From positions 186,001 to 250,000 of the forward strand of contig JAFAGI010000007.1 in NCBI GenBank assembly GCA_023422835.1: a stretch of DNA of 64,000 nucleotides, read 5' to 3'. The position numbers and the translations under genes are program-made. Below, piece by piece: positions 1 to 64,000 of the stretch (the stretch's first letter is position 1; the number at the start of each line of letters is the position of its first letter). The notes under the pieces are model-generated. The model saw nothing but the letters and a program-made list of their open reading frames with translations. It was not told the origin of the DNA and did not search any database. This DNA is from Bacteroidota bacterium. Lineage in GTDB: Bacteria > Bacteroidota > Bacteroidia > Chitinophagales > Chitinophagaceae.

Positions 1-462
1 CTGCAGGTCGTTTAAAATGCCGGGAACCGCTTTCCAGTCGCCCTTTTTAGGATCATCAGTATACAATACGCTCATAGAACCGCTTGGGTCGCCCATGACA
101 TACAATACAGAGTCTTTGTAATTGAATGCTGCCGGTGCGTTCGATCCCTGGAAATACCATTTCTCTGGCGCTATAAATTGCCAGTGCAATAAATCTTTTG
201 AATGCCAGTAACCCATAGAACGTGTAACAAACATATAATACTCACCCCTGAAGCTTATAACCGCCGGATCTGCACCTGAACGATAAGAAAGATCGTTGTA
301 AGCATTGTAAACCATATAAGTATAATCAATATTCAGCGGGTTACAATAAGTCTGCTGAGCGTGTATGGAGAAACTGACCATTGAAAGCATTACCAGGCCA
401 ATAGCCTGCATCTTCCAACAAAAAAATTTTATTATACTTTTTAATTCATAAATATCGCTCAT
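1..462 (-). CDS. Secreted GH43-type glycosidase (C-terminus outside window)
   Basis: Reading from the start codon at 462 to the window edge gives 154 codons without a stop. The N-terminus has a hydrophobic signal segment ending in SIHAQ. Then come YRSGADPAV, FRGEYYMF and YWHSKDLLHW, the first blades of a family 43 five-bladed propeller; the Asp of the DPAV motif is the usual general base. An in-frame ATG at 411 is a second possible start, directly before the signal peptide core. It lies 145 nt downstream of a GH144-type gene on the same strand, so it is probably the last visible member of the glycan locus. GH43 enzymes mostly act on arabinans, xylans or galactans; the exact substrate cannot be told from this part. 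Confidence 0.75.
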   Translation of the reverse strand, partial: MSDIYELKSIIKFFCWKMQAIGLVMLSMVSFSIHAQQTYCNPLNIDYTYMVYNAYNDLSYRSGADPAVISFRGEYYMFVTRSMGYWHSKDLLHWQFIAPEKWYFQGSNAPAAFNYKDSVLYVMGDPSGSMSVLYTDDPKKGDWKAVPGILNDLQ

Positions 463-607
463 AATTTTCTGCTCTTCTACTAAGCTTAATTTATTTAGCT
501 CGGGTTATTTAACGTTTGTAGGTTATCGGGTTATGTAATTATAAAAGTGATTAGAGATGTTCTCGCCTTCATTCTTTATTCTATCCCCTGAGGCGATCAT
601 CTATCAA

Positions 608-1957
608 TTATTTAAATCCTAATTTTGTCAAACCTTCCTTCACTTCCGGGCAACTCATAAATAAATTCCACAGCAGCCCGGTACGGTAATTTTCTATCAT
701 CACAACTATTGGCCCCTGGTCTATGGCCAGGTATGAATCAGCATACCAGTTTTTAGATTCATTAAACGCATCTTTAAATCCATACTCACCCCAGAGTTTA
801 TGGCCCAAATTTATATAAAAGTAGCGCATTGCAGCCATCGACTCTCCGGGGGTGTAAGGAAAGGACGATAGTGCAGCCGTAGGTGCAATGGTGCCATGAT
901 CGTTTGTGGGCGAGTGTGCATTGTAACCGTTATAAGTATCGCAGGCAGAGAGCCCCCAGCTGTTTTTGCCGTAGCCTTTAAACGCTTTAGGATTATCTAC
1001 GCAATACTGGTAATGAATTTTTGCATGTGCGGTATTTTGTTGCCAGTAATCGGCATAAGCGTCTTTTAAACCTCTTGGGTCTAATCCCATGAAACTGTAA
1101 TGTGCAAAAAATAACGGGCCGCCGTAATCAAAGCCTAAAGGCAATGTTGTATTATAAAACTGTTTACCGTTTTTGAAAAAGTTGCTCATTGCCCAGCCTT
1201 TATGATATACACTGGCTTTGACCGGATATTTCTTTGATGATGCAGCCAGGACATACGTTATCAGTGCTTCATTGTAGCCCCGCAATTCAAAATCCATTGC
1301 CCAGCCGTTGTTCGGGCTCCAGTGCCAGTACATTACTTCCCGGTTTTCACGGGTAAAAAAATCCCATTCTGCTTCATTCCACATCCAATTGATACGGTCG
1401 CGTATTGCAGCTTCCACAGTATTATTTTTGTTGAAATACTGCCTGGCCGTAAGTAAGCCCTGAAAAAGAAAAGAACTCTCAACAATATCTGCCCCGTCAT
1501 CCTTCCGGCTAAACCGAATGGTTTTGCCTGTTTCTCCATTGAGCCAATGCGGGAACATGCCATGATAGCTGTCTGCCTTCCATAAAAATTTCACGATCTT
1601 ATTCAGACGGGCAGCTGCCTGCTCACGCGTGATCCACCCTCTTTCCGCCGCAACAATAATGGCCATGATGCCGAAACCTGATCCACCTGTTGTTACAACT
1701 TCATTGCCATACTCAGCAGTAGCGTTGCTTCTCTCCCGCGCCATGCCGGAAACAGGATGAGCAAAATCCCAGAAATAGCGGAAGGTCTGTTTCTGTACTA
1801 ACTCTACCAATGCCGAATCAGAGATATTTTTATCAATCCTGAGTGTATAGGATGTGGATTCATTTACAGCCGGCATCACTGCAGACTGAGCAAAAGTTGA
1901 AAAATGCCAAAAAAATAATAGAAATAAAAAGCTGCTTTTTTGCATGATAAAACTCAA
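608..1957 (-). CDS. Secreted GH144-type endo-beta-1,2-glucanase candidate
   Basis: 449 aa with a signal peptide (FLFLLFFWHF, then STFAQS). The body matches the Bacteroidota glucoamylase-like family now classed as GH144: QTFRYFWDFAHPVSGMARER, TTGGSGFGIMAI, HGMFPHWLNG and DQGPIVVMIENYRTGLLWNL. The block DDGADIVE gives Asp153, Asp157 and Glu160, matching in spacing the acidic residues implicated in the Chitinophaga GH144 enzyme. It is likely periplasmic or outer-membrane associated and cleaves within beta-1,2-glucan chains (family inference). A paralogue of the same family lies two genes upstream in the operon (3522-5177). An internal ATG at residue 5 is an alternative start. Family assignment is firm; substrate is less so. 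Confidence 0.85.
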   Translation of the reverse strand: MSFIMQKSSFLFLLFFWHFSTFAQSAVMPAVNESTSYTLRIDKNISDSALVELVQKQTFRYFWDFAHPVSGMARERSNATAEYGNEVVTTGGSGFGIMAIIVAAERGWITREQAAARLNKIVKFLWKADSYHGMFPHWLNGETGKTIRFSRKDDGADIVESSFLFQGLLTARQYFNKNNTVEAAIRDRINWMWNEAEWDFFTRENREVMYWHWSPNNGWAMDFELRGYNEALITYVLAASSKKYPVKASVYHKGWAMSNFFKNGKQFYNTTLPLGFDYGGPLFFAHYSFMGLDPRGLKDAYADYWQQNTAHAKIHYQYCVDNPKAFKGYGKNSWGLSACDTYNGYNAHSPTNDHGTIAPTAALSSFPYTPGESMAAMRYFYINLGHKLWGEYGFKDAFNESKNWYADSYLAIDQGPIVVMIENYRTGLLWNLFMSCPEVKEGLTKLGFK

Positions 1958-2010
1958 TAGAATATGCCGGGCATTGTTAAGTTTGGACCATGCCGGGCCT
2001 TCAAATAAAA

Positions 2011-3495
2011 TTATTTAGAAATACGCATTGATCCCAGATAATAAAATCCTGTACCATTGGTATTGTTATCACCGATGGTCACTGTGATTATAATCTCTCC
2101 TGCATCATTTGGCTGCACGCCCTCTGCGCAGGCTGTTTTATTGGTATTGTTTGAGGTATTTAAAGAGGTTATCACTTCATTTTTGCCTGTAGTAATAAAT
2201 TTAGTATCTCGGTTGTCGCTTACATTCATGCGCGAACCAAAATAGCAGAAATTATATTTTTCATTTTTATTAAGGCCTTTTATTTTAATTGTGCTTTTTT
2301 GAATAATCATGCCCCCGAAGCTGGCCTTGGCATTGCCAAAAAATGAATTTCCAGACACGCTTTCGGGCATATTCATATCAGTTGTAGTTATTTTAGCTCC
2401 ATCATTGTTTTGTCCGTTGAATCTGTCTAAAACTGTGGCGGTGATGCCTGTGTAGTTGCCTTTAGCGTTTTTAAGCGACACGGAAGAGCCGGAAGTGAAA
2501 CCTGTAAGACCATTCCAGTTTTCGGGCACGGTGCTATTGCCTAAATTAATGAATATTCCTCCTTCTACACTGCCGTCACCTTTTTGAAAGTCGAGCATTT
2601 CCGTCACAGCATCCGGTTGTTGTACTGCCATGTGCGCCGCGTTTTGGCAAATAGCAGCTTCAAAATCTGATAAGCCTGCTGGTTTAAATTTATTACCGAC
2701 TACACTTTTTTTAAACAGAGTTTCATACCAGGTGCATGCGGCCACATAGCGCCCCATGGGAATGCTTAAGTGATAACCGTCGCGGGTGAAGTTGTCTCCT
2801 ACTACGCTTGTTCTTGCATTTTGAATAGCTGTACCGGAAGGCACAACTAAAGATATATTCACAAGTTTTTTTGCTTTGTTTACCGCATCTATTATGGCAT
2901 TATACATGGTCATCTGGTCTTTTCCATAATTTGCAAATCCTGAATGTGTGGAGCTTTGTGCATATGCCCATGTTTGATGTAAAATGTATTTTACATCTTT
3001 ATTTCTTTTGCGCTTATCAACATAGTCAAAAACGAAAGGTAGCGGCACCTGGTAGGTTTCAAATTGCCCGGAGTTCTGGCTCACTTGCTGGAAGCTGATG
3101 TAGTCCCATTTTTCATCAGCAACAGCATAAGCTATTGAAGTGTTTGCTGTTGATTTTTTGTTTCCAAATTCATCAATTTTCCTATAGTCATATGCGTTTG
3201 CATTGTTTTGAGCATTTTGCATGTGAAGGTCCAGTGACGCGCCGCCGATATACATGTTGCCGATAATCATGTACCGTCCGTCGGCTTTTGCTAGTTCATA
3301 TAAATAGGTTTCTATGGCATCTTCTGAAAAACTATTCCCAATAGCCAGCACTTTCGTAACGCCGCCGATGGAATCAGAATCTTTGGGATAATTTCCCAAA
3401 ATCGGCCTTTCCATTTTCTGGCAGCTCATTAAAGCCGCTAATAAAACAGAAGCCGTAAAAAATTTATAAAACATCTTAGTGAACATGGACATCAT
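2011..3495 (-). CDS. DUF4886 SGNH-type lipoprotein with extra C-terminal domain
   Basis: 494 aa lipoprotein, lipobox ending at Cys25. Residues about 48-265 are a DUF4886/SGNH hydrolase-like domain: AIGNSFSEDA carries the probable nucleophile Ser55, and TRDGYHLS carries Asp239 and His242. Such domains often act as carbohydrate esterases. About 190 residues follow that are rich in beta-strand, Asn and Gly (NLGNSTVPENWNGL, FYYLGSMRISK); they may bind glycan or form a second module, and I do not recognise them. The segment after the lipid Cys (CQKMERPILGNYPKD) closely resembles that of the LamG lipoprotein at 5250-6101. It lies between the two GH144-type genes, so it probably removes a decoration from the same polysaccharide (inference). 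Confidence 0.78.
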   Translation of the reverse strand: MMSMFTKMFYKFFTASVLLAALMSCQKMERPILGNYPKDSDSIGGVTKVLAIGNSFSEDAIETYLYELAKADGRYMIIGNMYIGGASLDLHMQNAQNNANAYDYRKIDEFGNKKSTANTSIAYAVADEKWDYISFQQVSQNSGQFETYQVPLPFVFDYVDKRKRNKDVKYILHQTWAYAQSSTHSGFANYGKDQMTMYNAIIDAVNKAKKLVNISLVVPSGTAIQNARTSVVGDNFTRDGYHLSIPMGRYVAACTWYETLFKKSVVGNKFKPAGLSDFEAAICQNAAHMAVQQPDAVTEMLDFQKGDGSVEGGIFINLGNSTVPENWNGLTGFTSGSSVSLKNAKGNYTGITATVLDRFNGQNNDGAKITTTDMNMPESVSGNSFFGNAKASFGGMIIQKSTIKIKGLNKNEKYNFCYFGSRMNVSDNRDTKFITTGKNEVITSLNTSNNTNKTACAEGVQPNDAGEIIITVTIGDNNTNGTGFYYLGSMRISK

Positions 3496-3521
3496 TTTAT
3501 TTATTCTTTCTTATTATTTAA

Positions 3522-5177
3522 TTATTTACTTGTAAACCCCAGATTGCCAAGCGCTGCATTCACTTCGGGCGCTTTGCCAAACAGATTCCATAATAAACCT
3601 GTGCGGTAATTTTCTATCATCACAATAATCGGCCCCTGGTCTATCGCTAAAAAAGAATCGGCAAACCACGGATCATGTAGTGAAAAGGCATCCACAAAAC
3701 CATATTCTTTAAACAACTTATCGCCCAGCACGTAATAATAAAAATGCAATGCAGCCATAGATTGTTGGGGAGTATAAGGAAATGAAGACAGCGCAGCAGT
3801 TGGCGCTATATATCCGCGGTCATTGGCAGGCGAACTGGCAGTATAACCGCCATTGATATCGCTGGCAGAAAGCCCCCAGACCGAATCGCTGTAGCCATAA
3901 TACCGTTTCGGATTCTCAACGCAGTAACTGTAATTGATTAAAGTATGATGGGTTGTTTGCATGTTGTAATCAGCATATTTGTCTTTTAGTGCTTTAGGGT
4001 TAATGCCTAAAAAAGAATAATGCTCAAAAAACATAGGCCCGCCCAAATCTTCGCCTAAGGGCAACAAATAGTTGTAGAATGTTTTGCCGTTTTTCATGCC
4101 GCCGTTTCTTGCCCACCCTTCATCGTACACACTGACAGGAATGCTGAAGTTTTTAGAAGATGCCGCCAGCACGTAAGTGATCAGTGATTCATTCCAACCC
4201 TGGATTTTGTGGTTCATAGCCCAGTCTTTATCCGCGCTCCAATGCCAGTAAAGCACCTGTTGGTTATTTTGCCTGAACCAGTTCCACTCCACCCTGTCGC
4301 ATATGGTGTTGATGTCCGCCCGAAGCGTTGTTTCTGCCGGAGAATTTTCTTTAAAATATTCTCTTACGGCAATCAATCCCTGAATCAAAAAAGACGTTTC
4401 CACCAAATCTGCTCCGTTGTCGTTGGCGCTGAATGCTATTGTTTCTCCGGTAATTCCGTTGAGCCAGTGCGGATAAGCGCCATGAAAAGTTTGTGCTTTA
4501 TCCTTCAAAAAAGCAACGATTCTTTGCAGTCTTGCCAAACCATCAGCGCGTGAAATAAAGTTTCTTTCCATGCCCACAATTATTGCCATTAGCCCAAAGC
4601 CGGAGCCACCGCTGGTAACAAGGTCCCCCGAAGTATTTCTTTCTCTTGCCAAGCCGGAAACCGGATGGCCAAAATCCCAGAAATATTTAAAAGTTTGCTG
4701 CTGTACTTTGGTCAGCAATTCGTCATTGGTAATTTTGGGGAATTTTCTTGATGAATCTAATGATGTGGTAAAAGTCCTTGTAAAATCCTGCACCAGCGCG
4801 CCGCCAGATTTATTTTGCAGATTTTTTGAAACAAAAAAAGTGTATTTGGCGAGATAACTGAGGTTGTTTAATGAAATGATAACCACAGAATCATTGTTGG
4901 CCAATGCGCTTTGATAAGGAACAGCATTTCCGGCAGCGTCTTTTATGGAAATGTTGCCGCCGACCGATGCGGAAGTGATGGGTTGGGAAAACTTCAGATA
5001 AACAGCAGGCTTTGTGTATACGCCTTTTAATTCGTTTTCAAAGGTTTTGTTGTTGATGGTATAAGTAACCAAGCGTGCAGCCGTGGGTTGCGGCTTTACT
5101 ACAGGATCAGTGCCGGATTTTTTACAGGCTGCAAAAAAAAGAAGCGCTGCAAAAAGAAATTTGGAGAAAAAATTCAT
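3522..5177 (-). CDS. GH144-type glucanase lipoprotein with N-terminal Ig-like domain
   Basis: 551 aa. Lipobox with Cys18, so probably anchored to the outer membrane. Residues about 35-140 look like a bacterial Ig-like (Big_5) domain (VYLKFSQPITSASVGG, YTFFVSKNL). The catalytic part starts near 150 and parallels the 608-1957 protein over its whole length: QQTFKYFWDFGHPVSGLARE, HGAYPHWLNGITGE, then DNGADLVE with Asp253, Asp257 and Glu260. The paralogue lacks the Ig-like domain and the lipid anchor, suggesting one surface-anchored and one soluble enzyme. A strong hairpin (5194-5229) separates this gene from the susCD-LamG part of the operon. Confidence 0.85.
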   Translation of the reverse strand: MNFFSKFLFAALLFFAACKKSGTDPVVKPQPTAARLVTYTINNKTFENELKGVYTKPAVYLKFSQPITSASVGGNISIKDAAGNAVPYQSALANNDSVVIISLNNLSYLAKYTFFVSKNLQNKSGGALVQDFTRTFTTSLDSSRKFPKITNDELLTKVQQQTFKYFWDFGHPVSGLARERNTSGDLVTSGGSGFGLMAIIVGMERNFISRADGLARLQRIVAFLKDKAQTFHGAYPHWLNGITGETIAFSANDNGADLVETSFLIQGLIAVREYFKENSPAETTLRADINTICDRVEWNWFRQNNQQVLYWHWSADKDWAMNHKIQGWNESLITYVLAASSKNFSIPVSVYDEGWARNGGMKNGKTFYNYLLPLGEDLGGPMFFEHYSFLGINPKALKDKYADYNMQTTHHTLINYSYCVENPKRYYGYSDSVWGLSASDINGGYTASSPANDRGYIAPTAALSSFPYTPQQSMAALHFYYYVLGDKLFKEYGFVDAFSLHDPWFADSFLAIDQGPIIVMIENYRTGLLWNLFGKAPEVNAALGNLGFTSK

Positions 5178-5193
5178 TGTAGCTGTTGTTAAT

Positions 5194-5229
5194 TAAAAAA
5201 GGAGAGGCAAAGTGTGATACCTCTCCTTT
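5194..5229 (-). terminator. Hairpin between LamG lipoprotein and GH144 lipoprotein genes
   Basis: AAAGGAGAGG (5198-5207) pairs perfectly with CCTCTCCTTT (5220-5229) over a 12-nt loop. On the minus strand it is followed by a run of T. It starts about 20 nt after the stop of the LamG gene and lies before the next start, so it should lower expression of the enzymes relative to the SusCD-LamG binding machinery. Confidence 0.75.
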
Positions 5230-5249
5230 ACATTCAATGGAATGATTGT

Positions 5250-6101
5250 TTATTTTTTGTTGTTGTAAAGTTCTGTAACTTCGGCGGGGGAGAGAGCAAC
5301 GGCGTACATTCTAAATTGGTCAAGCCCGCCCTTCCAACTGGAGGAAAGCCAATCTTCTCCAGAGAAATTGTTAGCCGGACCACATCCTACTCTCATCTCT
5401 GTTATTTTAGACTCATCTAAATTAATATCTCCATGCCCCGTCCATGTTCTTTTATTACTATTTGCTATGCCATCCTGATAAAGAGTCATTGTGCTGGTGC
5501 CTGCATCATATACAAGTGCAATGTGATGCCATTTGTTATCCAATAAGCCACTCACAGCATTGCCTCCTTCCCAATTAAGCCAAGCATCTTTTACTGATTT
5601 ATCTACAATCAAAGTTTTGATAGCGCAGGCGGCGTTGTTTCCTTCCAATAGCACGAACATATTTGCTCCAGACCAATGGCTAACATTCGACTTAAAGCTC
5701 ATAATAAACTCCGCACCATTATCGTTTATATTATTTTTTGTTTGCCCATCTCTTTTTATCCAAAAAGAAAGCGTAAAACTTTTCGAGGCTGCCGCCCAAT
5801 CGTTAGGCCGAGCATATTTAATGAACTTTCCTGCTTCTCCCTGCACCGCCTTACCGCTTATACCATCAATAGACTTCAAAGGATTATCAGTAGGAAAATT
5901 TGCTAAAATGCTATCTACGGCGTTCATAGAAGACCGATTTGAAGTGCCGTCGAAGGCAACATAAAATTTCAACGGGCCTCCGGGAGGGTTTACATCCTGA
6001 GGATAATCTCCCAACGCAGGCCTGTCTAATTTTTGGCAACCAACAAACAAAAACAACGACAGAAGCATCAGAAGATTCAATCTCTTTTTATTTGCGATCA
6101 T
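5250..6101 (-). CDS. LamG/concanavalin-like surface lipoprotein of the Sus locus
   Basis: 283 aa. Lipobox FLFVGCQK, Cys22. Residues about 75-280 form one laminin-G-like jelly-roll domain (WAAASKSFTLSFWIKRDGQ, DNKWHHIALVYDAGTSTMTL, GGLDQFRMYAVALSPAEVTE). It sits directly after susD, the place usually held by SusE/SusF-type surface glycan-binding proteins, so glycan capture is the likely role. No catalytic residues are seen. The linker after the lipid Cys (KLDRPALGDYPQD, then PPGGPLKFYVAFDG) is shared in part with the DUF4886 lipoprotein. Spacing to susD is 26 nt. Confidence 0.8.
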   Translation of the reverse strand: MIANKKRLNLLMLLSLFLFVGCQKLDRPALGDYPQDVNPPGGPLKFYVAFDGTSNRSSMNAVDSILANFPTDNPLKSIDGISGKAVQGEAGKFIKYARPNDWAAASKSFTLSFWIKRDGQTKNNINDNGAEFIMSFKSNVSHWSGANMFVLLEGNNAACAIKTLIVDKSVKDAWLNWEGGNAVSGLLDNKWHHIALVYDAGTSTMTLYQDGIANSNKRTWTGHGDINLDESKITEMRVGCGPANNFSGEDWLSSSWKGGLDQFRMYAVALSPAEVTELYNNKK

Positions 6102-6127
6102 TTTAATTGGTTTTTATTTTGAAATAA

Positions 6128-7624
6128 TTATTTCCAGTCCGGATTTTGTTTTAAGACTTCTACTCCATTCACTTTTGATCTGTCGATAGCTCCCTGCGGT
6201 ATCGGGAAATACCGGTTTCTTTCCTGGTAACCTAAAGGTCCTAAAACAGTTATTGCATCGCCCCAGCGCACAAGGTCGTAAAAACGTTCGTACTCCATAC
6301 CAAATTCCACACGCCTTTCATGTTTGATGGCATTTCTTAGTTCTGCCTGATTGGTGGTAGTAACTTTGGGAAGAATATTGGCATTTCCTCTTGCTCTTGC
6401 TCTTACCATTTCTAAATAATCCACAGCTTTCGCAGCATTACCGGTTTCGTTGGCAGCCTCTGCTGCCATCAGCAGTACGTCGGCATATCTTATCAACCGC
6501 ACATTCATCCATTGGGCAAAGCGCATACCGGTGGCGGCGCGGCGTGCAGGATCGCTATAAATTTTTTTATTCCAGTAAGGTTGCGGCAAATCCGCCGGCA
6601 GCGTTAATCCGTAAATACCATCCGGCTGACCGGTGTAAAGAATGGTAGCATTCTTTCTCGGATCGTCAGGCTCATACGCGTTTACCAGGTTTTGCGTGGG
6701 CACATTAAAGCCCCAGCCGAAATCCCATGCGCCTGAACCTCTTACACCCTGCACAATAGCAAAGTTATTGGCAATGACCAATGAACCATTGGCATTTACA
6801 TACTGTTGAATCTCAAACAACGACTCCGCGTTATTTTCACCACTTTCTTTGAAATAATCAACATAGTTCGGCGTGAGTTTGTACAAACCGGAATTGATCA
6901 CTTCCTCGCTTCTTGCCAATGCGCCGGCCCAGTTTTTCCGGTATAGGTATACTTTTGCCAAGAGTGCATTGGCAGTACCTTTTGTTACTCTTCCTGCGAA
7001 AGCGCTTGCCCAGGTTGGAGGCAGATTTTGAACAGCTACCTGAAGGTCTTCCTCTATAAAAGCATAAACCTGGTCAACAGTAGATTTGGGGAGATTTGCA
7101 TCTCCGGCCTGGTATATTTTATTTTTTACAATGGGTACCTCTCCGTAATCTCTTACCAGGTCAAAATATGCAAATGCGCGCATAAAGCTCGCTTCGCCTT
7201 TGTTTATCATGCTGCCCTGATCGTTGAGCTGCAAAGAATCAATGTCGTGGAGAATGTCGTTGCAGGCATAGATAAAGTTATAGTGCCCGTTCCACCAGTC
7301 ATTAAACGGCCACATATCTATTCCGTTGGCATATTGGAAATTGTCCATAATTTGTCCTTGTGCAGCCGCATCATTAGGCGTGCTTCCTTTTGCAGCATCA
7401 TCACTTCTGATGGTTTTGAACCACAGCAGCGCGAAGCCGGATATGCCTTCGTCTCTGAGCTTGCCGTATAAGCCAAATACTTTTTCATCCACGCCACCGG
7501 CAGCAAGATCGCCTGCCGTAGCGGAACCCAGGGGCTTTCTGTCTAAAAATTTTTTACAACCGCCTGATATTATCATTAAAGATAATAAGAGGAAGGTGAA
7601 TGTCGTTTTCATTATTTTGTTCAT
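6128..7624 (-). CDS. SusD/RagB-family outer-membrane glycan-binding lipoprotein
   Basis: 498 aa. Lipobox ISGGCKKF, Cys23. Typical SusD features: KKFLDRKPLG after the Cys, TPR-like helices (GEASFMRAFAYFDLVRDYGE, NALLAKVYLYRKNWAGAL), RLIRYADVLLMAAEAANETG, and the C-terminal block ERRVEFGMEYERFYDLVRWG. Length is usual for the family. It should sit as a lid on the SusC barrel and select oligosaccharides for import. It follows susC by 22 nt and belongs to the same transcript. An internal Met at residue 5 may be the true start. Confidence 0.93.
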   Translation of the reverse strand: MNKIMKTTFTFLLLSLMIISGGCKKFLDRKPLGSATAGDLAAGGVDEKVFGLYGKLRDEGISGFALLWFKTIRSDDAAKGSTPNDAAAQGQIMDNFQYANGIDMWPFNDWWNGHYNFIYACNDILHDIDSLQLNDQGSMINKGEASFMRAFAYFDLVRDYGEVPIVKNKIYQAGDANLPKSTVDQVYAFIEEDLQVAVQNLPPTWASAFAGRVTKGTANALLAKVYLYRKNWAGALARSEEVINSGLYKLTPNYVDYFKESGENNAESLFEIQQYVNANGSLVIANNFAIVQGVRGSGAWDFGWGFNVPTQNLVNAYEPDDPRKNATILYTGQPDGIYGLTLPADLPQPYWNKKIYSDPARRAATGMRFAQWMNVRLIRYADVLLMAAEAANETGNAAKAVDYLEMVRARARGNANILPKVTTTNQAELRNAIKHERRVEFGMEYERFYDLVRWGDAITVLGPLGYQERNRYFPIPQGAIDRSKVNGVEVLKQNPDWK

Positions 7625-7646
7625 AATATTTTATTAAATGAGGTTA

Positions 7647-10600
7647 TTAAAAATTAAGATTAAAACCTACTGTGTAAATGGCAGGCAAGGGGTAGCCGCC
7701 ATTGTCTACGCCAAAGGCCGTTGCGCTGCCGCCTGCTTCTGGGGTGAACCCTGAATTTCTTTTCCAGGTTTTTATATTTTGCCCGCTTAAGTAAATTCTC
7801 AAAGAGGTTATACTTGCCTTAGCCAGCCACTCGGGGTTAAAAGTATAGCCTACCTGTAGGTTTCTAACTCTGAAATAGCTTCCGTCTTCGATCATGTAAG
7901 TGGAATTGGCGCGGTTGATGGTGTTTTTAGAAATAGCTCTCGGCTCCCAGTTGGAAGAGCCCGGTTCTGTCCACCTGCCAAGCCGGGCTTGTCTGTAGTT
8001 GAATTGCGCGTAAGAATTGTCTACGCCCCATGCACGCCATATTTCATTGCCAAAAACGCCCTGAAACTCAACATTCATGTCAATGCCTTTGTAATTTAAA
8101 CCAGCATCTAAACCGTAGGTAAAGTCGGGAGTAGGATTGCCGATGATGGTTCTGTCTGCCGGATCAATTTTGCCGTCTCCATTGATGTCTTTATAACGGA
8201 TGTCGCCGGGGCCATAGGAGCCTAAGGAAGATGCGTCGGGGCTTGCAAGTTTATCAGCATAAGACTGGTATATTCCATCATGGACATATCCGTAGAATGA
8301 ACCTATCGGTAATCCTTCAGATGATCTGGACTGTCCTTCTATAATTTCGTAGCCTGTGCGGAAGATGGATAAAACCTTGTTGTTGATAGTAGTAATGTTT
8401 CCTCCTACATTATATGAAAGATCTTTGGTGATGTTATCCGCCCATCTTGCCGTAAATTCAAATCCATGACTGTTGATGGAGCCTGAATTGGTGTAAAAAC
8501 TTTCGGATCCTTCTCTAACGAATGTTAGCAGGTCGTTGGTTGTGCGGCTATAATAGTTTCCTTCAAAAAACAACCTTCTTTTTAAGGCATTGGCCTCTAT
8601 TCCTGCTTCATAAGAAGTTACGGTTTCCCATTTCAGGTTCGGATTGTTGCGGTAGGCCAACACATAAGCCGGTACTATATTATCTCCGAACACGGCCGTG
8701 GCGCCGGTTACATAGTTAGGATAATACGGATAGTTCACATTTGTATATTGGTTACCCAGTTTACCGATTGACGCTTTTATTTTTAAACCATCAAAGAAGG
8801 TTTGATCTTTCATGAAATCTTCCCTTGCCAGCTCCCATGCTGCGCCTAAAGCCCAGAAGTTCTCAAACCTGTTGCTGGGAGATATTTCTGAAGAGCCGTC
8901 TCTGCGGAATGAGGCATTCAACAAGTATTTTGACTGGTAATTATACAGCACACGCAAAAGGTAAGAAACGGTAGTTCTTTCCCACTGGCCTGAATTGGCA
9001 TAACGTGTAGTTGGGTCGCCGTAAGGGAACACATTCAGATACCACCAGCGCGGATCGTTAGGAATAGGTTCCCGGTTAACATACTGCTGCACATTACCGC
9101 TTACTTGTGAATAATCATTGAAGTAAGTAGTAAAGCCGCCCAGCGCCGTAACATTATGATCGCCAATACGCTTTTTATAAGTCAACAGATAATCCTGCTG
9201 AAATTTATTGTAAATATTCTTGTACTGGTTTACAGATGTTCTTGTAAATCCGTTCATTTCCACCACTTTTCCTGTTTCGCCTGAATAAACATTTATCAGC
9301 GGAGAATAACTCCTGCCGTCATTGAAGCCCAGGTCGGTTAGGAAGTTCGCTCTAAAAGTAAAATCTTTAAGAAAATCTACTTCTGCAAAAGCATTCCCTA
9401 CTATTCTGTATTCCCTGTTTATCGCTGTATATTTTGTCATTTCCAAGCCCATCAAAGGGTTGCCTATTTGGGCGCCGCCGATTTCATCGGGAAGTTTATT
9501 ATAAACGCCGTATTCTTCGTTAAAAGGCGTTACTATGGGTGTGGCTAAAAGCGCACCGCCTAAACCAAAGGTTTTGGGTAGCATGGCACGATAACCGTTT
9601 AAAGAAAAACCTACTCTGAAGCGGTTAGAAAGCCTGAGCTCATTGCTAATATTCAAAGTTATTTTATCTAAATCTTCATATTTTAGTACGCCTTCTTCTT
9701 TTATATAACCAATGCCCATGTAGAATTTATTTTTTTCACTGCCGCTGCTGATGCTTACATTGTTGTTATTCACAATAGCTTGTTTATTTAACAGCAAATC
9801 AATCCAGTTTGTATTGCCGTTGAACACATCATAATAAGCAAACGGTGCTAACCCGTCGTTTTCACGTTGTTCATTGTACAATAATTTGAACCCTTCTGCA
9901 TCAGTGAGTTTAGGAATATCTACTACTTTTTTTAACCCTAAGGAAGAGTTTACATTCACTGCCAACCTTCCTGCTTTTCCTTGTTTCGTGGTAACGATGA
10001 TAACACCGTTAGCGCCTCTTACGCCAAAAATAGCCAGAGAAGACGGATCTTTCAATACTTCTATAGACTCAACATCGGCAGGATTCACAAAATTCATATT
10101 ATCATTAAAAATGCCATCTACAATGTAAAGAGGTTTGGTTTGGTTTAAACTTACGGTGCCGCGGATACGAATATCTGGTTCCTGACCTGGTGTGCCGCTG
10201 TTCACAATCGTTAAACCTGCTACTCTACCTTGTAAAGATGCTACGGGGTTTGTATTCGGCTTGTAAGCAACTTCTTCACCGGAAATCTTGACAATAGACC
10301 CCGTCAAATCTCTTCTGTTTGCCGTACCATAACCAATCACCACTACCTCACTGCCAGCTGCCTGAGCTGCCGACTGCATAAGTTGAATGCTGATCTCTAT
10401 ATCGTTGCCCAATGTGAATGTTGAGCGATCATAACCCAAGCTGGTGATTTCCAATTCCGTACCTGATGCAGCACGAATATTAAAATAACCTGCAGTATCG
10501 GTTGTAGTGCCATTGGTTTGGCTGGCGCGCACTACTGCACCTGGTATGCCATTACCTGTTTCTATATCAGTAACCCGTCCACGGTATGTTTGCTGTGCAA

Positions 10601-10655
10601 ATAACACCGCCGGCAGTAAAAAAAGTAACAATAAAATGCTGTGCTTCTTTTTCAT
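7647..10655 (-). CDS. SusC/RagA-family TonB-dependent outer-membrane transporter
   Basis: 1002 aa. Signal peptide (LLLLFLLPAVLFAQ), then a carboxypeptidase-regulatory-like domain (about 22-100, YRGRVTDIETGNGIPGAVV), then the plug domain with VVVIGYGTANRRDLTG, IRIRGTVSLNQTKPLYIVDG and VLKDPSSLAIFGVRGANGV, and a 22-strand barrel ending in aromatic YTVGFNLNF. It imports glycan fragments with the SusD partner using TonB energy. First gene of the operon, with a consensus promoter 52 nt upstream and a tandem 11-bp repeat upstream of that. No extra signalling (STN) domain is seen, so an anti-sigma partner is not expected; the adjacent sensor-regulator is the likely control. Confidence 0.95.
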   Translation of the reverse strand: MKKKHSILLLLFLLPAVLFAQQTYRGRVTDIETGNGIPGAVVRASQTNGTTTDTAGYFNIRAASGTELEITSLGYDRSTFTLGNDIEISIQLMQSAAQAAGSEVVVIGYGTANRRDLTGSIVKISGEEVAYKPNTNPVASLQGRVAGLTIVNSGTPGQEPDIRIRGTVSLNQTKPLYIVDGIFNDNMNFVNPADVESIEVLKDPSSLAIFGVRGANGVIIVTTKQGKAGRLAVNVNSSLGLKKVVDIPKLTDAEGFKLLYNEQRENDGLAPFAYYDVFNGNTNWIDLLLNKQAIVNNNNVSISSGSEKNKFYMGIGYIKEEGVLKYEDLDKITLNISNELRLSNRFRVGFSLNGYRAMLPKTFGLGGALLATPIVTPFNEEYGVYNKLPDEIGGAQIGNPLMGLEMTKYTAINREYRIVGNAFAEVDFLKDFTFRANFLTDLGFNDGRSYSPLINVYSGETGKVVEMNGFTRTSVNQYKNIYNKFQQDYLLTYKKRIGDHNVTALGGFTTYFNDYSQVSGNVQQYVNREPIPNDPRWWYLNVFPYGDPTTRYANSGQWERTTVSYLLRVLYNYQSKYLLNASFRRDGSSEISPSNRFENFWALGAAWELAREDFMKDQTFFDGLKIKASIGKLGNQYTNVNYPYYPNYVTGATAVFGDNIVPAYVLAYRNNPNLKWETVTSYEAGIEANALKRRLFFEGNYYSRTTNDLLTFVREGSESFYTNSGSINSHGFEFTARWADNITKDLSYNVGGNITTINNKVLSIFRTGYEIIEGQSRSSEGLPIGSFYGYVHDGIYQSYADKLASPDASSLGSYGPGDIRYKDINGDGKIDPADRTIIGNPTPDFTYGLDAGLNYKGIDMNVEFQGVFGNEIWRAWGVDNSYAQFNYRQARLGRWTEPGSSNWEPRAISKNTINRANSTYMIEDGSYFRVRNLQVGYTFNPEWLAKASITSLRIYLSGQNIKTWKRNSGFTPEAGGSATAFGVDNGGYPLPAIYTVGFNLNF

Positions 10656-10706
10656 GTTAAATGAATTTTTGCTTTAAATAGAAAATATTCTGTAAAAATT
10701 TCTAAC

Positions 10707-10736
10707 CAAATGTAAAAACACCTGTTAATAATACAA
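10707..10736 (-). promoter_or_regulatory. Promoter of the susC operon
   Basis: On the minus strand TAcaTTTG (10714-10707) fits the Bacteroidota -7 consensus exactly, with TTG (10736-10734) 19 nt upstream as the -33 element. Transcription would start near 10703, leaving a leader of about 47 nt before susC. Confidence 0.68.
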
Positions 10737-10754
10737 TAAATTTTAATGAAAAAG

Positions 10755-10776
10755 CACTACATCAACACTACATCAA
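10755..10776. promoter_or_regulatory. Tandem 11-bp repeat, candidate operator of the susC operon
   Basis: The 11-mer CACTACATCAA occurs twice head to tail (10755-10765 and 10766-10776). A period of 11 bp is about one helical turn. The repeat lies about 20 bp upstream of the -33 element, where an activator would bind. The regulator encoded just upstream (10908-13760) is the natural candidate to bind it. Confidence 0.55.
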
Positions 10777-10907
10777 AGTAGGAATTTATACGAATGTTTA
10801 TACATCACAATCACGTCCGATAATTTTCTATCTTGTAAAAGGTGATTGATTATAAATATTTTACAAAACTTTAAATATATACTAATTAACGTTTGGAAAA
10901 TTAATGA

Positions 10908-13760
10908 TTAGAATTTCATCATAAAATCATTTAAATTGGCTTCACTCTCCAGATTAAGCTTTTTTCTTAGACGGTAACGCTTAATTTCAACGCCGCGTGT
11001 GGAGATATTTATAAGCGGTGCAATTTCTTTGGAGGAGAGATTCATACGTAAATAAGCAGCAAGTTTAAGATCCTGCGATGTTAATTGCGGATAAGCTATC
11101 AGCAGCCGTTTAAAAAAATCTTCATGTACTTTACTGAATCCGTTTTCGAAGAGGCTGCGTTCTTCCTGGTCGTCTGAAATGTATCTGTCTAATTGCCGGG
11201 AAAGTTTTTGGATCTGGTAATGCGATTTTTCATCTGTACCTTCTGCCTTTAGCTTGTTAAGTTCTGTTTTTAACTTCTGCAACGCTTTCTTGTTTTTTAT
11301 CAGCTTCATAGCTGATTTGGCTACATCTTCACTCTTGATGATCACTTCCCGCTCCAGTTTTTTCTGGTGCTGAAGCAAGGTAAGGTGTTCTACTTTTCTT
11401 TTTTCTTCCTGCAACTTGCGTTCATGCTGCAAGCGCATGTACTCATTTTGCCGCTTTACTCTCCAGTTTACATAATAATATATGCCATAGGCAATCAATA
11501 ACAGCAACAAGATGTAAATAATAACAGCTACCACCGAAGTATACCAGGGATTGAGAATAGTAAACCTGTAATCCACGATTTTGTCTGACTGGTTTGACTG
11601 TACTTTTAAAGAATACTGGCCGGGCAGCAGGTTGTTCACTTCTCTTTCTGATGATTTTGTCCAGCTGCTCCATAGAGTATCATCTGTATTGCGGGTAAGT
11701 GAATAGCGAAAAAGCACATCCCTGTCAAACACCGGGTGGGCAGCCACAATCTGGAGGGTATTGTTTTTGAAAGAAACCTTTGATCCCGGCGGATCCTCAA
11801 CAGCAGGGGTATGGCCTTTACCGGTAAAACGTATCTGCCTGATGAAAAGCGTGGTTTCATTTACATCGCCTTTATAATAATTCTTGTCATAAATCACAAA
11901 TCCTTCCTCGCCGCAAATGAAATACAGATTATCTTTCAGCTGTAAAATATTTTCATAGTTATTTACCAGTGAAAAATTTGCCTGTACCCAGGAGATTTTC
12001 TCAAGCTGGTTGCCCAGCGCTTTATTTACCAAAGCAAGAGTGTTATTACCAAGTACATACCAAAGATTATGGGAATTACCAATTACTTTATTGGCATAAA
12101 AGTTACTTCCGAGCAGACTTTTAAGCCTTTCACTCAATATAAATTTATTTTGCCGGCTGTCATACTCAAAGATGCCTTGGGAAGAAGCAAGGTATACATT
12201 CCCTTGCAGGGAAAAAAGCGAATACCTTGCATCATGTTTATCACTGGTCTCAATCTCTACCTGGCGTAAAGACGCTGTGGTAAGGGAGTCTGATAATTGT
12301 AATACATAAATACCGGCATTGGCATGCTCTATCCAAAGATTTTTGTTTTGTTGTATAATTTTTCTGGACGGTATAAAACCGGTTGAATCCAACAGCCTGT
12401 AAAACGCCCACCCTTTCCCCGTATAACTGTATAACGCCGGCCCGATGTAAGAGCCCTGTACTAAGTAATTGGGATATGCAGCCAGCTTTTGCAGGTTCCA
12501 GCCGCCGGGAACATCTGAAATTTTATAAATGTTGCTTCCTTCAATGCGGTAGGTAGCATTATTGTTGCCGCAAATAAGCTCATTGTCTATGAAAGAAAGG
12601 TCCCACACCTGTTCATTGATACCGTTAACTTTTGTGATGGCTGATAATGTAAACGGGTTATAGCTGTTTACTTTAGTACGAAACAGGCCTTGGTTGGAGC
12701 CAATATATAAATTATCGTGGATTAGGCTGGCTGTATAAATAGCGCCAATGTTGCCATGTACATCTTTAAAGAACTGCAGGCCTGAATTGATCACAATTTC
12801 GTCAATGCCTTTGTCCATGCCTGCCCACAGGTTGCCCATACGGTCTTTAAACAAATTGAGGACCGTGTTGTTTTGCAAGCCGTTGCTACGGTTGATATGG
12901 TGCTGTATATTGCCTTGTACATCGCAGATGATAATACCGTTGCGTATAGTGCCGAATGCATATCTGTTATCATCTATCCGGATGCCTGCATTCAGATCGT
13001 TGGCTTGTATAAAATGGCCGGCCGGTGTATTCCAGGGACTAAATCTTACACCATCATATACATAGAAACCGCTTTTTACAGTGCCGATCAACAGCGTATT
13101 ATTGATGAACGGTACAATGCTAATCACTTTAAGCCCGTTGAACAGCTCACTTCCTGATATTTTGGAAATGGAATTATCCCTGTTAATGATATAAATACCA
13201 TGATCCAGCACCTGAATGTAATCTTTTCCGCGGATGGAAAAGAGATACATTATATTTCCCGGCAGTTCTATTTGGGTTATCCTGTCAGCTTTATACCGGT
13301 ATAGTTTAGAGAAGGACTGGAAGAGAATCCCATCGCTCTGGGTATTTATTTTCCATATCTCTTCTTTGGCAAAATTTTGTTGCGGAACCAGTTTGCTCAG
13401 AGAATGGTATACCAATGGTCCTCTGTCTTTTTGTTGCCAATAACCAAATTCACCGTAAGCACCGGTGTAAATCCTGTTATTTGCATCTGTGGCTACTGCC
13501 CTAACAATGGGGTTGCCGGGTAATTTATGGGTTGTCCACTGGCTGCCGTCAAAGCTCAGCAGGCCATTGTTGTTGGCTACGTATATTAAACCATTATTAT
13601 CCTGCGACAATGACCAGTTCTGGCTGTGTGCATTGTAGCTTTGTCTTGTAAAATTTACTACCTGTGGTGTGCTGTTAAAACCATACTGGCCCAATACAGC
13701 TATGCTAAAGCACAGCAGGCCAGGCATTAATAAAAGAAAGCATCTTTTTTTAAATTGCAT
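10908..13760 (-). CDS. Membrane sensor-regulator: propeller, Y_Y_Y domain, LuxR-type HTH
   Basis: 950 aa. Signal peptide (to about 24), then a long periplasmic part with two-component-regulator propeller repeats (NGLIYVANNNGLLSFDG, GNLWAGMDKGIDEIV), a Y_Y_Y domain (about 650-735, FRYSLTRNTDDTLWSSW, LPGQYSLKVQSNQ), one membrane segment (VVAVIIYILLLLLIAYGIYY), a charged coiled coil and a C-terminal LuxR-like helix-turn-helix (LSSKEIAPLINISTRGVEIK). There is no histidine kinase or receiver domain, so sensing and DNA binding are in one chain. It lies directly upstream of susC on the same strand, 252 nt away, and probably controls that operon in response to oligosaccharide (inference from context). 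Confidence 0.85.
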   Translation of the reverse strand: MQFKKRCFLLLMPGLLCFSIAVLGQYGFNSTPQVVNFTRQSYNAHSQNWSLSQDNNGLIYVANNNGLLSFDGSQWTTHKLPGNPIVRAVATDANNRIYTGAYGEFGYWQQKDRGPLVYHSLSKLVPQQNFAKEEIWKINTQSDGILFQSFSKLYRYKADRITQIELPGNIMYLFSIRGKDYIQVLDHGIYIINRDNSISKISGSELFNGLKVISIVPFINNTLLIGTVKSGFYVYDGVRFSPWNTPAGHFIQANDLNAGIRIDDNRYAFGTIRNGIIICDVQGNIQHHINRSNGLQNNTVLNLFKDRMGNLWAGMDKGIDEIVINSGLQFFKDVHGNIGAIYTASLIHDNLYIGSNQGLFRTKVNSYNPFTLSAITKVNGINEQVWDLSFIDNELICGNNNATYRIEGSNIYKISDVPGGWNLQKLAAYPNYLVQGSYIGPALYSYTGKGWAFYRLLDSTGFIPSRKIIQQNKNLWIEHANAGIYVLQLSDSLTTASLRQVEIETSDKHDARYSLFSLQGNVYLASSQGIFEYDSRQNKFILSERLKSLLGSNFYANKVIGNSHNLWYVLGNNTLALVNKALGNQLEKISWVQANFSLVNNYENILQLKDNLYFICGEEGFVIYDKNYYKGDVNETTLFIRQIRFTGKGHTPAVEDPPGSKVSFKNNTLQIVAAHPVFDRDVLFRYSLTRNTDDTLWSSWTKSSEREVNNLLPGQYSLKVQSNQSDKIVDYRFTILNPWYTSVVAVIIYILLLLLIAYGIYYYVNWRVKRQNEYMRLQHERKLQEEKRKVEHLTLLQHQKKLEREVIIKSEDVAKSAMKLIKNKKALQKLKTELNKLKAEGTDEKSHYQIQKLSRQLDRYISDDQEERSLFENGFSKVHEDFFKRLLIAYPQLTSQDLKLAAYLRMNLSSKEIAPLINISTRGVEIKRYRLRKKLNLESEANLNDFMMKF

Positions 13761-13785
13761 TGGCTAAAATTACAAAAGAATTTTC

Positions 13786-14424
13786 TTAAGGCGCCACTCT
13801 GAATATTTTCCACTGGTTGTCTACCAAAGTATACACGATCCTGTCGTGGAGGCGGCTGCTCCTGCCCTGCCAGAACTCAATATTTTCGGGCTTTATAAGG
13901 TATCCGCCCCAGTGCGGAGGTTTGGGTACAGCTTCCGGATACATTTGTTTATAGTTTGCTTGATTTTCTTCAAGTATGTCCCTGGAAGCTATGATGCGGC
14001 TTTGCGGCGAACTCCATGCCCCTATGCGGCTACCGTATGGGCGCGACTGGAAATAAGCATCACTGGCAGCTTCGTCAATTTTCTCAGCAATGCCTTCAAT
14101 GCATACCTGGCGTTGCAGTTCTTTCCAGAAAAATACCAGTGAAACTTTGCTGTTCTCAGCTATTTGCCTGCCTTTCTTACTTTCGTAATTGGTAAAAAAA
14201 GTAAATCCCTGGTCTGAAAATTCTTTTAATAAAACAATACGCGCGGAAGGTTGCCCGTCAGTAGCAACTGTTGAAAGCGTCATGGCATTTACTTCTGCGA
14301 TCTTGCTTTCCACGGCTTCATTCCACCATACTTCAAACTGCCGCATCGGCATTTCAAGCACATCTTTCTCACTCAGTTTTTTCAACATATAATCAATGCG
14401 GATATTGCCTATTTTCTTTTCCAT
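13786..14424 (-). CDS. pdxH: Pyridoxamine 5'-phosphate oxidase
   Basis: 212 aa, the usual length. It oxidises pyridoxamine or pyridoxine phosphate to pyridoxal phosphate with FMN. Seen: ATDGQPSARIVLLKEF, FTFFTNYESKKGRQI, VSLVFFWKELQRQVCIEG (FMN and substrate contacts), SRPYGSRIGAWSSPQS, and the C-terminal PHWGGYLIKPENIEFWQGR with DRIVYTLVDNQWKIFRVAP. Cytosolic. It follows the inactive rhomboid gene by 6 nt and is the last gene of the rlmD-rhomboid-rhomboid-pdxH run. Confidence 0.96.
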   Translation of the reverse strand: MEKKIGNIRIDYMLKKLSEKDVLEMPMRQFEVWWNEAVESKIAEVNAMTLSTVATDGQPSARIVLLKEFSDQGFTFFTNYESKKGRQIAENSKVSLVFFWKELQRQVCIEGIAEKIDEAASDAYFQSRPYGSRIGAWSSPQSRIIASRDILEENQANYKQMYPEAVPKPPHWGGYLIKPENIEFWQGRSSRLHDRIVYTLVDNQWKIFRVAP

Positions 14425-14430
14425 AATTAT

Positions 14431-15279
14431 TTATTTTGATTGTTTAAGTAAGAAATTTTTCTCTTCTTTGGTAAGAGATGCTAAACCATGCCGGCTGATC
14501 TTATCCAATATGCGGTTAAATTTCACTTCATTGTCATGGTTAATTTCTTCCTGCGTTCTATTGGAAAAACGGGATTGCGGAGCAAATGCGGTATTTATTT
14601 TATGTAAAAAATTGTTCATCCATGCGCCGTGGTCTTTTCCTCTTTGCAGTTGCCTGATAAAAAGAAAGCCTGCCAAAGCAGCGGCAAAGTAAGCGGCGAG
14701 CAATGGTATGCTCCGCGTCGTAAGAAAAGTTAAGACTGCATAGATAGCAGTTAATATCCACAAGGAAAAACCGCCGCGGATCGCGTTGAAAATCTTGTAA
14801 TTCGGCGACATGGTGGTAACCGCTGCAGCCAGTGCAAACACAGGCACAGAGGAGGTAAGCAGGTATGTATTTACATGCATTACCCATGCAACTACCAGGA
14901 ATACAATGCCCCCCGCAAGCCCGCCGTAAAAATATAACGGGAAGACTCTTTTGGAAGTAAGTAATATTTGCAACAGTGAACCGAAGAACAAGAGCCATAT
15001 CATGCTGGTGAGAAATGGCATAAAGCTTTCATTGGAAAACATATATGTAACCAGCGACCATGGTTTGCGGATAAACGCGCCGAAGTTTCCCGGCACGGAA
15101 AACCATTGCTGCGGATGGTACTGCAAATCTTCCGGCAGCATTTGTTCGAATTTATTTTTCGACAACGGCAGCCCATTGATCATTTCAAAAGAAAGAATAA
15201 AAACATAGATCACTGCGTTTAAAATGATCAGCTTTAACACGGCATTGCCGTCTGCAAAAGATTTAATTTTATTTTCCAT
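14431..15279 (-). CDS. Rhomboid-like membrane protein lacking catalytic residues
   Basis: 282 aa with about six membrane segments. The fold follows the neighbouring rhomboid: WSLVTYMFSNESFMPFLTSM stands for the usual HMFAHAxxxH region, and TSSVPVFALAAA (142-153) stands where GASGAVYG carries the catalytic Ser. No Ser in a GxSG motif is present, and the helix that should carry the catalytic His reads LLAAYFAAALAGFLF. It is therefore probably a pseudoprotease. The soluble tail (about 240-282, NRILDKISRHGLASLTKEE) resembles a C-terminal domain often found on Bacteroidota rhomboid-like proteins. The gene starts 5 nt after the active rhomboid stops, so the two are made together and may interact. 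Confidence 0.8.
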   Translation of the reverse strand: MENKIKSFADGNAVLKLIILNAVIYVFILSFEMINGLPLSKNKFEQMLPEDLQYHPQQWFSVPGNFGAFIRKPWSLVTYMFSNESFMPFLTSMIWLLFFGSLLQILLTSKRVFPLYFYGGLAGGIVFLVVAWVMHVNTYLLTSSVPVFALAAAVTTMSPNYKIFNAIRGGFSLWILTAIYAVLTFLTTRSIPLLAAYFAAALAGFLFIRQLQRGKDHGAWMNNFLHKINTAFAPQSRFSNRTQEEINHDNEVKFNRILDKISRHGLASLTKEEKNFLLKQSK

Positions 15280-15284
15280 GAAAT

Positions 15285-15935
15285 TTACCTGTAAAAATTT
15301 TTGCCCTTCTTATGCCAGTACCACACCAATAAAAAGCCGGTGATAGCCCCGCCGATATGCGCAGCATGCGCTATGCCCGTACTTCCGCCAGATGCACTGG
15401 AAAAACCTCCGATCAGATCCAGCACCAGTATGCCTATAATGGCCCACTTGGCTTTAATGGGAATAGGGATAAACATAAGAAATAAAGGCGTGTTGGGAAA
15501 CAAAAAAGCAAATCCTACCAGGATGCCGTAAACGGCACCGGATGCACCTACCGCCACACTGTAAGAGCCGGTATAATATTGTACGGCCAGGTGTAGCGCT
15601 GCTGCGCCCAGGCCGCAAATGAGGTAAAATATCAGAAATTTTTTAGAGCCCCAGAGGTTTTCAAGTACCCTTCCAAACATCCACAAGCCAAACATATTGA
15701 ACAGAATGTGGTACAATACTATGCCGCCGGCGCTGTTGTATGCAGCATGGGCAAACATGTGGGTAATTACCTGCCAAGGCTGAAACTCAGCAGTTCCTAT
15801 CGGCCATAAGCCAATATCAGATGTGAAATTGTATGCAGGATCCAGGGCAAGCTGTGCAACCCATACCAGCACATTTATAATAATCAGGTTTTTTACAACC
15901 GGGGGAAAGTTTTGATTTAAGGAGTATCTGTTCAT
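15285..15935 (-). CDS. Rhomboid-family intramembrane serine protease
   Basis: 216 aa, six predicted membrane helices. Motifs: HMFAHAAYN in the first loop region, GRVLENLWGSKKFLIFYL, the catalytic GASG with Ser132 (VAVGASGAVYG), and AHAAHIGGAITGF with catalytic His193. It should cut membrane proteins within or near the bilayer; the substrate is unknown. It is placed between rlmD (20 nt upstream) and the inactive paralogue (5 nt downstream). Confidence 0.92.
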   Translation of the reverse strand: MNRYSLNQNFPPVVKNLIIINVLVWVAQLALDPAYNFTSDIGLWPIGTAEFQPWQVITHMFAHAAYNSAGGIVLYHILFNMFGLWMFGRVLENLWGSKKFLIFYLICGLGAAALHLAVQYYTGSYSVAVGASGAVYGILVGFAFLFPNTPLFLMFIPIPIKAKWAIIGILVLDLIGGFSSASGGSTGIAHAAHIGGAITGFLLVWYWHKKGKNFYR

Positions 15936-15955
15936 CCAAAATATTTTATTGTAAA

Positions 15956-17386
15956 TTATAAAGATTTAGTTTTTAATTTTAGCTGCACCACATTTTCTAT
16001 ATGCAGTGTATGCGGAAACATATCTACAGGCTGCACTTTAGTCACAGTGTATTTAGCATCCAGCAGTTGAAGGTCGCGCGCTTGTGTGGCAGGATTGCAG
16101 CTGACATATACAATCGTTGGCGCTTCCATATCCAGCAGTTTATCTACAAGTTTCTCGTGCATGCCTGCGCGTGGTGGATCAGTGATTACTACATCCGGCT
16201 TGCCATGCAGAGCAAAAAAATCATCGTCACAGATTTTAATGACATCGCCGGCGAAGAATTCAGCATGAGCAATGTTGTTCAGGGCAGCATTTTCTTTGGC
16301 ATCTTCAATGGCGTCTTCCACCACTTCCACGCCAATTATTTTTTTAGCTTTATCGCTGCAAAAAATACCGATACTGCCTGTGCCGCAATAAAGGTCATAC
16401 AATACCTGTGATCCGTCAAGTTCAGCAAAATCCCTGGCTACCTGGTAGAGCTTCTCTGCCTGGCGGCTGTTTGTCTGGAAGAAAGATTTCGGGCTTATTT
16501 TGAACTTAAAATGTTCCAGCATTTCCGTAATATAGCCATTACCATAATAAGTTAGCGGTTGTTGGTCGTAAAGGCTGTCGTTCTTTTTTTCATTAATAGT
16601 GTACAGCAAAGTGGTGATCTGGGGAAACTTTTTCACCAAAAGTTCCAGTAATGCCCCGCGGTTTTCTTTATCTTCATAGCCGAATACTACGTTCACCATC
16701 AACTCGCAGGTTGTGGTGTTGCGCACGTGCATGGTCCTGAGCCAGCCGGCATGGTTCCTGATATCATAAAAAGGAATTTTTCTGAGCCGGGCAAAATTGG
16801 CGACGAACTTTCGTATTTCGTTGGTAGGCTCTGCTTGCAGGTAACAAACATCTATGTCCACAACTTTATCGAAGAAGCCTTTAGCGTGCAGCCCCGCAGC
16901 ATCCTGCTGTGGTATGTCGCCTGTAAGTTTCAGGGCCTGAAAATCTTCGCGGGGGATATACTTTTTAGTGCAGAATGTATATTCCATTTTATTGCGATAG
17001 CGTGTTGTGTCTGTGCATCCGATGATGGGCTGAATTTCAGGCAGGGCAATTTTGCCAATACGCTCCAGGCTGTCTGTTACCTGGCGCTGCTTATAGTATA
17101 GCTGCTTTTCATAAGGAAGGTTTTGCCAGGTGCAACCCCCGCAGGCGCCAAAATGCTTACAGAACGGTTCAATGCGCTCTTTGGCGTAAGAAATAAATTT
17201 TACAGGAAAAGCATTTGCCCAGTCTTTTTTATTTTTAGAAAGCTGTATATCTACCACATCTCCCGGAACCACGTTTTCAATAAAAATTACTTTCCCCTCT
17301 ACACGCCCGATGGATTTACCTTCAGCTGCATAATCTTCCACTAAAATATTCTCCAGTACAATTCTTTTATCTTTTTTTCTGCTCAC
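15956..17386 (-). CDS. rlmD: 23S rRNA (uracil-1939-C5)-methyltransferase, RumA/RlmD type
   Basis: 476 aa from a GTG start at 17386. N-terminal TRAM domain (VEDYAAEGKSIGRVEGKVIF), iron-sulfur cysteines (FCKHFGACGGCTW), SAM site (VLYDLYCGTGSIGIF), then TDPPRAGMHEKLV and the catalytic Cys in YVSCNPATQARD. An upstream ATG at 17443 would add 19 residues, but a perfect -7 promoter box (17391-17398) falls inside that extension, only 4 nt before the GTG, so the GTG start is preferred. It modifies 23S rRNA; RlmD, RlmC and tRNA enzymes of this family are hard to tell apart, so the target site is less certain than the family. Confidence 0.88.
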   Translation of the reverse strand: MSRKKDKRIVLENILVEDYAAEGKSIGRVEGKVIFIENVVPGDVVDIQLSKNKKDWANAFPVKFISYAKERIEPFCKHFGACGGCTWQNLPYEKQLYYKQRQVTDSLERIGKIALPEIQPIIGCTDTTRYRNKMEYTFCTKKYIPREDFQALKLTGDIPQQDAAGLHAKGFFDKVVDIDVCYLQAEPTNEIRKFVANFARLRKIPFYDIRNHAGWLRTMHVRNTTTCELMVNVVFGYEDKENRGALLELLVKKFPQITTLLYTINEKKNDSLYDQQPLTYYGNGYITEMLEHFKFKISPKSFFQTNSRQAEKLYQVARDFAELDGSQVLYDLYCGTGSIGIFCSDKAKKIIGVEVVEDAIEDAKENAALNNIAHAEFFAGDVIKICDDDFFALHGKPDVVITDPPRAGMHEKLVDKLLDMEAPTIVYVSCNPATQARDLQLLDAKYTVTKVQPVDMFPHTLHIENVVQLKLKTKSL

Positions 17387-17390
17387 GCTG

Positions 17391-17398
17391 CAAAGGTA
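17391..17398 (-). promoter_or_regulatory. -7 promoter box of rlmD operon
   Basis: TAccTTTG on the minus strand ends 4 nt before the GTG start of rlmD, so the mRNA would be leaderless or nearly so. No good -33 element is seen at the usual distance. Confidence 0.5.
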
Positions 17399-17686
17399 AA
17401 GTTTAATTGAGAATGGAGAGTTGAAATTTGCGTAAATGGGCAAGTAATAATCATAATCAAAACAAATCTTATCTCATTATTCGGATAACGAAAATAAATT
17501 AAAATTCTAAAGATATATCAGAACGCAACAGGGGCGCACAATTATCCATTTTCCACTACATTATCAATTATCAATAATCAATTCCACTCAAACGTATGCA
17601 CAGTACCTGTTAGATTATTTTTAAGCGATGTGGATATAATATTGTAAATTTACACCTCCAAATTACATCTAAATAATACAGCTATT

Positions 17687-19585
17687 ATGATTGATTCTTT
17701 CGAAAAAATTGATGTGGAGGTATACAAAACCCCCGATGAAGGCGCCAGGGCAGTTGCTCAGGAAATCGCAGACCTTATCAGAGCCAAACAGGCAAATAAC
17801 GAAAAATGTGTGTTGGGCCTTGCAACCGGTTCTACCCCGTTGAAATTGTACGAATACCTTATACAAATGCATAAGGAAGAAGGTCTCAGCTTTAAAAACG
17901 TAGTTACATTCAACCTGGATGAATACTACCCGCTTGAAAAGGAAGCAGAACAAAGCTATTGGAATTTTATGCACGTGAGACTGTTCAATCATATAGATAT
18001 TGACCCGGATAATATACACCTGCCAAAAGGCGAATGGCCGAAAGACAAGATCAGGCAGCATTGCGAAGAATATGAAAAAGCTATTGACGATGCCGGTGGT
18101 ATAGACTTACAGATATTGGGCATAGGTAACAACGGGCATATCGGCTTTAATGAGCCTGGCTCCAGCATCCATGCCAGGACAAGGCTGGTAGTGCTTGAGA
18201 ACTCTACACGAGTTGCTAACCTGAAAGACTTCCCTAACCTGTCTAAAGTGCCGAGAATGGCTATATCTATGGGGATCAGCACCATCATGCGTTCTAAGAG
18301 AGTGGTACTTTTAGCATGGGGGCACAAGGCGCCTATCGTTGCCAAGGCTGTAGAAGGCACCGTGACAGAACAGGTGCCTGCCAGCATTCTGCAACAACAT
18401 CCTGATTGCACTTTTGTAATTGATAAATCTGCGGCTGCTGAGTTGACCAGGTTTAAATCGCCCTGGCTTACTGGCGAAGTAGACTGGAGCGACCAGCTGA
18501 TCAGGAAAGCGGTTGTAAACCTTTCATTGAAACTTAAAAAACCTTTGCTGACCCTTACCGATAATGATTATATTGAAAATGGTTTAGGTGACTTATTAAC
18601 CGAGAAAGGAGAAGCATACGACATTAACCTGCTGGTGTACTACATGATGCGCGACACCATCACAGGCTGGCCCGGCGGAAAACCGGGTGCTGAATATCCA
18701 CGCCATCCCGAGCGCCCGGAGCCTTTTCCTAAAACATCTATCGTCTTTTCTCCACACCCTGATGATGACATCATCTCTATGGGCGGCACCTTTACACGCC
18801 TGGTAGAGCAGGGACACAACGTACATGTAGCCTATCAAACCAGTGGAAACATTGCCGTTACAGATGAATTTGTAACAAGATACCTCGACTTTGCTGTAGG
18901 CTTCGATGAGCTTTCCGGAACAGATAGCTCCCACAGCCGCGAAATTATGCAGGATGCCCAGAAATATCTTTCAGGCAAGCAAAAAGATGAATCCGACACA
19001 CCCGTGATCCGCGAAATAAAAGGCCTGATCAGGAGAACTGAAGCGCGTGCTACGGCCAAATATGTGGGTTTAAAGGAAGACCAGATACACTTTATGAACC
19101 TACCCTTCTACGAAACCGGCCTGATAGAGAAAAAGCCTATGGGTGAAGAAGATATAGCCATCACCATGAAATTGTTGAGAGAAATAAAACCACAACAGAT
19201 ATTCTGTGCCGGTGACCTTGCTGACCCGCATGGCACTCATAAGGTATGCCTGGAGATTATATTTGAATCCATAAAAAGAATAAAGGAGGAAGGAGATGAA
19301 TGGCTGAAAGATTGTTGGGTGTGGATGTATAAAGGTGCATGGCAGGAATGGGATATCACTGAAATTGAAATGGCAGTACCCATGAGTCCTGGACAGGTAA
19401 GGCACAAACGCTACGGTATATTCATTCACCAGTCCCAAAAAGACAGCGTACCCTTCCAGGGAAGCGACAGCAGGGAATTCTGGCAGAGAGCAGAAGAAAG
19501 GAATGCTAATACTGCTAACCTGTATTCAGAATTGGGGCTTACCAAATACGCTGCTATGGAAGCTTTCGTAAGATGGAAATTTTAA
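17687..19585 (+). CDS. nagB: Glucosamine-6-phosphate deaminase fused to PIG-L/LmbE-type deacetylase domain
   Basis: 632 aa. Residues 1 to about 260 are a NagB sugar isomerase: GLATGSTPLKLYEYL, TFNLDEYYPL, GIGNNGHIGFNEPGSS. It converts glucosamine-6-phosphate to fructose-6-phosphate and ammonia. From about 350 on lies a PIG-L domain: SIVFSPHPDDDIISMGGT (HPDD at 357-360) and DLADPHGTHKVC with metal-binding His. That domain usually removes acetyl groups from N-acetylglucosamine conjugates, so the fusion could couple deacetylation and deamination (inference). Such long NagB proteins are known in Bacteroidota. It stands alone between rlmD and dnaX and faces dnaX convergently. A GH20 hexosaminidase elsewhere in the window could supply GlcNAc. 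Confidence 0.93.
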   Translation: MIDSFEKIDVEVYKTPDEGARAVAQEIADLIRAKQANNEKCVLGLATGSTPLKLYEYLIQMHKEEGLSFKNVVTFNLDEYYPLEKEAEQSYWNFMHVRLFNHIDIDPDNIHLPKGEWPKDKIRQHCEEYEKAIDDAGGIDLQILGIGNNGHIGFNEPGSSIHARTRLVVLENSTRVANLKDFPNLSKVPRMAISMGISTIMRSKRVVLLAWGHKAPIVAKAVEGTVTEQVPASILQQHPDCTFVIDKSAAAELTRFKSPWLTGEVDWSDQLIRKAVVNLSLKLKKPLLTLTDNDYIENGLGDLLTEKGEAYDINLLVYYMMRDTITGWPGGKPGAEYPRHPERPEPFPKTSIVFSPHPDDDIISMGGTFTRLVEQGHNVHVAYQTSGNIAVTDEFVTRYLDFAVGFDELSGTDSSHSREIMQDAQKYLSGKQKDESDTPVIREIKGLIRRTEARATAKYVGLKEDQIHFMNLPFYETGLIEKKPMGEEDIAITMKLLREIKPQQIFCAGDLADPHGTHKVCLEIIFESIKRIKEEGDEWLKDCWVWMYKGAWQEWDITEIEMAVPMSPGQVRHKRYGIFIHQSQKDSVPFQGSDSREFWQRAEERNANTANLYSELGLTKYAAMEAFVRWKF

Positions 19586-19610
19586 TGTAGTAATTTACTG
19601 AACTAAACGA

Positions 19611-19640
19611 GAGGCTGTCTCAAAAGGGCAGCCTCTTGCT
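19611..19640. terminator. Shared hairpin between convergent nagB and dnaX
   Basis: GAGGCTGTC (19611-19619) pairs with GGCAGCCTC (19627-19635) with one G-T wobble and a 7-nt loop. The T-tracts on both sides are weak. It lies 25 nt after the nagB stop and 70 nt after the dnaX stop. Confidence 0.55.
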
Positions 19641-19706
19641 GTTTGAAAATTTCAAAACTAATACCACTTTTTACTATAAAGAAAAAAATTGCTTACGCAA
19701 AGCGCG

Positions 19707-21542
19707 CTATCTGTAGCCCAGCTTTAGCCTTTCAATAAAATCCTGTACCAGCGGATTTGCGTTAATGATCTTTTGCAGTTTCTCTTCGCTGGTCATAGGG
19801 CGTTCGATCACGATGTCTGTATGGTCTACCTCTACACGGAAATGGATGCTGCGGTTGGCAAAAGCTTTTTGTACTTCGTCGGATATGAATGGGCGTTCCT
19901 TGTCAATAAAGCCGCCTGAGATGGAACTGTCTACTTTTACAACAAATTCATTTTCGCCGGAAACGGCTAACTGCGCCAGCCTGAAAGCATTGGCAGAGGA
20001 TTGTTTGGACTGCTTATGCAGCTTTACCGTAAAATCATTCCAGATCTGGGTGAGTTTATTTATTTCCAGCGGGATGGCTTCTGCAATCTCCTCCACATTG
20101 TACTCATGATTGTATTTCTGCCGCAGGCTTTCCAGTAAATTCTTTTTGGAAATACCGTTCGATTCCAATGCAGGTTGTGTTTTCTTTACTTCCTGCTTTA
20201 CAGGTTCTGCAGCAGAATCCGGCTGGTTGCTACTTCCGCCGTAGCTTACAGCAGGTTTCTCCGCTTCTTTTTCTATATATAATCTGGCATCACCATAATC
20301 GCGTAGCACCGGTTTAGCTGCGCTATCTTGTACAGGTACAGGTATAGTTTTGGCTTTGAAAGGTAAGATTTCAGCAGACCTTATAGCTACCGCATCATTG
20401 ATCCGTTTTTTTTTTACTAATTGATTGTGCTCTGCCGACAGCTCAATAGCCTGCTGCAGGTAGTTAAGCTTCATCAGTGCCAGTTCTACATGCAACCTCC
20501 TGTTCCTTGCCGATTTGTAATTGATCTCTGCTTCATTGAGCAGGTTCAATGCACTGAGCATAAAAGAAAGATCTGTTTCCTGTGCCACACGCTGGTATTT
20601 ATCGCGCATTGTTTCCACTACATCCAGCAACGATATGGCTTTCGGGTTTTTACAAACCATGAGGTTGCGTATAAATTCTGCAAAGCCGTTCAGGAAAATG
20701 TCGCCTTCGAAGCCTTTGCGGTTTATCTCATCATACAGCAGCATGGCAGCAGCAAGATCCTGTGCAGACAAGGCTTCCAGCAGTTTAAAATAATAATCGT
20801 GATCCAGTATGTTCAGGTGCTCGAGCGTGTTCTTGTAGGTGACTTTACCGTTTGTGAAACTTACTATTTTGTCCAGTATGCTGAGGGCATCGCGCATACA
20901 GCCTTCACTTTTCTCGGCAATGACATGCAGCGCAGATTTATCTGCGTCAATATTTTCTTTGGTTGCTATTTCCTGCAGGTGATGAATGGTGTCGTCGTTG
21001 GTTATTCTCTTAAAATCAAAGATCTGGCAACGGCTAAGGATAGTAGGCAGAATCTTGTGCTTTTCTGTAGTAGCCAGGATAAAAATCGCGTAATGCGGCG
21101 GCTCTTCTAAAGTTTTTAAAAACGCATTGAACGCGCTTGAGCTGAGCATGTGCACCTCATCTACGATATACACTTTGTACTTACCGGCCTGAGGCGCAAA
21201 ACGCACCTGCTCTACCAGTGTCCTGATATCGTCTACAGAGTTGTTAGAGGCGGCATCCAGTTCATGAATGTTTAAAGAAGTACCTTTATTAAAGCTTTTG
21301 CAGGAGATACATTCATTGCATGCCTCTCCATCAGCCTGCGGGCTTTCGCAGTTGATGGTTTTTGCCAAGATCCTTGCACAAGTGGTTTTTCCCACACCCC
21401 TCGGGCCACAAAAAAGAAATGCATGTGCGAGCTGGTTGTTTTTAATAGCGTTTTTTAAAGTAGTAGTGATGTGTTCCTGTCCTACAACGGTATCAAAAGT
21501 TTGCGGCCTGTATTTCCTAGCTGAAACAACAAAATTTTCCAT
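19707..21542 (-). CDS. dnaX: DNA polymerase III subunit tau (and possible gamma)
   Basis: 611 aa clamp-loader ATPase. Walker A GPRGVGKTT (46-54), zinc cysteines C65, C75, C78 and C81 (CESPQ...GEACNECISC), Walker B region VYIVDEVHMLSS, and sensor ILSRCQIFDF. Domains I-III end near residue 370; the rest is a Gln/Ala/Lys-rich linker and a C-terminal tau-like part (INANPLVQDFIERLKLGY). At residues 376-379 the coding strand has ten A in a row (20406-20415). Slippage by one base either way would end the protein at residue 382 or 384, leaving a gamma-like product with domains I-III. This gene loads the sliding clamp and ties the polymerase to the helicase. Confidence 0.96.
   Translation of the reverse strand: MENFVVSARKYRPQTFDTVVGQEHITTTLKNAIKNNQLAHAFLFCGPRGVGKTTCARILAKTINCESPQADGEACNECISCKSFNKGTSLNIHELDAASNNSVDDIRTLVEQVRFAPQAGKYKVYIVDEVHMLSSSAFNAFLKTLEEPPHYAIFILATTEKHKILPTILSRCQIFDFKRITNDDTIHHLQEIATKENIDADKSALHVIAEKSEGCMRDALSILDKIVSFTNGKVTYKNTLEHLNILDHDYYFKLLEALSAQDLAAAMLLYDEINRKGFEGDIFLNGFAEFIRNLMVCKNPKAISLLDVVETMRDKYQRVAQETDLSFMLSALNLLNEAEINYKSARNRRLHVELALMKLNYLQQAIELSAEHNQLVKKKRINDAVAIRSAEILPFKAKTIPVPVQDSAAKPVLRDYGDARLYIEKEAEKPAVSYGGSSNQPDSAAEPVKQEVKKTQPALESNGISKKNLLESLRQKYNHEYNVEEIAEAIPLEINKLTQIWNDFTVKLHKQSKQSSANAFRLAQLAVSGENEFVVKVDSSISGGFIDKERPFISDEVQKAFANRSIHFRVEVDHTDIVIERPMTSEEKLQKIINANPLVQDFIERLKLGYR
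20406..20415 (-). promoter_or_regulatory. Candidate transcriptional slippage site A10 in dnaX
   Basis: On the coding strand GTA is followed by nine A and then CGG, making ten A in total. With eleven A the frame reads V-K-K-K-T-D-Q-stop; with nine A it reads V-K-K-N-G-S-M-M-R-stop. Both products end just after domain III. In Thermus thermophilus the gamma subunit is made by transcriptional slippage on a run of nine A in dnaX. Confidence 0.5.
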
Positions 21543-21637
21543 GGTGCAATTTACATAAATTTCAGCGCAGACGAATACATTTCATTTTTTGTAAAGCTTT
21601 TTAATCTGACTAACAATCAATGTTATTTTAAACCGGT

Positions 21638-21645
21638 TATCTTTG
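21638..21645 (+). promoter_or_regulatory. -7 promoter box of atpZ
   Basis: TAtcTTTG ends 8 nt before the ATG of atpZ, giving a leader of only a few bases. No clear -33 element is seen. Confidence 0.5.
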
Positions 21646-21653
21646 CTGCTTAG

Positions 21654-21890
21654 ATGGCAAAAGATAAACCAAAATACAAGTCCAACACCCAGATATTTGT
21701 AGAATACCTTAATTTCGGCACGCAGTTGGGGCTAATGCTGTTTGTGGCGGTATGGGGCGGTAAAAAACTGGATGAAAAACTTCACCTGTCTTTTCCGTTG
21801 CTGGTATGGCTGTTTCCGCTTATCGTGATCGCAGGGATGTTCATCAAACTATTCCGCGACACTGCTAAAAAGAAAACTGAAAATGAATAA
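21654..21890 (+). CDS. atpZ: AtpZ/AtpI-family small membrane protein
   Basis: 78 aa with two membrane helices (GTQLGLMLFVAVWGGKKLDE and LLVWLFPLIVIAGMFIKLF) and the GGKKLDE turn typical of AtpZ/AtpI. Family members help assemble the F-type ATP synthase c-ring or supply magnesium or calcium. It overlaps the next gene by 8 nt. Usually the F0F1 genes (atpB onward) follow; here they do not, and a SprT-like gene follows instead. Confidence 0.82.
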   Translation: MAKDKPKYKSNTQIFVEYLNFGTQLGLMLFVAVWGGKKLDEKLHLSFPLLVWLFPLIVIAGMFIKLFRDTAKKKTENE

Positions 21891-22290
21891 ACTGAATATT
21901 AAGAAAGACACCCTGGTACTGGTGATAATTTTTATTGTGATCAATACAGTTGTTCTGGTATTGAACAATACAGGCGTTGGTGTGCCACAGATCAATTATA
22001 CCGTAGTGCTTATTGCCAACCTGTTGCTTTTCGTACTTACTTTTGTTTCATACCTGGTACACATAAAATCTGTGAACAACAACAATCCCTATGCTTTTGT
22101 AAGAGGCATCATGTCTATGATGATCGTGAAATTACTGGTGCTGGCAGGCGCTGTAATTTTATATCTGTACTTTTTCAAGGAATCTAAAAACGTACCGGCT
22201 ATTATTGCCGGGCTTGGACTATACATACTTTACAGTGTAATGGATGTGCGCGCAGCATTTAAACTCAGCAGGAACAAAAAGAATGGCTAA
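21883..22290 (+). CDS. Four-helix membrane protein in the AtpI position
   Basis: 135 aa with four predicted membrane helices (LVLVIIFIVINTVVLVL, YTVVLIANLLLFVLTFVSYL, SMMIVKLLVLAGAVILYLYF, VPAIIAGLGLYILYSVMDV). No catalytic motif. Size, topology and overlap with atpZ suggest an ATP synthase subunit I-like partner, but the sequence alone does not prove this. Its stop overlaps the start of the next gene by 8 nt, so the three genes are translationally coupled. Confidence 0.72.
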   Translation: MNKLNIKKDTLVLVIIFIVINTVVLVLNNTGVGVPQINYTVVLIANLLLFVLTFVSYLVHIKSVNNNNPYAFVRGIMSMMIVKLLVLAGAVILYLYFFKESKNVPAIIAGLGLYILYSVMDVRAAFKLSRNKKNG

Positions 22291-22900
22291 GGTTGAGCAA
22301 CCCATGCAGGCGCTGGCCGCCTATCTTCCGGAAAACTGTTTTGAAGAAGTAGTGAATTATCTGGTGAAATACAAAGTTCACCTTACCATCACCCGTGCAC
22401 GAAAATCTGTAATGGGAAATTACAAAAGCGCCTATAAAGGCGATAACCACAAGATATCCGTCAACGGAAATTTAAATAAATATTCCTTCTTGATCACCCT
22501 CTTGCATGAGCTGGCACATCTGCTTACTTTTGAAAAATACGGATCGCGTGTACAATCGCATGGCAGGGAATGGAAAGCAATTTATTCATGGTTGCTGGCA
22601 GACTTTTTAAAGAAACATATTTTTCCGGACGACGTTGTAAAAGCCATCAGTGAATCAATACATAACCCGGGAGCCTCCGCCTGTGCAGAAGACGGGCTAA
22701 TGCGTGCTCTGCGGAAATATGATGCGCATGCATCTAATAAAGTATTACTGGAAACGCTACCACCCGGAACACATTTTTTATACAGTGATAAAACTTATAA
22801 AAAAGGTAAAAAACGTACCAAGCGATTTGAATGTATAGAAGTAGATTCAAAAAAAATGTACCTGTTCAGCCCGGTTTGTGAAGTGGAAGTTGTAAAATAA
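22283..22900 (+). CDS. SprT-like zinc metallopeptidase domain protein
   Basis: 205 aa from the ATG at 22283, which overlaps the previous stop; a longer frame reaching back to 22244 would run further into the previous gene. The zinc site is HELAHLLTFEKYG (HExxH) followed by SHGREWKAIYSWLL. The basic C-terminus (KKGKKRTKRFECIEV) resembles SprT proteins, which may cut DNA-bound proteins; the role in bacteria is not well known. No signal peptide. Confidence 0.85.
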   Translation: MAKVEQPMQALAAYLPENCFEEVVNYLVKYKVHLTITRARKSVMGNYKSAYKGDNHKISVNGNLNKYSFLITLLHELAHLLTFEKYGSRVQSHGREWKAIYSWLLADFLKKHIFPDDVVKAISESIHNPGASACAEDGLMRALRKYDAHASNKVLLETLPPGTHFLYSDKTYKKGKKRTKRFECIEVDSKKMYLFSPVCEVEVVK

Positions 22901-22967
22901 AATCTTTTGGGTAGGATAAGTAAATGTTTAACTTTATACACGCTGATTACTTATTAAATCCAATGCC

Positions 22968-23213
22968 GTGCATGAAAAAATTTCTCTTTTTGTCTTGTTG
23001 ATCTTCGCCTTTTTTTTATTAACCTCTTGCTTTGCAAAACCCACAGCAAGGCAGATACCGCAAAATAATACTACATACCAGGTAGATTATTTATTTGAAG
23101 ATGATGGTTGTAAATTTTACAGGTTTTATGATATTGGCGAATACGTTTACTTTACTAATTGCAGTGGAAATGTTACAGCACATAGCAAGGACTCATCCAG
23201 GAAAAGAGGATAG
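22968..23213 (+). CDS. Small DUF4884-like lipoprotein
   Basis: 81 aa from a GTG start. Signal peptide FVLLIFAFFLLTSC with lipid Cys21. The mature part has two Cys in DDGCKFYRFYDIGEYVYFTNC, which matches the small Bacteroidota lipoprotein family DUF4884. Function unknown; the two Cys could form a disulfide. A second ATG at 22971 is out of frame. It lies 67 nt after the SprT-like gene. Confidence 0.7.
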   Translation: MHEKISLFVLLIFAFFLLTSCFAKPTARQIPQNNTTYQVDYLFEDDGCKFYRFYDIGEYVYFTNCSGNVTAHSKDSSRKRG

Positions 23214-23302
23214 TAAATGCGATTTATAAATACAATGCCTTAATACAAAAATAAATCATCTTATTGATGCTGTTCAGGCATTGTAATAATATAGCAAGCT
23301 GT

Positions 23303-24478
23303 TTAACCAACAGCTTCTTTCAATTGCCGCAAAGCTTTTTCCAGTGTACTTCTCGGGCAGCCCACATTCAAGCGCATAAAGCCTGCTCCCTGCGAACCAA
23401 AGGTTGCGCCGTCGTTAAGCGCAAGCCCCGCCTGATCTCTGAATAAACAGACCAGTGCTTTATGATCGAGCTGTAACCCGCTGCAGTCAAGCCATACAAG
23501 GAAAGAAGCCTGTGGTATCAATGCTTTTATTTGGGGAATATTTTTTTCCAAATATCCCGCTACGAATTGAATATTGTCCCACACATAGGCTGTCATTTCC
23601 TTACGCCAGTCGTCACATAGTGTATAAGCCACTTCTGTAGCCAGGTAAGAAAACAAAGTTCCCTGGTCAAGCTCGGCTCTTTTGAGATAATTGTAGTAAG
23701 ATTTCCGCAGGTCATGATTTTTTATAACAGCGTAGGAGCAAACAATACCGGCCAGGTTAAAAGTTTTTGAAGGCGCCATAAAAGTAATGGAATGCTGCGC
23801 TGCCTTTTCAGAAACTGTAGCAAAAGGCGTATGCTTATACCCGTTGTGCAATATTTCTGCATGGATCTCGTCTGATATTACAAGCACATTATGCGCAGAA
23901 CAAATTTCTGCTACTTCCTGCAACACTTCCCTGCTCCAGGCAATGCCAACCGGGTTGTGGGGATTGCATAAAATAAGTATTTTACATTGCTGCTCTGAAA
24001 CAATTTTCTTCAGGCCCCCGAGGTCCATGGTGTAGTTTTCGCCATCAAACAGCAACGGATTTTCTACAACAGTTCTGTTCTGCGCCTGCGGCACCAGCCT
24101 GAAAGGATGATAAACGGGCGGTTGTATAATAATTTTATCGCCTTCATTTGTGAAATGATCAATAGCCAATCCTATGCCCTTCACAATGCCGGGAATGTAG
24201 CTCAGCTCTTCTCGCGAAACGCTCCAGCCGTGCTGAGATGACAGCCAGTTTATGATAGCATCATAGTAATTTTTAGAAGGAATAGTATAACCAAAAATAC
24301 CATGATCAATTCTTTTTCTGAAAGCTTCTATAATCTGTGGCGGCGCTTTAAAATCCATATCGGCAACCCACAAAGGTATCAGCCCTTCCCTGCCGATCTT
24401 CATTTTCATGGCGTCTGTTTTATAGGCATTGGTGCCTCTTCGGTCAATTACTTCATCAAAATTGTATTTGTATTCCAT
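23303..24478 (-). CDS. PatB/MalY-type cystathionine beta-lyase, PLP-dependent
   Basis: 391 aa, fold-type I PLP enzyme. Motifs: IPLWVADMDFKAPPQI, HGIFGYTIP, ILCNPHNPVGIAW, VISDEIHAEILHNGYKHTPF, and the PLP Lys in APSKTFNLAGIVCSYAVI. It cleaves cystathionine or cysteine conjugates to homocysteine or sulfide plus pyruvate; MalY members can also bind regulators. Cytosolic. A -7 box sits 4 nt before the ATG. Confidence 0.92.
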   Translation of the reverse strand: MEYKYNFDEVIDRRGTNAYKTDAMKMKIGREGLIPLWVADMDFKAPPQIIEAFRKRIDHGIFGYTIPSKNYYDAIINWLSSQHGWSVSREELSYIPGIVKGIGLAIDHFTNEGDKIIIQPPVYHPFRLVPQAQNRTVVENPLLFDGENYTMDLGGLKKIVSEQQCKILILCNPHNPVGIAWSREVLQEVAEICSAHNVLVISDEIHAEILHNGYKHTPFATVSEKAAQHSITFMAPSKTFNLAGIVCSYAVIKNHDLRKSYYNYLKRAELDQGTLFSYLATEVAYTLCDDWRKEMTAYVWDNIQFVAGYLEKNIPQIKALIPQASFLVWLDCSGLQLDHKALVCLFRDQAGLALNDGATFGSQGAGFMRLNVGCPRSTLEKALRQLKEAVG

Positions 24479-24482
24479 AGCA

Positions 24483-24490
24483 CAAATGTA
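24483..24490 (-). promoter_or_regulatory. -7 promoter box of the PatB-type gene
   Basis: TAcaTTTG on the minus strand ends 4 nt before the ATG at 24478. The transcript would be leaderless or nearly so. No -33 element at standard spacing. Confidence 0.5.
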
Positions 24491-24573
24491 CTGATTTGAT
24501 TTTTTTAAAAGAGCTGTTTAGTTTTCAAACAGATAAAATTGACACAAGCTTTCAATTGTCAGCATCTTCTGCA

Positions 24574-24581
24574 TACATTTG
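24574..24581 (+). promoter_or_regulatory. -7 promoter box of the J-domain gene
   Basis: TAcaTTTG ends 5 nt before the ATG at 24587. Because the box lies inside the longer open frame beginning at 24539, it supports the later start. Confidence 0.5.
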
Positions 24582-24586
24582 CCGTG

Positions 24587-25207
24587 ATGAAGGCTAAAAA
24601 TCATTACCGCACATTGGGCATACATTATAAAGCTTCCGGCTCCGAGATCAGGAATGCATACCGCAAACTTGCTCTGAAATATCATCCCGATGTGAACAGC
24701 AGCAAAACCGCGCAAACTATACTGGCTGAAATCAATGAGGCTTACAATGTGCTATCAAATCCCGAAAGAAGAAAACAATATGACCTCTATGAACTGGAAG
24801 AGTTTACTGAAGTAAAAGCCTATGAGAAAAACATACGCGATATTTATAAAAAAATAACTGAACTGCGCAGGGATGTGGTAAAAATGGATAGGTTCCGCAT
24901 GGATACCAATGTGGTTTACAGGGAATTAATGCACCAGCTTTCAGACAGGAATATGGAGATCATCAACAACAATGACGAAGCTTTGTTGAGAAAAAATTTA
25001 TTTGAAGAAGTAATCGGAATTGTTTCTTTTCTTGACTACAGCCAGCAGGTGCCGCTAATGGAACAGCTGAAAAAAATCAACACACCCAGCAACGTGGACA
25101 AGCTTGCCAAGCAACAGAAAGCAACTTATTTACTCAATAAATACAAGCTGGCCATTGCCATAATTGCTGCATTAATTTTACTAATGCTCCTCTCTGCTGT
25201 ATTTTAA
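24587..25207 (+). CDS. Membrane-anchored J-domain (DnaJ-like) protein
   Basis: 206 aa from the ATG at 24587. The N-terminal J domain (HYRTLGIHYKASGSEIRNAY, KYHPDVNSS with the HPD motif, NEAYNVLSNPERRKQYDLYE) should stimulate a DnaK partner. A charged helical middle follows, then one C-terminal membrane helix (LAIAIIAALILLMLLSAVF). No zinc-finger or DnaJ C-terminal domain, so it is a specialised type III J protein placed at the inner membrane. Its stop overlaps the convergent pyrR stop by 4 nt. Confidence 0.85.
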   Translation: MKAKNHYRTLGIHYKASGSEIRNAYRKLALKYHPDVNSSKTAQTILAEINEAYNVLSNPERRKQYDLYELEEFTEVKAYEKNIRDIYKKITELRRDVVKMDRFRMDTNVVYRELMHQLSDRNMEIINNNDEALLRKNLFEEVIGIVSFLDYSQQVPLMEQLKKINTPSNVDKLAKQQKATYLLNKYKLAIAIIAALILLMLLSAVF

Positions 25208-25737
25208 TCCTGCTCTATCAGTTGCACTTCGCTTATACCATCTTTTTCTTTCCACAAAACCTTTACCTTTTGGGAATCGAAAGTGTCGATGGAGCGGCCG
25301 ATATAATTGGCCTGTATAGGCAACTCTCTCCCAAACCTGCGGTTAATCAGCACACAAGGCTCTACACATTTGGGTCGTCCGAAAGTAAGCAATGCGTCTA
25401 ATGCAGCGCGTATAGTCCTGCCTGTCCACAATACATCATCTACCAGTACAACAGCTTTGCCTTCAATACTGAACCTGATGTCGGTTTCGTTCGCCATGTG
25501 AAGTTCTTTACGAATATCATCGCGGTAAAAAGTTATATCCAGCCTTCCGTAATCGATTTTGCTGCCATCTACCAAGGGTGATAACGCTTCCACTATCTTG
25601 TCGCTGAGAAACCTGCCGCGCGGCTGCAAGCCAATGATCACCGTATTTTCAAGAGACAAATGGTTTTCTAATATTTGATGTGCAAGACGTTGTATGCTCA
25701 ATTGCAACTGTTCTTCTTTCAGGATTGTTTTGATCAT
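25204..25737 (-). CDS. pyrR: PyrR-type phosphoribosyltransferase / regulator
   Basis: 177 aa. PRPP-binding motif VVLVDDVLWTGRTIRAAL, plus GLQPRGRFLSDKI and RFGRELPIQANYIGRSIDT, as in PyrR. The family has uracil phosphoribosyltransferase activity and in Firmicutes binds pyr mRNA; RNA control in Bacteroidota is not established. No pyr genes are next to it. Start at 25737 is supported by a consensus promoter just upstream. Confidence 0.88.
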   Translation of the reverse strand: MIKTILKEEQLQLSIQRLAHQILENHLSLENTVIIGLQPRGRFLSDKIVEALSPLVDGSKIDYGRLDITFYRDDIRKELHMANETDIRFSIEGKAVVLVDDVLWTGRTIRAALDALLTFGRPKCVEPCVLINRRFGRELPIQANYIGRSIDTFDSQKVKVLWKEKDGISEVQLIEQD

Positions 25738-25760
25738 TGTATAACTTTTTCAGCCGGACT

Positions 25761-25791
25761 CAAATGTACTACCTATTTTTATTCAAACAAA
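25761..25791 (-). promoter_or_regulatory. Promoter of pyrR
   Basis: On the minus strand TAcaTTTG (25768-25761) with TTTG (25791-25788) 19 nt upstream, both matching Bacteroidota consensus. The box ends 23 nt before the ATG. Confidence 0.62.
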
Positions 25792-25865
25792 AAAGCAAAA
25801 AACATATTTGCATATAAATAAACACAGCTTATTTGCTTAAATTCGCTATTTTAAAAAAAACAAAC

Positions 25866-26576
25866 ATGCATAAATTAAATTTACTGATAGTATTACTGCT
25901 GTTATCTTCCGGCACTTTTGCCCAAAAGAAAAAAGCTGTACCTGCTAAACCCTTTACCAAGCCTGCCCTGGCAGCGCCTAAAACATTTGACGACTCTTTA
26001 AGTTACGCCATCGGCATCAGTGTAGGTACATTTTATAAAAATATGGGCGCAAAGAATATCAACGCGGTTTTTCTGAGCGATGCTGTCAATACCGTGTTTC
26101 AAAATAAGCCGGCTCAAATTACAGAGCAGGATATCAACGCTATTTTCAGTAAAGCAGAAGGCATGTTTGCCGAAGAAAAAAACAAACAACAGATCAAATC
26201 TCTTGACAGTATTATAGCTATTAAGTTTCCACAGGCTAAAGTCGTAAAAAACGCCAGCGGACTGCGCTACGAAGTTTTGCGTGCGGGCACAGGCAGGAAA
26301 CCAGCGCTTACGGACACTGTGGTTTGCCACTATGCCGGCACCCTGGCAGACGGAAAAGAGTTTGACAATTCCTATAAAAGAGGCGAGCCGGTCTCCTTCC
26401 CCGTTAACGGGGTTATCAAAGGCTGGACAGAGGCTTTGCAACTAATGCCTGTTGGCAGTAAGTGGCGCCTGTTCATCCCTGCCCAACTGGGTTATGGAGA
26501 AAGAGGCGCTGGCGGTGGTGAAATACCCCCGGGAGCAGCACTGATATTTGATGTGGAACTGATAAGCATTCAATAA
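25866..26576 (+). CDS. Secreted FKBP-type peptidyl-prolyl isomerase
   Basis: 236 aa from the ATG at 25866, directly before the signal peptide (LNLLIVLLLLSSGTFAQ). The N-terminal half (about 40-130, SLSYAIGISVGTFYKNMG) is the helical dimer domain of FkpA/Mip proteins. The C-terminal FKBP domain carries TDTVVCHYAGTLADGKEFD, PVSFPVNGVIKGWTEALQLM and GYGERGAGGGEIPPGAALIF. It should speed folding of proline-containing proteins in the periplasm. Confidence 0.93.
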   Translation: MHKLNLLIVLLLLSSGTFAQKKKAVPAKPFTKPALAAPKTFDDSLSYAIGISVGTFYKNMGAKNINAVFLSDAVNTVFQNKPAQITEQDINAIFSKAEGMFAEEKNKQQIKSLDSIIAIKFPQAKVVKNASGLRYEVLRAGTGRKPALTDTVVCHYAGTLADGKEFDNSYKRGEPVSFPVNGVIKGWTEALQLMPVGSKWRLFIPAQLGYGERGAGGGEIPPGAALIFDVELISIQ

Positions 26577-26584
26577 AAATGCAG

Positions 26585-26592
26585 TACCTTTG
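26585..26592 (+). promoter_or_regulatory. -7 promoter box of ahcY
   Basis: TAccTTTG, 30 nt before the ATG of ahcY. It begins right after the upstream stop codon. No -33 element at standard spacing. Confidence 0.5.
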
Positions 26593-26622
26593 CAGTCATT
26601 TTTTTTAATTAAATAAACCTAT

Positions 26623-27948
26623 ATGTCAACTGGAATAAAAAACGTTGAATTAAACTTACCATATAAAGTTGCCGATATCAGTCTTGCTGACTGGGGCAGA
26701 AAAGAAATTACGCTTGCAGAAGCAGAAATGCCCGGGCTGATGAGCCTGCGCGAAGAATACGGAGTAGCGCAGCCGCTAAAAGGTGCAAGAATAGCCGGTT
26801 GCCTGCACATGACCATCCAGACGGCCGTATTGATAGAAACGCTTACTGCACTAGGTGCGGAAGTGCGCTGGTCTTCCTGCAACATTTTCTCTACACAGGA
26901 TCATGCAGCAGCAGCAGTGGCGGCAGCAGGTGTACCAGTGTTTGCCTGGAAAGGAGAAACCCTTGAAGAAGCCGACTGGTGTATTGAACAAACCTTATTC
27001 TTTGGCAGTTATGACAGGCCGTTGAATATGATTCTTGACGACGGTGGCGACCTTACCAATATGGTGTTTGATAAATACCCTGAACTGGTAGCCAACATCA
27101 AAGGCCTTTCCGAAGAAACTACTACAGGCGTGCACCGCTTGTACGAAAGGATGGAAAAAGGCACTTTGCCAATGCCTGCCATCAATGTGAACGACTCTGT
27201 TACCAAATCTAAATTCGACAATAAATACGGATGCCGCGAATCGGCTGTAGATGCTATCCGCAGGGCAACTGACATTATGCTTGCAGGAAAGCGTGTGGTA
27301 GTGTGTGGTTACGGCGATGTGGGTAAAGGTACTGCCGCTTCTTTCCGTGGTGCAGGCTCTATTGTGACTGTTACTGAAATTGATCCGATATGTGCATTGC
27401 AGGCATCCATGGAAGGCTATGAAGTGAAAAGGCTAAACACCGTTATAGAAAATGCAGACATCATTATTACTACAACAGGCAACTTCAACATTGTTCGTGG
27501 TGAGCATTTCCTGAGAATGAAAGATAAAGCCATTGTATGCAATATCGGGCATTTTGATAATGAAATTGATATGGCCTGGCTGAATAACCACTACGGACGC
27601 ACAAAAAAACAAATCAAACCACAGGTAGATATGTACCAAGTAGAAGGTAAAGACATCATCGTGTTGGCTGAAGGACGCCTGGTAAATCTTGGCTGTGCTA
27701 CCGGCCACCCCAGCTTTGTAATGTCTAACTCATTCTCAAACCAAACCCTTGCCCAGATTGAGTTGTGGAACCATGCAGACAGGTACGACAATAAAGTTTA
27801 CATGCTGCCAAAACACCTTGATGAAAAAGTTGCAGCATTGCACCTGAAAAAATTGAGCGTTGAGCTGGAAACACTTTCAGAAGAACAGGCTAAATACATT
27901 GGTGTACAGGTACAAGGGCCGTTCAAACCGGAATATTACAGGTATTAA
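26623..27948 (+). CDS. ahcY: Adenosylhomocysteinase
   Basis: 441 aa. It splits S-adenosylhomocysteine to adenosine and homocysteine using bound NAD. Seen: [49 protein letters not shown] with the catalytic Lys, [17 protein letters not shown] (Rossmann), and the C-terminal [13 protein letters not shown]. Cytosolic methyl-cycle enzyme. A strong terminator follows, so it is transcribed alone. Confidence 0.97.
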
Positions 27949-27971
27949 TCCTTATCCTGTTCAAATTTTTT

Positions 27972-28006
27972 AAAGAGATTACCGCAGAAATGGTGATCTC
28001 TTTTTA
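27972..28006 (+). terminator. Terminator of ahcY
   Basis: AAAGAGATTACC (27972-27983) pairs with GGTGATCTCTTT (27992-28003) with one wobble and an 8-nt loop, followed by T. Confidence 0.82.
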
Positions 28007-28055
28007 GTTGACTGTATCGAAATTTTAGCTGCAATATTTTACTTATCTCTAACTT

Positions 28056-28403
28056 ATGATCACGATTATACACAATCCCCATTGCTCTAAAAGCAATTGT
28101 TCCTTGGATTACCTGGAAGATTTAAATTACCCGGTTTCTGTACGCAATTATATCACCAATCCCCTCACTGTTGATGAGCTTGAAGATATCATTGATAAAT
28201 TAGGCATACAACCTGAGCAGCTTGTCCGGAAGAATGAGCAACTGTACAAACAGAATTTTGAAGGGAACAATTATTCTGATGAAGAATGGATAAGCATTCT
28301 GGCGGAAAACCCGGTATTGATAGAACGCCCAATCCTTATCAAAGATGATAAAGCTATTATCGGCAGACCGTTTGAGAAAGTTGCTGCTTTTGTGAATGCA
28401 TGA
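28056..28403 (+). CDS. ArsC/Spx-family thioredoxin-fold reductase
   Basis: 115 aa. Starts MITIIHNPHCSKS with the active Cys10, and has ENPVLIERPILIKDDKAIIG, the conserved Arg-Pro loop of glutaredoxin-dependent arsenate reductases. It could reduce arsenate, but no ars genes lie nearby and many ArsC-like proteins of this kind have no proven substrate. Confidence 0.85.
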   Translation: MITIIHNPHCSKSNCSLDYLEDLNYPVSVRNYITNPLTVDELEDIIDKLGIQPEQLVRKNEQLYKQNFEGNNYSDEEWISILAENPVLIERPILIKDDKAIIGRPFEKVAAFVNA

Positions 28404-28466
28404 TGTCAAATCGCTAATTATATAAACATTTGAACAAATAAATTTAAAACAGTTTCTCTCGATCAA

Positions 28467-28789
28467 ATGATCGACAAGCACATTGGAAAGCCGGGCGCAG
28501 AGAGACGTGAAGCATTTGAGAATGAATTAAGAATCGATCTCTTGGGCAAGCCATTAAACAGACCAGGAAAAAACGCAACCTGACACAAGAAGTATTGGGA
28601 ACATTGGTAGGCGTGCAAAAAGCTCAGATTTGCAAAATAGAAAACAGCGTAAAGAATGCAAGGTTTGAAACTATCCTGAAAGTGTTTGATGCACTCGGCA
28701 CAAAGGTTAATTTCAACGTGGAACTCAACAATAATAAATTGCCGATTAAAATTAATAATCGTTTCCTGCCGATTATTGCAACAGCTTAG
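28467..28789 (+). pseudogene. Frameshifted XRE-family antitoxin-like gene
   Basis: From the ATG at 28467 the frame reads MIDKHIGKPGAERREAFENE then LRIDLLG and runs into a stop at 28581. The rest of the expected protein continues in the neighbouring frame from about 28547: QAIKQTRKKRNLTQEVLG, VQKAQICKIENSVKNARFET, LGTKVNFNVEL. The joined sequence is a normal HigA-type XRE antitoxin, so one base seems to have been lost near 28547. The distal part could be translated from a TTG at 28595, but would lack the first HTH helix. No toxin gene is next to it. A sequencing error is the main alternative. Confidence 0.72.
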
Positions 28790-29168
28790 CCTTTCCTGAA
28801 AAATCATTCAGAAATTTCTGCAACGGTTTCTGGATCATCATTTTTATCATCGGGTTAAACTCGCCTTCAAATATTATATTTATCATGGTCTGTTGCGCAT
28901 TGAGGCCCTGCATAAAGATAGATAAAGTAAAATTAAGGTTCGGATTGGCAGATACCAATACTACCTTTTCATTGGCCACCTTTTCCTTTATTTTTAGTTT
29001 GATATCTACCGGCACGCCCTGTATGCCAAATATAAACCCGTCCGCCGTAGCTTCAAACTTATTCACATTATCCGGCATTACCGAACGTATTTTTTCAGGA
29101 TTTTCTACAAAGCTGAATAATTCACTCACAGGCTTATTAACTACATTATCTTTACTTTCTAACCGCAT
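28773..29168 (-). CDS. SRPBCC-family protein
   Basis: 131 aa. Start-domain-like beta/alpha pattern: KDNVVNKPVSELFSFVENPE, MPDNVNKFEATADGFIF, NIIFEGEFNPMIKMMIQKPL with a long C-terminal helix. The family binds hydrophobic ligands in a cavity. No specific role can be given. No signal peptide. Its end overlaps the convergent XRE remnant by 17 nt. Confidence 0.75.
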   Translation of the reverse strand: MRLESKDNVVNKPVSELFSFVENPEKIRSVMPDNVNKFEATADGFIFGIQGVPVDIKLKIKEKVANEKVVLVSANPNLNFTLSIFMQGLNAQQTMINIIFEGEFNPMIKMMIQKPLQKFLNDFSGKAKLLQ

Positions 29169-29353
29169 ATTTACTTCAATAGTTTATCTTACAAAATAAC
29201 TAATAATTTTGTAAGCATGGCCTTAAAACGAAAAATTATTTTGAAAGATTTTATTTCATATTAAATATAATACTTAATTTTAAATGTAAAAACTACGCTA
29301 AAAAATTTGCCATAAAAAATACTAAAAATATTAGTTTATTGAGAAATAAGTAG

Positions 29354-29361
29354 TAAATTTG
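29354..29361 (+). promoter_or_regulatory. -7 promoter box of recA
   Basis: TAaaTTTG, 31 nt before the recA ATG, in a very AT-rich 220-bp region. I saw no clear LexA-type palindrome there. Confidence 0.45.
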
Positions 29362-29392
29362 TTCTATAAAATCGTAATTATTAATTAATCAT

Positions 29393-30424
29393 ATGAGCAA
29401 CGTAGAAAAATTAAAAGCATTAAAATTAACCATAGATAAAATAGATAAAGATTACGGCAAGGGCAGCGTTATGATGATGAACGAAAAAGGCGTACGCACC
29501 ATTGACGTGATCTCCACAGGTTCCATCGGGCTTGATACAGCATTGGGCATTGGCGGATTGCCAAGAGGACGTGTAATAGAGATCTTTGGCCCGGAGTCTT
29601 CCGGTAAAACCACCATTGCTACCCACGTTATTGCAGAGGCTCAGAAAAAAGGCGGCATTTGCGCCATGATTGATGCGGAGCATGCCTTTGATGCCACCTA
29701 TGCGCAAAAGCTGGGCGTAGATGTAGAAAATCTGTACATCTCTCAGCCCGACTACGGTGAGCAGGCATTGGAGATCGCTGACAGACTGATCCTTTCCGGC
29801 GCTATCGATGTATTGGTGATAGACTCTGTAGCAGCGCTTGTACCCAAAAGTGAACTGGAAGGCGAAATGGGCGACAGCAAAATGGGCTTACAGGCCAGGC
29901 TTATGAGCCAGGCAATGCGTAAACTTACCTCTACTATTTCCAAAACAAATACCGTTTGTATATTCATTAACCAGTTGCGCGAAAAGATCGGTGTTATGTT
30001 TGGTAACCCGGAAACGACAACCGGTGGTAACGCGTTGAAGTTCTACTCTTCCGTGCGCCTGGATATCCGCCGTATTTCGCAGATAAAAGACGGGGACTCT
30101 ACCCTGGGAAGTCGTGTGCGCGTAAAAGTAGTAAAAAATAAAGTGGCGCCTCCATTCCGTACAGCAGAGTTTGACATTATGTTCGGCGAAGGCATCAGCA
30201 AGATCGGAGAGATAATAGACATGGGCGTAGAGCTGGATGTGGTTACCAAAAGCGGCAGCTGGTTCAGCTACGAATCTACCAAACTCGGCCAGGGACGCGA
30301 AGCTGTAAAGCAATTGCTGCTTGACAATCCTGAACTTGCCGGCGAGCTGGAAGCAAAGATACGCGCAAAACTTGCACCATTGCCCCCTGCACCAAAAGCG
30401 GAAGAGAATGAAGAAAAGAAATAG
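29393..30424 (+). CDS. recA: Recombinase RecA
   Basis: 343 aa, usual length. Walker [10 protein letters not shown], Walker [21 protein letters not shown], the L2 loop region with [20 protein letters not shown], and the acidic C-tail (KAEENEEKK). It forms filaments on single-stranded DNA for homologous recombination and triggers the SOS response where LexA exists. Followed by a terminator, then by a decayed sigma factor gene. Confidence 0.98.
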
Positions 30425-30451
30425 AATATTTTTAATAGCTTTTTAATAACG

Positions 30452-30479
30452 GGAGTTGCTTTTTAAGCAGCTCCTTTTT
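30452..30479 (+). terminator. Terminator of recA
   Basis: GGAGTTGC (30452-30459) pairs with GCAGCTCC (30467-30474) with one wobble over a 7-nt loop, followed by five T. Confidence 0.8.
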
Positions 30480-30540
30480 ATTTATATTTTAAACGTAGGA
30501 TTTTAAGAACTTTGTTGTCGAATGTATAGGACTGCCATTT

Positions 30541-30917
30541 ATGACGGAATCGGCAATTATACAACATATAAAAAATGGGGAAAAGGAATAATACCGCCCC
30601 TTGGTAGAGAAGTACTATGAAAGGATTTTTTATACAGCTTTAGGATTTTTACACTGTAAAGAAGATGCAGAAGAGATCACAGAAGATGTATTTATCACAG
30701 CATATTATGCTATACCTACATTCAGGGGCGACGCTGCTTTTTCTACATGGATATACAGAATTGCTGTGGCCTGTGTAAGAACCGACTGAAGAAAGGCAGG
30801 TTGCATAATGTAATTATGTATATTTCAACGCTTAATTTTCTTGCCCTTAAAAGTGCCAACCCGCAGAAAGCGTTGGAAAACAAAGAGGAAAGTGTCAAAC
30901 CTCATCGCTCATCATAA
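30541..30917 (+). pseudogene. Decayed ECF RNA polymerase sigma factor
   Basis: From the ATG at 30541 the frame reads TESAIIQHIKNGEKE, meets an in-frame TAA (30589-30591), then continues YRPLVEKYYERIFYTALGF, EDAEEITEDVFITAYYAI, AFSTWIYRIAVA, which is sigma region 2. Near 30770 the frame shifts by one base and goes on KNRLKKGRLHNVIMYISTLN to a stop at 30917. Region 4, the -35-binding part, is missing. So there is one nonsense change, one frameshift and a lost C-terminus. The gene cannot make a working sigma factor. Confidence 0.82.
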
Positions 30918-30939
30918 GTAAGATTAAAACTGCTCGGCG

Positions 30940-30972
30940 ATCTCTGCGTAAGTTCTCTGCGGCCGTAGCGTG
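30940..30972 (-). repeat. Dispersed ACGCAGAG-type repeat, copy 1
   Basis: On the minus strand it reads CACGCTACGGCCGCAGAG then AACTTACGCAGAGAT. It resembles the copies at 31010-31041 and 43072-43103, with an internal 9-12 nt repetition of CGCAGAG/CGCAAAG. Confidence 0.45.
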
Positions 30973-31009
30973 AAAACTATCCCGACAATAAAAATATATC
31001 AACTTATTG

Positions 31010-31041
31010 CACGCAGAGTGCGCCAAGACTTGCGCAAAGAA
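31010..31041 (+). repeat. Dispersed ACGCAGAG-type repeat, copy 2
   Basis: Begins CACGCAGAG and ends GCGCAAAGA. It matches 43072-43103 at 25 of 32 positions by eye. It lies in opposite orientation to copy 1, 38 nt away. Confidence 0.5.
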
Positions 31042-31063
31042 TTGGAGGTGTGGATGTGTTATC

Positions 31064-31093
31064 AGTGATCAAGTGATAGAGTGATCAAGTGAT
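31064..31093 (+). repeat. Short tandem repeat AGTGATCAAGTGAT
   Basis: The 14-mer occurs twice, at 31064-31077 and 31080-31093, with a 16-nt period. It contains the palindrome TGATCA. No function can be assigned. Confidence 0.6.
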
Positions 31094-31170
31094 GAAGTTT
31101 TTGTGGATTTGTGTAAGAGACTTCTAAACCCTGCGGTAAGGTTATTGTAATGATGCAACCTGCAGAACCG

Positions 31171-31227
31171 TCATTGCGAGCGAGGTACTCCTACAATTCC
31201 GGAGTCTTTCGGGAGCGAAGCAGTCTC
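31171..31227 (+). repeat. Palindromic dispersed repeat, copy A
   Basis: TTGCGAGCG, then TACTCC...GGAGTC forming an inverted repeat, then GAGCGAAGCAGTCTC. It matches copy B at 38021-38077 in the same orientation at about 83% with one 3-nt gap. It lies just past the 3' end of the pilus-like operon. Confidence 0.7.
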
Positions 31228-31277
31228 CTTGAGCAGTCATTCAACAATAGCGAGGCCCACTTAAGGAGCCTCACTAC

Positions 31278-34073
31278 CTAAAACTTCTTTACCTTGATTT
31301 CTACCTCAGTATTTATGTAGTTGAACTTTAATTCTTTAGCAGGCACATTGTTTTTTACGGTAATGATTTGAGCGTTGTTTGTTATTTCGTACCGGTTATT
31401 CAGTATATAAATCCGGTAATTCCCTTCGCGCAGGTGCAGCATAAAACCGCCTCCCCAATCTGTTACCGTTGTGGTTATTTCCTTAGTTGAAAGATTTTCT
31501 GCATATATGCTTATGCCTGAAACATCTGTTTGCTCCACATCATATTTCTTCTTAGTCTCAATCATGCTGCCTGTGACAGTGTTGACTTTTACAACCGGCA
31601 ACTCATATTTTTTATTTTTAGAAATGAGTACTTTGTTGTTTGATAAAAGACTAAGTTTTTGCCCGTTTTTCTTCACCACAATATTATACTCCTGTTTTGG
31701 AAGATTGGCAAACTTCACAAAGCCCTTCTTGTCTGTTATGGCTACATGCTCGTTTAAATTTACCAGTACATTATCCAATACTATTTCATCGCCATCTAAT
31801 ATATTGTTCTGGTTCTGGTCTTCAAAAACCCTGAATGAAACTTTGCTTGAATTAGATGAACTTAACGTACCAAATATTTTCTTGATGCCAACCTGGAACT
31901 GGGTATTGTTGTAAGTATGGGTATTGTTGTTTTTGGAATATCTTGTAAAGAAAACATTGGCGGTAGCAAACCAATCTTTAGCAATACGATATTCCAGCTG
32001 GTTATTTATAAACTGGTTAAAACCATTATAACTGTTTACATAGCTTATACCCCCGGAAATATTTCCTTTCAATTTTTGATCACGGGTAGAATAATTGTAA
32101 TTCGTATTCAAAGAGTAGTTTCTGAAATTCTTTTCTTGTGTGTTGATAAGATCGTAGGCATTTACCGGGTTTATATCTGCCAAAGCATTTACATTGAACA
32201 TGCCTAGTCTGTAAGACAATAAAAACCTTGCTGCATAAAACGGATCTGTATTATGATTGATAAAAGAAATACCACCATCTGCAATAAAATTGAAATAGTG
32301 TTTGCTGAAACTCTTACTAACATCAAGCTTTAAACGATATGCCCTGTAATCTACATTCAGGTAAGAGTTGTTTATATATTGATAGGTATAATTTGGCAAG
32401 AGGGAATAGCTGAAACCATCTGTATAATTATTGAAACCCGCTTCTACAGTATGATTCACAAAACTGCTTTCATATATCATGAATTCAAAAGGATGATAGA
32501 TAAATTGTGCATTCACATATTTAGGCTTGTTTATTAAACCACTGTATTTGAACAATAAACTTTTTTGTTGCGTAAGGCGATAAGTAACTGCTTCATCAAG
32601 AGATATAAGCCCTCTTCTTAATCCAGCGTAATATGGTGAAGAAAAATAGTTATTTGAAAATAAAGAAATCTTTTCCCCGATCATTTCATAGGAAATGCCT
32701 CCTGCAAAACCCGCATTTGCTAAGCCTTTGGCGCTATGCTCAATACCAAGAGAAGCTTCATGGCTAACACCGCCTTCTATTTTTACGCGGCTGGCAGAAT
32801 CTATCTTAAAGGAAGTGGAAAAACTACCAAGATGTGTTTTTGTGTTTAATAACGGATTTGTATTGTATAAATAATTTACCTGTGCGGGTAAACCGCTACG
32901 CATAGATCTCTGGTACTTTGTACCGATTGTTTTACCAAAGTCAACCATATTATCCAGGCTGCTGTAAAGCATATAATTATTATCTATACCCAGCACTTCT
33001 ATGCTGCTGTTACCGGTAACATTATATCCCAACTTTACGCCTCTGCCGTTCATATTAAAATCATAGTCAGAGCCGTAAATATTTCCCAGCTCAGCAAGCA
33101 TCTTTTTCGATCGTAGCGTTAACCTTGTATCATAGATATTTACATATTTATATTGCGAGAAATAATCTGTTACCGTGTTGAATTCCATCGCTACATTCGA
33201 TGCTATTTGCTGCTGCACATTGCCTCTGAGCCTGTATATATCATTATTTTTATTCAGTCTGTTGTAGGCAGCCTCAATAAAATTTGTTTTGGTATTCAAA
33301 AAATTATTTTGCAATACCTGCCTGTTGCTGGTAAGCGTACGGATAGGAATATTAGAATTAGCTATAAGCCTGTCTTTGGCAATCTCATATGCCATTACCG
33401 ACAATGAATAATCTGTAAAAAAAGTTGTATTGCCCTTTTGCTGCAGATCTATCTTTACCAGTTTTCTTTCACGTGGTTGCAAAATCACATTTATGGATTG
33501 CTGCCTTATAACCAAATTCTGCGAAGGACTTAATGTAAGATGCAATCGTAGGTTTTTGATATCATAACCCGGATTTTCAATAAAAAAACTTACGGCATTT
33601 TCTCTTGCATCGGGATTGTAAAAATTATCGATACCTGAACTGATGATAGCAATATAATCCTGGCTTTCTTTGCTTAGATAATATCTTGCATGCAGCGTAT
33701 CTTTAAGCTGGCCTGTAGTAGTATAATCTACAATAAAATCTATATAGTTATCGCCGGACATAAGCAACTCAATGCCTGCTATCATTTTTGTTTGCAGGTT
33801 CAGAGCCTGGCCGGCATCTACATTTCCTCTAAACCCCGGGAAGAATAGCATATTCGGATATGACTTTACAGGACGAATACTTTCAATCGTGACATTTTTA
33901 GTCTGGTTGTTTTGAATGCGCAAGGTATTGGAAAAAGTTTTTCCCGGTTCTAATAAAATACTATCCTGGGTAAAAAAAGCATAAATATTTTTATTATGTT
34001 GAGCCGATAGGTTAACACTCAAAATAATAAACAAAATTATAGCCGGGATTACTCTAATAATATTTTTGGTCAT
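31278..34073 (-). CDS. Large outer-membrane barrel protein, candidate usher of the pilus-like operon
   Basis: 931 aa. Signal peptide (AIILFIILSVNLSAQ), then two Ig-like stretches (about 30-240, ILLEPGKTFSNTLRIQNNQ; NVILQPRERKLVKIDL), a long part rich in alternating aromatic strands typical of an outer-membrane barrel (about 270-730), and a C-terminal part with an SdrD/carboxypeptidase-regulatory-like domain (VSFRVFEDQNQNNILDGDE, TDKKGFVKFANLPKQEYNIV) and a second such module. Not a recognisable PapC. Because it is last in an operon with a PapD-like chaperone and three pilin-type proteins, I infer an usher-like export or anchoring role. Its ATG overlaps the preceding stop by one base. A generic barrel protein is the alternative. 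Confidence 0.65.
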   Translation of the reverse strand: MTKNIIRVIPAIILFIILSVNLSAQHNKNIYAFFTQDSILLEPGKTFSNTLRIQNNQTKNVTIESIRPVKSYPNMLFFPGFRGNVDAGQALNLQTKMIAGIELLMSGDNYIDFIVDYTTTGQLKDTLHARYYLSKESQDYIAIISSGIDNFYNPDARENAVSFFIENPGYDIKNLRLHLTLSPSQNLVIRQQSINVILQPRERKLVKIDLQQKGNTTFFTDYSLSVMAYEIAKDRLIANSNIPIRTLTSNRQVLQNNFLNTKTNFIEAAYNRLNKNNDIYRLRGNVQQQIASNVAMEFNTVTDYFSQYKYVNIYDTRLTLRSKKMLAELGNIYGSDYDFNMNGRGVKLGYNVTGNSSIEVLGIDNNYMLYSSLDNMVDFGKTIGTKYQRSMRSGLPAQVNYLYNTNPLLNTKTHLGSFSTSFKIDSASRVKIEGGVSHEASLGIEHSAKGLANAGFAGGISYEMIGEKISLFSNNYFSSPYYAGLRRGLISLDEAVTYRLTQQKSLLFKYSGLINKPKYVNAQFIYHPFEFMIYESSFVNHTVEAGFNNYTDGFSYSLLPNYTYQYINNSYLNVDYRAYRLKLDVSKSFSKHYFNFIADGGISFINHNTDPFYAARFLLSYRLGMFNVNALADINPVNAYDLINTQEKNFRNYSLNTNYNYSTRDQKLKGNISGGISYVNSYNGFNQFINNQLEYRIAKDWFATANVFFTRYSKNNNTHTYNNTQFQVGIKKIFGTLSSSNSSKVSFRVFEDQNQNNILDGDEIVLDNVLVNLNEHVAITDKKGFVKFANLPKQEYNIVVKKNGQKLSLLSNNKVLISKNKKYELPVVKVNTVTGSMIETKKKYDVEQTDVSGISIYAENLSTKEITTTVTDWGGGFMLHLREGNYRIYILNNRYEITNNAQIITVKNNVPAKELKFNYINTEVEIKVKKF

Positions 34074-35518
34074 TACAAATTCGTAAAACTATAAATCACA
34101 TTAGTCAGGTAAGTTACACCTGTGGGTTTATTAAACAAAATACCGGTTTGTGATGGTGGTATTGTGTATTTTATGGATAGTTGTTTGTTTAAAACAGGCG
34201 TGGCATTACGGATAATGTTTTGAGACGTGGCTGATAAGGGCTTCGAAATCACCTGTGTTTCGCCCGTACCGTTTTCAACAGTTACAATGGACACAGGAAT
34301 AGATGTAGGCGTAGAATTCAGCGTAAAATAGTTACCGGAGCTTTTCACATACACCTGAAACGGTTTGTTGTTGGTGATATTGATATGTCCCGGCATATTT
34401 ACACTTTTCCCGGTTTGGTAGTCTGCGGAGGTTAAAAAATTAAATACCACTGACTGGTTTTCATCTTTAAGCCGTATATAGCTTATGGCATTGGTAACAA
34501 TGGTTACAGCTATTGTCTTAACATCGGCAACTGAATTATCGTTGCTGCGAGTACGTACATCCAAATTAAATGTGTAGGTCCCTGCTTCAAAAAAATTGCT
34601 TGCCAGCTCAGCCGACAGTATTTTTATTTTTAACGGAACAGAGGTTTTGTTGCCGGCTGCTACCGGCAAGGCAGTTGAATTTAAAGCCTGGTAAGCATTT
34701 GTAAGCGTTTTAGTACTAAAAACTGTATTGTTACTTGTAATTTGTAAAGCAGACAAAGGCCTGGTGGAAGTAACTCCTCCCCCAGCCGGCGTAAAAGTGA
34801 TGGGCGCCTGTCCCTTAATCTCTACAAATGAAGGAACCGTATGCCCTATCTCTAAGTTATTTAATGTTATTTCGTAATCTGTGCCGGTAAAATTTTCCGC
34901 ATTTAAAGCTACAGAATAATTTAGCGTGCTGCTATTCCATACAGTAAAAGCAGGAACGTTAATGTTCATCTTTCCCCCGCCGGACGGTTCTATATCATTA
35001 TATATTAAAGAATGAGGCTGATTATGAACAATATCCGCAGAATAGGTACCCGCTATAAACATATTGGATACAAAACTATTTGCTGCTATTCGATAATTAA
35101 TCATTATATCACCTGAATAAGCACGGCTACCAGCGTATAACGGTTGAAGAAACGATTGGAAACTTGTAGTAATGAATCTTTCCGGTATTGGCCATTGTGT
35201 ACTTAATCCTGAGCTTCCGGGTGAATAACCGGCTATACTTGATAACTGAAAATTAACCAACGAAGTAGGCAAACTATAAATACCGTTATTGTGTATGAAA
35301 TTCTGATTGGTAGAACGCAGCATTACAAATCTATTAATGGTAGTTCTTCTCCAACCTAATCCACCCATAAACAAATAACCGGAATTAAGTGTTGCAAAAT
35401 ATTCAGTTTCGTTTAAAATATTATCCTGAGTTAGATTAAGATCAATTGACTGGGAATTTCCATTAAAAGAATGAAACAGCAAATAGATGATTGCCAGGCA
35501 TTGTAAAACCTTTTTCAT
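34073..35518 (-). CDS. Secreted multidomain protein with pilin-like C-terminal module
   Basis: 481 aa. Signal peptide ending FNGNSQS, followed by a strand with alternating hydrophobics (IDLNLTQDNIL). The middle has Ig-like beta modules (about 180-330). The last 40 residues, LSIKYTIPPSQTGILFNKP then TYLTNVIYSFTNL, mirror the ends of the two small pilin-like proteins of the operon. The size and place between chaperone and barrel protein suggest a tip subunit or adhesin of the fibre (inference). I do not recognise a named family. Confidence 0.65.
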   Translation of the reverse strand: MKKVLQCLAIIYLLFHSFNGNSQSIDLNLTQDNILNETEYFATLNSGYLFMGGLGWRRTTINRFVMLRSTNQNFIHNNGIYSLPTSLVNFQLSSIAGYSPGSSGLSTQWPIPERFITTSFQSFLQPLYAGSRAYSGDIMINYRIAANSFVSNMFIAGTYSADIVHNQPHSLIYNDIEPSGGGKMNINVPAFTVWNSSTLNYSVALNAENFTGTDYEITLNNLEIGHTVPSFVEIKGQAPITFTPAGGGVTSTRPLSALQITSNNTVFSTKTLTNAYQALNSTALPVAAGNKTSVPLKIKILSAELASNFFEAGTYTFNLDVRTRSNDNSVADVKTIAVTIVTNAISYIRLKDENQSVVFNFLTSADYQTGKSVNMPGHINITNNKPFQVYVKSSGNYFTLNSTPTSIPVSIVTVENGTGETQVISKPLSATSQNIIRNATPVLNKQLSIKYTIPPSQTGILFNKPTGVTYLTNVIYSFTNL

Positions 35519-35525
35519 TTCGCGT

Positions 35526-36335
35526 TTATAAACTTAGATTCTTTTCACCTACCCTTACGTTTGCAGCGCTTCCTACTCTTAAAATAGCTACGCCCGCGAA
35601 TTCGCCTTTGTGTTTTTCGGGAATATCGAAGAATACAATTTGTTCCGCATCCGGCATCATAGAAACAGGCACAGGCTCAAGTTTGGTTTCCTCACCTGTT
35701 GATTTATTGGTAATTTCAAAATCTATAGATGAGTCGCTGGTGGTGTTGCCAATATTTTTCACCTTCACAGCTATTCTGTTATACGCCTTATCAGCAATTG
35801 TTACTTTGCCTATATGATTAATAGCCGTAAAGTCAAGATCTTCTTTCGTATTGTTTTCAGGTGTGTAATAAACATGTAAACCAAATTCAAATAAAACTTT
35901 TATACCGATATTATTATTTTTTATGTATTCATCGCTCTGCTGCGCTATTTGTGTAAGCATCAGCATAGAGTTGGTTACTACATTAGTTGCATTTGCTGGA
36001 ACGCTCATCATCACATTTAATTGTTTTGATTCGCCGGGCTGCACGGTTACATTGGTTTCTGAAAGTTTTAACCAACCGGCATTCGACCTGGGTAATGTAC
36101 CCGCATTTGCATACACTTTTTCACCGGTAGAATCCCTGTACCAGTCACTCAAGGTCGCTTTAAAAGCAAAAGGCATTTTACCCCCGTTTGTAATTGTGAC
36201 TGTTTGAGTAGCGCTGCTGCCGGGCCCGCCCGTAAAAAACAACCTGGTAGGAGAAACAGTGATACCCTGGGCATAACTACTTACAATACCGGCAACCAAA
36301 ACAGTTAGGATTAATAACGACCTGTGCATATACAT
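35526..36335 (-). CDS. PapD-like periplasmic pilus chaperone
   Basis: 269 aa. Signal peptide ending SSYAQ. Mature N-terminus ITVSPTRLFFTGGPGSSATQ then TVTITNGGKMPFAFKATLSD is the first strands of a pilus chaperone; Arg31 lies where PapD has its subunit-anchoring Arg, and Lys146 in NIGIKVLFEF may be the second anchor. WLKLSETNVTVQPGESKQLN is the turn before strand E-F. A second Ig-like domain follows (AVKVKNIGNTTSDSSIDFEI). It resembles the chaperones of archaic (Csu-type) chaperone-usher systems. It should cap pilin-like subunits by donor-strand complementation. Confidence 0.75.
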   Translation of the reverse strand: MYMHRSLLILTVLVAGIVSSYAQGITVSPTRLFFTGGPGSSATQTVTITNGGKMPFAFKATLSDWYRDSTGEKVYANAGTLPRSNAGWLKLSETNVTVQPGESKQLNVMMSVPANATNVVTNSMLMLTQIAQQSDEYIKNNNIGIKVLFEFGLHVYYTPENNTKEDLDFTAINHIGKVTIADKAYNRIAVKVKNIGNTTSDSSIDFEITNKSTGEETKLEPVPVSMMPDAEQIVFFDIPEKHKGEFAGVAILRVGSAANVRVGEKNLSL

Positions 36336-36355
36336 TGTTATATAATAATTTGATT

Positions 36356-36425
36356 AAAAAAAAGAGTCTCGTGGAACTTTACTCTGTAAAAATAAAATAA
36401 AGTTTTGTATGAGACTCTTTTTTTT
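36356..36425 (-). terminator. Strong hairpin between pilin-like gene and chaperone gene
   Basis: AAAGAGTCTC (36361-36370) pairs perfectly with GAGACTCTTT (36411-36420), and inside the loop AACTTTA pairs with TAAAGTT. A run of T follows on both strands. It begins about 10 nt after the pilin-like stop and lies inside the operon, so it should let the pilin-like genes be expressed far more than the chaperone and barrel genes. Confidence 0.8.
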
Positions 36426-36434
36426 ATCACCGGT

Positions 36435-36971
36435 TTAGGGTTGTGTAAAAGTATACACTATAGTTTGCTGGTAAGTGCCCTGAGGCTTACCAAGAATATC
36501 TGATTGTGCTTTGGCAGCAGGAATGCTATACTTTACATCAATTGTTTTTATGCCTGGTGTTACGCCTGTTAATATAGGTTGATCAGCTGCTGTGAGAGTT
36601 ACTTTTGTAGCAGTACCACTTCCGGGTGCGGTGGGGGTAATGTCCATAACACCTACAGGAATGATATTTGAACCGTTTTTAAAATTAGCTTCTAATGCTT
36701 TTACGGTCACCTGGAAAGTTTTTGTAGCGGTCACCTTCAAATGTCCGGCAAGAGATACTACCTGATCAACTGTGTACGATGCAGCATTTGGGTAATCAAA
36801 TACAACCGCTGCAGCACCAGGCGTTTGTCCGGGAACAGTTTGATTACCTGGCTCTGTAGTGATAAAGTCAGTCAGATTGATCTTCACGTTAGTAGAAGAT
36901 GTTGCTTGTGCTTGCGCAACGCTGATGAATCCAAAAACAGAAACAGCAGCTAAGATTAAGGTTTTTTTCAT
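36435..36971 (-). CDS. Small secreted pilin-like protein (probable major subunit)
   Basis: 178 aa. Signal peptide ending SVAQAQA, then STNVKINLTDFITTE, an N-terminal strand that could act as donor strand. The body is beta-rich and without Cys. The C-terminus IDVKYSIPAAKAQSDILGKP then GTYQQTIVYTFTQP matches the other two pilin-like proteins and recalls the GTYxDTVTVT ending of spore-coat-U/Csu-type pilins. It lies just before a strong hairpin, a usual position for a highly expressed subunit. Assignment rests on context and end motifs. Confidence 0.65.
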   Translation of the reverse strand: MKKTLILAAVSVFGFISVAQAQATSSTNVKINLTDFITTEPGNQTVPGQTPGAAAVVFDYPNAASYTVDQVVSLAGHLKVTATKTFQVTVKALEANFKNGSNIIPVGVMDITPTAPGSGTATKVTLTAADQPILTGVTPGIKTIDVKYSIPAAKAQSDILGKPQGTYQQTIVYTFTQP

Positions 36972-37029
36972 GTTAATTTTTTTTAATTTTGGGGTTATTA
37001 AATTTTTATATGTTTGTTTGAAATGCCTG

Positions 37030-37608
37030 TTATCGTGATGTCAATGTATAAATTACAGTATTCGAGTACGTTCCCGGGCCAGCTCGTAAAATATGCTGCT
37101 GCGATTTTTCCGGAGATATAGAATATTTAATATTTATATTTTTGTACAAATTTGGATGACCGTTTGTGATCAAAGGCTGGTTGTTTGTTTGTAGCTCTTC
37201 AATAGAATTAAGTATTACATCTTTTGCCTTCACATCGGTATTATCAACTTCCAATTTTACTACAGAAGCAGGAAAGGTTAAATGACTGCCCGATCTGAAG
37301 TTTTCCAAGGCCGCTCTTGCTACCAAATTATAATAAACGGTAGAAGATAATAATAAGTGAGATTGTTTCAATGTAGAAATGCCATTCGTAAAATCATTGC
37401 TATTCTTAAAAATCATATCCACTCTTTGGCCATCAATTTTCTGAGAGGTTAACTGGAAAAAATCGTTCACTATAATATTTATCTCAGCTTTGGCCTCTAC
37501 CTGGGAGAAAGAGATAATCGGAGCAATAAAAAATAAAAAGGATAATGAATATTTTAATTTCAGAATTGAAGCTTGAATCTTTGCATTTTTAATTATATAC
37601 AATTTCAT
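37030..37608 (-). CDS. Small secreted pilin-like protein, first gene of the operon
   Basis: 192 aa. Signal peptide ending IISFSQ. Mature start VEAKAEINIIVNDFFQL resembles the strand at the start of the 178-aa protein. C-terminus INIKYSISPEKSQQHIL then GPGTYSNTVIYTLTSR is the same module. A consensus promoter lies 19 nt upstream of the ATG. It is 58 nt from the second pilin-like gene, with no further promoter seen between them. Confidence 0.65.
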   Translation of the reverse strand: MKLYIIKNAKIQASILKLKYSLSFLFFIAPIISFSQVEAKAEINIIVNDFFQLTSQKIDGQRVDMIFKNSNDFTNGISTLKQSHLLLSSTVYYNLVARAALENFRSGSHLTFPASVVKLEVDNTDVKAKDVILNSIEELQTNNQPLITNGHPNLYKNINIKYSISPEKSQQHILRAGPGTYSNTVIYTLTSR

Positions 37609-37626
37609 CTTTTATTTTTGGTGGTG

Positions 37627-37657
37627 CAAAATTAGACAGGTTGTACAATATGGCAAA
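37627..37657 (-). promoter_or_regulatory. Promoter of the pilus-like operon
   Basis: On the minus strand TAatTTTG (37634-37627) with TTTG (37657-37654) 19 nt upstream. Both match Bacteroidota consensus. The predicted start of transcription is about 15 nt before the first ATG. Confidence 0.65.
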
Positions 37658-38020
37658 GTATTTTGATAGGATTGCGAAATTTAATAACCTATGTTAAGTT
37701 TTTCATTTGTTTACTTCGATTTCACTATAGAAGGTCTCTTACGCAGCCGTATTTTTTTATTCAAAACAAACTATTTTTTATTTTGTTGACTAAAAGTTTT
37801 TCGGAAATGAAGTTTCCGACTTGTTTCATATGTAGTTACGGATAAGCTATTGAGATTACAAATTCACGATATGGCTTCGGTATTACGAATCCCGAACAGC
37901 GATGTACTCCGCCGGCATATAGTTGCTCGCATATCAGTTGTTGCCGAGTAATGAAATTCGCACCAAGCTACGCATCTATAACTACGCTACGTTTTTATGA
38001 CGTAACCTCCGAGTCTATCT

Positions 38021-38077
38021 TTGCGAACGCCGTACTCCGACAGTTGCGGAGTCCATCGGACGGAGCGAAGCAATCTC
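38021..38077 (+). repeat. Palindromic dispersed repeat, copy B
   Basis: TTGCGAACG, then TACTCCGACAGTTGCGGAGT with an inverted repeat, then GGAGCGAAGCAATCTC. Direct repeat of copy A (31171-31227). The two copies bracket the pilus-like operon. Confidence 0.7.
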
Positions 38078-38116
38078 AAATATTTAACTGCCACATGTTT
38101 TACTGCTTAAAATAAA

Positions 38117-39931
38117 TTATTTCAGCTCCTGCAACTCCACCAGGCGTTTATACCTGCCGTTTTCGATCCTGATAAGTTCATCGTGGTTGCCACGTTCTAC
38201 GATCATTCCCTTATCGAGAACTACGATTTCATCCGCATTGCGGATAGTGCTTAGCCTGTGTGCAATAACTATGGAGGTCCTGTTTTGCATCATGTTGTTG
38301 ATAGCGTCCTGTACCAGCTTTTCGCTTTCTGTATCCAGCGAAGAAGTAGCTTCGTCGAGAATCAGAATGGGTGGGTTTTTAATTACAGCGCGTGCAATGG
38401 TTAATCTTTGCTTTTCACCACCGCTGAGCTTGCTGCCGCGGTCGCCGATATTGGCATTATACTGATCTTCCTTTTTGAGGATAAAATTATGGGCATTGGC
38501 AATTTTTGCGGCCTGTACAATGGCTTCCTGTGAAGGGTTCTCCAGGCCAAGTGCAATATTATTAGCAATCGTATCATTAAAAAGTATAGGCTCCTGTGTC
38601 ACAATGCTCATGAGCCTTCTGACAGAATGCAAGGAATAATCTTTAATGTTCACGCCGTCTATCAACACATCTCCACCTGTAACATCATGAAAACGGGGCA
38701 CCAGGTCTGCCAGCGTAGACTTGCCAGCACCCGAAGACCCTACCAGCGCCACTGTTTTGCCTTTTTCTATCGTGAGGTTGATATTTTTCAGGATGGTAAA
38801 TTCATCGTAAGCAAAATCAACATTTCTGAATTCAATTTTATCATTAAAACCTGTAAGCACCTTTCCGTTTATATTATCATCCACTGTCACAGGCGTGCGC
38901 AACACCTCTTCGATGCGTAAAATAGCTGCCGAGCCTTTGTTGAGGTTGCTGAAAGAGGTGCTCAGGGTTTTGATGGGATTGATAACGTTGTAAAAAACGG
39001 CAAGGTAGGTAAAGAAAGTAGAAGCATCCAGGTCTATCTCACGGCCAATAATCAGCCTGCCGCCAAACCACAGAATGCCCACAAACACCATCACGCCCAT
39101 AAACTCTGAAACAGGCGATGCCAGGTCGCGCCGGCGGGAAATCTTATTGCGTGCCGCAAGCAGTTCATCATTGATAGCATGGAATTTTCCCCTTAGAATA
39201 TTTTCTACATTAAATGCTTTGATTACCCGCAATCCGTTAAGCGTTTCATCCAGCACAGATAGAGATTCCCCATGTTTGATGGCCGCTTCATTAGAACTTT
39301 TCTTTAAAGACTTGGATATGCGGCCAAGAATAAAGCCAATGAAGGGAATGGCAATCACAATGGCCAGCGTAAGCTGTGGGCTCAGGTATACCAGGAATGA
39401 AAAAGTAAGGATAATTGTCAACGGGTCTCTTACCCACCCTTCCAGCGCGCCTACTACAGAAGCTTCCACTTCATTCACATCGTTGGTTACACGGCTGATC
39501 AGGTCGCCTTTACGCTTCTGGGTAAAATAGCCGATAGGCAGGTTCAGGATTTTATCGTACAGGTCTGCGCGGAGATTATTCACAATCCTGTTTTTCATAG
39601 GGTTTAATATGTAAACCGATAAATACAGGAACAGATTTTTCAGGAAAATAGCAATCACCAGTATGATGCAGATGATGCCCAGCAGTTGTATATTGGAATA
39701 GCTTTTTATTTTCTGCAAAGCAAATAAGCGCAAATCATCGAGCAGTCGGAAATCTGCAGGCTTGCTAAAGATATCTGATTTTTCTAAAAAAATCAGGTCA
39801 AAGAAAGGCTTGAGCATCCCAAAACTGGCAAGCGCAAAAATGATAGATAATACAGTAAAAACAAAATAAAGAACTATTTTTCCTTTGTACCTGCTCAGAT
39901 AATAAAAAACTCTCGAATATTTCTTCATCAA
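38117..39931 (-). CDS. MsbA-like ABC exporter (fused membrane and ATPase domains)
   Basis: 604 aa. Six membrane helices (about 15-310), including the start SRYKGKIVLYFVFTVLSIIF, then the ATPase: Walker A ALVGSSGAGKST, signature KLSGGEKQRLTIARAV, Walker B ILILDEATSSLD, and IAHRLSTIRNADEIVVLDKG. The closest known type is MsbA, which flips lipid A-core; other lipids or drugs are possible. A -7 box lies 20 nt upstream of the ATG. Transcribed alone. Confidence 0.88.
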   Translation of the reverse strand: MMKKYSRVFYYLSRYKGKIVLYFVFTVLSIIFALASFGMLKPFFDLIFLEKSDIFSKPADFRLLDDLRLFALQKIKSYSNIQLLGIICIILVIAIFLKNLFLYLSVYILNPMKNRIVNNLRADLYDKILNLPIGYFTQKRKGDLISRVTNDVNEVEASVVGALEGWVRDPLTIILTFSFLVYLSPQLTLAIVIAIPFIGFILGRISKSLKKSSNEAAIKHGESLSVLDETLNGLRVIKAFNVENILRGKFHAINDELLAARNKISRRRDLASPVSEFMGVMVFVGILWFGGRLIIGREIDLDASTFFTYLAVFYNVINPIKTLSTSFSNLNKGSAAILRIEEVLRTPVTVDDNINGKVLTGFNDKIEFRNVDFAYDEFTILKNINLTIEKGKTVALVGSSGAGKSTLADLVPRFHDVTGGDVLIDGVNIKDYSLHSVRRLMSIVTQEPILFNDTIANNIALGLENPSQEAIVQAAKIANAHNFILKKEDQYNANIGDRGSKLSGGEKQRLTIARAVIKNPPILILDEATSSLDTESEKLVQDAINNMMQNRTSIVIAHRLSTIRNADEIVVLDKGMIVERGNHDELIRIENGRYKRLVELQELK

Positions 39932-39951
39932 ACTAAATTAAACATTTGCGG

Positions 39952-39959
39952 CAAAGATA
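39952..39959 (-). promoter_or_regulatory. -7 promoter box of the MsbA-like gene
   Basis: TAtcTTTG on the minus strand, 20 nt before the ATG. No -33 element at the standard distance. Confidence 0.42.
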
Positions 39960-40006
39960 ATTCAATCATAATCATTATTTTTACATTTTACAAAATACTG
40001 AAAATT

Positions 40007-40378
40007 ATGGTAGAAGGAAAACGTCAAAAGCAGGTAGCAAGTGTAGTTCAACAGGAATTGAATGATATTTTCCGTCACCTGGGCATCAACATGATCCATG
40101 GCGGCATGGTATCTATATCTTCCGTAAAAATTACACCTGACCTGCTGGAATCAAGAGTATACCTGAGTTTCTTCCAGATAGAAGATAAGCAACAGGCGTT
40201 AAAAACCATTCAGCAAAAAGAATGGGAAATAAAAAAAGAGCTGGCTGTAAAAGTAAAAAACCAACTCCGAAGAATGCCGGTATTGAAATTCTACGAAGAC
40301 GATACCCTTGACTATGTATTTAAAATGGAAGAAGTTTTCGATAAAATAAAAAAAGAAGAAGACAACAACGAAGCGTAA
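40007..40378 (+). CDS. rbfA: Ribosome-binding factor A
   Basis: 123 aa. KH-like fold of RbfA: EGKRQKQVASVVQQELNDIF, MVSISSVKITPDLLESRVYL, VKNQLRRMPVLKFYEDDTLD. It helps the last steps of 16S rRNA processing in the small subunit, notably in cold. It is 27 nt upstream of the permease gene on the same strand. Confidence 0.92.
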   Translation: MVEGKRQKQVASVVQQELNDIFRHLGINMIHGGMVSISSVKITPDLLESRVYLSFFQIEDKQQALKTIQQKEWEIKKELAVKVKNQLRRMPVLKFYEDDTLDYVFKMEEVFDKIKKEEDNNEA

Positions 40379-40405
40379 CACTTCTGCGTCCCGGCAGCAC
40401 ACAAT

Positions 40406-41626
40406 ATGAACTTTTTATTTGCATGGCGCTATTTCAGGTCTAAGAAATCAACCAACGTAATTAATATTATTTCGTGGATCAGTATTATTGCCATCATGGT
40501 GGGCACAGCCGCACTGATCGTTGTGCTCAGCGCATTCAATGGCTTTGAAGGATTGATCAAATCTATGTACGGTGATTTTTATTCTGATGTAAAAATAATG
40601 CCTGCACAAGGAAAGTTTATGGAGATTACACCCGCACAACTCGCTGCAATCAGGCAAAATAAACTTGTGGATAAAACAAGCCTATTACTGGAAGAAAAAG
40701 CGGTATTGGTAAATGGTGAGATACAGACAATTGTGCTCATAAAAGGCGTAGACAGCAATTACAACCATCTTTCCGGTGTAAAAAATCACCTGGATGCCGC
40801 CGGTAATTTTGATCTCGGTACAGTAGATACGCCTGCCATTGTTCTGGGAGGAGGCATAGAAAACTCCATTCAGTCTTATGTCAACATGGAACATCCGCTA
40901 ACGATTTATTTACCTAACAGAAATGCATCAAGCTTTACCGATCTGCAGACTGCCATGAATTCCTTTAACATCAGGCATTCAGCCACATTCAGAATACAGG
41001 AAGAGTTTGACAATAAATATGCTTTTACAAACATCGGATTTGTCAGGTACATGCTGGATCTGCCGGAAAATGTTTACAGTAATATTGATGTAAAGCTGAA
41101 ACCCGGCTTCAACGCAGACAAAGTAAAAAAAGAATTGAGTGCAGTGTTGGGCAACAGCTATAAACTACAGACAAGGTATGAGCAGAACCAGAGCCTGTAC
41201 AGTGTGATGCAAATGGAAAAATGGATTATTTACATAATCCTCTCGCTAATACTGGTGATTGCCGCTTTTAACATGATAGGTGCACTTACGATGCTGGTAC
41301 TGGAAAAACGGAAAGATATTGCCATCCTGAAAGCGCTTGGCGCCAATGATAAGCTGATACAAAATATTTTCCTTTCAGAAGGGTTTTTACTGGCCATTAT
41401 CGGTGGCGGTCTGGGGATGATAGTTGCATTTATAGTATGCCTGATACAGATCGTTTATAAACCGGTCAAACTTACCGGTGGATCTTTTCTCGTAGATTAC
41501 TATCCTGTGAAAATAAATATTTTTGATTTCCTGCTGGTGGGTGCCACTGTTTTTGTTGTAGCCGTCCTAGCATCGTGGGTACCTGCGAGAAAGGCAGCCA
41601 CTAAATTCTTCAGTTTAAAAAGCTAA
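40406..41626 (+). CDS. FtsX/LolC-E-family ABC transporter permease
   Basis: 406 aa. N-terminal helix (NIISWISIIAIMVGTAALIV) after FAWRYFRSKKSTNVINI, a periplasmic MacB-like part (about 45-265), and three C-terminal helices (WIIYIILSLILVIAAFNMIG, FLLAIIGGGLGMIVAFIVCL, IFDFLLVGATVFVVAVLASW). It resembles LolC/LolE, which release lipoproteins from the inner membrane; the ATPase LolD is not in this window. It overlaps the convergent cinA by 4 nt. Confidence 0.86.
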   Translation: MNFLFAWRYFRSKKSTNVINIISWISIIAIMVGTAALIVVLSAFNGFEGLIKSMYGDFYSDVKIMPAQGKFMEITPAQLAAIRQNKLVDKTSLLLEEKAVLVNGEIQTIVLIKGVDSNYNHLSGVKNHLDAAGNFDLGTVDTPAIVLGGGIENSIQSYVNMEHPLTIYLPNRNASSFTDLQTAMNSFNIRHSATFRIQEEFDNKYAFTNIGFVRYMLDLPENVYSNIDVKLKPGFNADKVKKELSAVLGNSYKLQTRYEQNQSLYSVMQMEKWIIYIILSLILVIAAFNMIGALTMLVLEKRKDIAILKALGANDKLIQNIFLSEGFLLAIIGGGLGMIVAFIVCLIQIVYKPVKLTGGSFLVDYYPVKINIFDFLLVGATVFVVAVLASWVPARKAATKFFSLKS

Positions 41627-42873
41627 TCTTCCAGGATAAGCTTGCGCAGCATATTGAGCCCGAATTTTATAGCAGCTTCTTTGTTGCGTTGCCTGTTGTA
41701 CTGAAAACTAAATTCCTCTGCCGCCACTTTTTTATTATTGGCTACAGCTATCCACACCGTACCTACAGGCTTGCCTTCAATTCCATCCGGCCCTAAAATA
41801 CCTGTAGTAGCGATCGTGTAATCACTCTGCATGAGCTCACGTACGTTTGTCGCCATTTGCGTGGCAACCTCTTTACTCACAACGCCATAGGTTGCGATAT
41901 CCTCAGGGCTGATATGCAGAACCTGTTTCTTTATGTCGTTGGAATAACATACAACGCTGCCAGAAAAGAACTGGCTTGCACCTGCATTTTCTGTAAACAT
42001 AGCTGCAAGTGCACCGCCCGTGCAGCTTTCAGCGGTTGAGAGCGTTTTGTTTCTTTGTTTTAAAAGTTCGGCTACGGTCTGGTCAAGGGTTTTATCATCC
42101 AGGGTTACCACAACATCTTTAATTGTATGCCTGAGGTTTTCAAACTGGGTATCTAAAAGGCATTGAGTTTCGGCAGCATCTTCACCTGTAGCTGTCAGCC
42201 GCAGCCGCACAGAGCGCACATTCGGCAGATAGGCAAGCTTAATGTTATTTGGTAGGGCAGCTTCAAAATCTTTTAATCTTTCTGATAAAAAACTCTCGCC
42301 GATTCCCAATGTAGTGAGTGTTTTATGAAAAATTACTGGCAACTCATATTTTTCCCTAATAAGTGGAATTACATATTCCTGCATGATAGCCTGCATCTCA
42401 TGCGGAACGCCGGGCATGCTTACAAATATTTTCCCGTTTTTTCCAAATAGCATGCCGGGTGCAGTACCGTTTTTATTGGGTATTACTTTGCAGACATCCG
42501 GCACTTCCGCCTGTTTATAATTAGATTCCAGTAAAGGTCGGTTAGTTGATTGAAAAATATTTTTTACATGTTGCAAAGTTTGTTCGTCCACAACCATCTT
42601 TCCGCCAAAGTAGCTATTCAGCAATGGCTTTGTAATATCGTCGGCAGTAGGCCCCAGGCCTCCTGTGATAAGAATAATATCAGAGACACGTGCAGAGTCG
42701 TCCAATGCTTCCCAAATATCATCCCATTGGTCACCTACCGCAACTCGGTGCCGCATCCACACGCCTATTTTATTGAGCTCAGCAGCAATAAAAGCGCTGT
42801 TTGTGTCAATCACCTGGCCAATCAACAATTCATCTCCTATAGTAATGACGGAGGCGTATATTTTCATTTTCAT
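41623..42873 (-). CDS. cinA: CinA-family protein (NMN deamidase related)
   Basis: 416 aa. N-terminal MoaB/MogA-like domain (TIGDELLIGQVIDTNSAFIA, ITGGLGPTADDITK, FVSMPGVPHEMQAIM) and C-terminal PncC-type domain with STAESCTGGALAAMFTE and TTGILGPDGIEGKPVGTVW. The C-terminal domain deamidates nicotinamide mononucleotide for NAD salvage. The start shares its surroundings with rlmH: both have ACACATGAAAAT and a ~100-bp common element right upstream. Confidence 0.93.
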   Translation of the reverse strand: MKMKIYASVITIGDELLIGQVIDTNSAFIAAELNKIGVWMRHRVAVGDQWDDIWEALDDSARVSDIILITGGLGPTADDITKPLLNSYFGGKMVVDEQTLQHVKNIFQSTNRPLLESNYKQAEVPDVCKVIPNKNGTAPGMLFGKNGKIFVSMPGVPHEMQAIMQEYVIPLIREKYELPVIFHKTLTTLGIGESFLSERLKDFEAALPNNIKLAYLPNVRSVRLRLTATGEDAAETQCLLDTQFENLRHTIKDVVVTLDDKTLDQTVAELLKQRNKTLSTAESCTGGALAAMFTENAGASQFFSGSVVCYSNDIKKQVLHISPEDIATYGVVSKEVATQMATNVRELMQSDYTIATTGILGPDGIEGKPVGTVWIAVANNKKVAAEEFSFQYNRQRNKEAAIKFGLNMLRKLILED

Positions 42874-42973
42874 GTGTATTTATTTAGTGCGCCGCTTGCG
42901 GTTCTTTTTTAATGGTCACATGGAATAGCCCTTATTCATTCGCGGTTGATATGCAACATTGCTTATGGCTATT
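42874..42973 (-). repeat. ~100-bp duplicated leader element, copy C (before cinA)
   Basis: In gene direction it contains AACCGCGAATGAATAAG, GGCTATTCCATGTGACCATT, a CCGCAAGCGG hairpin, and ends directly at the cinA ATG. The outer segments GGCTATT (42967-42973, plus strand) and GGAATAGCC (42922-42930) are inverted repeats. It is about 80% identical to copy D before rlmH (47712-47814), with a nearly identical 43-nt core. Confidence 0.75.
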
Positions 42974-42992
42974 TGCTAATATATTTTCAGAG

Positions 42993-43000
42993 CAAATGTA
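42993..43000 (-). promoter_or_regulatory. -7 promoter box of cinA
   Basis: TAcaTTTG on the minus strand, about 120 nt upstream of the cinA ATG. If used, the whole duplicated element would be the 5' leader of the mRNA. Confidence 0.42.
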
Positions 43001-43071
43001 GACAAAAAAGAATCGTATTGTTTAGAAAAAACTCCAACCTACATTCGAAAGAAGCATGTTGCGAATTCTAT

Positions 43072-43103
43072 CACGCAGAGACCGCAAAGGTTCACGCAAA
43101 GAA
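43072..43103 (+). repeat. Dispersed ACGCAGAG-type repeat, copy 3
   Basis: CACGCAGAGACCGCAAAGG then TTCACGCAAAGAA. It matches the copy at 31010-31041 at about 25 of 32 positions. Confidence 0.5.
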
Positions 43104-43243
43104 AAAATATCCATGATGTCAAATGAAAAACACCTGACACGGAATTTTTTTACTTTTTACCTCTCACTTTTTCACCATTACCCAAACAAGAAAGACTGCC
43201 TCAAAGACAGTCTCTCCAAACAATGTAATAATATATAGAAACT

Positions 43244-43276
43244 AAATAATAAAATACCATTGTAAAACAATGGCAT
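43244..43276 (-). terminator. Terminator of the small Ala/Asp-rich lipoprotein gene
   Basis: On the minus strand ATGCCATTG (43276-43268) pairs with CAATGGTAT (43262-43254), one wobble, 5-nt loop, followed by TTTTATTATTT. Confidence 0.7.
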
Positions 43277-43299
43277 TCTATTTAATTTTCTAATGTCAA

Positions 43300-43524
43300 T
43301 TAATGAGCAGCTTTAACTGAATCTTTAACTGCTTCAGCAACTTGTTTTGCTGAATCTAAAGTAGCATCAGTAGCAGCATCTACAGAATCAACCATTGCAT
43401 TAGCTGAATCAGTAACTGCTTCAGTTTGAACGTTAGCTACTGAATCAGCAGTATCGTTAGTTGTAGAAGTGTTACAAGCTGCAAAAGTTGCTCCGATAGC
43501 TAATACTAAAAATAATTTTTTCAT
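43300..43524 (-). CDS. Small Ala/Asp/Ser/Val-rich lipoprotein
   Basis: 74 aa. Signal peptide LFLVLAIGATFAAC, lipid Cys17. The mature part is a low-complexity helix with repeated DS(A/V) units: NDTADSVANV, TDSANAMVDSVDAAT, LDSAKQVAEAVKDSVKAA. No Pro and few aromatics after the Cys. It may be an abundant outer-membrane lipoprotein like small helical lipoproteins, but no family is recognised. It has its own terminator and stands alone between repeats and an ECF sigma gene. Confidence 0.72.
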   Translation of the reverse strand: MKKLFLVLAIGATFAACNTSTTNDTADSVANVQTEAVTDSANAMVDSVDAATDATLDSAKQVAEAVKDSVKAAH

Positions 43525-43765
43525 TTTTCGTTTTGTTTTAATTATTAAATTTAATGATTATGCTATTTAATACGGAAAATAAAAAAAGGTAACCCGCTGC
43601 CTGAAAAATATTTTTAAAATTTTTTTCAGGTGGTCTGAAAACAGGCATGTGAGAATAAGTATCTAAACTTCAATTTCTTTAAAATATATTAAATTACCTG
43701 TATTAAAAAAAGGTTTGCCAAAATGGGTTACTTTTACACATCAATTCGTATTAAATAATATCACT

Positions 43766-44338
43766 GTGATACCGGAACTGGACGACAAAGATTTATTGGA
43801 AGGCCTGGCAAAGAATGATTCTGCTGCAATAAAAGAGATTTATACCAAAAATTTCGGCATTATTCAATCCTTTATTATCAACAACAGCGGCACACAGGAC
43901 GATGCAAGGGATATTTTCCAGGAGGCGATGATTACATTGTATGAAAAAGCGAATGATAAGGATTTTGTACTCACCAGCCAGATAAGAACTTATTTGTATT
44001 CAGTTGCGAGAAACCTATGGTTGAAAAAACTTTATAAGCAAAACAGGTATGTAAGCGCAGAAGTGATGGGACTGGAAGAAGCCATTGCAGTAGAGGATGA
44101 CCTGGAATTGCACGAGCAAAAAAACGAGGAATACAATATTATGATGAATGCGCTCAATAGCCTTGGAGAACCTTGTAAAACTTTGCTTGAAGAATTCTAT
44201 CTAAACAATAAGGATATGACCGCATTGACTGAGATGTTTGGCTACACAAACAGTGACAATGCTAAAAACCAAAAATATAAATGCCTTGTAAGATTGAAGA
44301 AACTATTTTTTGCTAATTATCATAATATAAAAGAGTGA
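43766..44338 (+). CDS. ECF-type RNA polymerase sigma factor
   Basis: 190 aa from a GTG at 43766; an in-frame TTG at 43715 would add 17 residues but would lie upstream of a possible -7 box (TACTTTTA, 43729-43736). Region 2: IIQSFIINNSGTQDDARDIF then QEAMITLYEK; region 4: LGEPCKTLLEEFYLNNKDMT and GYTNSDNAKNQKYKCLVRLK. The region 4 core is less regular than in SigW-type factors. Its stop overlaps the start of the protease gene (TGATG), so the two are coupled. Confidence 0.85.
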   Translation: MIPELDDKDLLEGLAKNDSAAIKEIYTKNFGIIQSFIINNSGTQDDARDIFQEAMITLYEKANDKDFVLTSQIRTYLYSVARNLWLKKLYKQNRYVSAEVMGLEEAIAVEDDLELHEQKNEEYNIMMNALNSLGEPCKTLLEEFYLNNKDMTALTEMFGYTNSDNAKNQKYKCLVRLKKLFFANYHNIKE

Positions 44339-45444
44339 TGGACAGAATAAAACTTTTAGAATCCATTGAACGATACCTTAACAATGAAATGAACGAAGAA
44401 GAACTGACGAAGTTTGAAGAACTGCGCAAAACTTCTGCTGACGTTGATATGATGGTAGTAGAACACAGGTTCTTTCTGTCTAAACTGGAGGGATTTGGCA
44501 AAAAAAGAAACTTCCGCCTAGCTTTACAGGCTACCCACAATCAGCTCGTTTCCGATGGCAAAATCTACGAATTTGAGGCACCTAAACAACCTAAGATTGT
44601 AGCGCTTTATAAAAAATATAAAAAAACTACCGGCATCGCGGCCTCCATAGCAGGCATTACCGCCCTGCTCATCAGCGGGCTGGTCACTTTTATCTCTCCT
44701 CATAAAAATGATGTTAAGATCCAACAACTGAGCCGTGACATTGCACAAATTAAAAAAACGCAAAATTATCAATACAGGAAATTAAAAGAAGTTGACTCCA
44801 AAATACCGGAAGGCGCTGTACTTGCCGGCGGGGGCTCTGCTTTCCTCATAGACAATGCAGGATACCTCATCACCAATGCTCACGTGCTGAAAGGTACCGG
44901 AGCTATCGTGGTTGACAACATGGGTAAAGAATTCAACACCGTCATCGTTCATGTGGATCATACCAAAGACCTGGCAATTTTAAAGATCAAAGACAACGAT
45001 TACAGAAATGTAAAAGCGTTGCCCTATTCTTTAAAACGTAAGAATATGGACTTGGGTGAAGAAGTATTTACTTTAGGATATCCGCGCAACGAGGTTACCT
45101 ACAACTCAGGATACATTAGCGCACAAACAGGCTATGACGGCGATACGTCTTCCTTCCAGCTCTCCCTGCTGGCCAACCCGGGCAACTCAGGCGGGCCGGT
45201 TTTTAATAGAAAAGGGGAAGTTGTTGGCGTACTAAGCACCCGCCAGGCAAAAGCAGAAGGTGTGGTATTCGCTATTAAATCTAACGAAGTATTCCAGGTT
45301 ATCCGAGACTGGAAAACCAGCGATACAGTTGCCAACAACCTGAAACTGCCGATTGTGCAGAACAATAAGCTGATCACAGACAACAGGGTTGAGCTGCTGA
45401 AAAAGCTGGATGATTACGTTTTCATGGTAAAAGCGTACAATTAA
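44338..45444 (+). CDS. Membrane-anchored trypsin-like serine protease in anti-sigma position
   Basis: 368 aa from the ATG overlapping the sigma stop. Residues 1-90 are cytoplasmic and helical (LLESIERYLNNEMNEEELTK), like the start of anti-sigma factors but without a zinc motif. One membrane helix (about 99-120), a short coiled coil, then a periplasmic HtrA-like protease domain: His182 in ITNAHVLKG, Asp211 in HTKDLAILKI, Ser284 in NPGNSGGPV. No PDZ domain is seen. It may sense envelope stress and hold or release the sigma factor (inference from gene order and topology). Confidence 0.85.
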   Translation: MDRIKLLESIERYLNNEMNEEELTKFEELRKTSADVDMMVVEHRFFLSKLEGFGKKRNFRLALQATHNQLVSDGKIYEFEAPKQPKIVALYKKYKKTTGIAASIAGITALLISGLVTFISPHKNDVKIQQLSRDIAQIKKTQNYQYRKLKEVDSKIPEGAVLAGGGSAFLIDNAGYLITNAHVLKGTGAIVVDNMGKEFNTVIVHVDHTKDLAILKIKDNDYRNVKALPYSLKRKNMDLGEEVFTLGYPRNEVTYNSGYISAQTGYDGDTSSFQLSLLANPGNSGGPVFNRKGEVVGVLSTRQAKAEGVVFAIKSNEVFQVIRDWKTSDTVANNLKLPIVQNNKLITDNRVELLKKLDDYVFMVKAYN

Positions 45445-45467
45445 TATACATGGTTATTGATGTGAGA

Positions 45468-45491
45468 GTGGGCCCGAAAGGCTCACTTTTT
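45468..45491 (+). terminator. Terminator of the sigma-protease operon
   Basis: GTGGGCC (45468-45474), loop CGAAA, GGCTCAC (45480-45486), followed by five T. One wobble pair. Confidence 0.78.
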
Positions 45492-45559
45492 GTATATCCA
45501 CAATAAACTTTACAACACACGCAACGTCTAAAGTATGTAATTTTTACAATCAACCATTC

Positions 45560-45979
45560 ATGAAATCAACTATTATACAATCTCTTTTATCAGCAACCTT
45601 TTTCCTATTTTTTCATAATGCGAACAGTCAACAAATTGTTGACATTCGATTTAACCTGTATGCCGACAGCGTAAAAACCACGATTGATAATTATATAAAT
45701 GTAGAAGGAAAACTTTCTAACGGGAGGTATATTCCTTTAACAGAAAAAGAGATCAGCTTTAGCTCTGACTACGGCAGATGGAAGGGCAACTGCCTGCTGA
45801 TTGATAAGAAAGACAATCTTAATGCTATAAAAATTACTGCTTCACTGAAGTCAAATCCTGAAATTCAGAAATCTACCACAGTCTACGTACAAAAATACGA
45901 TGATCCGGGCTATTACCTCACAGAACAGGATTATATGAATCAGCTCCGCAAACGGCAGCAACGCAGCCGTAGGTTGTAA
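45560..45979 (+). CDS. Secreted protein of unknown function
   Basis: 139 aa. Signal peptide (LLSATFFLFFHNANSQ). The mature part is beta-rich with an Ig-like pattern (VDIRFNLYADSVKTTIDNYI then NVEGKLSNGRYIPL; AIKITASLKSNPEIQKSTTV) and a basic tail (RKRQQRSRRL). No family recognised. It has its own gap on both sides and lies 25 nt before the Nudix gene. Confidence 0.7.
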   Translation: MKSTIIQSLLSATFFLFFHNANSQQIVDIRFNLYADSVKTTIDNYINVEGKLSNGRYIPLTEKEISFSSDYGRWKGNCLLIDKKDNLNAIKITASLKSNPEIQKSTTVYVQKYDDPGYYLTEQDYMNQLRKRQQRSRRL

Positions 45980-46004
45980 CAGCTAAAAAGTTTACTTTTG
46001 GCTT

Positions 46005-46559
46005 ATGGAAAACCCGTGGAAAATAATATCCGCCAAAGACTTGTATGATAACCCCTGGATAAAGCTCACCGAGTTCAATGTGGTAAACCCTTCGGGCGGC
46101 AAAGGCATTTACGGCAAAGTACATTTTAAGAACATTGCCATCGGCATCGTGGCATTAGACCTGTCAAATAATATATACTTGGTGGGCCAGCATCGCTTTA
46201 CACTGAACAGTTACTCCTGGGAAATTCCTGAAGGCGGATGCCCGGAACATGAAGCGCCGCTGGAAGCAGCCAGGCGTGAACTTCTTGAGGAAACAGGCTT
46301 GCATGCGGCATACTGGCAGGAGTTGATGCGCCTGCATTTATCCAATTCCGTTACCGATGAGCTGGCAATTGTATATGTTGCAAAAGAGCTTACACAACAC
46401 GACAATGACCTGGAAGAAACTGAAGATATATCCGCTGTAAGGATCCCGTTTAGTGAAGCTTTGAATAAAGTATTGGCCGGTGAAATCACGGATGCCATCA
46501 CGGTTGCAGCTATATTAAAAATGGCTGTATCAGTACCCGAACTTAATCAGCCCTCTTAA
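46005..46559 (+). CDS. Nudix hydrolase, ADP-ribose pyrophosphatase-like
   Basis: 184 aa. Nudix box GGCPEHEAPLEAARRELLEE then TGL matches GxxxxxEx7REUxEExGU. The upstream strands (VGQHRFTLNSYSWEIPEGG) are typical of the ADP-sugar branch. It would hydrolyse a nucleoside diphosphate linked to a sugar; the exact substrate is unknown. It overlaps the convergent rhomboid gene by 30 nt. Confidence 0.9.
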   Translation: MENPWKIISAKDLYDNPWIKLTEFNVVNPSGGKGIYGKVHFKNIAIGIVALDLSNNIYLVGQHRFTLNSYSWEIPEGGCPEHEAPLEAARRELLEETGLHAAYWQELMRLHLSNSVTDELAIVYVAKELTQHDNDLEETEDISAVRIPFSEALNKVLAGEITDAITVAAILKMAVSVPELNQPS

Positions 46560-47189
46560 AGGCGTTGATCTTACCTTCAGTATAAATTCATTAATCAGGT
46601 TGATATCTGCCAGCAAGGCAAAAACCGCAAATGTGAATATCAGCCCAAAAAATCCGCCGAAAAGGTGCGCTGAGTGGTTGATATTGCCTGCCTGCTTCTT
46701 ATCAAGATAATAAGAGATGGCAATGTAAATAAAACCAAATAAAAATGCAGGCATGTACAATGGTATAAACACAATACCCATGTAATTCATTGGATTGATA
46801 AGCATGTAAGCAAATACTACCGCCGAGATTGCGCCTGATGCCCCCAAGCTCCTGTAATAATAATTGTCGCTGTTTTTACTATAGGAAGGCAGCAGGCAGA
46901 AAAACAAAGCGCCAAGATAGAGCAGTAAATACAACACAGAGCCCAGTCCGATACCGAATATAGCTTTGAAAACGTCTTCTATTTCCCGGCCGAAAATAAA
47001 AAGCGTAAACATATTAAAGAAAAGGTGAGCCATATCTGCATGTATAAAGCCGCAGGTAAAAAACCTGTACCACTCTCCCCTTTTTGAAATAGCCGGCGGA
47101 AAAAAAATAAGCTTATCCAGTAAATTCTGGTTGTTGAAAGCCATGAAAGAGATAATACTGGTAATAGCTATAATTATAATCGTGATCAT
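46530..47189 (-). CDS. Rhomboid-family intramembrane serine protease
   Basis: 219 aa, six membrane helices. FFTCGFIHADMAHLFFNMFT, the catalytic GASG with Ser118 (RSLGASGAISAVVF) and NHSAHLFGGFFG with His175. Third rhomboid of the window; it is not next to the other two. It lies 48 nt downstream of rlmH on the same strand. Confidence 0.9.
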   Translation of the reverse strand: MITIIIIAITSIISFMAFNNQNLLDKLIFFPPAISKRGEWYRFFTCGFIHADMAHLFFNMFTLFIFGREIEDVFKAIFGIGLGSVLYLLLYLGALFFCLLPSYSKNSDNYYYRSLGASGAISAVVFAYMLINPMNYMGIVFIPLYMPAFLFGFIYIAISYYLDKKQAGNINHSAHLFGGFFGLIFTFAVFALLADINLINEFILKVRSTPLRGLIKFGY

Positions 47190-47237
47190 TTAGCACGGGA
47201 TATTTAGGGCAAAATAACAATAAAAATCAAAACCGAC

Positions 47238-47711
47238 CTAAACATGATGGTATTTTTCATTTTTTAAAATGGTGCAGGCGCGGTAAAGTTGCTCTGAAAG
47301 TATCAACCTTACCAGCATGTGCGGGAATACCAGCCTGGAAATGCTCCAGGTAAAATCTGCTTTTTGAAAAATGGATTGGTCTACCCCGAAAGCGCCTCCA
47401 ATAAGGAATACCAGGCGCCTTGCCGAAGCATTGGCTTTATGCTGAATGTAAGCAGCCAGCTCGGGCGACGATAAATTTTTGCCCCGCTCATCCAGCAATA
47501 CCAAAACATCATCCTGCTGAATGACCGATAACACTGATTTGGCTTCTGTTGATTTCAGTTCATCTGCTGACAATGCCGCTGCATTTTTTACAGGGGCAAT
47601 GATCTTCCATTCCGCAGGAAAATATTTATTCAACCTTTTGGTAAAATCTTCCACTCCTTCCCGGATATAAGGTTCATGTGCTTTACCAATAGACAGGAGC
47701 AGGATTTTCAT
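47238..47711 (-). CDS. rlmH: 23S rRNA (pseudouridine-1915-N3)-methyltransferase
   Basis: 157 aa, the family's usual size. SPOUT knot: VLVLLDERGKNLSSPELAAY, VFLIGGAFGVD, WSISRLVFPHMLVRLILSEQ and LYRACTILKNEKYHH. It methylates pseudouridine in helix 69 of 23S rRNA as a dimer. Directly upstream lies copy D of the duplicated element shared with cinA. Confidence 0.95.
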   Translation of the reverse strand: MKILLLSIGKAHEPYIREGVEDFTKRLNKYFPAEWKIIAPVKNAAALSADELKSTEAKSVLSVIQQDDVLVLLDERGKNLSSPELAAYIQHKANASARRLVFLIGGAFGVDQSIFQKADFTWSISRLVFPHMLVRLILSEQLYRACTILKNEKYHHV

Positions 47712-47814
47712 GTGTATAATTTTTAATTCGCCGCTTTGCCGCTGTTTTTAATGGTCGCATGGAATAGCCTTTATTCATTCGCGGTTGGTATGCAGCATCC
47801 TTATGGTTATTCCA
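47712..47814 (-). repeat. ~100-bp duplicated leader element, copy D (before rlmH)
   Basis: In gene direction: TGGAATAACC, then AACCGCGAATGAATAAAG, GGCTATTCCATGCGACCATT, CGGCAAAGCGGCG, ending ACACATG at the rlmH start. The ends TGGAATAACC and GGCTATTCCA are inverted repeats (one wobble). Compare copy C (42874-42973). It also contains a short open frame MNKGYSMRPLKTAAK that overlaps the rlmH start out of frame; in copy C the same frame stops after MNKGYSM. Confidence 0.75.
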
Positions 47815-47860
47815 TTTATATAAATTTATATTTTAATAGTTGATACACTTTGCATTGTTT

Positions 47861-48478
47861 TCAACCAGGTAGATTCTTTAGTTCGGGCATGCCAAAATAT
47901 TTTTGAAAAAGAAAATTGGTAAGCCAGCCGCTGCATAGACCTACCACAGTACCACCTAAAATGTCGCCGGGGAAATGTACGCCCACGTACACCTGTGCAT
48001 AGCTGACTAAAGCTGCCCATACCAGGAATAACCATGCCCAATCCCTGAGATAAGGCCGCAGTGTGAGAAAAAAGAAATAGCCAATACCAAAATGGTTAGC
48101 CGCGTGGGATGAAGTAAAGCTATAGCCTCCCGAGCAATGTGGCAGCAGCAGGCGTGCCTGCTCACGCAAGCCTGCTAAATTACAGGGCCGTATCCTATCG
48201 AAAGTATTTTTAAAAAATGAACTGCTGATCTGGTCTGAAATGATAACGGTAAGAATAGCAAATAGCAGCCAGGACCACGATTTTTTTCCAAAATTATAAA
48301 ACACCATCAACAGCATGAAAATGTACAAAGGAACCCAGGTATATTTATTGCGGAATAAAGGTGCAATGCCGTCGAAAGCTGCGGAAGTCCATTGGGTATT
48401 GATCTTTAAGAACAACCAGGTATCCCATTTTTCCAGGATTTGAAGTATATCGCTTGTTATGATAGCCTCAATAAACAT
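47861..48478 (-). CDS. PAP2-family membrane phosphatase
   Basis: 205 aa. Acid-phosphatase motifs KNTFDRIRPC, YSFTSSHAANHFG and YAQVYVGVHFPGDILGG, with five or so membrane helices. It may dephosphorylate undecaprenyl or phosphatidyl-glycerol phosphates. The gene follows the GT39 gene by 10 nt. A dedicated UppP is also present elsewhere in the window. Confidence 0.9.
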   Translation of the reverse strand: MFIEAIITSDILQILEKWDTWLFLKINTQWTSAAFDGIAPLFRNKYTWVPLYIFMLLMVFYNFGKKSWSWLLFAILTVIISDQISSSFFKNTFDRIRPCNLAGLREQARLLLPHCSGGYSFTSSHAANHFGIGYFFFLTLRPYLRDWAWLFLVWAALVSYAQVYVGVHFPGDILGGTVVGLCSGWLTNFLFQKYFGMPELKNLPG

Positions 48479-48488
48479 TAAACTGTTT

Positions 48489-50132
48489 CTATTTGACAGA
48501 TGTGATGATATAGCATTTCTTCAGAGTATTTTCCCTTGTATGATCCCTCAAAAAATTCAAAGATAATTTAGTTACATGAAAATCGTTGTACGCTTTCAGT
48601 ATATTAAATTTTGTATTCATCATTCGCAGGCTGTCGAGTGTGGGCTGCGTTATAAAAATGCGCGGGTTTTCTTTTTCCAGAAAAGCCGATACATCCTGCA
48701 TGTTAGTTAAAGTTACAGGCTCCTTATCTCCATAAAACCTGTATTGTGTAGAATAATGATCCATTGCGTGCTCATAACGTTCCTGCGTAAGATTGACATC
48801 CTGCGCGGCTTTCATACCGGCTTGGTACTGCATAAGAAAAGGATAGAAATAAAGATTCATGAACGGGTAAAGCACACAGGCAAATGCAAAAGAATACAAC
48901 ATGGTCTTATGCAGGCTGTCTTTTTTATTCATGGTAAATAAGAAACATACGCCTGCAATGATGATACCTGCTACCATGACTATGTATTTACCGGGGTTAT
49001 TGATCAGCCAACTCAGCAAAATAATAAATACCACACTCAGACAAAACAGCACAAACTGAACAATAGCAAGGTTCCTGGCTGTTTGTGTTTTTGCTAACGC
49101 AGACAAATAGGCCGCTACTGCGATGGAAAAGTGCGGAAACAGGATAATAATATAATGCGGCAATTGAAAATCAGATACAGAAAAAATAAGGAAAGTCAGC
49201 AATGCCGCGCCATACAGTATCCATCTCTCACCAGTAAGTTTTAACTGCTTTGCACCTTTTAACAATGCAAATAAAAATATTACACTCCATGGCAGAAAAG
49301 CCCACAGCGTTGTATGCAGGAAGAAGGAATTGTCACCACTGCCTTTGATAGGCCCTGTATTGAAGAACCTGCCGAACTGGCTGTCCCACAGGAAAAATTG
49401 TATACCTGAAACATTTTGCTTATCAAACACAACTTTTTCAGGGTGCAGGTCAAATTGAGTATATAAGGCGTAAAGCTCAGGGAAAATCACCAACAGTATC
49501 AGCACGATCAGCAGGTACCATTTCACTTTAAAAAATTCTTTCCACTGCCTGCTTAGGATAAAGTACAGCGCCAGCCCGCCTGCAATGGTGAGCAGTACAA
49601 AAATGCCTTTGGTCATGACGGCAAAGCCTGAAAACAGCGCAGCCATTAAGATATAGCTTAGTTTATCCTCACGGTAAGCCAGCAATATATAATATGTAGC
49701 AGCTATAATAAGTGTTGTAAGATACGGCTCGGCTTTAACATCAAAATTACTGATTACGCCATGCAATGCAATCACATACACCAGGACTGCACATTTTGCC
49801 ACAACATTGTTGTAAAGTTTAGCAGCTATTTTGTAAGTATAATAAATGCCTGTCAGCCAGAAAAGAAACGCAGGGAGTTTGTATCCAAATGCATTAATGC
49901 CAAAAATCTTAAAGCTTATCGCGGCCATCCAGAAAGGAAAATGCGGTTTGTCCAGCCAGTCTTTTCCGTAGGCGAAAAGATTCAGCCAGTCATTTCTTTG
50001 GGCCATATTTTTGGCAATATCAGCATACAGAATGCTGTCGCCCGTAAAAACCTGCGTAAAAATGCCTGTTGCATTCAACACAATGCCTAAGGCCAACAGT
50101 GGCCGGAAATATTGTTGAAGGAATCTGTCCAT
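48489..50132 (-). CDS. GT39/ArnT-like membrane glycosyltransferase
   Basis: 547 aa from the ATG at 50132; a longer frame reaching 50159 would cross a -7 promoter box. About a dozen membrane helices. The first periplasmic loop (FTGDSILYADIAKNMAQRND then W, KPHFPFWMAAISFKIFG) is typical of PMT/ArnT-family enzymes, which move a sugar from a polyprenyl phosphate to lipid A or protein. Acceptor unknown. Operon with the PAP2 gene, fitting a polyprenyl-phosphate cycle. Confidence 0.86.
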   Translation of the reverse strand: MDRFLQQYFRPLLALGIVLNATGIFTQVFTGDSILYADIAKNMAQRNDWLNLFAYGKDWLDKPHFPFWMAAISFKIFGINAFGYKLPAFLFWLTGIYYTYKIAAKLYNNVVAKCAVLVYVIALHGVISNFDVKAEPYLTTLIIAATYYILLAYREDKLSYILMAALFSGFAVMTKGIFVLLTIAGGLALYFILSRQWKEFFKVKWYLLIVLILLVIFPELYALYTQFDLHPEKVVFDKQNVSGIQFFLWDSQFGRFFNTGPIKGSGDNSFFLHTTLWAFLPWSVIFLFALLKGAKQLKLTGERWILYGAALLTFLIFSVSDFQLPHYIIILFPHFSIAVAAYLSALAKTQTARNLAIVQFVLFCLSVVFIILLSWLINNPGKYIVMVAGIIIAGVCFLFTMNKKDSLHKTMLYSFAFACVLYPFMNLYFYPFLMQYQAGMKAAQDVNLTQERYEHAMDHYSTQYRFYGDKEPVTLTNMQDVSAFLEKENPRIFITQPTLDSLRMMNTKFNILKAYNDFHVTKLSLNFLRDHTRENTLKKCYIITSVK

Positions 50133-50146
50133 AATAAAAGTACGCG

Positions 50147-50154
50147 CAAAAGTA
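50147..50154 (-). promoter_or_regulatory. -7 promoter box of the GT39 gene
   Basis: TActTTTG on the minus strand, 14 nt before the ATG at 50132. It supports the shorter start. Confidence 0.45.
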
Positions 50155-50258
50155 AGCAATTGCGCATACTTTATTTCAGCTTTACAGGCTGATATTTATC
50201 ATAGCATTACTACAATATAATTATTAAAGCGTACATACAGCGATCACCGGTTATGTGG

Positions 50259-51839
50259 TTAGTCTGCCACCACCCTGTAGGTTTTCTTCGCAGTATGTTG
50301 CTTTCCATACCTGTCGGTAGCGCGCACTTCAATGATATGTTCGCCCGCATCCAGTTTAAAAGGAATACCCGCAGACCATAAGTGTGTGCTCAATAAAGCA
50401 TTTGAAGGGCGGCGGCCGGGGACTACGGTTTCAGAAGCATCCCAATCCATCAGTGATTTCATATAGTTAGGATCCGCAGATTCTGTGTAGTCCATTTTTT
50501 TCCATTTACCAACCCCCACCCTGAATTCTACCAGGTCAGTTTTATGTCCCATAAAGAAATTAGCATAGATCAGCGCAGAGGTTCTTTTGTTTTGGGCAAT
50601 TACTTTGGGTGCATAAATTTCAATCTGGTAATCTGCCGGCTTACCCATTACCTGGTATTGAATATCATATGTATTTTGTTTGATGTTGAGATAAGCATAA
50701 CCTCTTGGTGTGCCGTCGCGCATGGTACCATCAGGAAACGCTTTATTTGCGGTATTTCCGGAATACCAGTCGCCCGATGTGGTGCCTGCATTGTATTCAT
50801 GAAGCGGTTGTTTACCAAACCATCCGTGTTTTTCGGTGTAATAGATCTGCTCCTGGAAATGCGTGTGTGCCGACATAAGCAATACATTCGAAAAATCTTT
50901 CAGTATAGCAAAAAACCGCTTTCTGTCTGCATCTCTGAAGTGGTTGCTGCCGCCTGAGGCGTTATCCAAGGGAATGTGGTATGAAATCACCAACAGTTTG
51001 TTTTTATCAATATGCCTGAGGTTGTTTTCCAGAAAGTCCAACTGGTCTGGCCTGAAACCGCCTATATAACCTTTTCCATCGCGGGGGTCGGGGTAGATAA
51101 TGTTATCCAGGATGATAAAATGTGCATCAGCATAATTCCAGGCATAATTATTCGGGCCGAAGTTTCTTTCAAAACTCTCATCAGACAAGCTATCTGCAAC
51201 AGCATCCAGGTTCATATCATGGTTGCCCATCACATGATACCAGGGAATGCCCAGCGTGGAAATATATTTTTTATAAGGCTCGTGCAATGTAAGGTCATCT
51301 CCTACCAGGTCTCCCAGGCTGATGCCAAAAGAGTAATTGCCTGCATTTCGAATGCCTTGTACAATGCTTTCATTAAAATAATCAAGCTCTCTGAGGTTGT
51401 AAGGCTGCGGATCTCCGAAAACAAGAGCAGAAAATTTTGTGCTTTCTGAAACAGGCCTCATAGCAAAGTCTACTGAAGCGGGTATGCCGCCGGTCCTGCT
51501 CACACCTTTGTATTTGAAAGATGCTGGTGATCCTGCCGGTTTATGTATATAGAAAAATTGAGGCGAATTATATCTATCCATATGAAATTGGTAACCGGAG
51601 GGCTTTATCACAAAAACAATGTTATCGCTGCCCACAGAAATACTATACTTCCCCTGCGCATCCGTAACAACTACATCCCTGCCGTTCGAAACAGAAACAT
51701 TGGCAATTCCTTTTTCGTTACGGTCCTTCTTGCGGTTGCTATTCTGATCATTGAAAACAAAGCCTGTAATTACAGATTGAGCAAAAATGAATTGCGACAG
51801 GCAACTGAACACTAATAAAAATAAAATTCTATGAATCAT
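50259..51839 (-). CDS. Secreted calcineurin-like metallophosphoesterase
   Basis: 526 aa from the ATG at 51839, at the signal peptide (ILFLLVFSCLSQFIFAQ). Residues about 24-130 are an SdrD-like N-terminal domain (VITGFVFNDQNSNRKKDRNE). The catalytic domain has metal motifs FGDPQP (141-146), SLGDLVGDD (174-182), GNHD (205-208) and MSAHTHFQEQ. The C-terminal ~150 residues are an Ig-like domain. Family members act as periplasmic phosphodiesterases; the substrate is unknown. Confidence 0.88.
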   Translation of the reverse strand: MIHRILFLLVFSCLSQFIFAQSVITGFVFNDQNSNRKKDRNEKGIANVSVSNGRDVVVTDAQGKYSISVGSDNIVFVIKPSGYQFHMDRYNSPQFFYIHKPAGSPASFKYKGVSRTGGIPASVDFAMRPVSESTKFSALVFGDPQPYNLRELDYFNESIVQGIRNAGNYSFGISLGDLVGDDLTLHEPYKKYISTLGIPWYHVMGNHDMNLDAVADSLSDESFERNFGPNNYAWNYADAHFIILDNIIYPDPRDGKGYIGGFRPDQLDFLENNLRHIDKNKLLVISYHIPLDNASGGSNHFRDADRKRFFAILKDFSNVLLMSAHTHFQEQIYYTEKHGWFGKQPLHEYNAGTTSGDWYSGNTANKAFPDGTMRDGTPRGYAYLNIKQNTYDIQYQVMGKPADYQIEIYAPKVIAQNKRTSALIYANFFMGHKTDLVEFRVGVGKWKKMDYTESADPNYMKSLMDWDASETVVPGRRPSNALLSTHLWSAGIPFKLDAGEHIIEVRATDRYGKQHTAKKTYRVVAD

Positions 51840-51963
51840 TTCTTGTGATTTTAAATGCAAGAATAGGTTTAGTGTGTGACTTGAAGGTTAATTTAATATT
51901 TCCTCATTGTTAATAAAAAAGCGCATCAATGTGTGACACGCTTTCAATCTTAATGTCGGGTTA

Positions 51964-54333
51964 TTAATTTAAAGCTATCTCATCTACAAAAATATACGCA
52001 CGTTTGCCTTTGCCCGGATGCCAGCCTGGCATTGCTGATACAGGCTTCATGGTTACCTTAAAATATCTTGCGGTAACAGGTGAGAATTTCAGCGTGTGTG
52101 TAACTACTTCAGCCCAATGCGTTGTATGTTTATCCGTTATTTTTTCAGCGGCAACGCTTGTAAAGTTTTTGCCATCATTTGATGATTCTACTATTATTTC
52201 CGCAGCGTCAAATATCCACTCACCGGTTTCTACATAATTGCGTAAAGATGCTTCGGAAACCTGTGCAGGCTGTTGCATATCAATGAATGCAACCAGGTCC
52301 TGCGCGTGAAACCCGATCCAGCGGCCGGTTTTGTAATTTGTTTTATCTCCGTACAAGCCATCAACCAGCATAGTGGCGCCTGAATAACTGTATTGTAGGT
52401 CGGGTTTGGTAAGCAGGGTTACCGGCTTGAAGCTTGACTTTGACACTTTTACTTCCTGTGAGAATATCCTGCTATTACTCCCTGTTTTTCTTATAGCTAC
52501 TGCCTGTAAAGTTGCATTTTCTTTTATATGAAATGGTGCTGTGTATGCAGTAGAATTAACTGTAGGGTCTGAGCCATCAAGCGTATAGTACACAGGCGCG
52601 TTATCAATGGTGCTGAGGTTTACAGACAGTGCGCCATTTGTAGGGTCTGGTTGTAATACCGCCTGTACATCAAACACATGTGAAGCGTAGGTATATCCCA
52701 GGCGGTTGTAAACATCAATCAACCGGGGTAACCTGTGTAAAAAATTATCATAGTTTTTCTGTGAAGCATCCAGCCACTGGATTTCGCTCAAAGCTGCAAT
52801 CCGCGGCATGGTCATGTATTCCACATGCGAAGATGTTTTGATATATTCTGTCCAGAGATTAGCCTGCGGTCCTAAAATAAATTTTTTCTGTGCTGCTGTA
52901 AGCTGGTCGGGCTCGGGCTCAAAACTATACACCTGTTTCACCGGCACATAGCCGCCGATGCCCAACGGTTCCTTATTGGTGTCAGTGGTCTGGTAATAAT
53001 CAAAATACAAATGAGAAGTTGGCGTCATGATTACATTGTGGCCAAGCCTGGCAGCCTCTATACCACCGCCAATGCCGCGCCAGGACATCACTGTAGCATT
53101 TGGCGCCAGTTTGCCTTCTAGTATTTCGTCCCAACCTATGATGTTCCTGCCGTGCCTATTTAAAAACTTTTCCACACGTTCGGTTACATAGCTTTGCAGG
53201 TAAAACTCCTTTCCGTGTTTTTCATCACCCTTGATGCCCAGTTCTTTAATTTTTGCCTGGCAACGCGGGCATTTTTCCCAACGCACTTTAGGAGCTTCAT
53301 CTCCGCCGATGTGTATAAGTTTTGAAGGAAATAATGTTATCACTTCGGAAAGTACTCCTTCCAGGAAAGTAAACGTTTTTTCCTGTCCCGCACAAAGTAT
53401 ATCGTCAAACACGCCCCATTGTTTTTCTACTTCATAAGGGCCGCCTGTGCAACCAAGCTCAGGATATGCCGACATTGCCGCCAGCATATGACCCGGTAAA
53501 TCAATTTCAGGTATCACGGTTATGTGCCTGTCTGACGCATATTGTACAATATCTTTGATTTCCTGTTGAGTATAAAAGCCTCCGTGAGGCGTACCATCAA
53601 ATTTGCCTGAATTTTTACCTATGACAGTTTCGCTTCTTTTAGAACCAATCTCTGTAAGCTTAGGGTATTTTTTTATTTCTATACGCCAGCCCTGGTCGTC
53701 TGTAAGATGCCAGTGAAAAGTGTTGATGTTGTGCAAAGCGAGAATGTCAATATATCTTTTTATAAATGATGCAGGCTGGAAATGCCGGGCAATGTCGAGC
53801 ATCATTCCCCTGTATGCATACCTCGGATGATCTTTGATATCCACAGTTGGGAAAACAACATTTCCCTGAACCTGCGGTGTTGCTTTGCGCAAAGTCTGGA
53901 TGCCATAAAAAACTGCGGCCTCGCTTGCACCGTTGATTTGTATAGATTTGCTGTCAACATGCAGCTCATAGGCTTCTGTATTATTATCACGAAGGCTGTT
54001 GTTTAGCTCAATATATTTATCAGCAGGTTTTACAGTTGTTGTTGCAGGCTTGTAGCCAACCAACTGGTACAGGTACTCTGCGAGGAACTCAGCATTCTTC
54101 CTCATCTTTTCACTAGCTGTGGGGTATACTATCTTTACTGAAGATGACAATACAAAAGGCTCTCCGCTTGTTAATTTTGTGTGTTTGGGCAATGGCACCA
54201 CATCATAACTGGCTTTGTTAACTTCAATGGCAGCCTGAGAACCGGTGGTAACTGAATTTGTAGTCTTTTTACTCATTTCGCACGAAAACAAAAAAATCAA
54301 CATACATAGGAAAATAGAAGGAAAGTAGCGCAT
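51964..54333 (-). CDS. GH20 beta-N-acetylhexosaminidase lipoprotein
   Basis: 789 aa from the ATG at 54333, placed at a lipoprotein signal (FLCMLIFLFSC, Cys18); the open frame extends to 54540 but that part crosses the mqnC start and has no coding character. Domains: GH20b (about 42-165), GH20 barrel (about 170-510) with RGMMLDIARHF, HWHLTDDQGWRIEI and HIGGDEAPKVRW carrying Asp345-Glu346, then a chitobiase-like Ig domain and a C-terminal discoidin-like domain (GRWIGFHAQDLVAFIDM). It removes terminal GlcNAc or GalNAc from glycans or chitin fragments. Confidence 0.93.
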   Translation of the reverse strand: MRYFPSIFLCMLIFLFSCEMSKKTTNSVTTGSQAAIEVNKASYDVVPLPKHTKLTSGEPFVLSSSVKIVYPTASEKMRKNAEFLAEYLYQLVGYKPATTTVKPADKYIELNNSLRDNNTEAYELHVDSKSIQINGASEAAVFYGIQTLRKATPQVQGNVVFPTVDIKDHPRYAYRGMMLDIARHFQPASFIKRYIDILALHNINTFHWHLTDDQGWRIEIKKYPKLTEIGSKRSETVIGKNSGKFDGTPHGGFYTQQEIKDIVQYASDRHITVIPEIDLPGHMLAAMSAYPELGCTGGPYEVEKQWGVFDDILCAGQEKTFTFLEGVLSEVITLFPSKLIHIGGDEAPKVRWEKCPRCQAKIKELGIKGDEKHGKEFYLQSYVTERVEKFLNRHGRNIIGWDEILEGKLAPNATVMSWRGIGGGIEAARLGHNVIMTPTSHLYFDYYQTTDTNKEPLGIGGYVPVKQVYSFEPEPDQLTAAQKKFILGPQANLWTEYIKTSSHVEYMTMPRIAALSEIQWLDASQKNYDNFLHRLPRLIDVYNRLGYTYASHVFDVQAVLQPDPTNGALSVNLSTIDNAPVYYTLDGSDPTVNSTAYTAPFHIKENATLQAVAIRKTGSNSRIFSQEVKVSKSSFKPVTLLTKPDLQYSYSGATMLVDGLYGDKTNYKTGRWIGFHAQDLVAFIDMQQPAQVSEASLRNYVETGEWIFDAAEIIVESSNDGKNFTSVAAEKITDKHTTHWAEVVTHTLKFSPVTARYFKVTMKPVSAMPGWHPGKGKRAYIFVDEIALN

Positions 54334-54369
54334 TCTAAAGAAATTTTTAATGGTAAGAATATAAGGACA

Positions 54370-54377
54370 CAAATTTA
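54370..54377 (-). promoter_or_regulatory. -7 promoter box of the GH20 gene
   Basis: TAaaTTTG on the minus strand, 36 nt before the ATG at 54333. It lies within the longer open frame and so supports the later start. Confidence 0.42.
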
Positions 54378-54434
54378 TCTTTTTTTTCCAATAATGCTTA
54401 TAAATACATGCCTGAAAAAGTACACTAAATGATC

Positions 54435-54442
54435 TATCTTCG
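54435..54442 (+). promoter_or_regulatory. Possible -7 promoter box of mqnC
   Basis: TAtcTTcG (one mismatch to TAnnTTTG) ends 6 nt before the mqnC ATG. No -33 element seen. Confidence 0.35.
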
Positions 54443-54448
54443 CATAAT

Positions 54449-55600
54449 ATGCACCAGGAGATACAAACCGATACTGAACAGCTACAGGATCTATACACAA
54501 AAGCGCTGAACTTTGAATTCCTCAGCGTGGAAGAAGGCATGAAACTATTTCACCATGCACCTTTGAGCGAGTTGATGTATATAGCTGATGAATTGAGAAA
54601 AAAACAGGTCCCGCATGGTAAAGTCACCTGGCAGATAGACAGAAACCTCAACACAACCAATGTATGTGTAGCTAATTGCAAGTTCTGCAACTTCTTTCGC
54701 ATACCCGGTCATCCCGAAGCATACATCACGGATATGGATACCTATCGCGTCAAGATCGCCGAAACCATTCAATACGGCGGTGATCAGCTTTTATTACAAG
54801 GGGGACATCATCCCGAACTCGGGCTTGATTTTTATGTAAATACTTTTAAAGCGATCAAAGCAGAATTTCCTGACATCAGGTTGCACGCACTGGGACCGCC
54901 TGAAGTAGCACATATCTGCAAACTGGAAAAAGCAAGCCACCACGATGTGCTGAAGGCTTTGAAAGAAGCAGGAATGGACTCCCTACCAGGAGCCGGAGCA
55001 GAAATACTCATAGACCGGGTAAGGCGCCTGATAAGCAAAGGAAAATGTGGCGCCGATGAATGGCTTGCCATTATGCACGAAGCGCATAAACTGAATATAA
55101 CTACCAGCGCTACCATGATGTTTGGCCACGTAGAAACTATTGAAGAAAGATTTATTCACCTGGTAAAGATCAGGGATGTGCAAGCCATGAAACCCGCATC
55201 AGCAAAAGGCTTCCTTGCCTTTATACCATGGACCTTCCAGGATGTGGATACGTTGCTCACCAAGATCAGAGGCGTACAGAACCTTACCACTTCAGATGAA
55301 TATATCCGCATGATCGCACTTAGCCGAATCATGCTGCCCAATATAAAAAATATACAGGCCAGCTGGCTTACGGTGGGAAAACAAACAGCACAGATCTGCC
55401 TGCATGCCGGCGCCAATGATTTCGGCAGCATCATGATTGAAGAAAATGTAGTAAGCGCAGCAGGCGCGCCGCACAGGTTTACCTACAAAACCATACAGGA
55501 TGCCATTCGTGAAGCAGGATTTGTACCCCAACTGCGCAACCAGGAATATGAGTGGCGCGAAATTCCTGAAACCATACAGGAACAGGTTGTGAACTATTAA
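54449..55600 (+). CDS. mqnC: Cyclic dehypoxanthinyl futalosine synthase
   Basis: 383 aa radical SAM enzyme. Cys73, Cys77 and Cys80 in NVCVANCKFCNFF bind the 4Fe-4S cluster. Further MqnC-type blocks: GGDQLLLQGGHHPELGLDFY, LGPPEVAHICKLEK, MDSLPGAGAEILIDRVR, SATMMFGHVET and NDFGSIMIEENVVSAAGAPH. It cyclises dehypoxanthine futalosine in the futalosine route to menaquinone. No other mqn gene is nearby. It starts a run with DUF4254 (10 nt) and GT9. Confidence 0.93.
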   Translation: MHQEIQTDTEQLQDLYTKALNFEFLSVEEGMKLFHHAPLSELMYIADELRKKQVPHGKVTWQIDRNLNTTNVCVANCKFCNFFRIPGHPEAYITDMDTYRVKIAETIQYGGDQLLLQGGHHPELGLDFYVNTFKAIKAEFPDIRLHALGPPEVAHICKLEKASHHDVLKALKEAGMDSLPGAGAEILIDRVRRLISKGKCGADEWLAIMHEAHKLNITTSATMMFGHVETIEERFIHLVKIRDVQAMKPASAKGFLAFIPWTFQDVDTLLTKIRGVQNLTTSDEYIRMIALSRIMLPNIKNIQASWLTVGKQTAQICLHAGANDFGSIMIEENVVSAAGAPHRFTYKTIQDAIREAGFVPQLRNQEYEWREIPETIQEQVVNY

Positions 55601-55610
55601 ATAAATAAAA

Positions 55611-56210
55611 ATGATAAGCGAACTTTCGAACAAGGTCTTTGAAAAAGCCATTGCAGATTACCATGTACATGACAATATTGACCAGGTATGTAACAACCCC
55701 TATCCACAGGATTCACTGGAACACCTGCTGTACATTAAGAATTGGATCGACAATGCACAATGGCATATGGAAGACGTAGTACGCAATCCTGAAATTGAGG
55801 CAGCACAGGCCTTGTACTGGAAAAGAAGAATTGACGCTTCTAACCAGGAAAGAACAGATATGGTGGAATATATTGACAGCTATTTCCTGGATAAATACAA
55901 AAACATAGAGCCCAAAGCAAATGCAAAAATAAATACCGAAAGCCCTGCCTGGGCTATAGACCGATTGTCGATCTTAGCATTGAAGATATACCACATGCAG
56001 GAAGAAGTGCTGCGGGAAGACGCCGGTGAAGACCACATAAACAAATGCCGTGAAAAACTGAATGTATTGCTGGAACAGCGTAAAGATCTTTCGCAGAGCA
56101 TTGATGAACTGCTTTCTGATATTGAGCAAGGCAATAAGTACATGAAGGTGTACAAGCAAATGAAAATGTACAACGACCCCAGTCTTAACCCGGTTTTATA
56201 CAAAAAATAA
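55611..56210 (+). CDS. DUF4254 protein
   Basis: 199 aa, helical. Blocks KAIADYHVHDNIDQVCNNPY, EHLLYIKNWIDNAQWHMEDV, ALYWKRRIDASNQERTDMVE and DRLSILALKIYHMQEEVLRE fit DUF4254, a family of unknown function. No signal peptide or membrane helix. Its stop shares a base with the ATG of the GT9 gene, so the two are coupled, which hints at a role in glycan or LPS synthesis. Confidence 0.8.
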   Translation: MISELSNKVFEKAIADYHVHDNIDQVCNNPYPQDSLEHLLYIKNWIDNAQWHMEDVVRNPEIEAAQALYWKRRIDASNQERTDMVEYIDSYFLDKYKNIEPKANAKINTESPAWAIDRLSILALKIYHMQEEVLREDAGEDHINKCREKLNVLLEQRKDLSQSIDELLSDIEQGNKYMKVYKQMKMYNDPSLNPVLYKK

Positions 56211-57226
56211 TGCCTGCCAAGGAACGCATAATTGTGATACGTTTTTCTTCAATGGGCGACGTAGCTATGATTGCTCCCGTATTGGAGCAATTTTCCCGTC
56301 AATACCCGGCAGCCGAACTGGTAATAGTTACTCATAAAAAATTTGAAATATTTTTTGACCGTGTCCATAACAAGTCTTTTCATGCTTTTGACAAAAACAG
56401 GTACAAAGGTTTGTGGGGGCTTTACAGGTTTTACAGCGAGCTCAAAGAGCTGCAACCTACAGCTATAGCCGACTTGCACGACAGCCTCCGTAGCAGGATA
56501 CTTTGTTTTTTCTTTAACCTGCTGCCGATAAAAATAGCTTCTTTATACAAAGGCCGCAGCGAAAAAAAAGCTTTGACACGTAAAAACAACAAAGTCTTTA
56601 AGCAGCTGAAACCTACGCCCCAACGCTATGCAGATGTTCTTAACGCGCTTGGCTACGATTTTGACCTCAACAACCACACGGTAAGAACAACGCTTCCATT
56701 GACAGAAAAAATCATATCGCTCACCGGTGAAAAAAACATGGAATGGATCGGCGTATCCCCTTTTGCACAACATCCATGGAAAGTATATCCGCTGAATAAA
56801 ATGCAGGAAGTGATCACCCGCCTGAATCAACAAACGGGTAAAAGAATATTCATCTTCGGCGGCGGGCCTGAAGAAAAAAGGATTGCAGAAAAGTGGGCAT
56901 CAGCATTTACAAATGTGGTATCACTCATCGGCAAGCTATCACTGGAGGAAGAACTCAGCGTTATCTCCCACCTGGACAAGATGCTTACGATGGATTCGGC
57001 CGGAATGCATATGGCGTCTTTGTTTGGTATCCGCTGCATTTCCGTTTGGGGCGCCACCCATCCGTATGCCGGTTTCCTGGGCATAGGCCAGCTATATGAA
57101 GATTGTATGCAAATTGAGTTGCACTGCCGCCCCTGTTCTATCTATGGCAATAAACCATGCTGGCGCGGCGATTTCGCCTGCATGGAAGATCTGCCACCTG
57201 AAAAAATCGTTGCGGCATTACAGTAA
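56210..57226 (+). CDS. GT9-family (heptosyltransferase-like) glycosyltransferase
   Basis: 338 aa. RFSSMGDVAMIAPVLEQFSR at the start, ADLHDSLRSRILCFF, WIGVSPFAQHPWKVYPL, IFGGGPEEKRIAEKW and TMDSAGMHMASLFGIRCISV are typical of GT9 LPS-core transferases. A Cys-rich end (CRPCSIYGNKPCWRGDFAC) is seen in many members. It should add a heptose or related sugar to lipid A core from the cytoplasmic face. Confidence 0.9.
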   Translation: MPAKERIIVIRFSSMGDVAMIAPVLEQFSRQYPAAELVIVTHKKFEIFFDRVHNKSFHAFDKNRYKGLWGLYRFYSELKELQPTAIADLHDSLRSRILCFFFNLLPIKIASLYKGRSEKKALTRKNNKVFKQLKPTPQRYADVLNALGYDFDLNNHTVRTTLPLTEKIISLTGEKNMEWIGVSPFAQHPWKVYPLNKMQEVITRLNQQTGKRIFIFGGGPEEKRIAEKWASAFTNVVSLIGKLSLEEELSVISHLDKMLTMDSAGMHMASLFGIRCISVWGATHPYAGFLGIGQLYEDCMQIELHCRPCSIYGNKPCWRGDFACMEDLPPEKIVAALQ

Positions 57227-57343
57227 GTAGCAAGCATCACTGCACTGCATCTTATCCAATTCTTTTTGCGCTTCTTCACCGCCCCATACAGGAGAAAATG
57301 TATGGTCGGTTGTCACTTTCTTAGGCGAGATGGTTATTTCCTT
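57218..57343 (-). pseudogene. Possible remnant of a small gene
   Basis: An open frame of 41 codons without ATG, reading EITISPKKVTTDHTFSP then VWGGEEAQKELDKMQCSDAC before the stop. Composition looks coding and an AAAGGA sequence precedes it, but no good start exists except a GTG in the middle. It overlaps the end of the GT9 gene by 9 nt. It may be a decayed small gene or chance. Confidence 0.25.
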
Positions 57344-57383
57344 TTAGAAAAATTTTATGTATTGGACATAATAACTGCAATAA

Positions 57384-58679
57384 TTACCTGTTTGCTATCT
57401 TTTGTTTGTGTAAAGTGATGCCTAAAAAAATAAAGCCCAGCGAGAAGAAAACAGCCAGTGCAATGATAGAGCTGCGCATGGTGCCTGTAAGCTCCTGGAT
57501 AAAACCAAAGCTGAACATGCCTAATACAATAGCTATTTTTTCAGTAACATCATAGAAGCTGAAGAACGATGTAGTATCGCGAGTTTCAAGCATTATCTTA
57601 GAGTAAGTAGAACGGCTGAGCGACTGTATACCGCCCATTACCAAACCAACTGAAAATGCCAGTACATAAAACTGGTATTCTGTCACAGTAAAATAGGCGC
57701 CAATGCAAATCAGTATCCATGCACATACAACAATCATCAGCGTTTGAATGTTGCCTATAGCTTTAGACAACCGCGCCATAAGGAAGGCCCCCGCAATAGC
57801 CACCAATTGAATAGTAAGAATACTGATAATCAGTTTATCTGTAGACAACTGCATTTCCTGGCTTCCAAATAAGGTAGCTGCCAGCATCACGGTTTGTACG
57901 CCCATGCCGTAACAAAAAAATGCAGCAAGAAAATTTTTCAATACCGGCATTTTTTTTACCTGACTCCACACAATTTTTAATTCTGCAAATCCTTTGGTAA
58001 GCACATTTACATTTTTATCTTTCGGTATCGTAGACTGCCGCAACCGGCGAAACGGTATTTGGGCAAAGCCTATCCACCATAAGCCTACCAATAGAAAAGA
58101 AATGCGGGATGCCATGCCGCTGTCCATACCGAAAGGCAGGCCTATGACAAATATAAAGCATATCAACTGCAGAATAACGCTGCCCACATAGCCGTAAGCA
58201 AATCCCTTGGCGCTGATCTTGTCTCTTGCACGCATCGGCGCGATCTCCGGCAGGTAGGCATTGTAGAATACCAGGCCACCGCAAAAACCAATAGTTCCCA
58301 GGACAAACATCACAAGACCAAACGGTACCGTATCTTTCGTAAAAAAGAACAACATAGCACAGGCGCCGCCACCGATATACGTAAAAAACTTGAGGAAATT
58401 CTTTTTGTTGCCGCGGTAATCTGCAATGGAAGAAAGCACAGGTGAAAGGAAAGCTATTGCCAGGTATGCTACGGCAATTGCGTAATTGTACAAAGCAGCG
58501 CTTTTAAAAGTAATGCCAAAAACTTTTACTTTGTCTGCAAAGTGACCGCTCACATTGCTCGTGGTCATAGCTGTATAATAAACAGGAAAAATTGTAGAAG
58601 TGATTACCAGATTGTATGCGCTGTTAGCCCAGTCATACATAGCCCATCCATTGACAATCCTGTTTGATTCTTTAGACAT
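57384..58679 (-). CDS. UMF1/Atg22-like MFS transporter
   Basis: 431 aa, about 12 membrane helices. Starts NRIVNGWAMYDWANSAYNLV, a hallmark of the UMF1 group; also RDKISAKGFAYGYVGSVILQ and GLVMGGIQSLSRSTYSKIML. Substrate unknown, possibly amino acids or peptides. It follows uppP by 9 nt and is the last gene of the mlaE-uppP-MFS run. Confidence 0.88.
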   Translation of the reverse strand: MSKESNRIVNGWAMYDWANSAYNLVITSTIFPVYYTAMTTSNVSGHFADKVKVFGITFKSAALYNYAIAVAYLAIAFLSPVLSSIADYRGNKKNFLKFFTYIGGGACAMLFFFTKDTVPFGLVMFVLGTIGFCGGLVFYNAYLPEIAPMRARDKISAKGFAYGYVGSVILQLICFIFVIGLPFGMDSGMASRISFLLVGLWWIGFAQIPFRRLRQSTIPKDKNVNVLTKGFAELKIVWSQVKKMPVLKNFLAAFFCYGMGVQTVMLAATLFGSQEMQLSTDKLIISILTIQLVAIAGAFLMARLSKAIGNIQTLMIVVCAWILICIGAYFTVTEYQFYVLAFSVGLVMGGIQSLSRSTYSKIMLETRDTTSFFSFYDVTEKIAIVLGMFSFGFIQELTGTMRSSIIALAVFFSLGFIFLGITLHKQKIANR

Positions 58680-58688
58680 ACTGTAATA

Positions 58689-59489
58689 TTACATCATTTG
58701 CAATGATTGTCCACTCAATAGTAAAGCAAGTATTACCATGCCTACAATGATCCGGTAAACGCCAAATGCGCGGAAGCCATTTTTCGAAACAAATGTTATG
58801 AACGATTTTATGGCAACAATGGCAACAATGAAACCCACAACATTGCCTACGCCAAGCATCTGCCAGTCGTGCGGGGTAAGCTGCAAGGAGCTGTCTGTAA
58901 AATAATCGTACAATTTTTTGGAAGTAGCGCCAAACATGGTGGGCACCGCCAAAAAGAAAGAAAATTCGGCAGCAGCTTTTTTAGTAAGTTTTTGCTGCAG
59001 CCCGCCTATAATGCTGGCTGCGCTGCGGCTGACGCCGGGCACCATAGCGAGGCACTGCCAAATACCAATCTTGAAAGCGCTCTTGTAAGAGATATTGTCC
59101 GAATCGTCGTGGACAGGTGTTTTAAATATTTTTTCAATGAACAATAAAAAAATACCTCCTACAACCAGCATTACAGCTACAATTGCAACACTGCCCAGGA
59201 ACTTATCAATCTGCTTATTAAAAAGTATGCCGAGCACCACGGCAGGTATCACGGCGATGGCCAATTTGTAATAAAAATTCATGGACCTGAAAAAGCGGCG
59301 GAAGTAGAGCACCACAACCGACAAAATAGTACCAAGCTGAATAGACACATTAAATAATTGCACGAAAGGATCATTGGGATCAAGACCTAACAATGCGCTG
59401 CCGATGATTAAATGCCCCGTGGAAGAAACCGGTAAAAACTCTGTCAACCCCTCAATGATACCCAAAATAATTGCCTGAAATAAATCCAT
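58689..59489 (-). CDS. uppP: Undecaprenyl-diphosphatase
   Basis: 266 aa, about eight membrane helices. Motifs GLTEFLPVSSTGHLIIG and MVPGVSRSAASIIGG are the two catalytic sites of the BacA/UppP family. It turns undecaprenyl diphosphate into the monophosphate carrier for peptidoglycan and LPS, and gives bacitracin resistance when abundant. It follows mlaE by 12 nt. Confidence 0.96.
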   Translation of the reverse strand: MDLFQAIILGIIEGLTEFLPVSSTGHLIIGSALLGLDPNDPFVQLFNVSIQLGTILSVVVLYFRRFFRSMNFYYKLAIAVIPAVVLGILFNKQIDKFLGSVAIVAVMLVVGGIFLLFIEKIFKTPVHDDSDNISYKSAFKIGIWQCLAMVPGVSRSAASIIGGLQQKLTKKAAAEFSFFLAVPTMFGATSKKLYDYFTDSSLQLTPHDWQMLGVGNVVGFIVAIVAIKSFITFVSKNGFRAFGVYRIIVGMVILALLLSGQSLQMM

Positions 59490-59501
59490 AAAAATTTTAA
59501 A

Positions 59502-60260
59502 TTAAAGTAATACCGTAGCTATCACATAGTCGGCAATGAGAATAAGAATGGCGCTGGTAACGACCGCGCGGGTAGTAGCTTCGCCAATCTCCAGCGAACC
59601 TGAACCTCCCTTAATTTTATACCCGTAATAAGCCGATGCCGTGCTGATGATAAAAGCAAAAGTAAAAGCCTTGGTAAGTGCATACCACACGTTAAACATT
59701 TTAAATCCTATCTGCAAACCCATATCGTATATATCGCCCGAAACAATTCCTGACATGGTTGCTGCAATCCTGCCGCCTATAATACCTACAATGATCGAAA
59801 AAATAACCAGTATGGGAATAGCGAATAAGCTTGCCAGCACTTTGGGTGTAATCAGGTAAGATGCAGAGTTTACACCCATTATCTCTAAAGCATCTATTTG
59901 CTCTGAAACCCGCATATTTCCTATTTCTGAGGCTATTTTACTGCCGATAACGCCAGCCAGGATAATCGAAAGGATCGTAGGGGAAAGCTCCAGCAGGATG
60001 ATATCTCTTGCCACCTGCGATATACTGGTTAAGGGCACCAGGGGGCTCACCAGCTGGTAAGCGATCTGTACTACCGTTACTGCTCCGAGAAATATAGACA
60101 CTACCAGTACGATCGGAATGGTATTGATGCCCATGAAAGCTGCCTGATCAAAAAATTCTTTCAGGTATAATCTCAAATTCTCCGGCTTTGAAAAAAAAGC
60201 CGTTTTAAGCAGCAGGAGGTAATCCCCAATGGTTTTTATGAATGATTTTAAAACTTTCAA
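59502..60260 (-). CDS. mlaE: MlaE-family ABC transporter permease
   Basis: 252 aa, five or so helices. LREFFDQAAFMGINTIPIV region after LYLKEFF, ELSPTILSIILAGVIGSKIA, ISEQIDALEIMGVNSASYLI and ATTRAVVTSAILILIADYVI match MlaE. It is the inner-membrane permease for phospholipid transport between membranes. The start codon is TTG at 60260; no in-frame ATG is near. The ATPase (mlaF) and MCE protein (mlaD) that usually follow are absent here, and uppP comes instead. Confidence 0.9.
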   Translation of the reverse strand: MKVLKSFIKTIGDYLLLLKTAFFSKPENLRLYLKEFFDQAAFMGINTIPIVLVVSIFLGAVTVVQIAYQLVSPLVPLTSISQVARDIILLELSPTILSIILAGVIGSKIASEIGNMRVSEQIDALEIMGVNSASYLITPKVLASLFAIPILVIFSIIVGIIGGRIAATMSGIVSGDIYDMGLQIGFKMFNVWYALTKAFTFAFIISTASAYYGYKIKGGSGSLEIGEATTRAVVTSAILILIADYVIATVLL

Positions 60261-60385
60261 ACCGGATGCAAATTACATTTTAATTCTAAAAAGGCGCGCA
60301 GGCGCTACAAATATTATTTGAGAAAATGTTGCCGGCTTTATAAATAAAACTGTTTACAATTATTCACTGTAATGAACAACGTAAA

Positions 60386-60431
60386 CAGAAAAAATAAGGC
60401 GCTGCTTTTTAAACATAGAGAAAGCGGCGCC
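60386..60431 (-). terminator. Terminator of the accA-dapA operon
   Basis: GGCGCTGCTTT (60398-60408) pairs with AAAGCGGCGCC (60421-60431) with one wobble. On the minus strand the stem is followed by TTATTTTTT. It begins 8 nt after the dapA stop. Confidence 0.82.
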
Positions 60432-60439
60432 CAAATTAT

Positions 60440-61321
60440 TTATTTAGCCAAAAATGCTTTTATTTTCTCGTGTAATCCACTACTCACGGGTACTACAGGC
60501 AGGCGCAGGTTATTTTTCACTAGTCCTTTCTCGCTCATGAATGCTTTAATGCCGGCAGGGTTGTTTTCAGCAAACATCATATCGTAGGCATCTATCATTT
60601 GGTCATTCACCTGTTTAGCTCCTTTAAAGTCATTGTTGAGGCAATGGTTTACCAGGCTGCTCATTTCTTCCGGAAATGCGTTCCCGGCAACGCTGATTAC
60701 ACCATCCATTCCGAGCGCCATCTGTCCGATGATAAGATCATCATCTCCGCTGGTAACCAGGAAATCTTCCGGCACGCTTCTGAGAATTTCTGCTATTTGC
60801 CTGAAGTTACCTCCGGCTTCTTTAATGCCTCCTATATTGGGTACTTCATTCGCCAGGCGTATGGTAGTAGCTGCTTCCAGGTTTCGGCCTGTACGTGCTG
60901 TAACGTTGTACAACAATACAGGTTTTGGGGAATGCTCAGCTACCAGTTTGTAGTGCTGAAAAATTCCTTCTTGTGAAGGCTTGCTGTAGTAAGGCGATAC
61001 GCTTAAGATAGCTGTAGCTTTATCAAGCGGTAAATTTTTAAGGTCTTCCAGTACTGCACGCGTGTCGTTGCCGCCAACGCCGACAACCACGGGCACTCTG
61101 CCATTCACCTTATCGTAGGTGAAATTGATTATCTGTATTTTTTCCTCGTGTTGTATGGTAGGAGTCTCACCGGTTGTACCCAGCGTTACTAAGAAATCAA
61201 CACCGCCATCAATCAAGAAATCTATTACTTTATCCAATGAATCAAAATCGATGGAACCGTTATCATTGAAAGGGGTTACAACTGCAACGCCCGTACCTCT
61301 TAAAACTTTTCTAAGTGACAT
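60440..61321 (-). CDS. dapA: 4-hydroxy-tetrahydrodipicolinate synthase
   Basis: 293 aa TIM barrel. LGTTGETPTIQHEEK, VGVGGNDTRAV, VSPYYSKPSQEGIFQHY, LLYNVTARTGRNL with the catalytic Tyr, and IGGIKEAGGNFRQ with the Schiff-base Lys. It condenses pyruvate and aspartate semialdehyde, the first committed step to lysine and diaminopimelate. It follows accA by 12 nt. Confidence 0.96.
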   Translation of the reverse strand: MSLRKVLRGTGVAVVTPFNDNGSIDFDSLDKVIDFLIDGGVDFLVTLGTTGETPTIQHEEKIQIINFTYDKVNGRVPVVVGVGGNDTRAVLEDLKNLPLDKATAILSVSPYYSKPSQEGIFQHYKLVAEHSPKPVLLYNVTARTGRNLEAATTIRLANEVPNIGGIKEAGGNFRQIAEILRSVPEDFLVTSGDDDLIIGQMALGMDGVISVAGNAFPEEMSSLVNHCLNNDFKGAKQVNDQMIDAYDMMFAENNPAGIKAFMSEKGLVKNNLRLPVVPVSSGLHEKIKAFLAK

Positions 61322-61333
61322 TTATTTAAAAAT

Positions 61334-62308
61334 TTATGCTTCGGTAAATATTCCCATTTTTTCAAATTTGCGTATCCTGTCTTCTATGCGTTTTTCAGCA
61401 GGAATATTTTTTAGTTCCCGAATGTTGTCTATTAATATTTTTTTCAAAATTTCGGCAGCTTCGGTATAGTTCCAGTGTGCTCCGCCTATCGGCTCGGGCA
61501 CTACTCCGTCTACCAGTCCAAACCCGCTCATATCTTCTGATGTAAGCTTCAGTTGTGCTGCTGCTGTTTCTTTCTGGTCCCAGCTGCGCCATAGAATGGA
61601 GCTGCAGTTTTCGGGTGATATCACCGTATACCAGGAGTTTTCGAGCATAAACACTTTATCGCCCACGCCAATGCCCAGGGCCCCGCCGCTGGCGCCCTCA
61701 CCAATGATCACGCAGATCACGGGCACTTTGAGGGTAAACATCTCGTAAATATTGCGTGCAATGGCTTCGCCCTGCCCTCTTTCTTCTGCTTCCATACCGG
61801 GGAAAGCGCCCGGCGTATCAATAAGCGTGACTATTGGCTTATTGAATTTTTCTGCAAGTTTCATAAGGCGCAAGGCCTTTCGATATCCTTCGGGGTTGGG
61901 CATACCAAAGTTGCGCATTTGTCTTTGCTTGGTATTGCTGCCCTTCTGCTGTCCGATGAACATTACTGTCTCGCCCTCCAAGCTTGCAAATCCGCCGACC
62001 ATTGCTTTATCATCGCTGAAGTTGCGGTCGCCGTAAAGCTCATAGAAATCGGTGGTCATTTTATAAATATACTTCAGCGTATAAGGCCTGTCGGGATGAC
62101 GGCTCAATTGTACACGCTGCCATGGAGTAAGGTTGTCTGTGATCTCTTTTCTCTTCTGAACGATGAGCTCTTCGAGTTGTGTAATATTTGCAGAATAATC
62201 TATTTTTTTATTTTTCTCTGCCAGCTTTTTTGTCTGATCGATCTGTTCATACAATTCCTTTATAGGAAGTTCGAAATCAAGAAACTGTCTGTTTGGATAT
62301 TCAGGCAT
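61334..62308 (-). CDS. accA: Acetyl-CoA carboxylase carboxyltransferase subunit alpha
   Basis: 324 aa. Helical start ([20 protein letters not shown]), [76 protein letters not shown] and [15 protein letters not shown]. It moves carboxyl from biotin to acetyl-CoA, the first step of fatty acid synthesis. A -7 box lies 17 nt before the ATG. Operon with dapA. Confidence 0.96.
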
Positions 62309-62325
62309 ATCAAATTTTTAAGTTT

Positions 62326-62333
62326 CAAAGATA
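62326..62333 (-). promoter_or_regulatory. -7 promoter box of accA-dapA
   Basis: TAtcTTTG on the minus strand, 17 nt before the accA ATG; a TTG lies 16 nt further upstream, slightly short of the usual spacing. Confidence 0.48.
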
Positions 62334-62370
62334 AGGAGAAATTGAGTGGCAAGATATTTTTGTAAAAAAA

Positions 62371-62402
62371 TTTGGTGGATATTTTTTTTCATCCCATATT
62401 TG
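62371..62402 (+). promoter_or_regulatory. Promoter of tRNA-Asp
   Basis: TTTG (62371-62374), a 20-nt spacer, then CAtaTTTG (62395-62402), one mismatch to the -7 consensus. The tRNA begins 40 nt downstream. Confidence 0.6.
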
Positions 62403-62441
62403 CACTCCCAAACGGACGGAACGCAAGTTTCAGAAGTTTAA

Positions 62442-62515
62442 GGATCGGTAGTTCAGTTGGTTAGAATGCCGCCCTGTCACGGCGGAGGTCGCGGGTTCGA
62501 GTCCCGTCCGGTCCG
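62442..62515 (+). tRNA. tRNA-Asp (GTC)
   Basis: Cloverleaf: acceptor GGATCGG with CCGGTCC, D arm with AGTTCAGTTGGTTAGAAT, anticodon stem CCGCC/GGCGG with loop CTGTCAC and anticodon GTC at 62476-62478, T arm GCGGGTTCGAGTCCCGT. 74 nt; CCA is not encoded. A strong terminator follows. Confidence 0.97.
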
Positions 62516-62530
62516 CTTTTAAAAAGTATA

Positions 62531-62565
62531 AAGGCTTGTAAATCAATGATTTGCAAGCCTTTTTT
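62531..62565 (+). terminator. Terminator of tRNA-Asp
   Basis: AAGGCTTGTAAATCA pairs with TGATTTGCAAGCCTT (one wobble), followed by six T in total. It starts 15 nt after the tRNA. Confidence 0.85.
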
Positions 62566-62603
62566 CATGTCGGGGTATACAGTAACAAACAAAGGCAATA
62601 TAT

Positions 62604-62630
62604 AAAAAAAGCCCCGCAAAATAGCAGGGC
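62604..62630 (-). terminator. Terminator of galM
   Basis: On the minus strand GCCCTGC (62630-62624) pairs with GCGGGGC (62617-62611), one wobble, 6-nt loop, followed by seven T. It begins 40 nt after the galM stop. Confidence 0.75.
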
Positions 62631-62669
62631 AGTTATTTTTATTCGTAAAAAACATCCTCTAAAACCACA

Positions 62670-63833
62670 TCACTTCTTCACAGAAAATCTATAATAAGAA
62701 ATGGTGTGATAAGTATCTCCCGGCTTTAATTCGGTTGAAGGGAATGAAGGTTGGTTGGGGGAATCAGGAAAATGTTGTGTCTCTAAAGCAAAAGATGTAC
62801 GCAGATCGTCTTTGTAGCCGCCCAACATTACATTCTTACTCTGCATAAAGTTACCGCTGTAAAATTGTATGCCGGGTTCTTGTGTATACACATCCATTGT
62901 AATGCCTGACTTGTCGCCTGTTATAGTGGCTGCATGCGTTAATCCATAGGCTCCTTTTGTACCGTTGAGTACAAAATTGTGGTCGTAACCTTTACCGTTT
63001 TTCAGCTGTTCATGTTCATTATTTATTCTGGCACCAATTGTGGTGGGCTTTAAAAAATCGAATGGTGTATTTGAAACAGATGCTAATTTGCCGGTTGGTA
63101 TCAAGGTGGAATCAACGGGTGTATATTCATTGGCATACAACTGCAGGGTATGTTGCAATATGTCGCCCGAACCTACACCATTTAAATTAAAAAAAGCATG
63201 ATTGGTAAGATTTACTACTGTCTTCTTATTTGTTTGCGCTTTGTATTCCATTTTTACCGCATTGTCTGCGGTAAGGCTATATACCACTTTTACATTTAGC
63301 TCGCCGGGATATCCTTCTTCCATATCAGGGCTGGTATAATTAAGTTCTAAGGTACTGTCGTTTGGCTGAACGGCATCCCATACAACTGCCTGGAATCCTT
63401 TTTTACCGCCATGCAACGTGTTGGGACCGTTATTTAAGAACAGCGAATACTCTTTGTCATCAAGTGTAAATTTGCCTTTGGCAATTCTATTGCCGTATCT
63501 TCCAATTGTAGCGCCGAAATACGGCTCTGCGGAGTTTACATAGGCATTTACACTTTCCATACCGAGATTTACATCTACAAATTTCCCGTTTTTATCCGGA
63601 ACCAGCAACCTTACAAAACGTGCGCCGTAGTTAGTAATATCCAAACGCATTCCATTATTATTTTTGAGCGTGTAAAGATGTGTTTGCTTTCCGTCAATGG
63701 TTGTGGAAAATTTGGCTGTATCAACAGAAACAGTATCATTGTTTTCATTGTTTTTTTGCGCTTCGTTGCCCGCGCAAGATACAGTGCCTGCAAAGACCGC
63801 AGAGCAAAACATGATTTTTAACAGATGTTGCAT
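62670..63833 (-). CDS. galM: Aldose 1-epimerase lipoprotein
   Basis: 387 aa from the ATG at 63833, directly before a lipoprotein signal (IMFCSAVFAGTVSC). Galactose-mutarotase fold: ITNYGARFVRLLVPDKNG, EPYFGATIGRYGNRIAKGKF, NLTNHAFFNLNG with the catalytic His, and QEPGIQFYSGNFM with the catalytic Glu region. It interconverts alpha and beta anomers, here in the periplasm. It lies 66 nt downstream of the probable GH43 end on the same strand, so it may serve sugar released by that enzyme. Confidence 0.92.
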   Translation of the reverse strand: MQHLLKIMFCSAVFAGTVSCAGNEAQKNNENNDTVSVDTAKFSTTIDGKQTHLYTLKNNNGMRLDITNYGARFVRLLVPDKNGKFVDVNLGMESVNAYVNSAEPYFGATIGRYGNRIAKGKFTLDDKEYSLFLNNGPNTLHGGKKGFQAVVWDAVQPNDSTLELNYTSPDMEEGYPGELNVKVVYSLTADNAVKMEYKAQTNKKTVVNLTNHAFFNLNGVGSGDILQHTLQLYANEYTPVDSTLIPTGKLASVSNTPFDFLKPTTIGARINNEHEQLKNGKGYDHNFVLNGTKGAYGLTHAATITGDKSGITMDVYTQEPGIQFYSGNFMQSKNVMLGGYKDDLRTSFALETQHFPDSPNQPSFPSTELKPGDTYHTISYYRFSVKK

Positions 63834-63899
63834 ATGTGTGATTTTGATTTTGATTTTAAATATACATGATATCACAGTTATTATAAACAGATGACCATT

Positions 63900-64000
63900 T
63901 TATTTTTCCAACAATACTACAGGCCATCCTTTTCTATAAATAATTTTGCTCAGGTAAAAATGCCTGCCATAGCTTTTGTTATTAAAAGCGGATTGCGGGA
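63900..64000 (-). CDS. C-terminal end of a probable GH43-type glycosidase (N-terminus outside window)
   Basis: 33 codons open to the window edge, reading NNKSYGRHFYLSKIIYR then KGWPVVLLEK before the TAA. The pattern GRxxxLxxIxxxxGWPVV is common at the end of arabinanase-like GH43 domains. The reading frame continues past the edge, so the family call rests on very little sequence. Confidence 0.45.
   Translation of the reverse strand, partial: PQSAFNNKSYGRHFYLSKIIYRKGWPVVLLEK

Follow-up and report, generated by a model that had tools for sequence, protein, structure and literature searches.

The closest described systems are chaperone-usher pili such as the class 5 (CFA/I) and type 1 (FimC-FimD) pili, in which a PapD-like chaperone is combined with pilins that lack a G strand, a tip protein with a C-terminal pilin domain, and an usher barrel. 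Classical ushers of the PF00577 family have 24 strands and a plug within the barrel. The Bacteroidales carry type V pili (FimA/Mfa1), donor-strand polymers whose pilins mature from lipoproteins by proteolytic cleavage. In Gram-positive bacteria, WxL clusters encode a small and a large WxL protein along with WxLIP, a protein of two domains (DUF916 and DUF3324).

The available part of the WxLIP paper (PMC10599100) describes the small-plus-large layout of the WxL proteins, an AlphaFold2 prediction in which a WxLIP strand inserts into WxL, and a homology of the WxLIP host-binding domain to bacterial pilins; its main text does not contain the words PapD, chaperone or donor. A large survey of secretion systems leaves out chaperone-usher pili in the part available (PMC4793230). 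In our search of open-licence full texts, we recognised no account of a chaperone-usher pilus in Bacteroidota.

Here we describe an operon in a 64,000-nucleotide stretch of Bacteroidota DNA (the window), which quite probably encodes a pilus built by donor strand exchange, with a 931-aa barrel protein as its usher. The operon has the same parts as class 5 and type 1 pili: a PapD-like chaperone, pilins without a G strand, a C-terminal pilin domain on the tip and an usher-like barrel. In contrast to these systems, the tip consists of pilin-like domains only, the barrel is plugless and starts with Ig-like domains, the chaperone has His in place of Lys112, and neither subunits nor usher are matched by the HMMs.

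Gene organisation

The preliminary description had placed five tightly spaced genes on one strand, and all five open reading frames lie there (Table 1). From 5' to 3' they are separated by gaps of 58, 99 and 7 nt, followed by a 1-nt overlap of the tip and barrel genes. The operon is flanked by recA (29393-30424, plus strand) and an ABC exporter gene (38117-39931, minus strand), both named from their translations. Inspected by eye, all five proteins begin with a hydrophobic leader that ends in Gln; its last two residues are SQ in S1 and the tip protein, and AQ in the other three.

Table 1. Positions of the operon genes and associated elements in the window
Feature	Position	Strand	Remarks
S1	37030..37608	-	192 aa
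S2	36435..36971	-	178 aa
PapD-like periplasmic chaperone	35526..36335	-	269 aa
Tip protein	34073..35518	-	481 aa
Usher-like outer-membrane protein (barrel)	31278..34073	-	931 aa
Bacteroidota-type promoter motif TTTG-N19-TAATTTTG	37627..37657	-	18 nt upstream of first ATG (S1)
Long hairpin, then T run	36336..36434	-	fills 99-nt S2/chaperone gap

The pattern TTTG-N19-TAnnTTTG, which we take to be the Bacteroidota promoter consensus, has four matches in the window against 0.8 expected, a number reached in none of 100 shuffles. The hairpin between S2 and the chaperone gene has a folding energy of -28 kcal/mol (z -7.0 against 200 shuffles) and is probably an attenuator or 3' stabiliser that sets an excess of subunits. 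At the subunit-chaperone junctions of 75 related loci, z was -2 or lower in 30 and -3 or lower in 16; because the median was -1.5, the hairpin is a strong element here but not a constant feature.

Subunits and tip protein

One domain family (hhalign 99.9) comprises the small subunits together with the C-terminal third of the tip protein, and S1, S2 and the last tip domain all stop at the F strand. Both subunits have a donor-strand-like segment at the N-terminus (AEINIIVNDFF in S1, STNVKINLTDF in S2). The tip is composed of three tandem pilin-like domains (about residues 24-188, 190-343 and 346-481), of which the first and second own a G strand and the third does not. After removal of the leader, S2 starts with a stretch that aligns to the G strand of tip domain 2. 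Together with the tip model, this alignment points to Ig-fold subunits with the G strand missing and a donor strand at the N-terminus. S2 is probably the major subunit, while S1 may be a minor shaft or adaptor subunit.

The best Foldseek match of the tip model is an engineered trimer of the pilin CfaB, and the modelled 481-aa protein resembles a donor-strand-complemented trimer. As a natural tip of three pilins, it provides sequence-level evidence for donor strand exchange. The tip begins at the first strand of its first domain, apparently without a free donor strand.

Pfam and NCBIfam give no family name to either subunit or the tip, and comparison of the subunits with E. coli pilins by hhalign reached probabilities of 4-8 only. 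The subunit alignment comprised 41 of 47 non-redundant sequences (202 called; six pieces left out), the tip alignment 31 of 75 tips. Type V pili, which share the phylum with this operon, were rejected as an assignment: there is no lipobox cysteine, S1 and S2 contain no Cys at all, and a chaperone and a barrel are present.

The chaperone

The mature chaperone had been described as starting with SPTRL, and indeed the leader's AQ is followed by GITVSPTRLFF. PF00345 covers its first domain with an E-value of 0.0022 and 18.4 bits, under the cut-off of 23. Fn3_5 and Motile_Sperm match better than PF00345 and WxLIP_PGBD about equally well, all under their cut-offs. At E ≤ 0.01, PF00345 was matched by 2 of 20 relatives and by 2 of 14 proteins in a mixed set. 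Some homologues are already named "fimbrial biogenesis chaperone" (ncbi) or "P pilus assembly chaperone PapD" (jgi), so the chaperone has been partly recognised. The window protein was aligned with 19 of 120 listed homologues (157 found).

Arg31 (mature position 8) sits at the column of PapD Arg8 and His154 at that of Lys112, which we take to be the numbers of the PapD anchor residues. These columns were read in an alignment of 49 chaperones, comprising the window family, its relatives and nine chaperones of E. coli K-12. The Arg8 column holds Arg in 20/20 window-type, 5/7 type-2 and 8/9 E. coli proteins, and in 0/9 and 0/4 of the sets dchA and dchB. At the Lys112 column, 19 of the 20 window-type proteins have His, whereas Lys is found in 5/7 type-2 and 8/9 E. 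coli chaperones, Gln in 9/9 of dchA and Ala or Gly in 4/4 of dchB. The anchor is therefore kept in the window type and in most type-2 proteins, but not in the more distant sets. We read the pair in the window protein as a putative PapD-like anchor in which His replaces Lys. Against the E. coli chaperones, hhalign gave 70.9 for the window type, 90.4 over 210 columns for type 2, 70.9 for dchB and 53.3 for a mixed set of distant chaperones.

Five loci (L094-L098) form a second subfamily with a tip of 341-376 aa, and their chaperones have both Arg8 and Lys112 (5/5). Four of the genomes (G005, G230, G115 and G032) also contain a barrel of the window type.

Distribution and gene neighbourhood

Operons of this chaperone-usher type were found in four Bacteroidota classes, with one Saprospiria member (L060). 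A search of genome contigs with the chaperone as bait returned 95 relatives, from which 80 loci were kept. A barrel is present in 79 (among them L003, L047 and L062, where it is in pieces), a gene of tip size in 76, and subunit, tip and barrel together in 71. As 71 of the 80 loci hold all four kinds of gene, the genes are grouped more than by chance. The nine exceptions lie at contig ends (L002, L005, L006, L028, L041, L056), have broken frames (L047, L062) or lack a called subunit (L074). The window's gene order recurs in L001 and L003. Most Flavobacteriia loci have the order subunits-chaperone-barrel-tip, and in 11 loci, mostly from Sphingobacteriaceae, the order is subunit-chaperone-tip and the barrel lies on the opposite strand.

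With the barrel as bait, 7 of 296 Bacteroidota genomes, drawn evenly, yielded 12 barrels, all 12 with a chaperone match at most 2.6 kb away (seven loci opened and read). Barrels occur in 22 of 147 Chitinophagaceae, 29 of 151 Sphingobacteriaceae and 46 of 148 Weeksellaceae genomes (the families of G002, G008 and G005, as given by the NCBI lineages of named loci). We opened 40 barrel loci from the first two families (20 of 29 and 20 of 31 listed places, chosen by the analyst with most of the strongest matches and the 46 barrel-bearing Weeksellaceae genomes left out), and 34 had a chaperone and a subunit within 7.5 kb. Three of the others (L179, L188, L191) are near contig ends, and three (L187, L190, L192) are not. 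Chaperone and barrel co-occur with either bait.

If our reading is true, three Bacteroidota families carry an adhesive fibre, in 15-31% of their genomes searched, that has been overlooked for want of a family model of its usher.

The chaperone profile matched 25 of the 296 Bacteroidota genomes. Among 20 distant chaperone regions, 11 have an ORF of 900 or more aa adjoining the chaperone, five have a chaperone without a large ORF (L142, L145, L146, L147, L151), and in four the ORF script called no chaperone (L135, L137, L148, L149). The chaperone-like genes of L142, L145, L146 and L147, which are accompanied by neither a barrel nor called subunits, have their gene neighbourhood in common. A scan of viral contigs found no relative.

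The outer-membrane barrel

The 931-aa protein had been noted as unlike a normal PapC, with an Ig-like start and an end of SdrD/carboxypeptidase-regulatory-like modules, and both Pfam and the structural model agree. Two Ig-like domains (30-252) precede 26 strands (265-733, analyst's count on the model), and the C-terminus is formed by SdrD_B and CarboxypepD_reg modules (748-921), the only Pfam families over cut-off. No gap between strands exceeds 21 residues in the model, leaving no plug domain. PF00577 did not match the protein, nor was it over cut-off in any of 20 operon-bearing or 296 Bacteroidota genomes (three weak matches; E. coli control positive). Comparison by hhalign gave 15 against E. 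coli ushers and 0.4 against EcpC (single sequence), and 50.9 for mixed distant barrels that include the SPOR-ushers described below. In the PDB sequence search, the C-terminal modules matched NOMO2 (3.1e-8). Two of 12 barrel homologues carry names, both taken from these modules.

By Foldseek against the PDB, the nine best matches of the barrel model (modest pTM, 0.52) are all FimD or PapC chains, which stand more than two orders of magnitude ahead of the best other barrel. An usher-like outer-membrane barrel is encoded together with a chaperone and subunits, and is best read as a divergent, plugless usher lineage. The preliminary description had left the choice between a new usher and an anchor. 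The latter alternative, in which the barrel is an outer-membrane anchor or porin while subunits joined by donor strands assemble periplasmically or at the cell surface and exit by another route such as T9SS, draws on the missing PF00577 match and plug, and on one porin that equals the ushers in Z. We regard it as unlikely given the lead of the nine usher chains and the constant company of chaperone and subunits across loci; in addition, Pfam and NCBIfam show no T9SS sorting domain (E ≤ 1) in S1, S2 or the tip. T9SS cargo was rejected on this last result.

The barrel alignment contained the window protein, 12 homologues and 36 of 75 full-size barrels after removal of sequences more than 85% alike. 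Beyond the C-terminal modules lies a conserved terminal tail, ..IxVKxF (31278-31300), with Phe931 in at least 90% of 49 rows.

Proposed assembly

The pilus reading is based on computed domain homology, the missing last strand, the donor-strand alignment, gene co-occurrence and the usher-like model, from which we infer a fibre, its chaperone-subunit complexes, their order of assembly and the function of the usher. Judging from the leaders, subunits would cross the inner membrane by Sec. In the periplasm, the G1 strand of the chaperone (about residues 143-154) would occupy the subunit groove that stays open without a G strand, while Arg31 and His154 would hold the subunit's C-terminus. The Ig-like N-terminal domains of the barrel, its C-terminal domains, or both, would receive these complexes. 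The 481-aa protein would be exported first, as the tip, and each later subunit would use its N-terminal extension to fill the groove of the preceding one, as the growing fibre passes through the 26-strand pore of the usher in the outer membrane. A plugless usher of this kind would test to what extent ushers depend on a plug and on the classical N-terminal domain.

Relationship to other fibre systems

The preliminary description had likened the gene content to archaic (Csu-type) pili. The kit of subunits, chaperone, tip and barrel does look like a chaperone-usher-type operon with an unusual barrel. Because PF00577 and a plug are missing, we place the operon outside any named usher clade, as a system that would work like a chaperone-usher pilus. 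That it is a true archaic (sigma, Csu-type) member that has merely drifted seems very unlikely. Such descent would fit the gene content, the F-strand C-termini with their conserved Tyr, and a second Bacteroidota family of usher-like proteins (L152, L154, L155, L156; 994-1455 aa, SPOR domains in three of four). The barrel of these SPOR-ushers aligns with FimD residues 142-424 (hhalign 95.7), presumably the barrel start and plug region, and links classical ushers to Bacteroidota. Against it, SCPU (PF05229) had no match in the five window proteins, 43 subunits and 32 tips, the plug is absent, and the window-type barrel aligns with the SPOR-usher family in the C-terminal modules only. The two families have related chaperones (A1 versus dchB, probability 96.3) and related C-terminal modules, but it is the SPOR-ushers that align with FimD and weakly match PF00577, under cut-off. 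The barrel of a further relative, L136, matches CooC_C ("CS1-pili formation C-terminal") at E 1.3e-5 with 25.5 bits, under the cut-off of 29.

Among the matches listed in PDB sequence searches, none was a pilin, chaperone or usher from a known chaperone-usher system. WxLIP and TLP emerged, besides scattered weak matches (for example acetyl-CoA carboxylase, 0.018, versus 0.0022 for WxLIP). The subunit profiles match residues 5-60 of the TLP-1 and TLP-2 chains (PDB 9ikj and 9ikk, 16 identical chains each; E 1.0e-4 and 4.7e-4). Donor-strand and first-strand motifs are alike, whereas the TLP chains are longer (236-237 aa) and the match is confined to their N-terminal part. TLP-1/TLP-2 may be the solved filament of a relative. 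The source organism and paper of 9ikj/9ikk were not found in open-licence full texts, and a TLP fragment matched none of the 296 Bacteroidota genomes, a search that had no positive control and is thus uninformative.

Profile comparisons indicate that the chaperone family is homologous to Gram-positive WxLIP, a homology and not an identity of role. WxLIP_PGBD is matched at E ≤ 0.01 by 13 of 20 window-type chaperones (the window protein itself scores 17.9 bits, under the cut-off of 27.3). A mixed window/type-2 profile matches EfmWxLIP1 across both domains (E 0.0022; positions 40-262, 223 positions), and the profile of the distant set also matches EfmWxLIP1, at E 0.0028. WxLIP_HBD is matched by two of nine distant relatives (3.2e-7 in L134, over cut-off, and 7.1e-9), both from the set without the Arg8/Lys112 pair. 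Even with these matches and the shared small-plus-large layout (PMC10599100, available part), it is hardly credible that the operon is a diderm version of the WxL cluster and not a pilus, as none of 43 subunits and 32 tips matched a WxL domain, no C-terminal membrane helix was seen by eye in the chaperone, and an usher-like barrel is added. A WxL cluster as such was rejected: the two-domain WxLIP-type protein is there, the WxL domain in its partners is not.

Conversely, WxL clusters may use a related mechanism of strand donation, and the WxLIP link would offer a mechanism for this Gram-positive surface system. A wider proposal, which we put forward tentatively and with some doubt, is that the operon belongs to a second lineage of pilus ushers, plugless and without sequence relationship to PF00577, in at least four Bacteroidota classes. 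Its chaperone being a WxLIP homologue, strand-donating chaperones with small and large partners would then span diderms and monoderms, and WxL clusters would share the logic of strand donation without an outer membrane.

Several loci have further genes nearby. In two Flavobacteriia loci, a hybrid PAS/HisKA/HATPase/receiver kinase follows the tip gene (L007, 15096-17843; L049, 15086-17845). An AraC-type regulator (HTH_18) lies upstream in L094, and a LuxR-type gene adjoins the barrel in L036.
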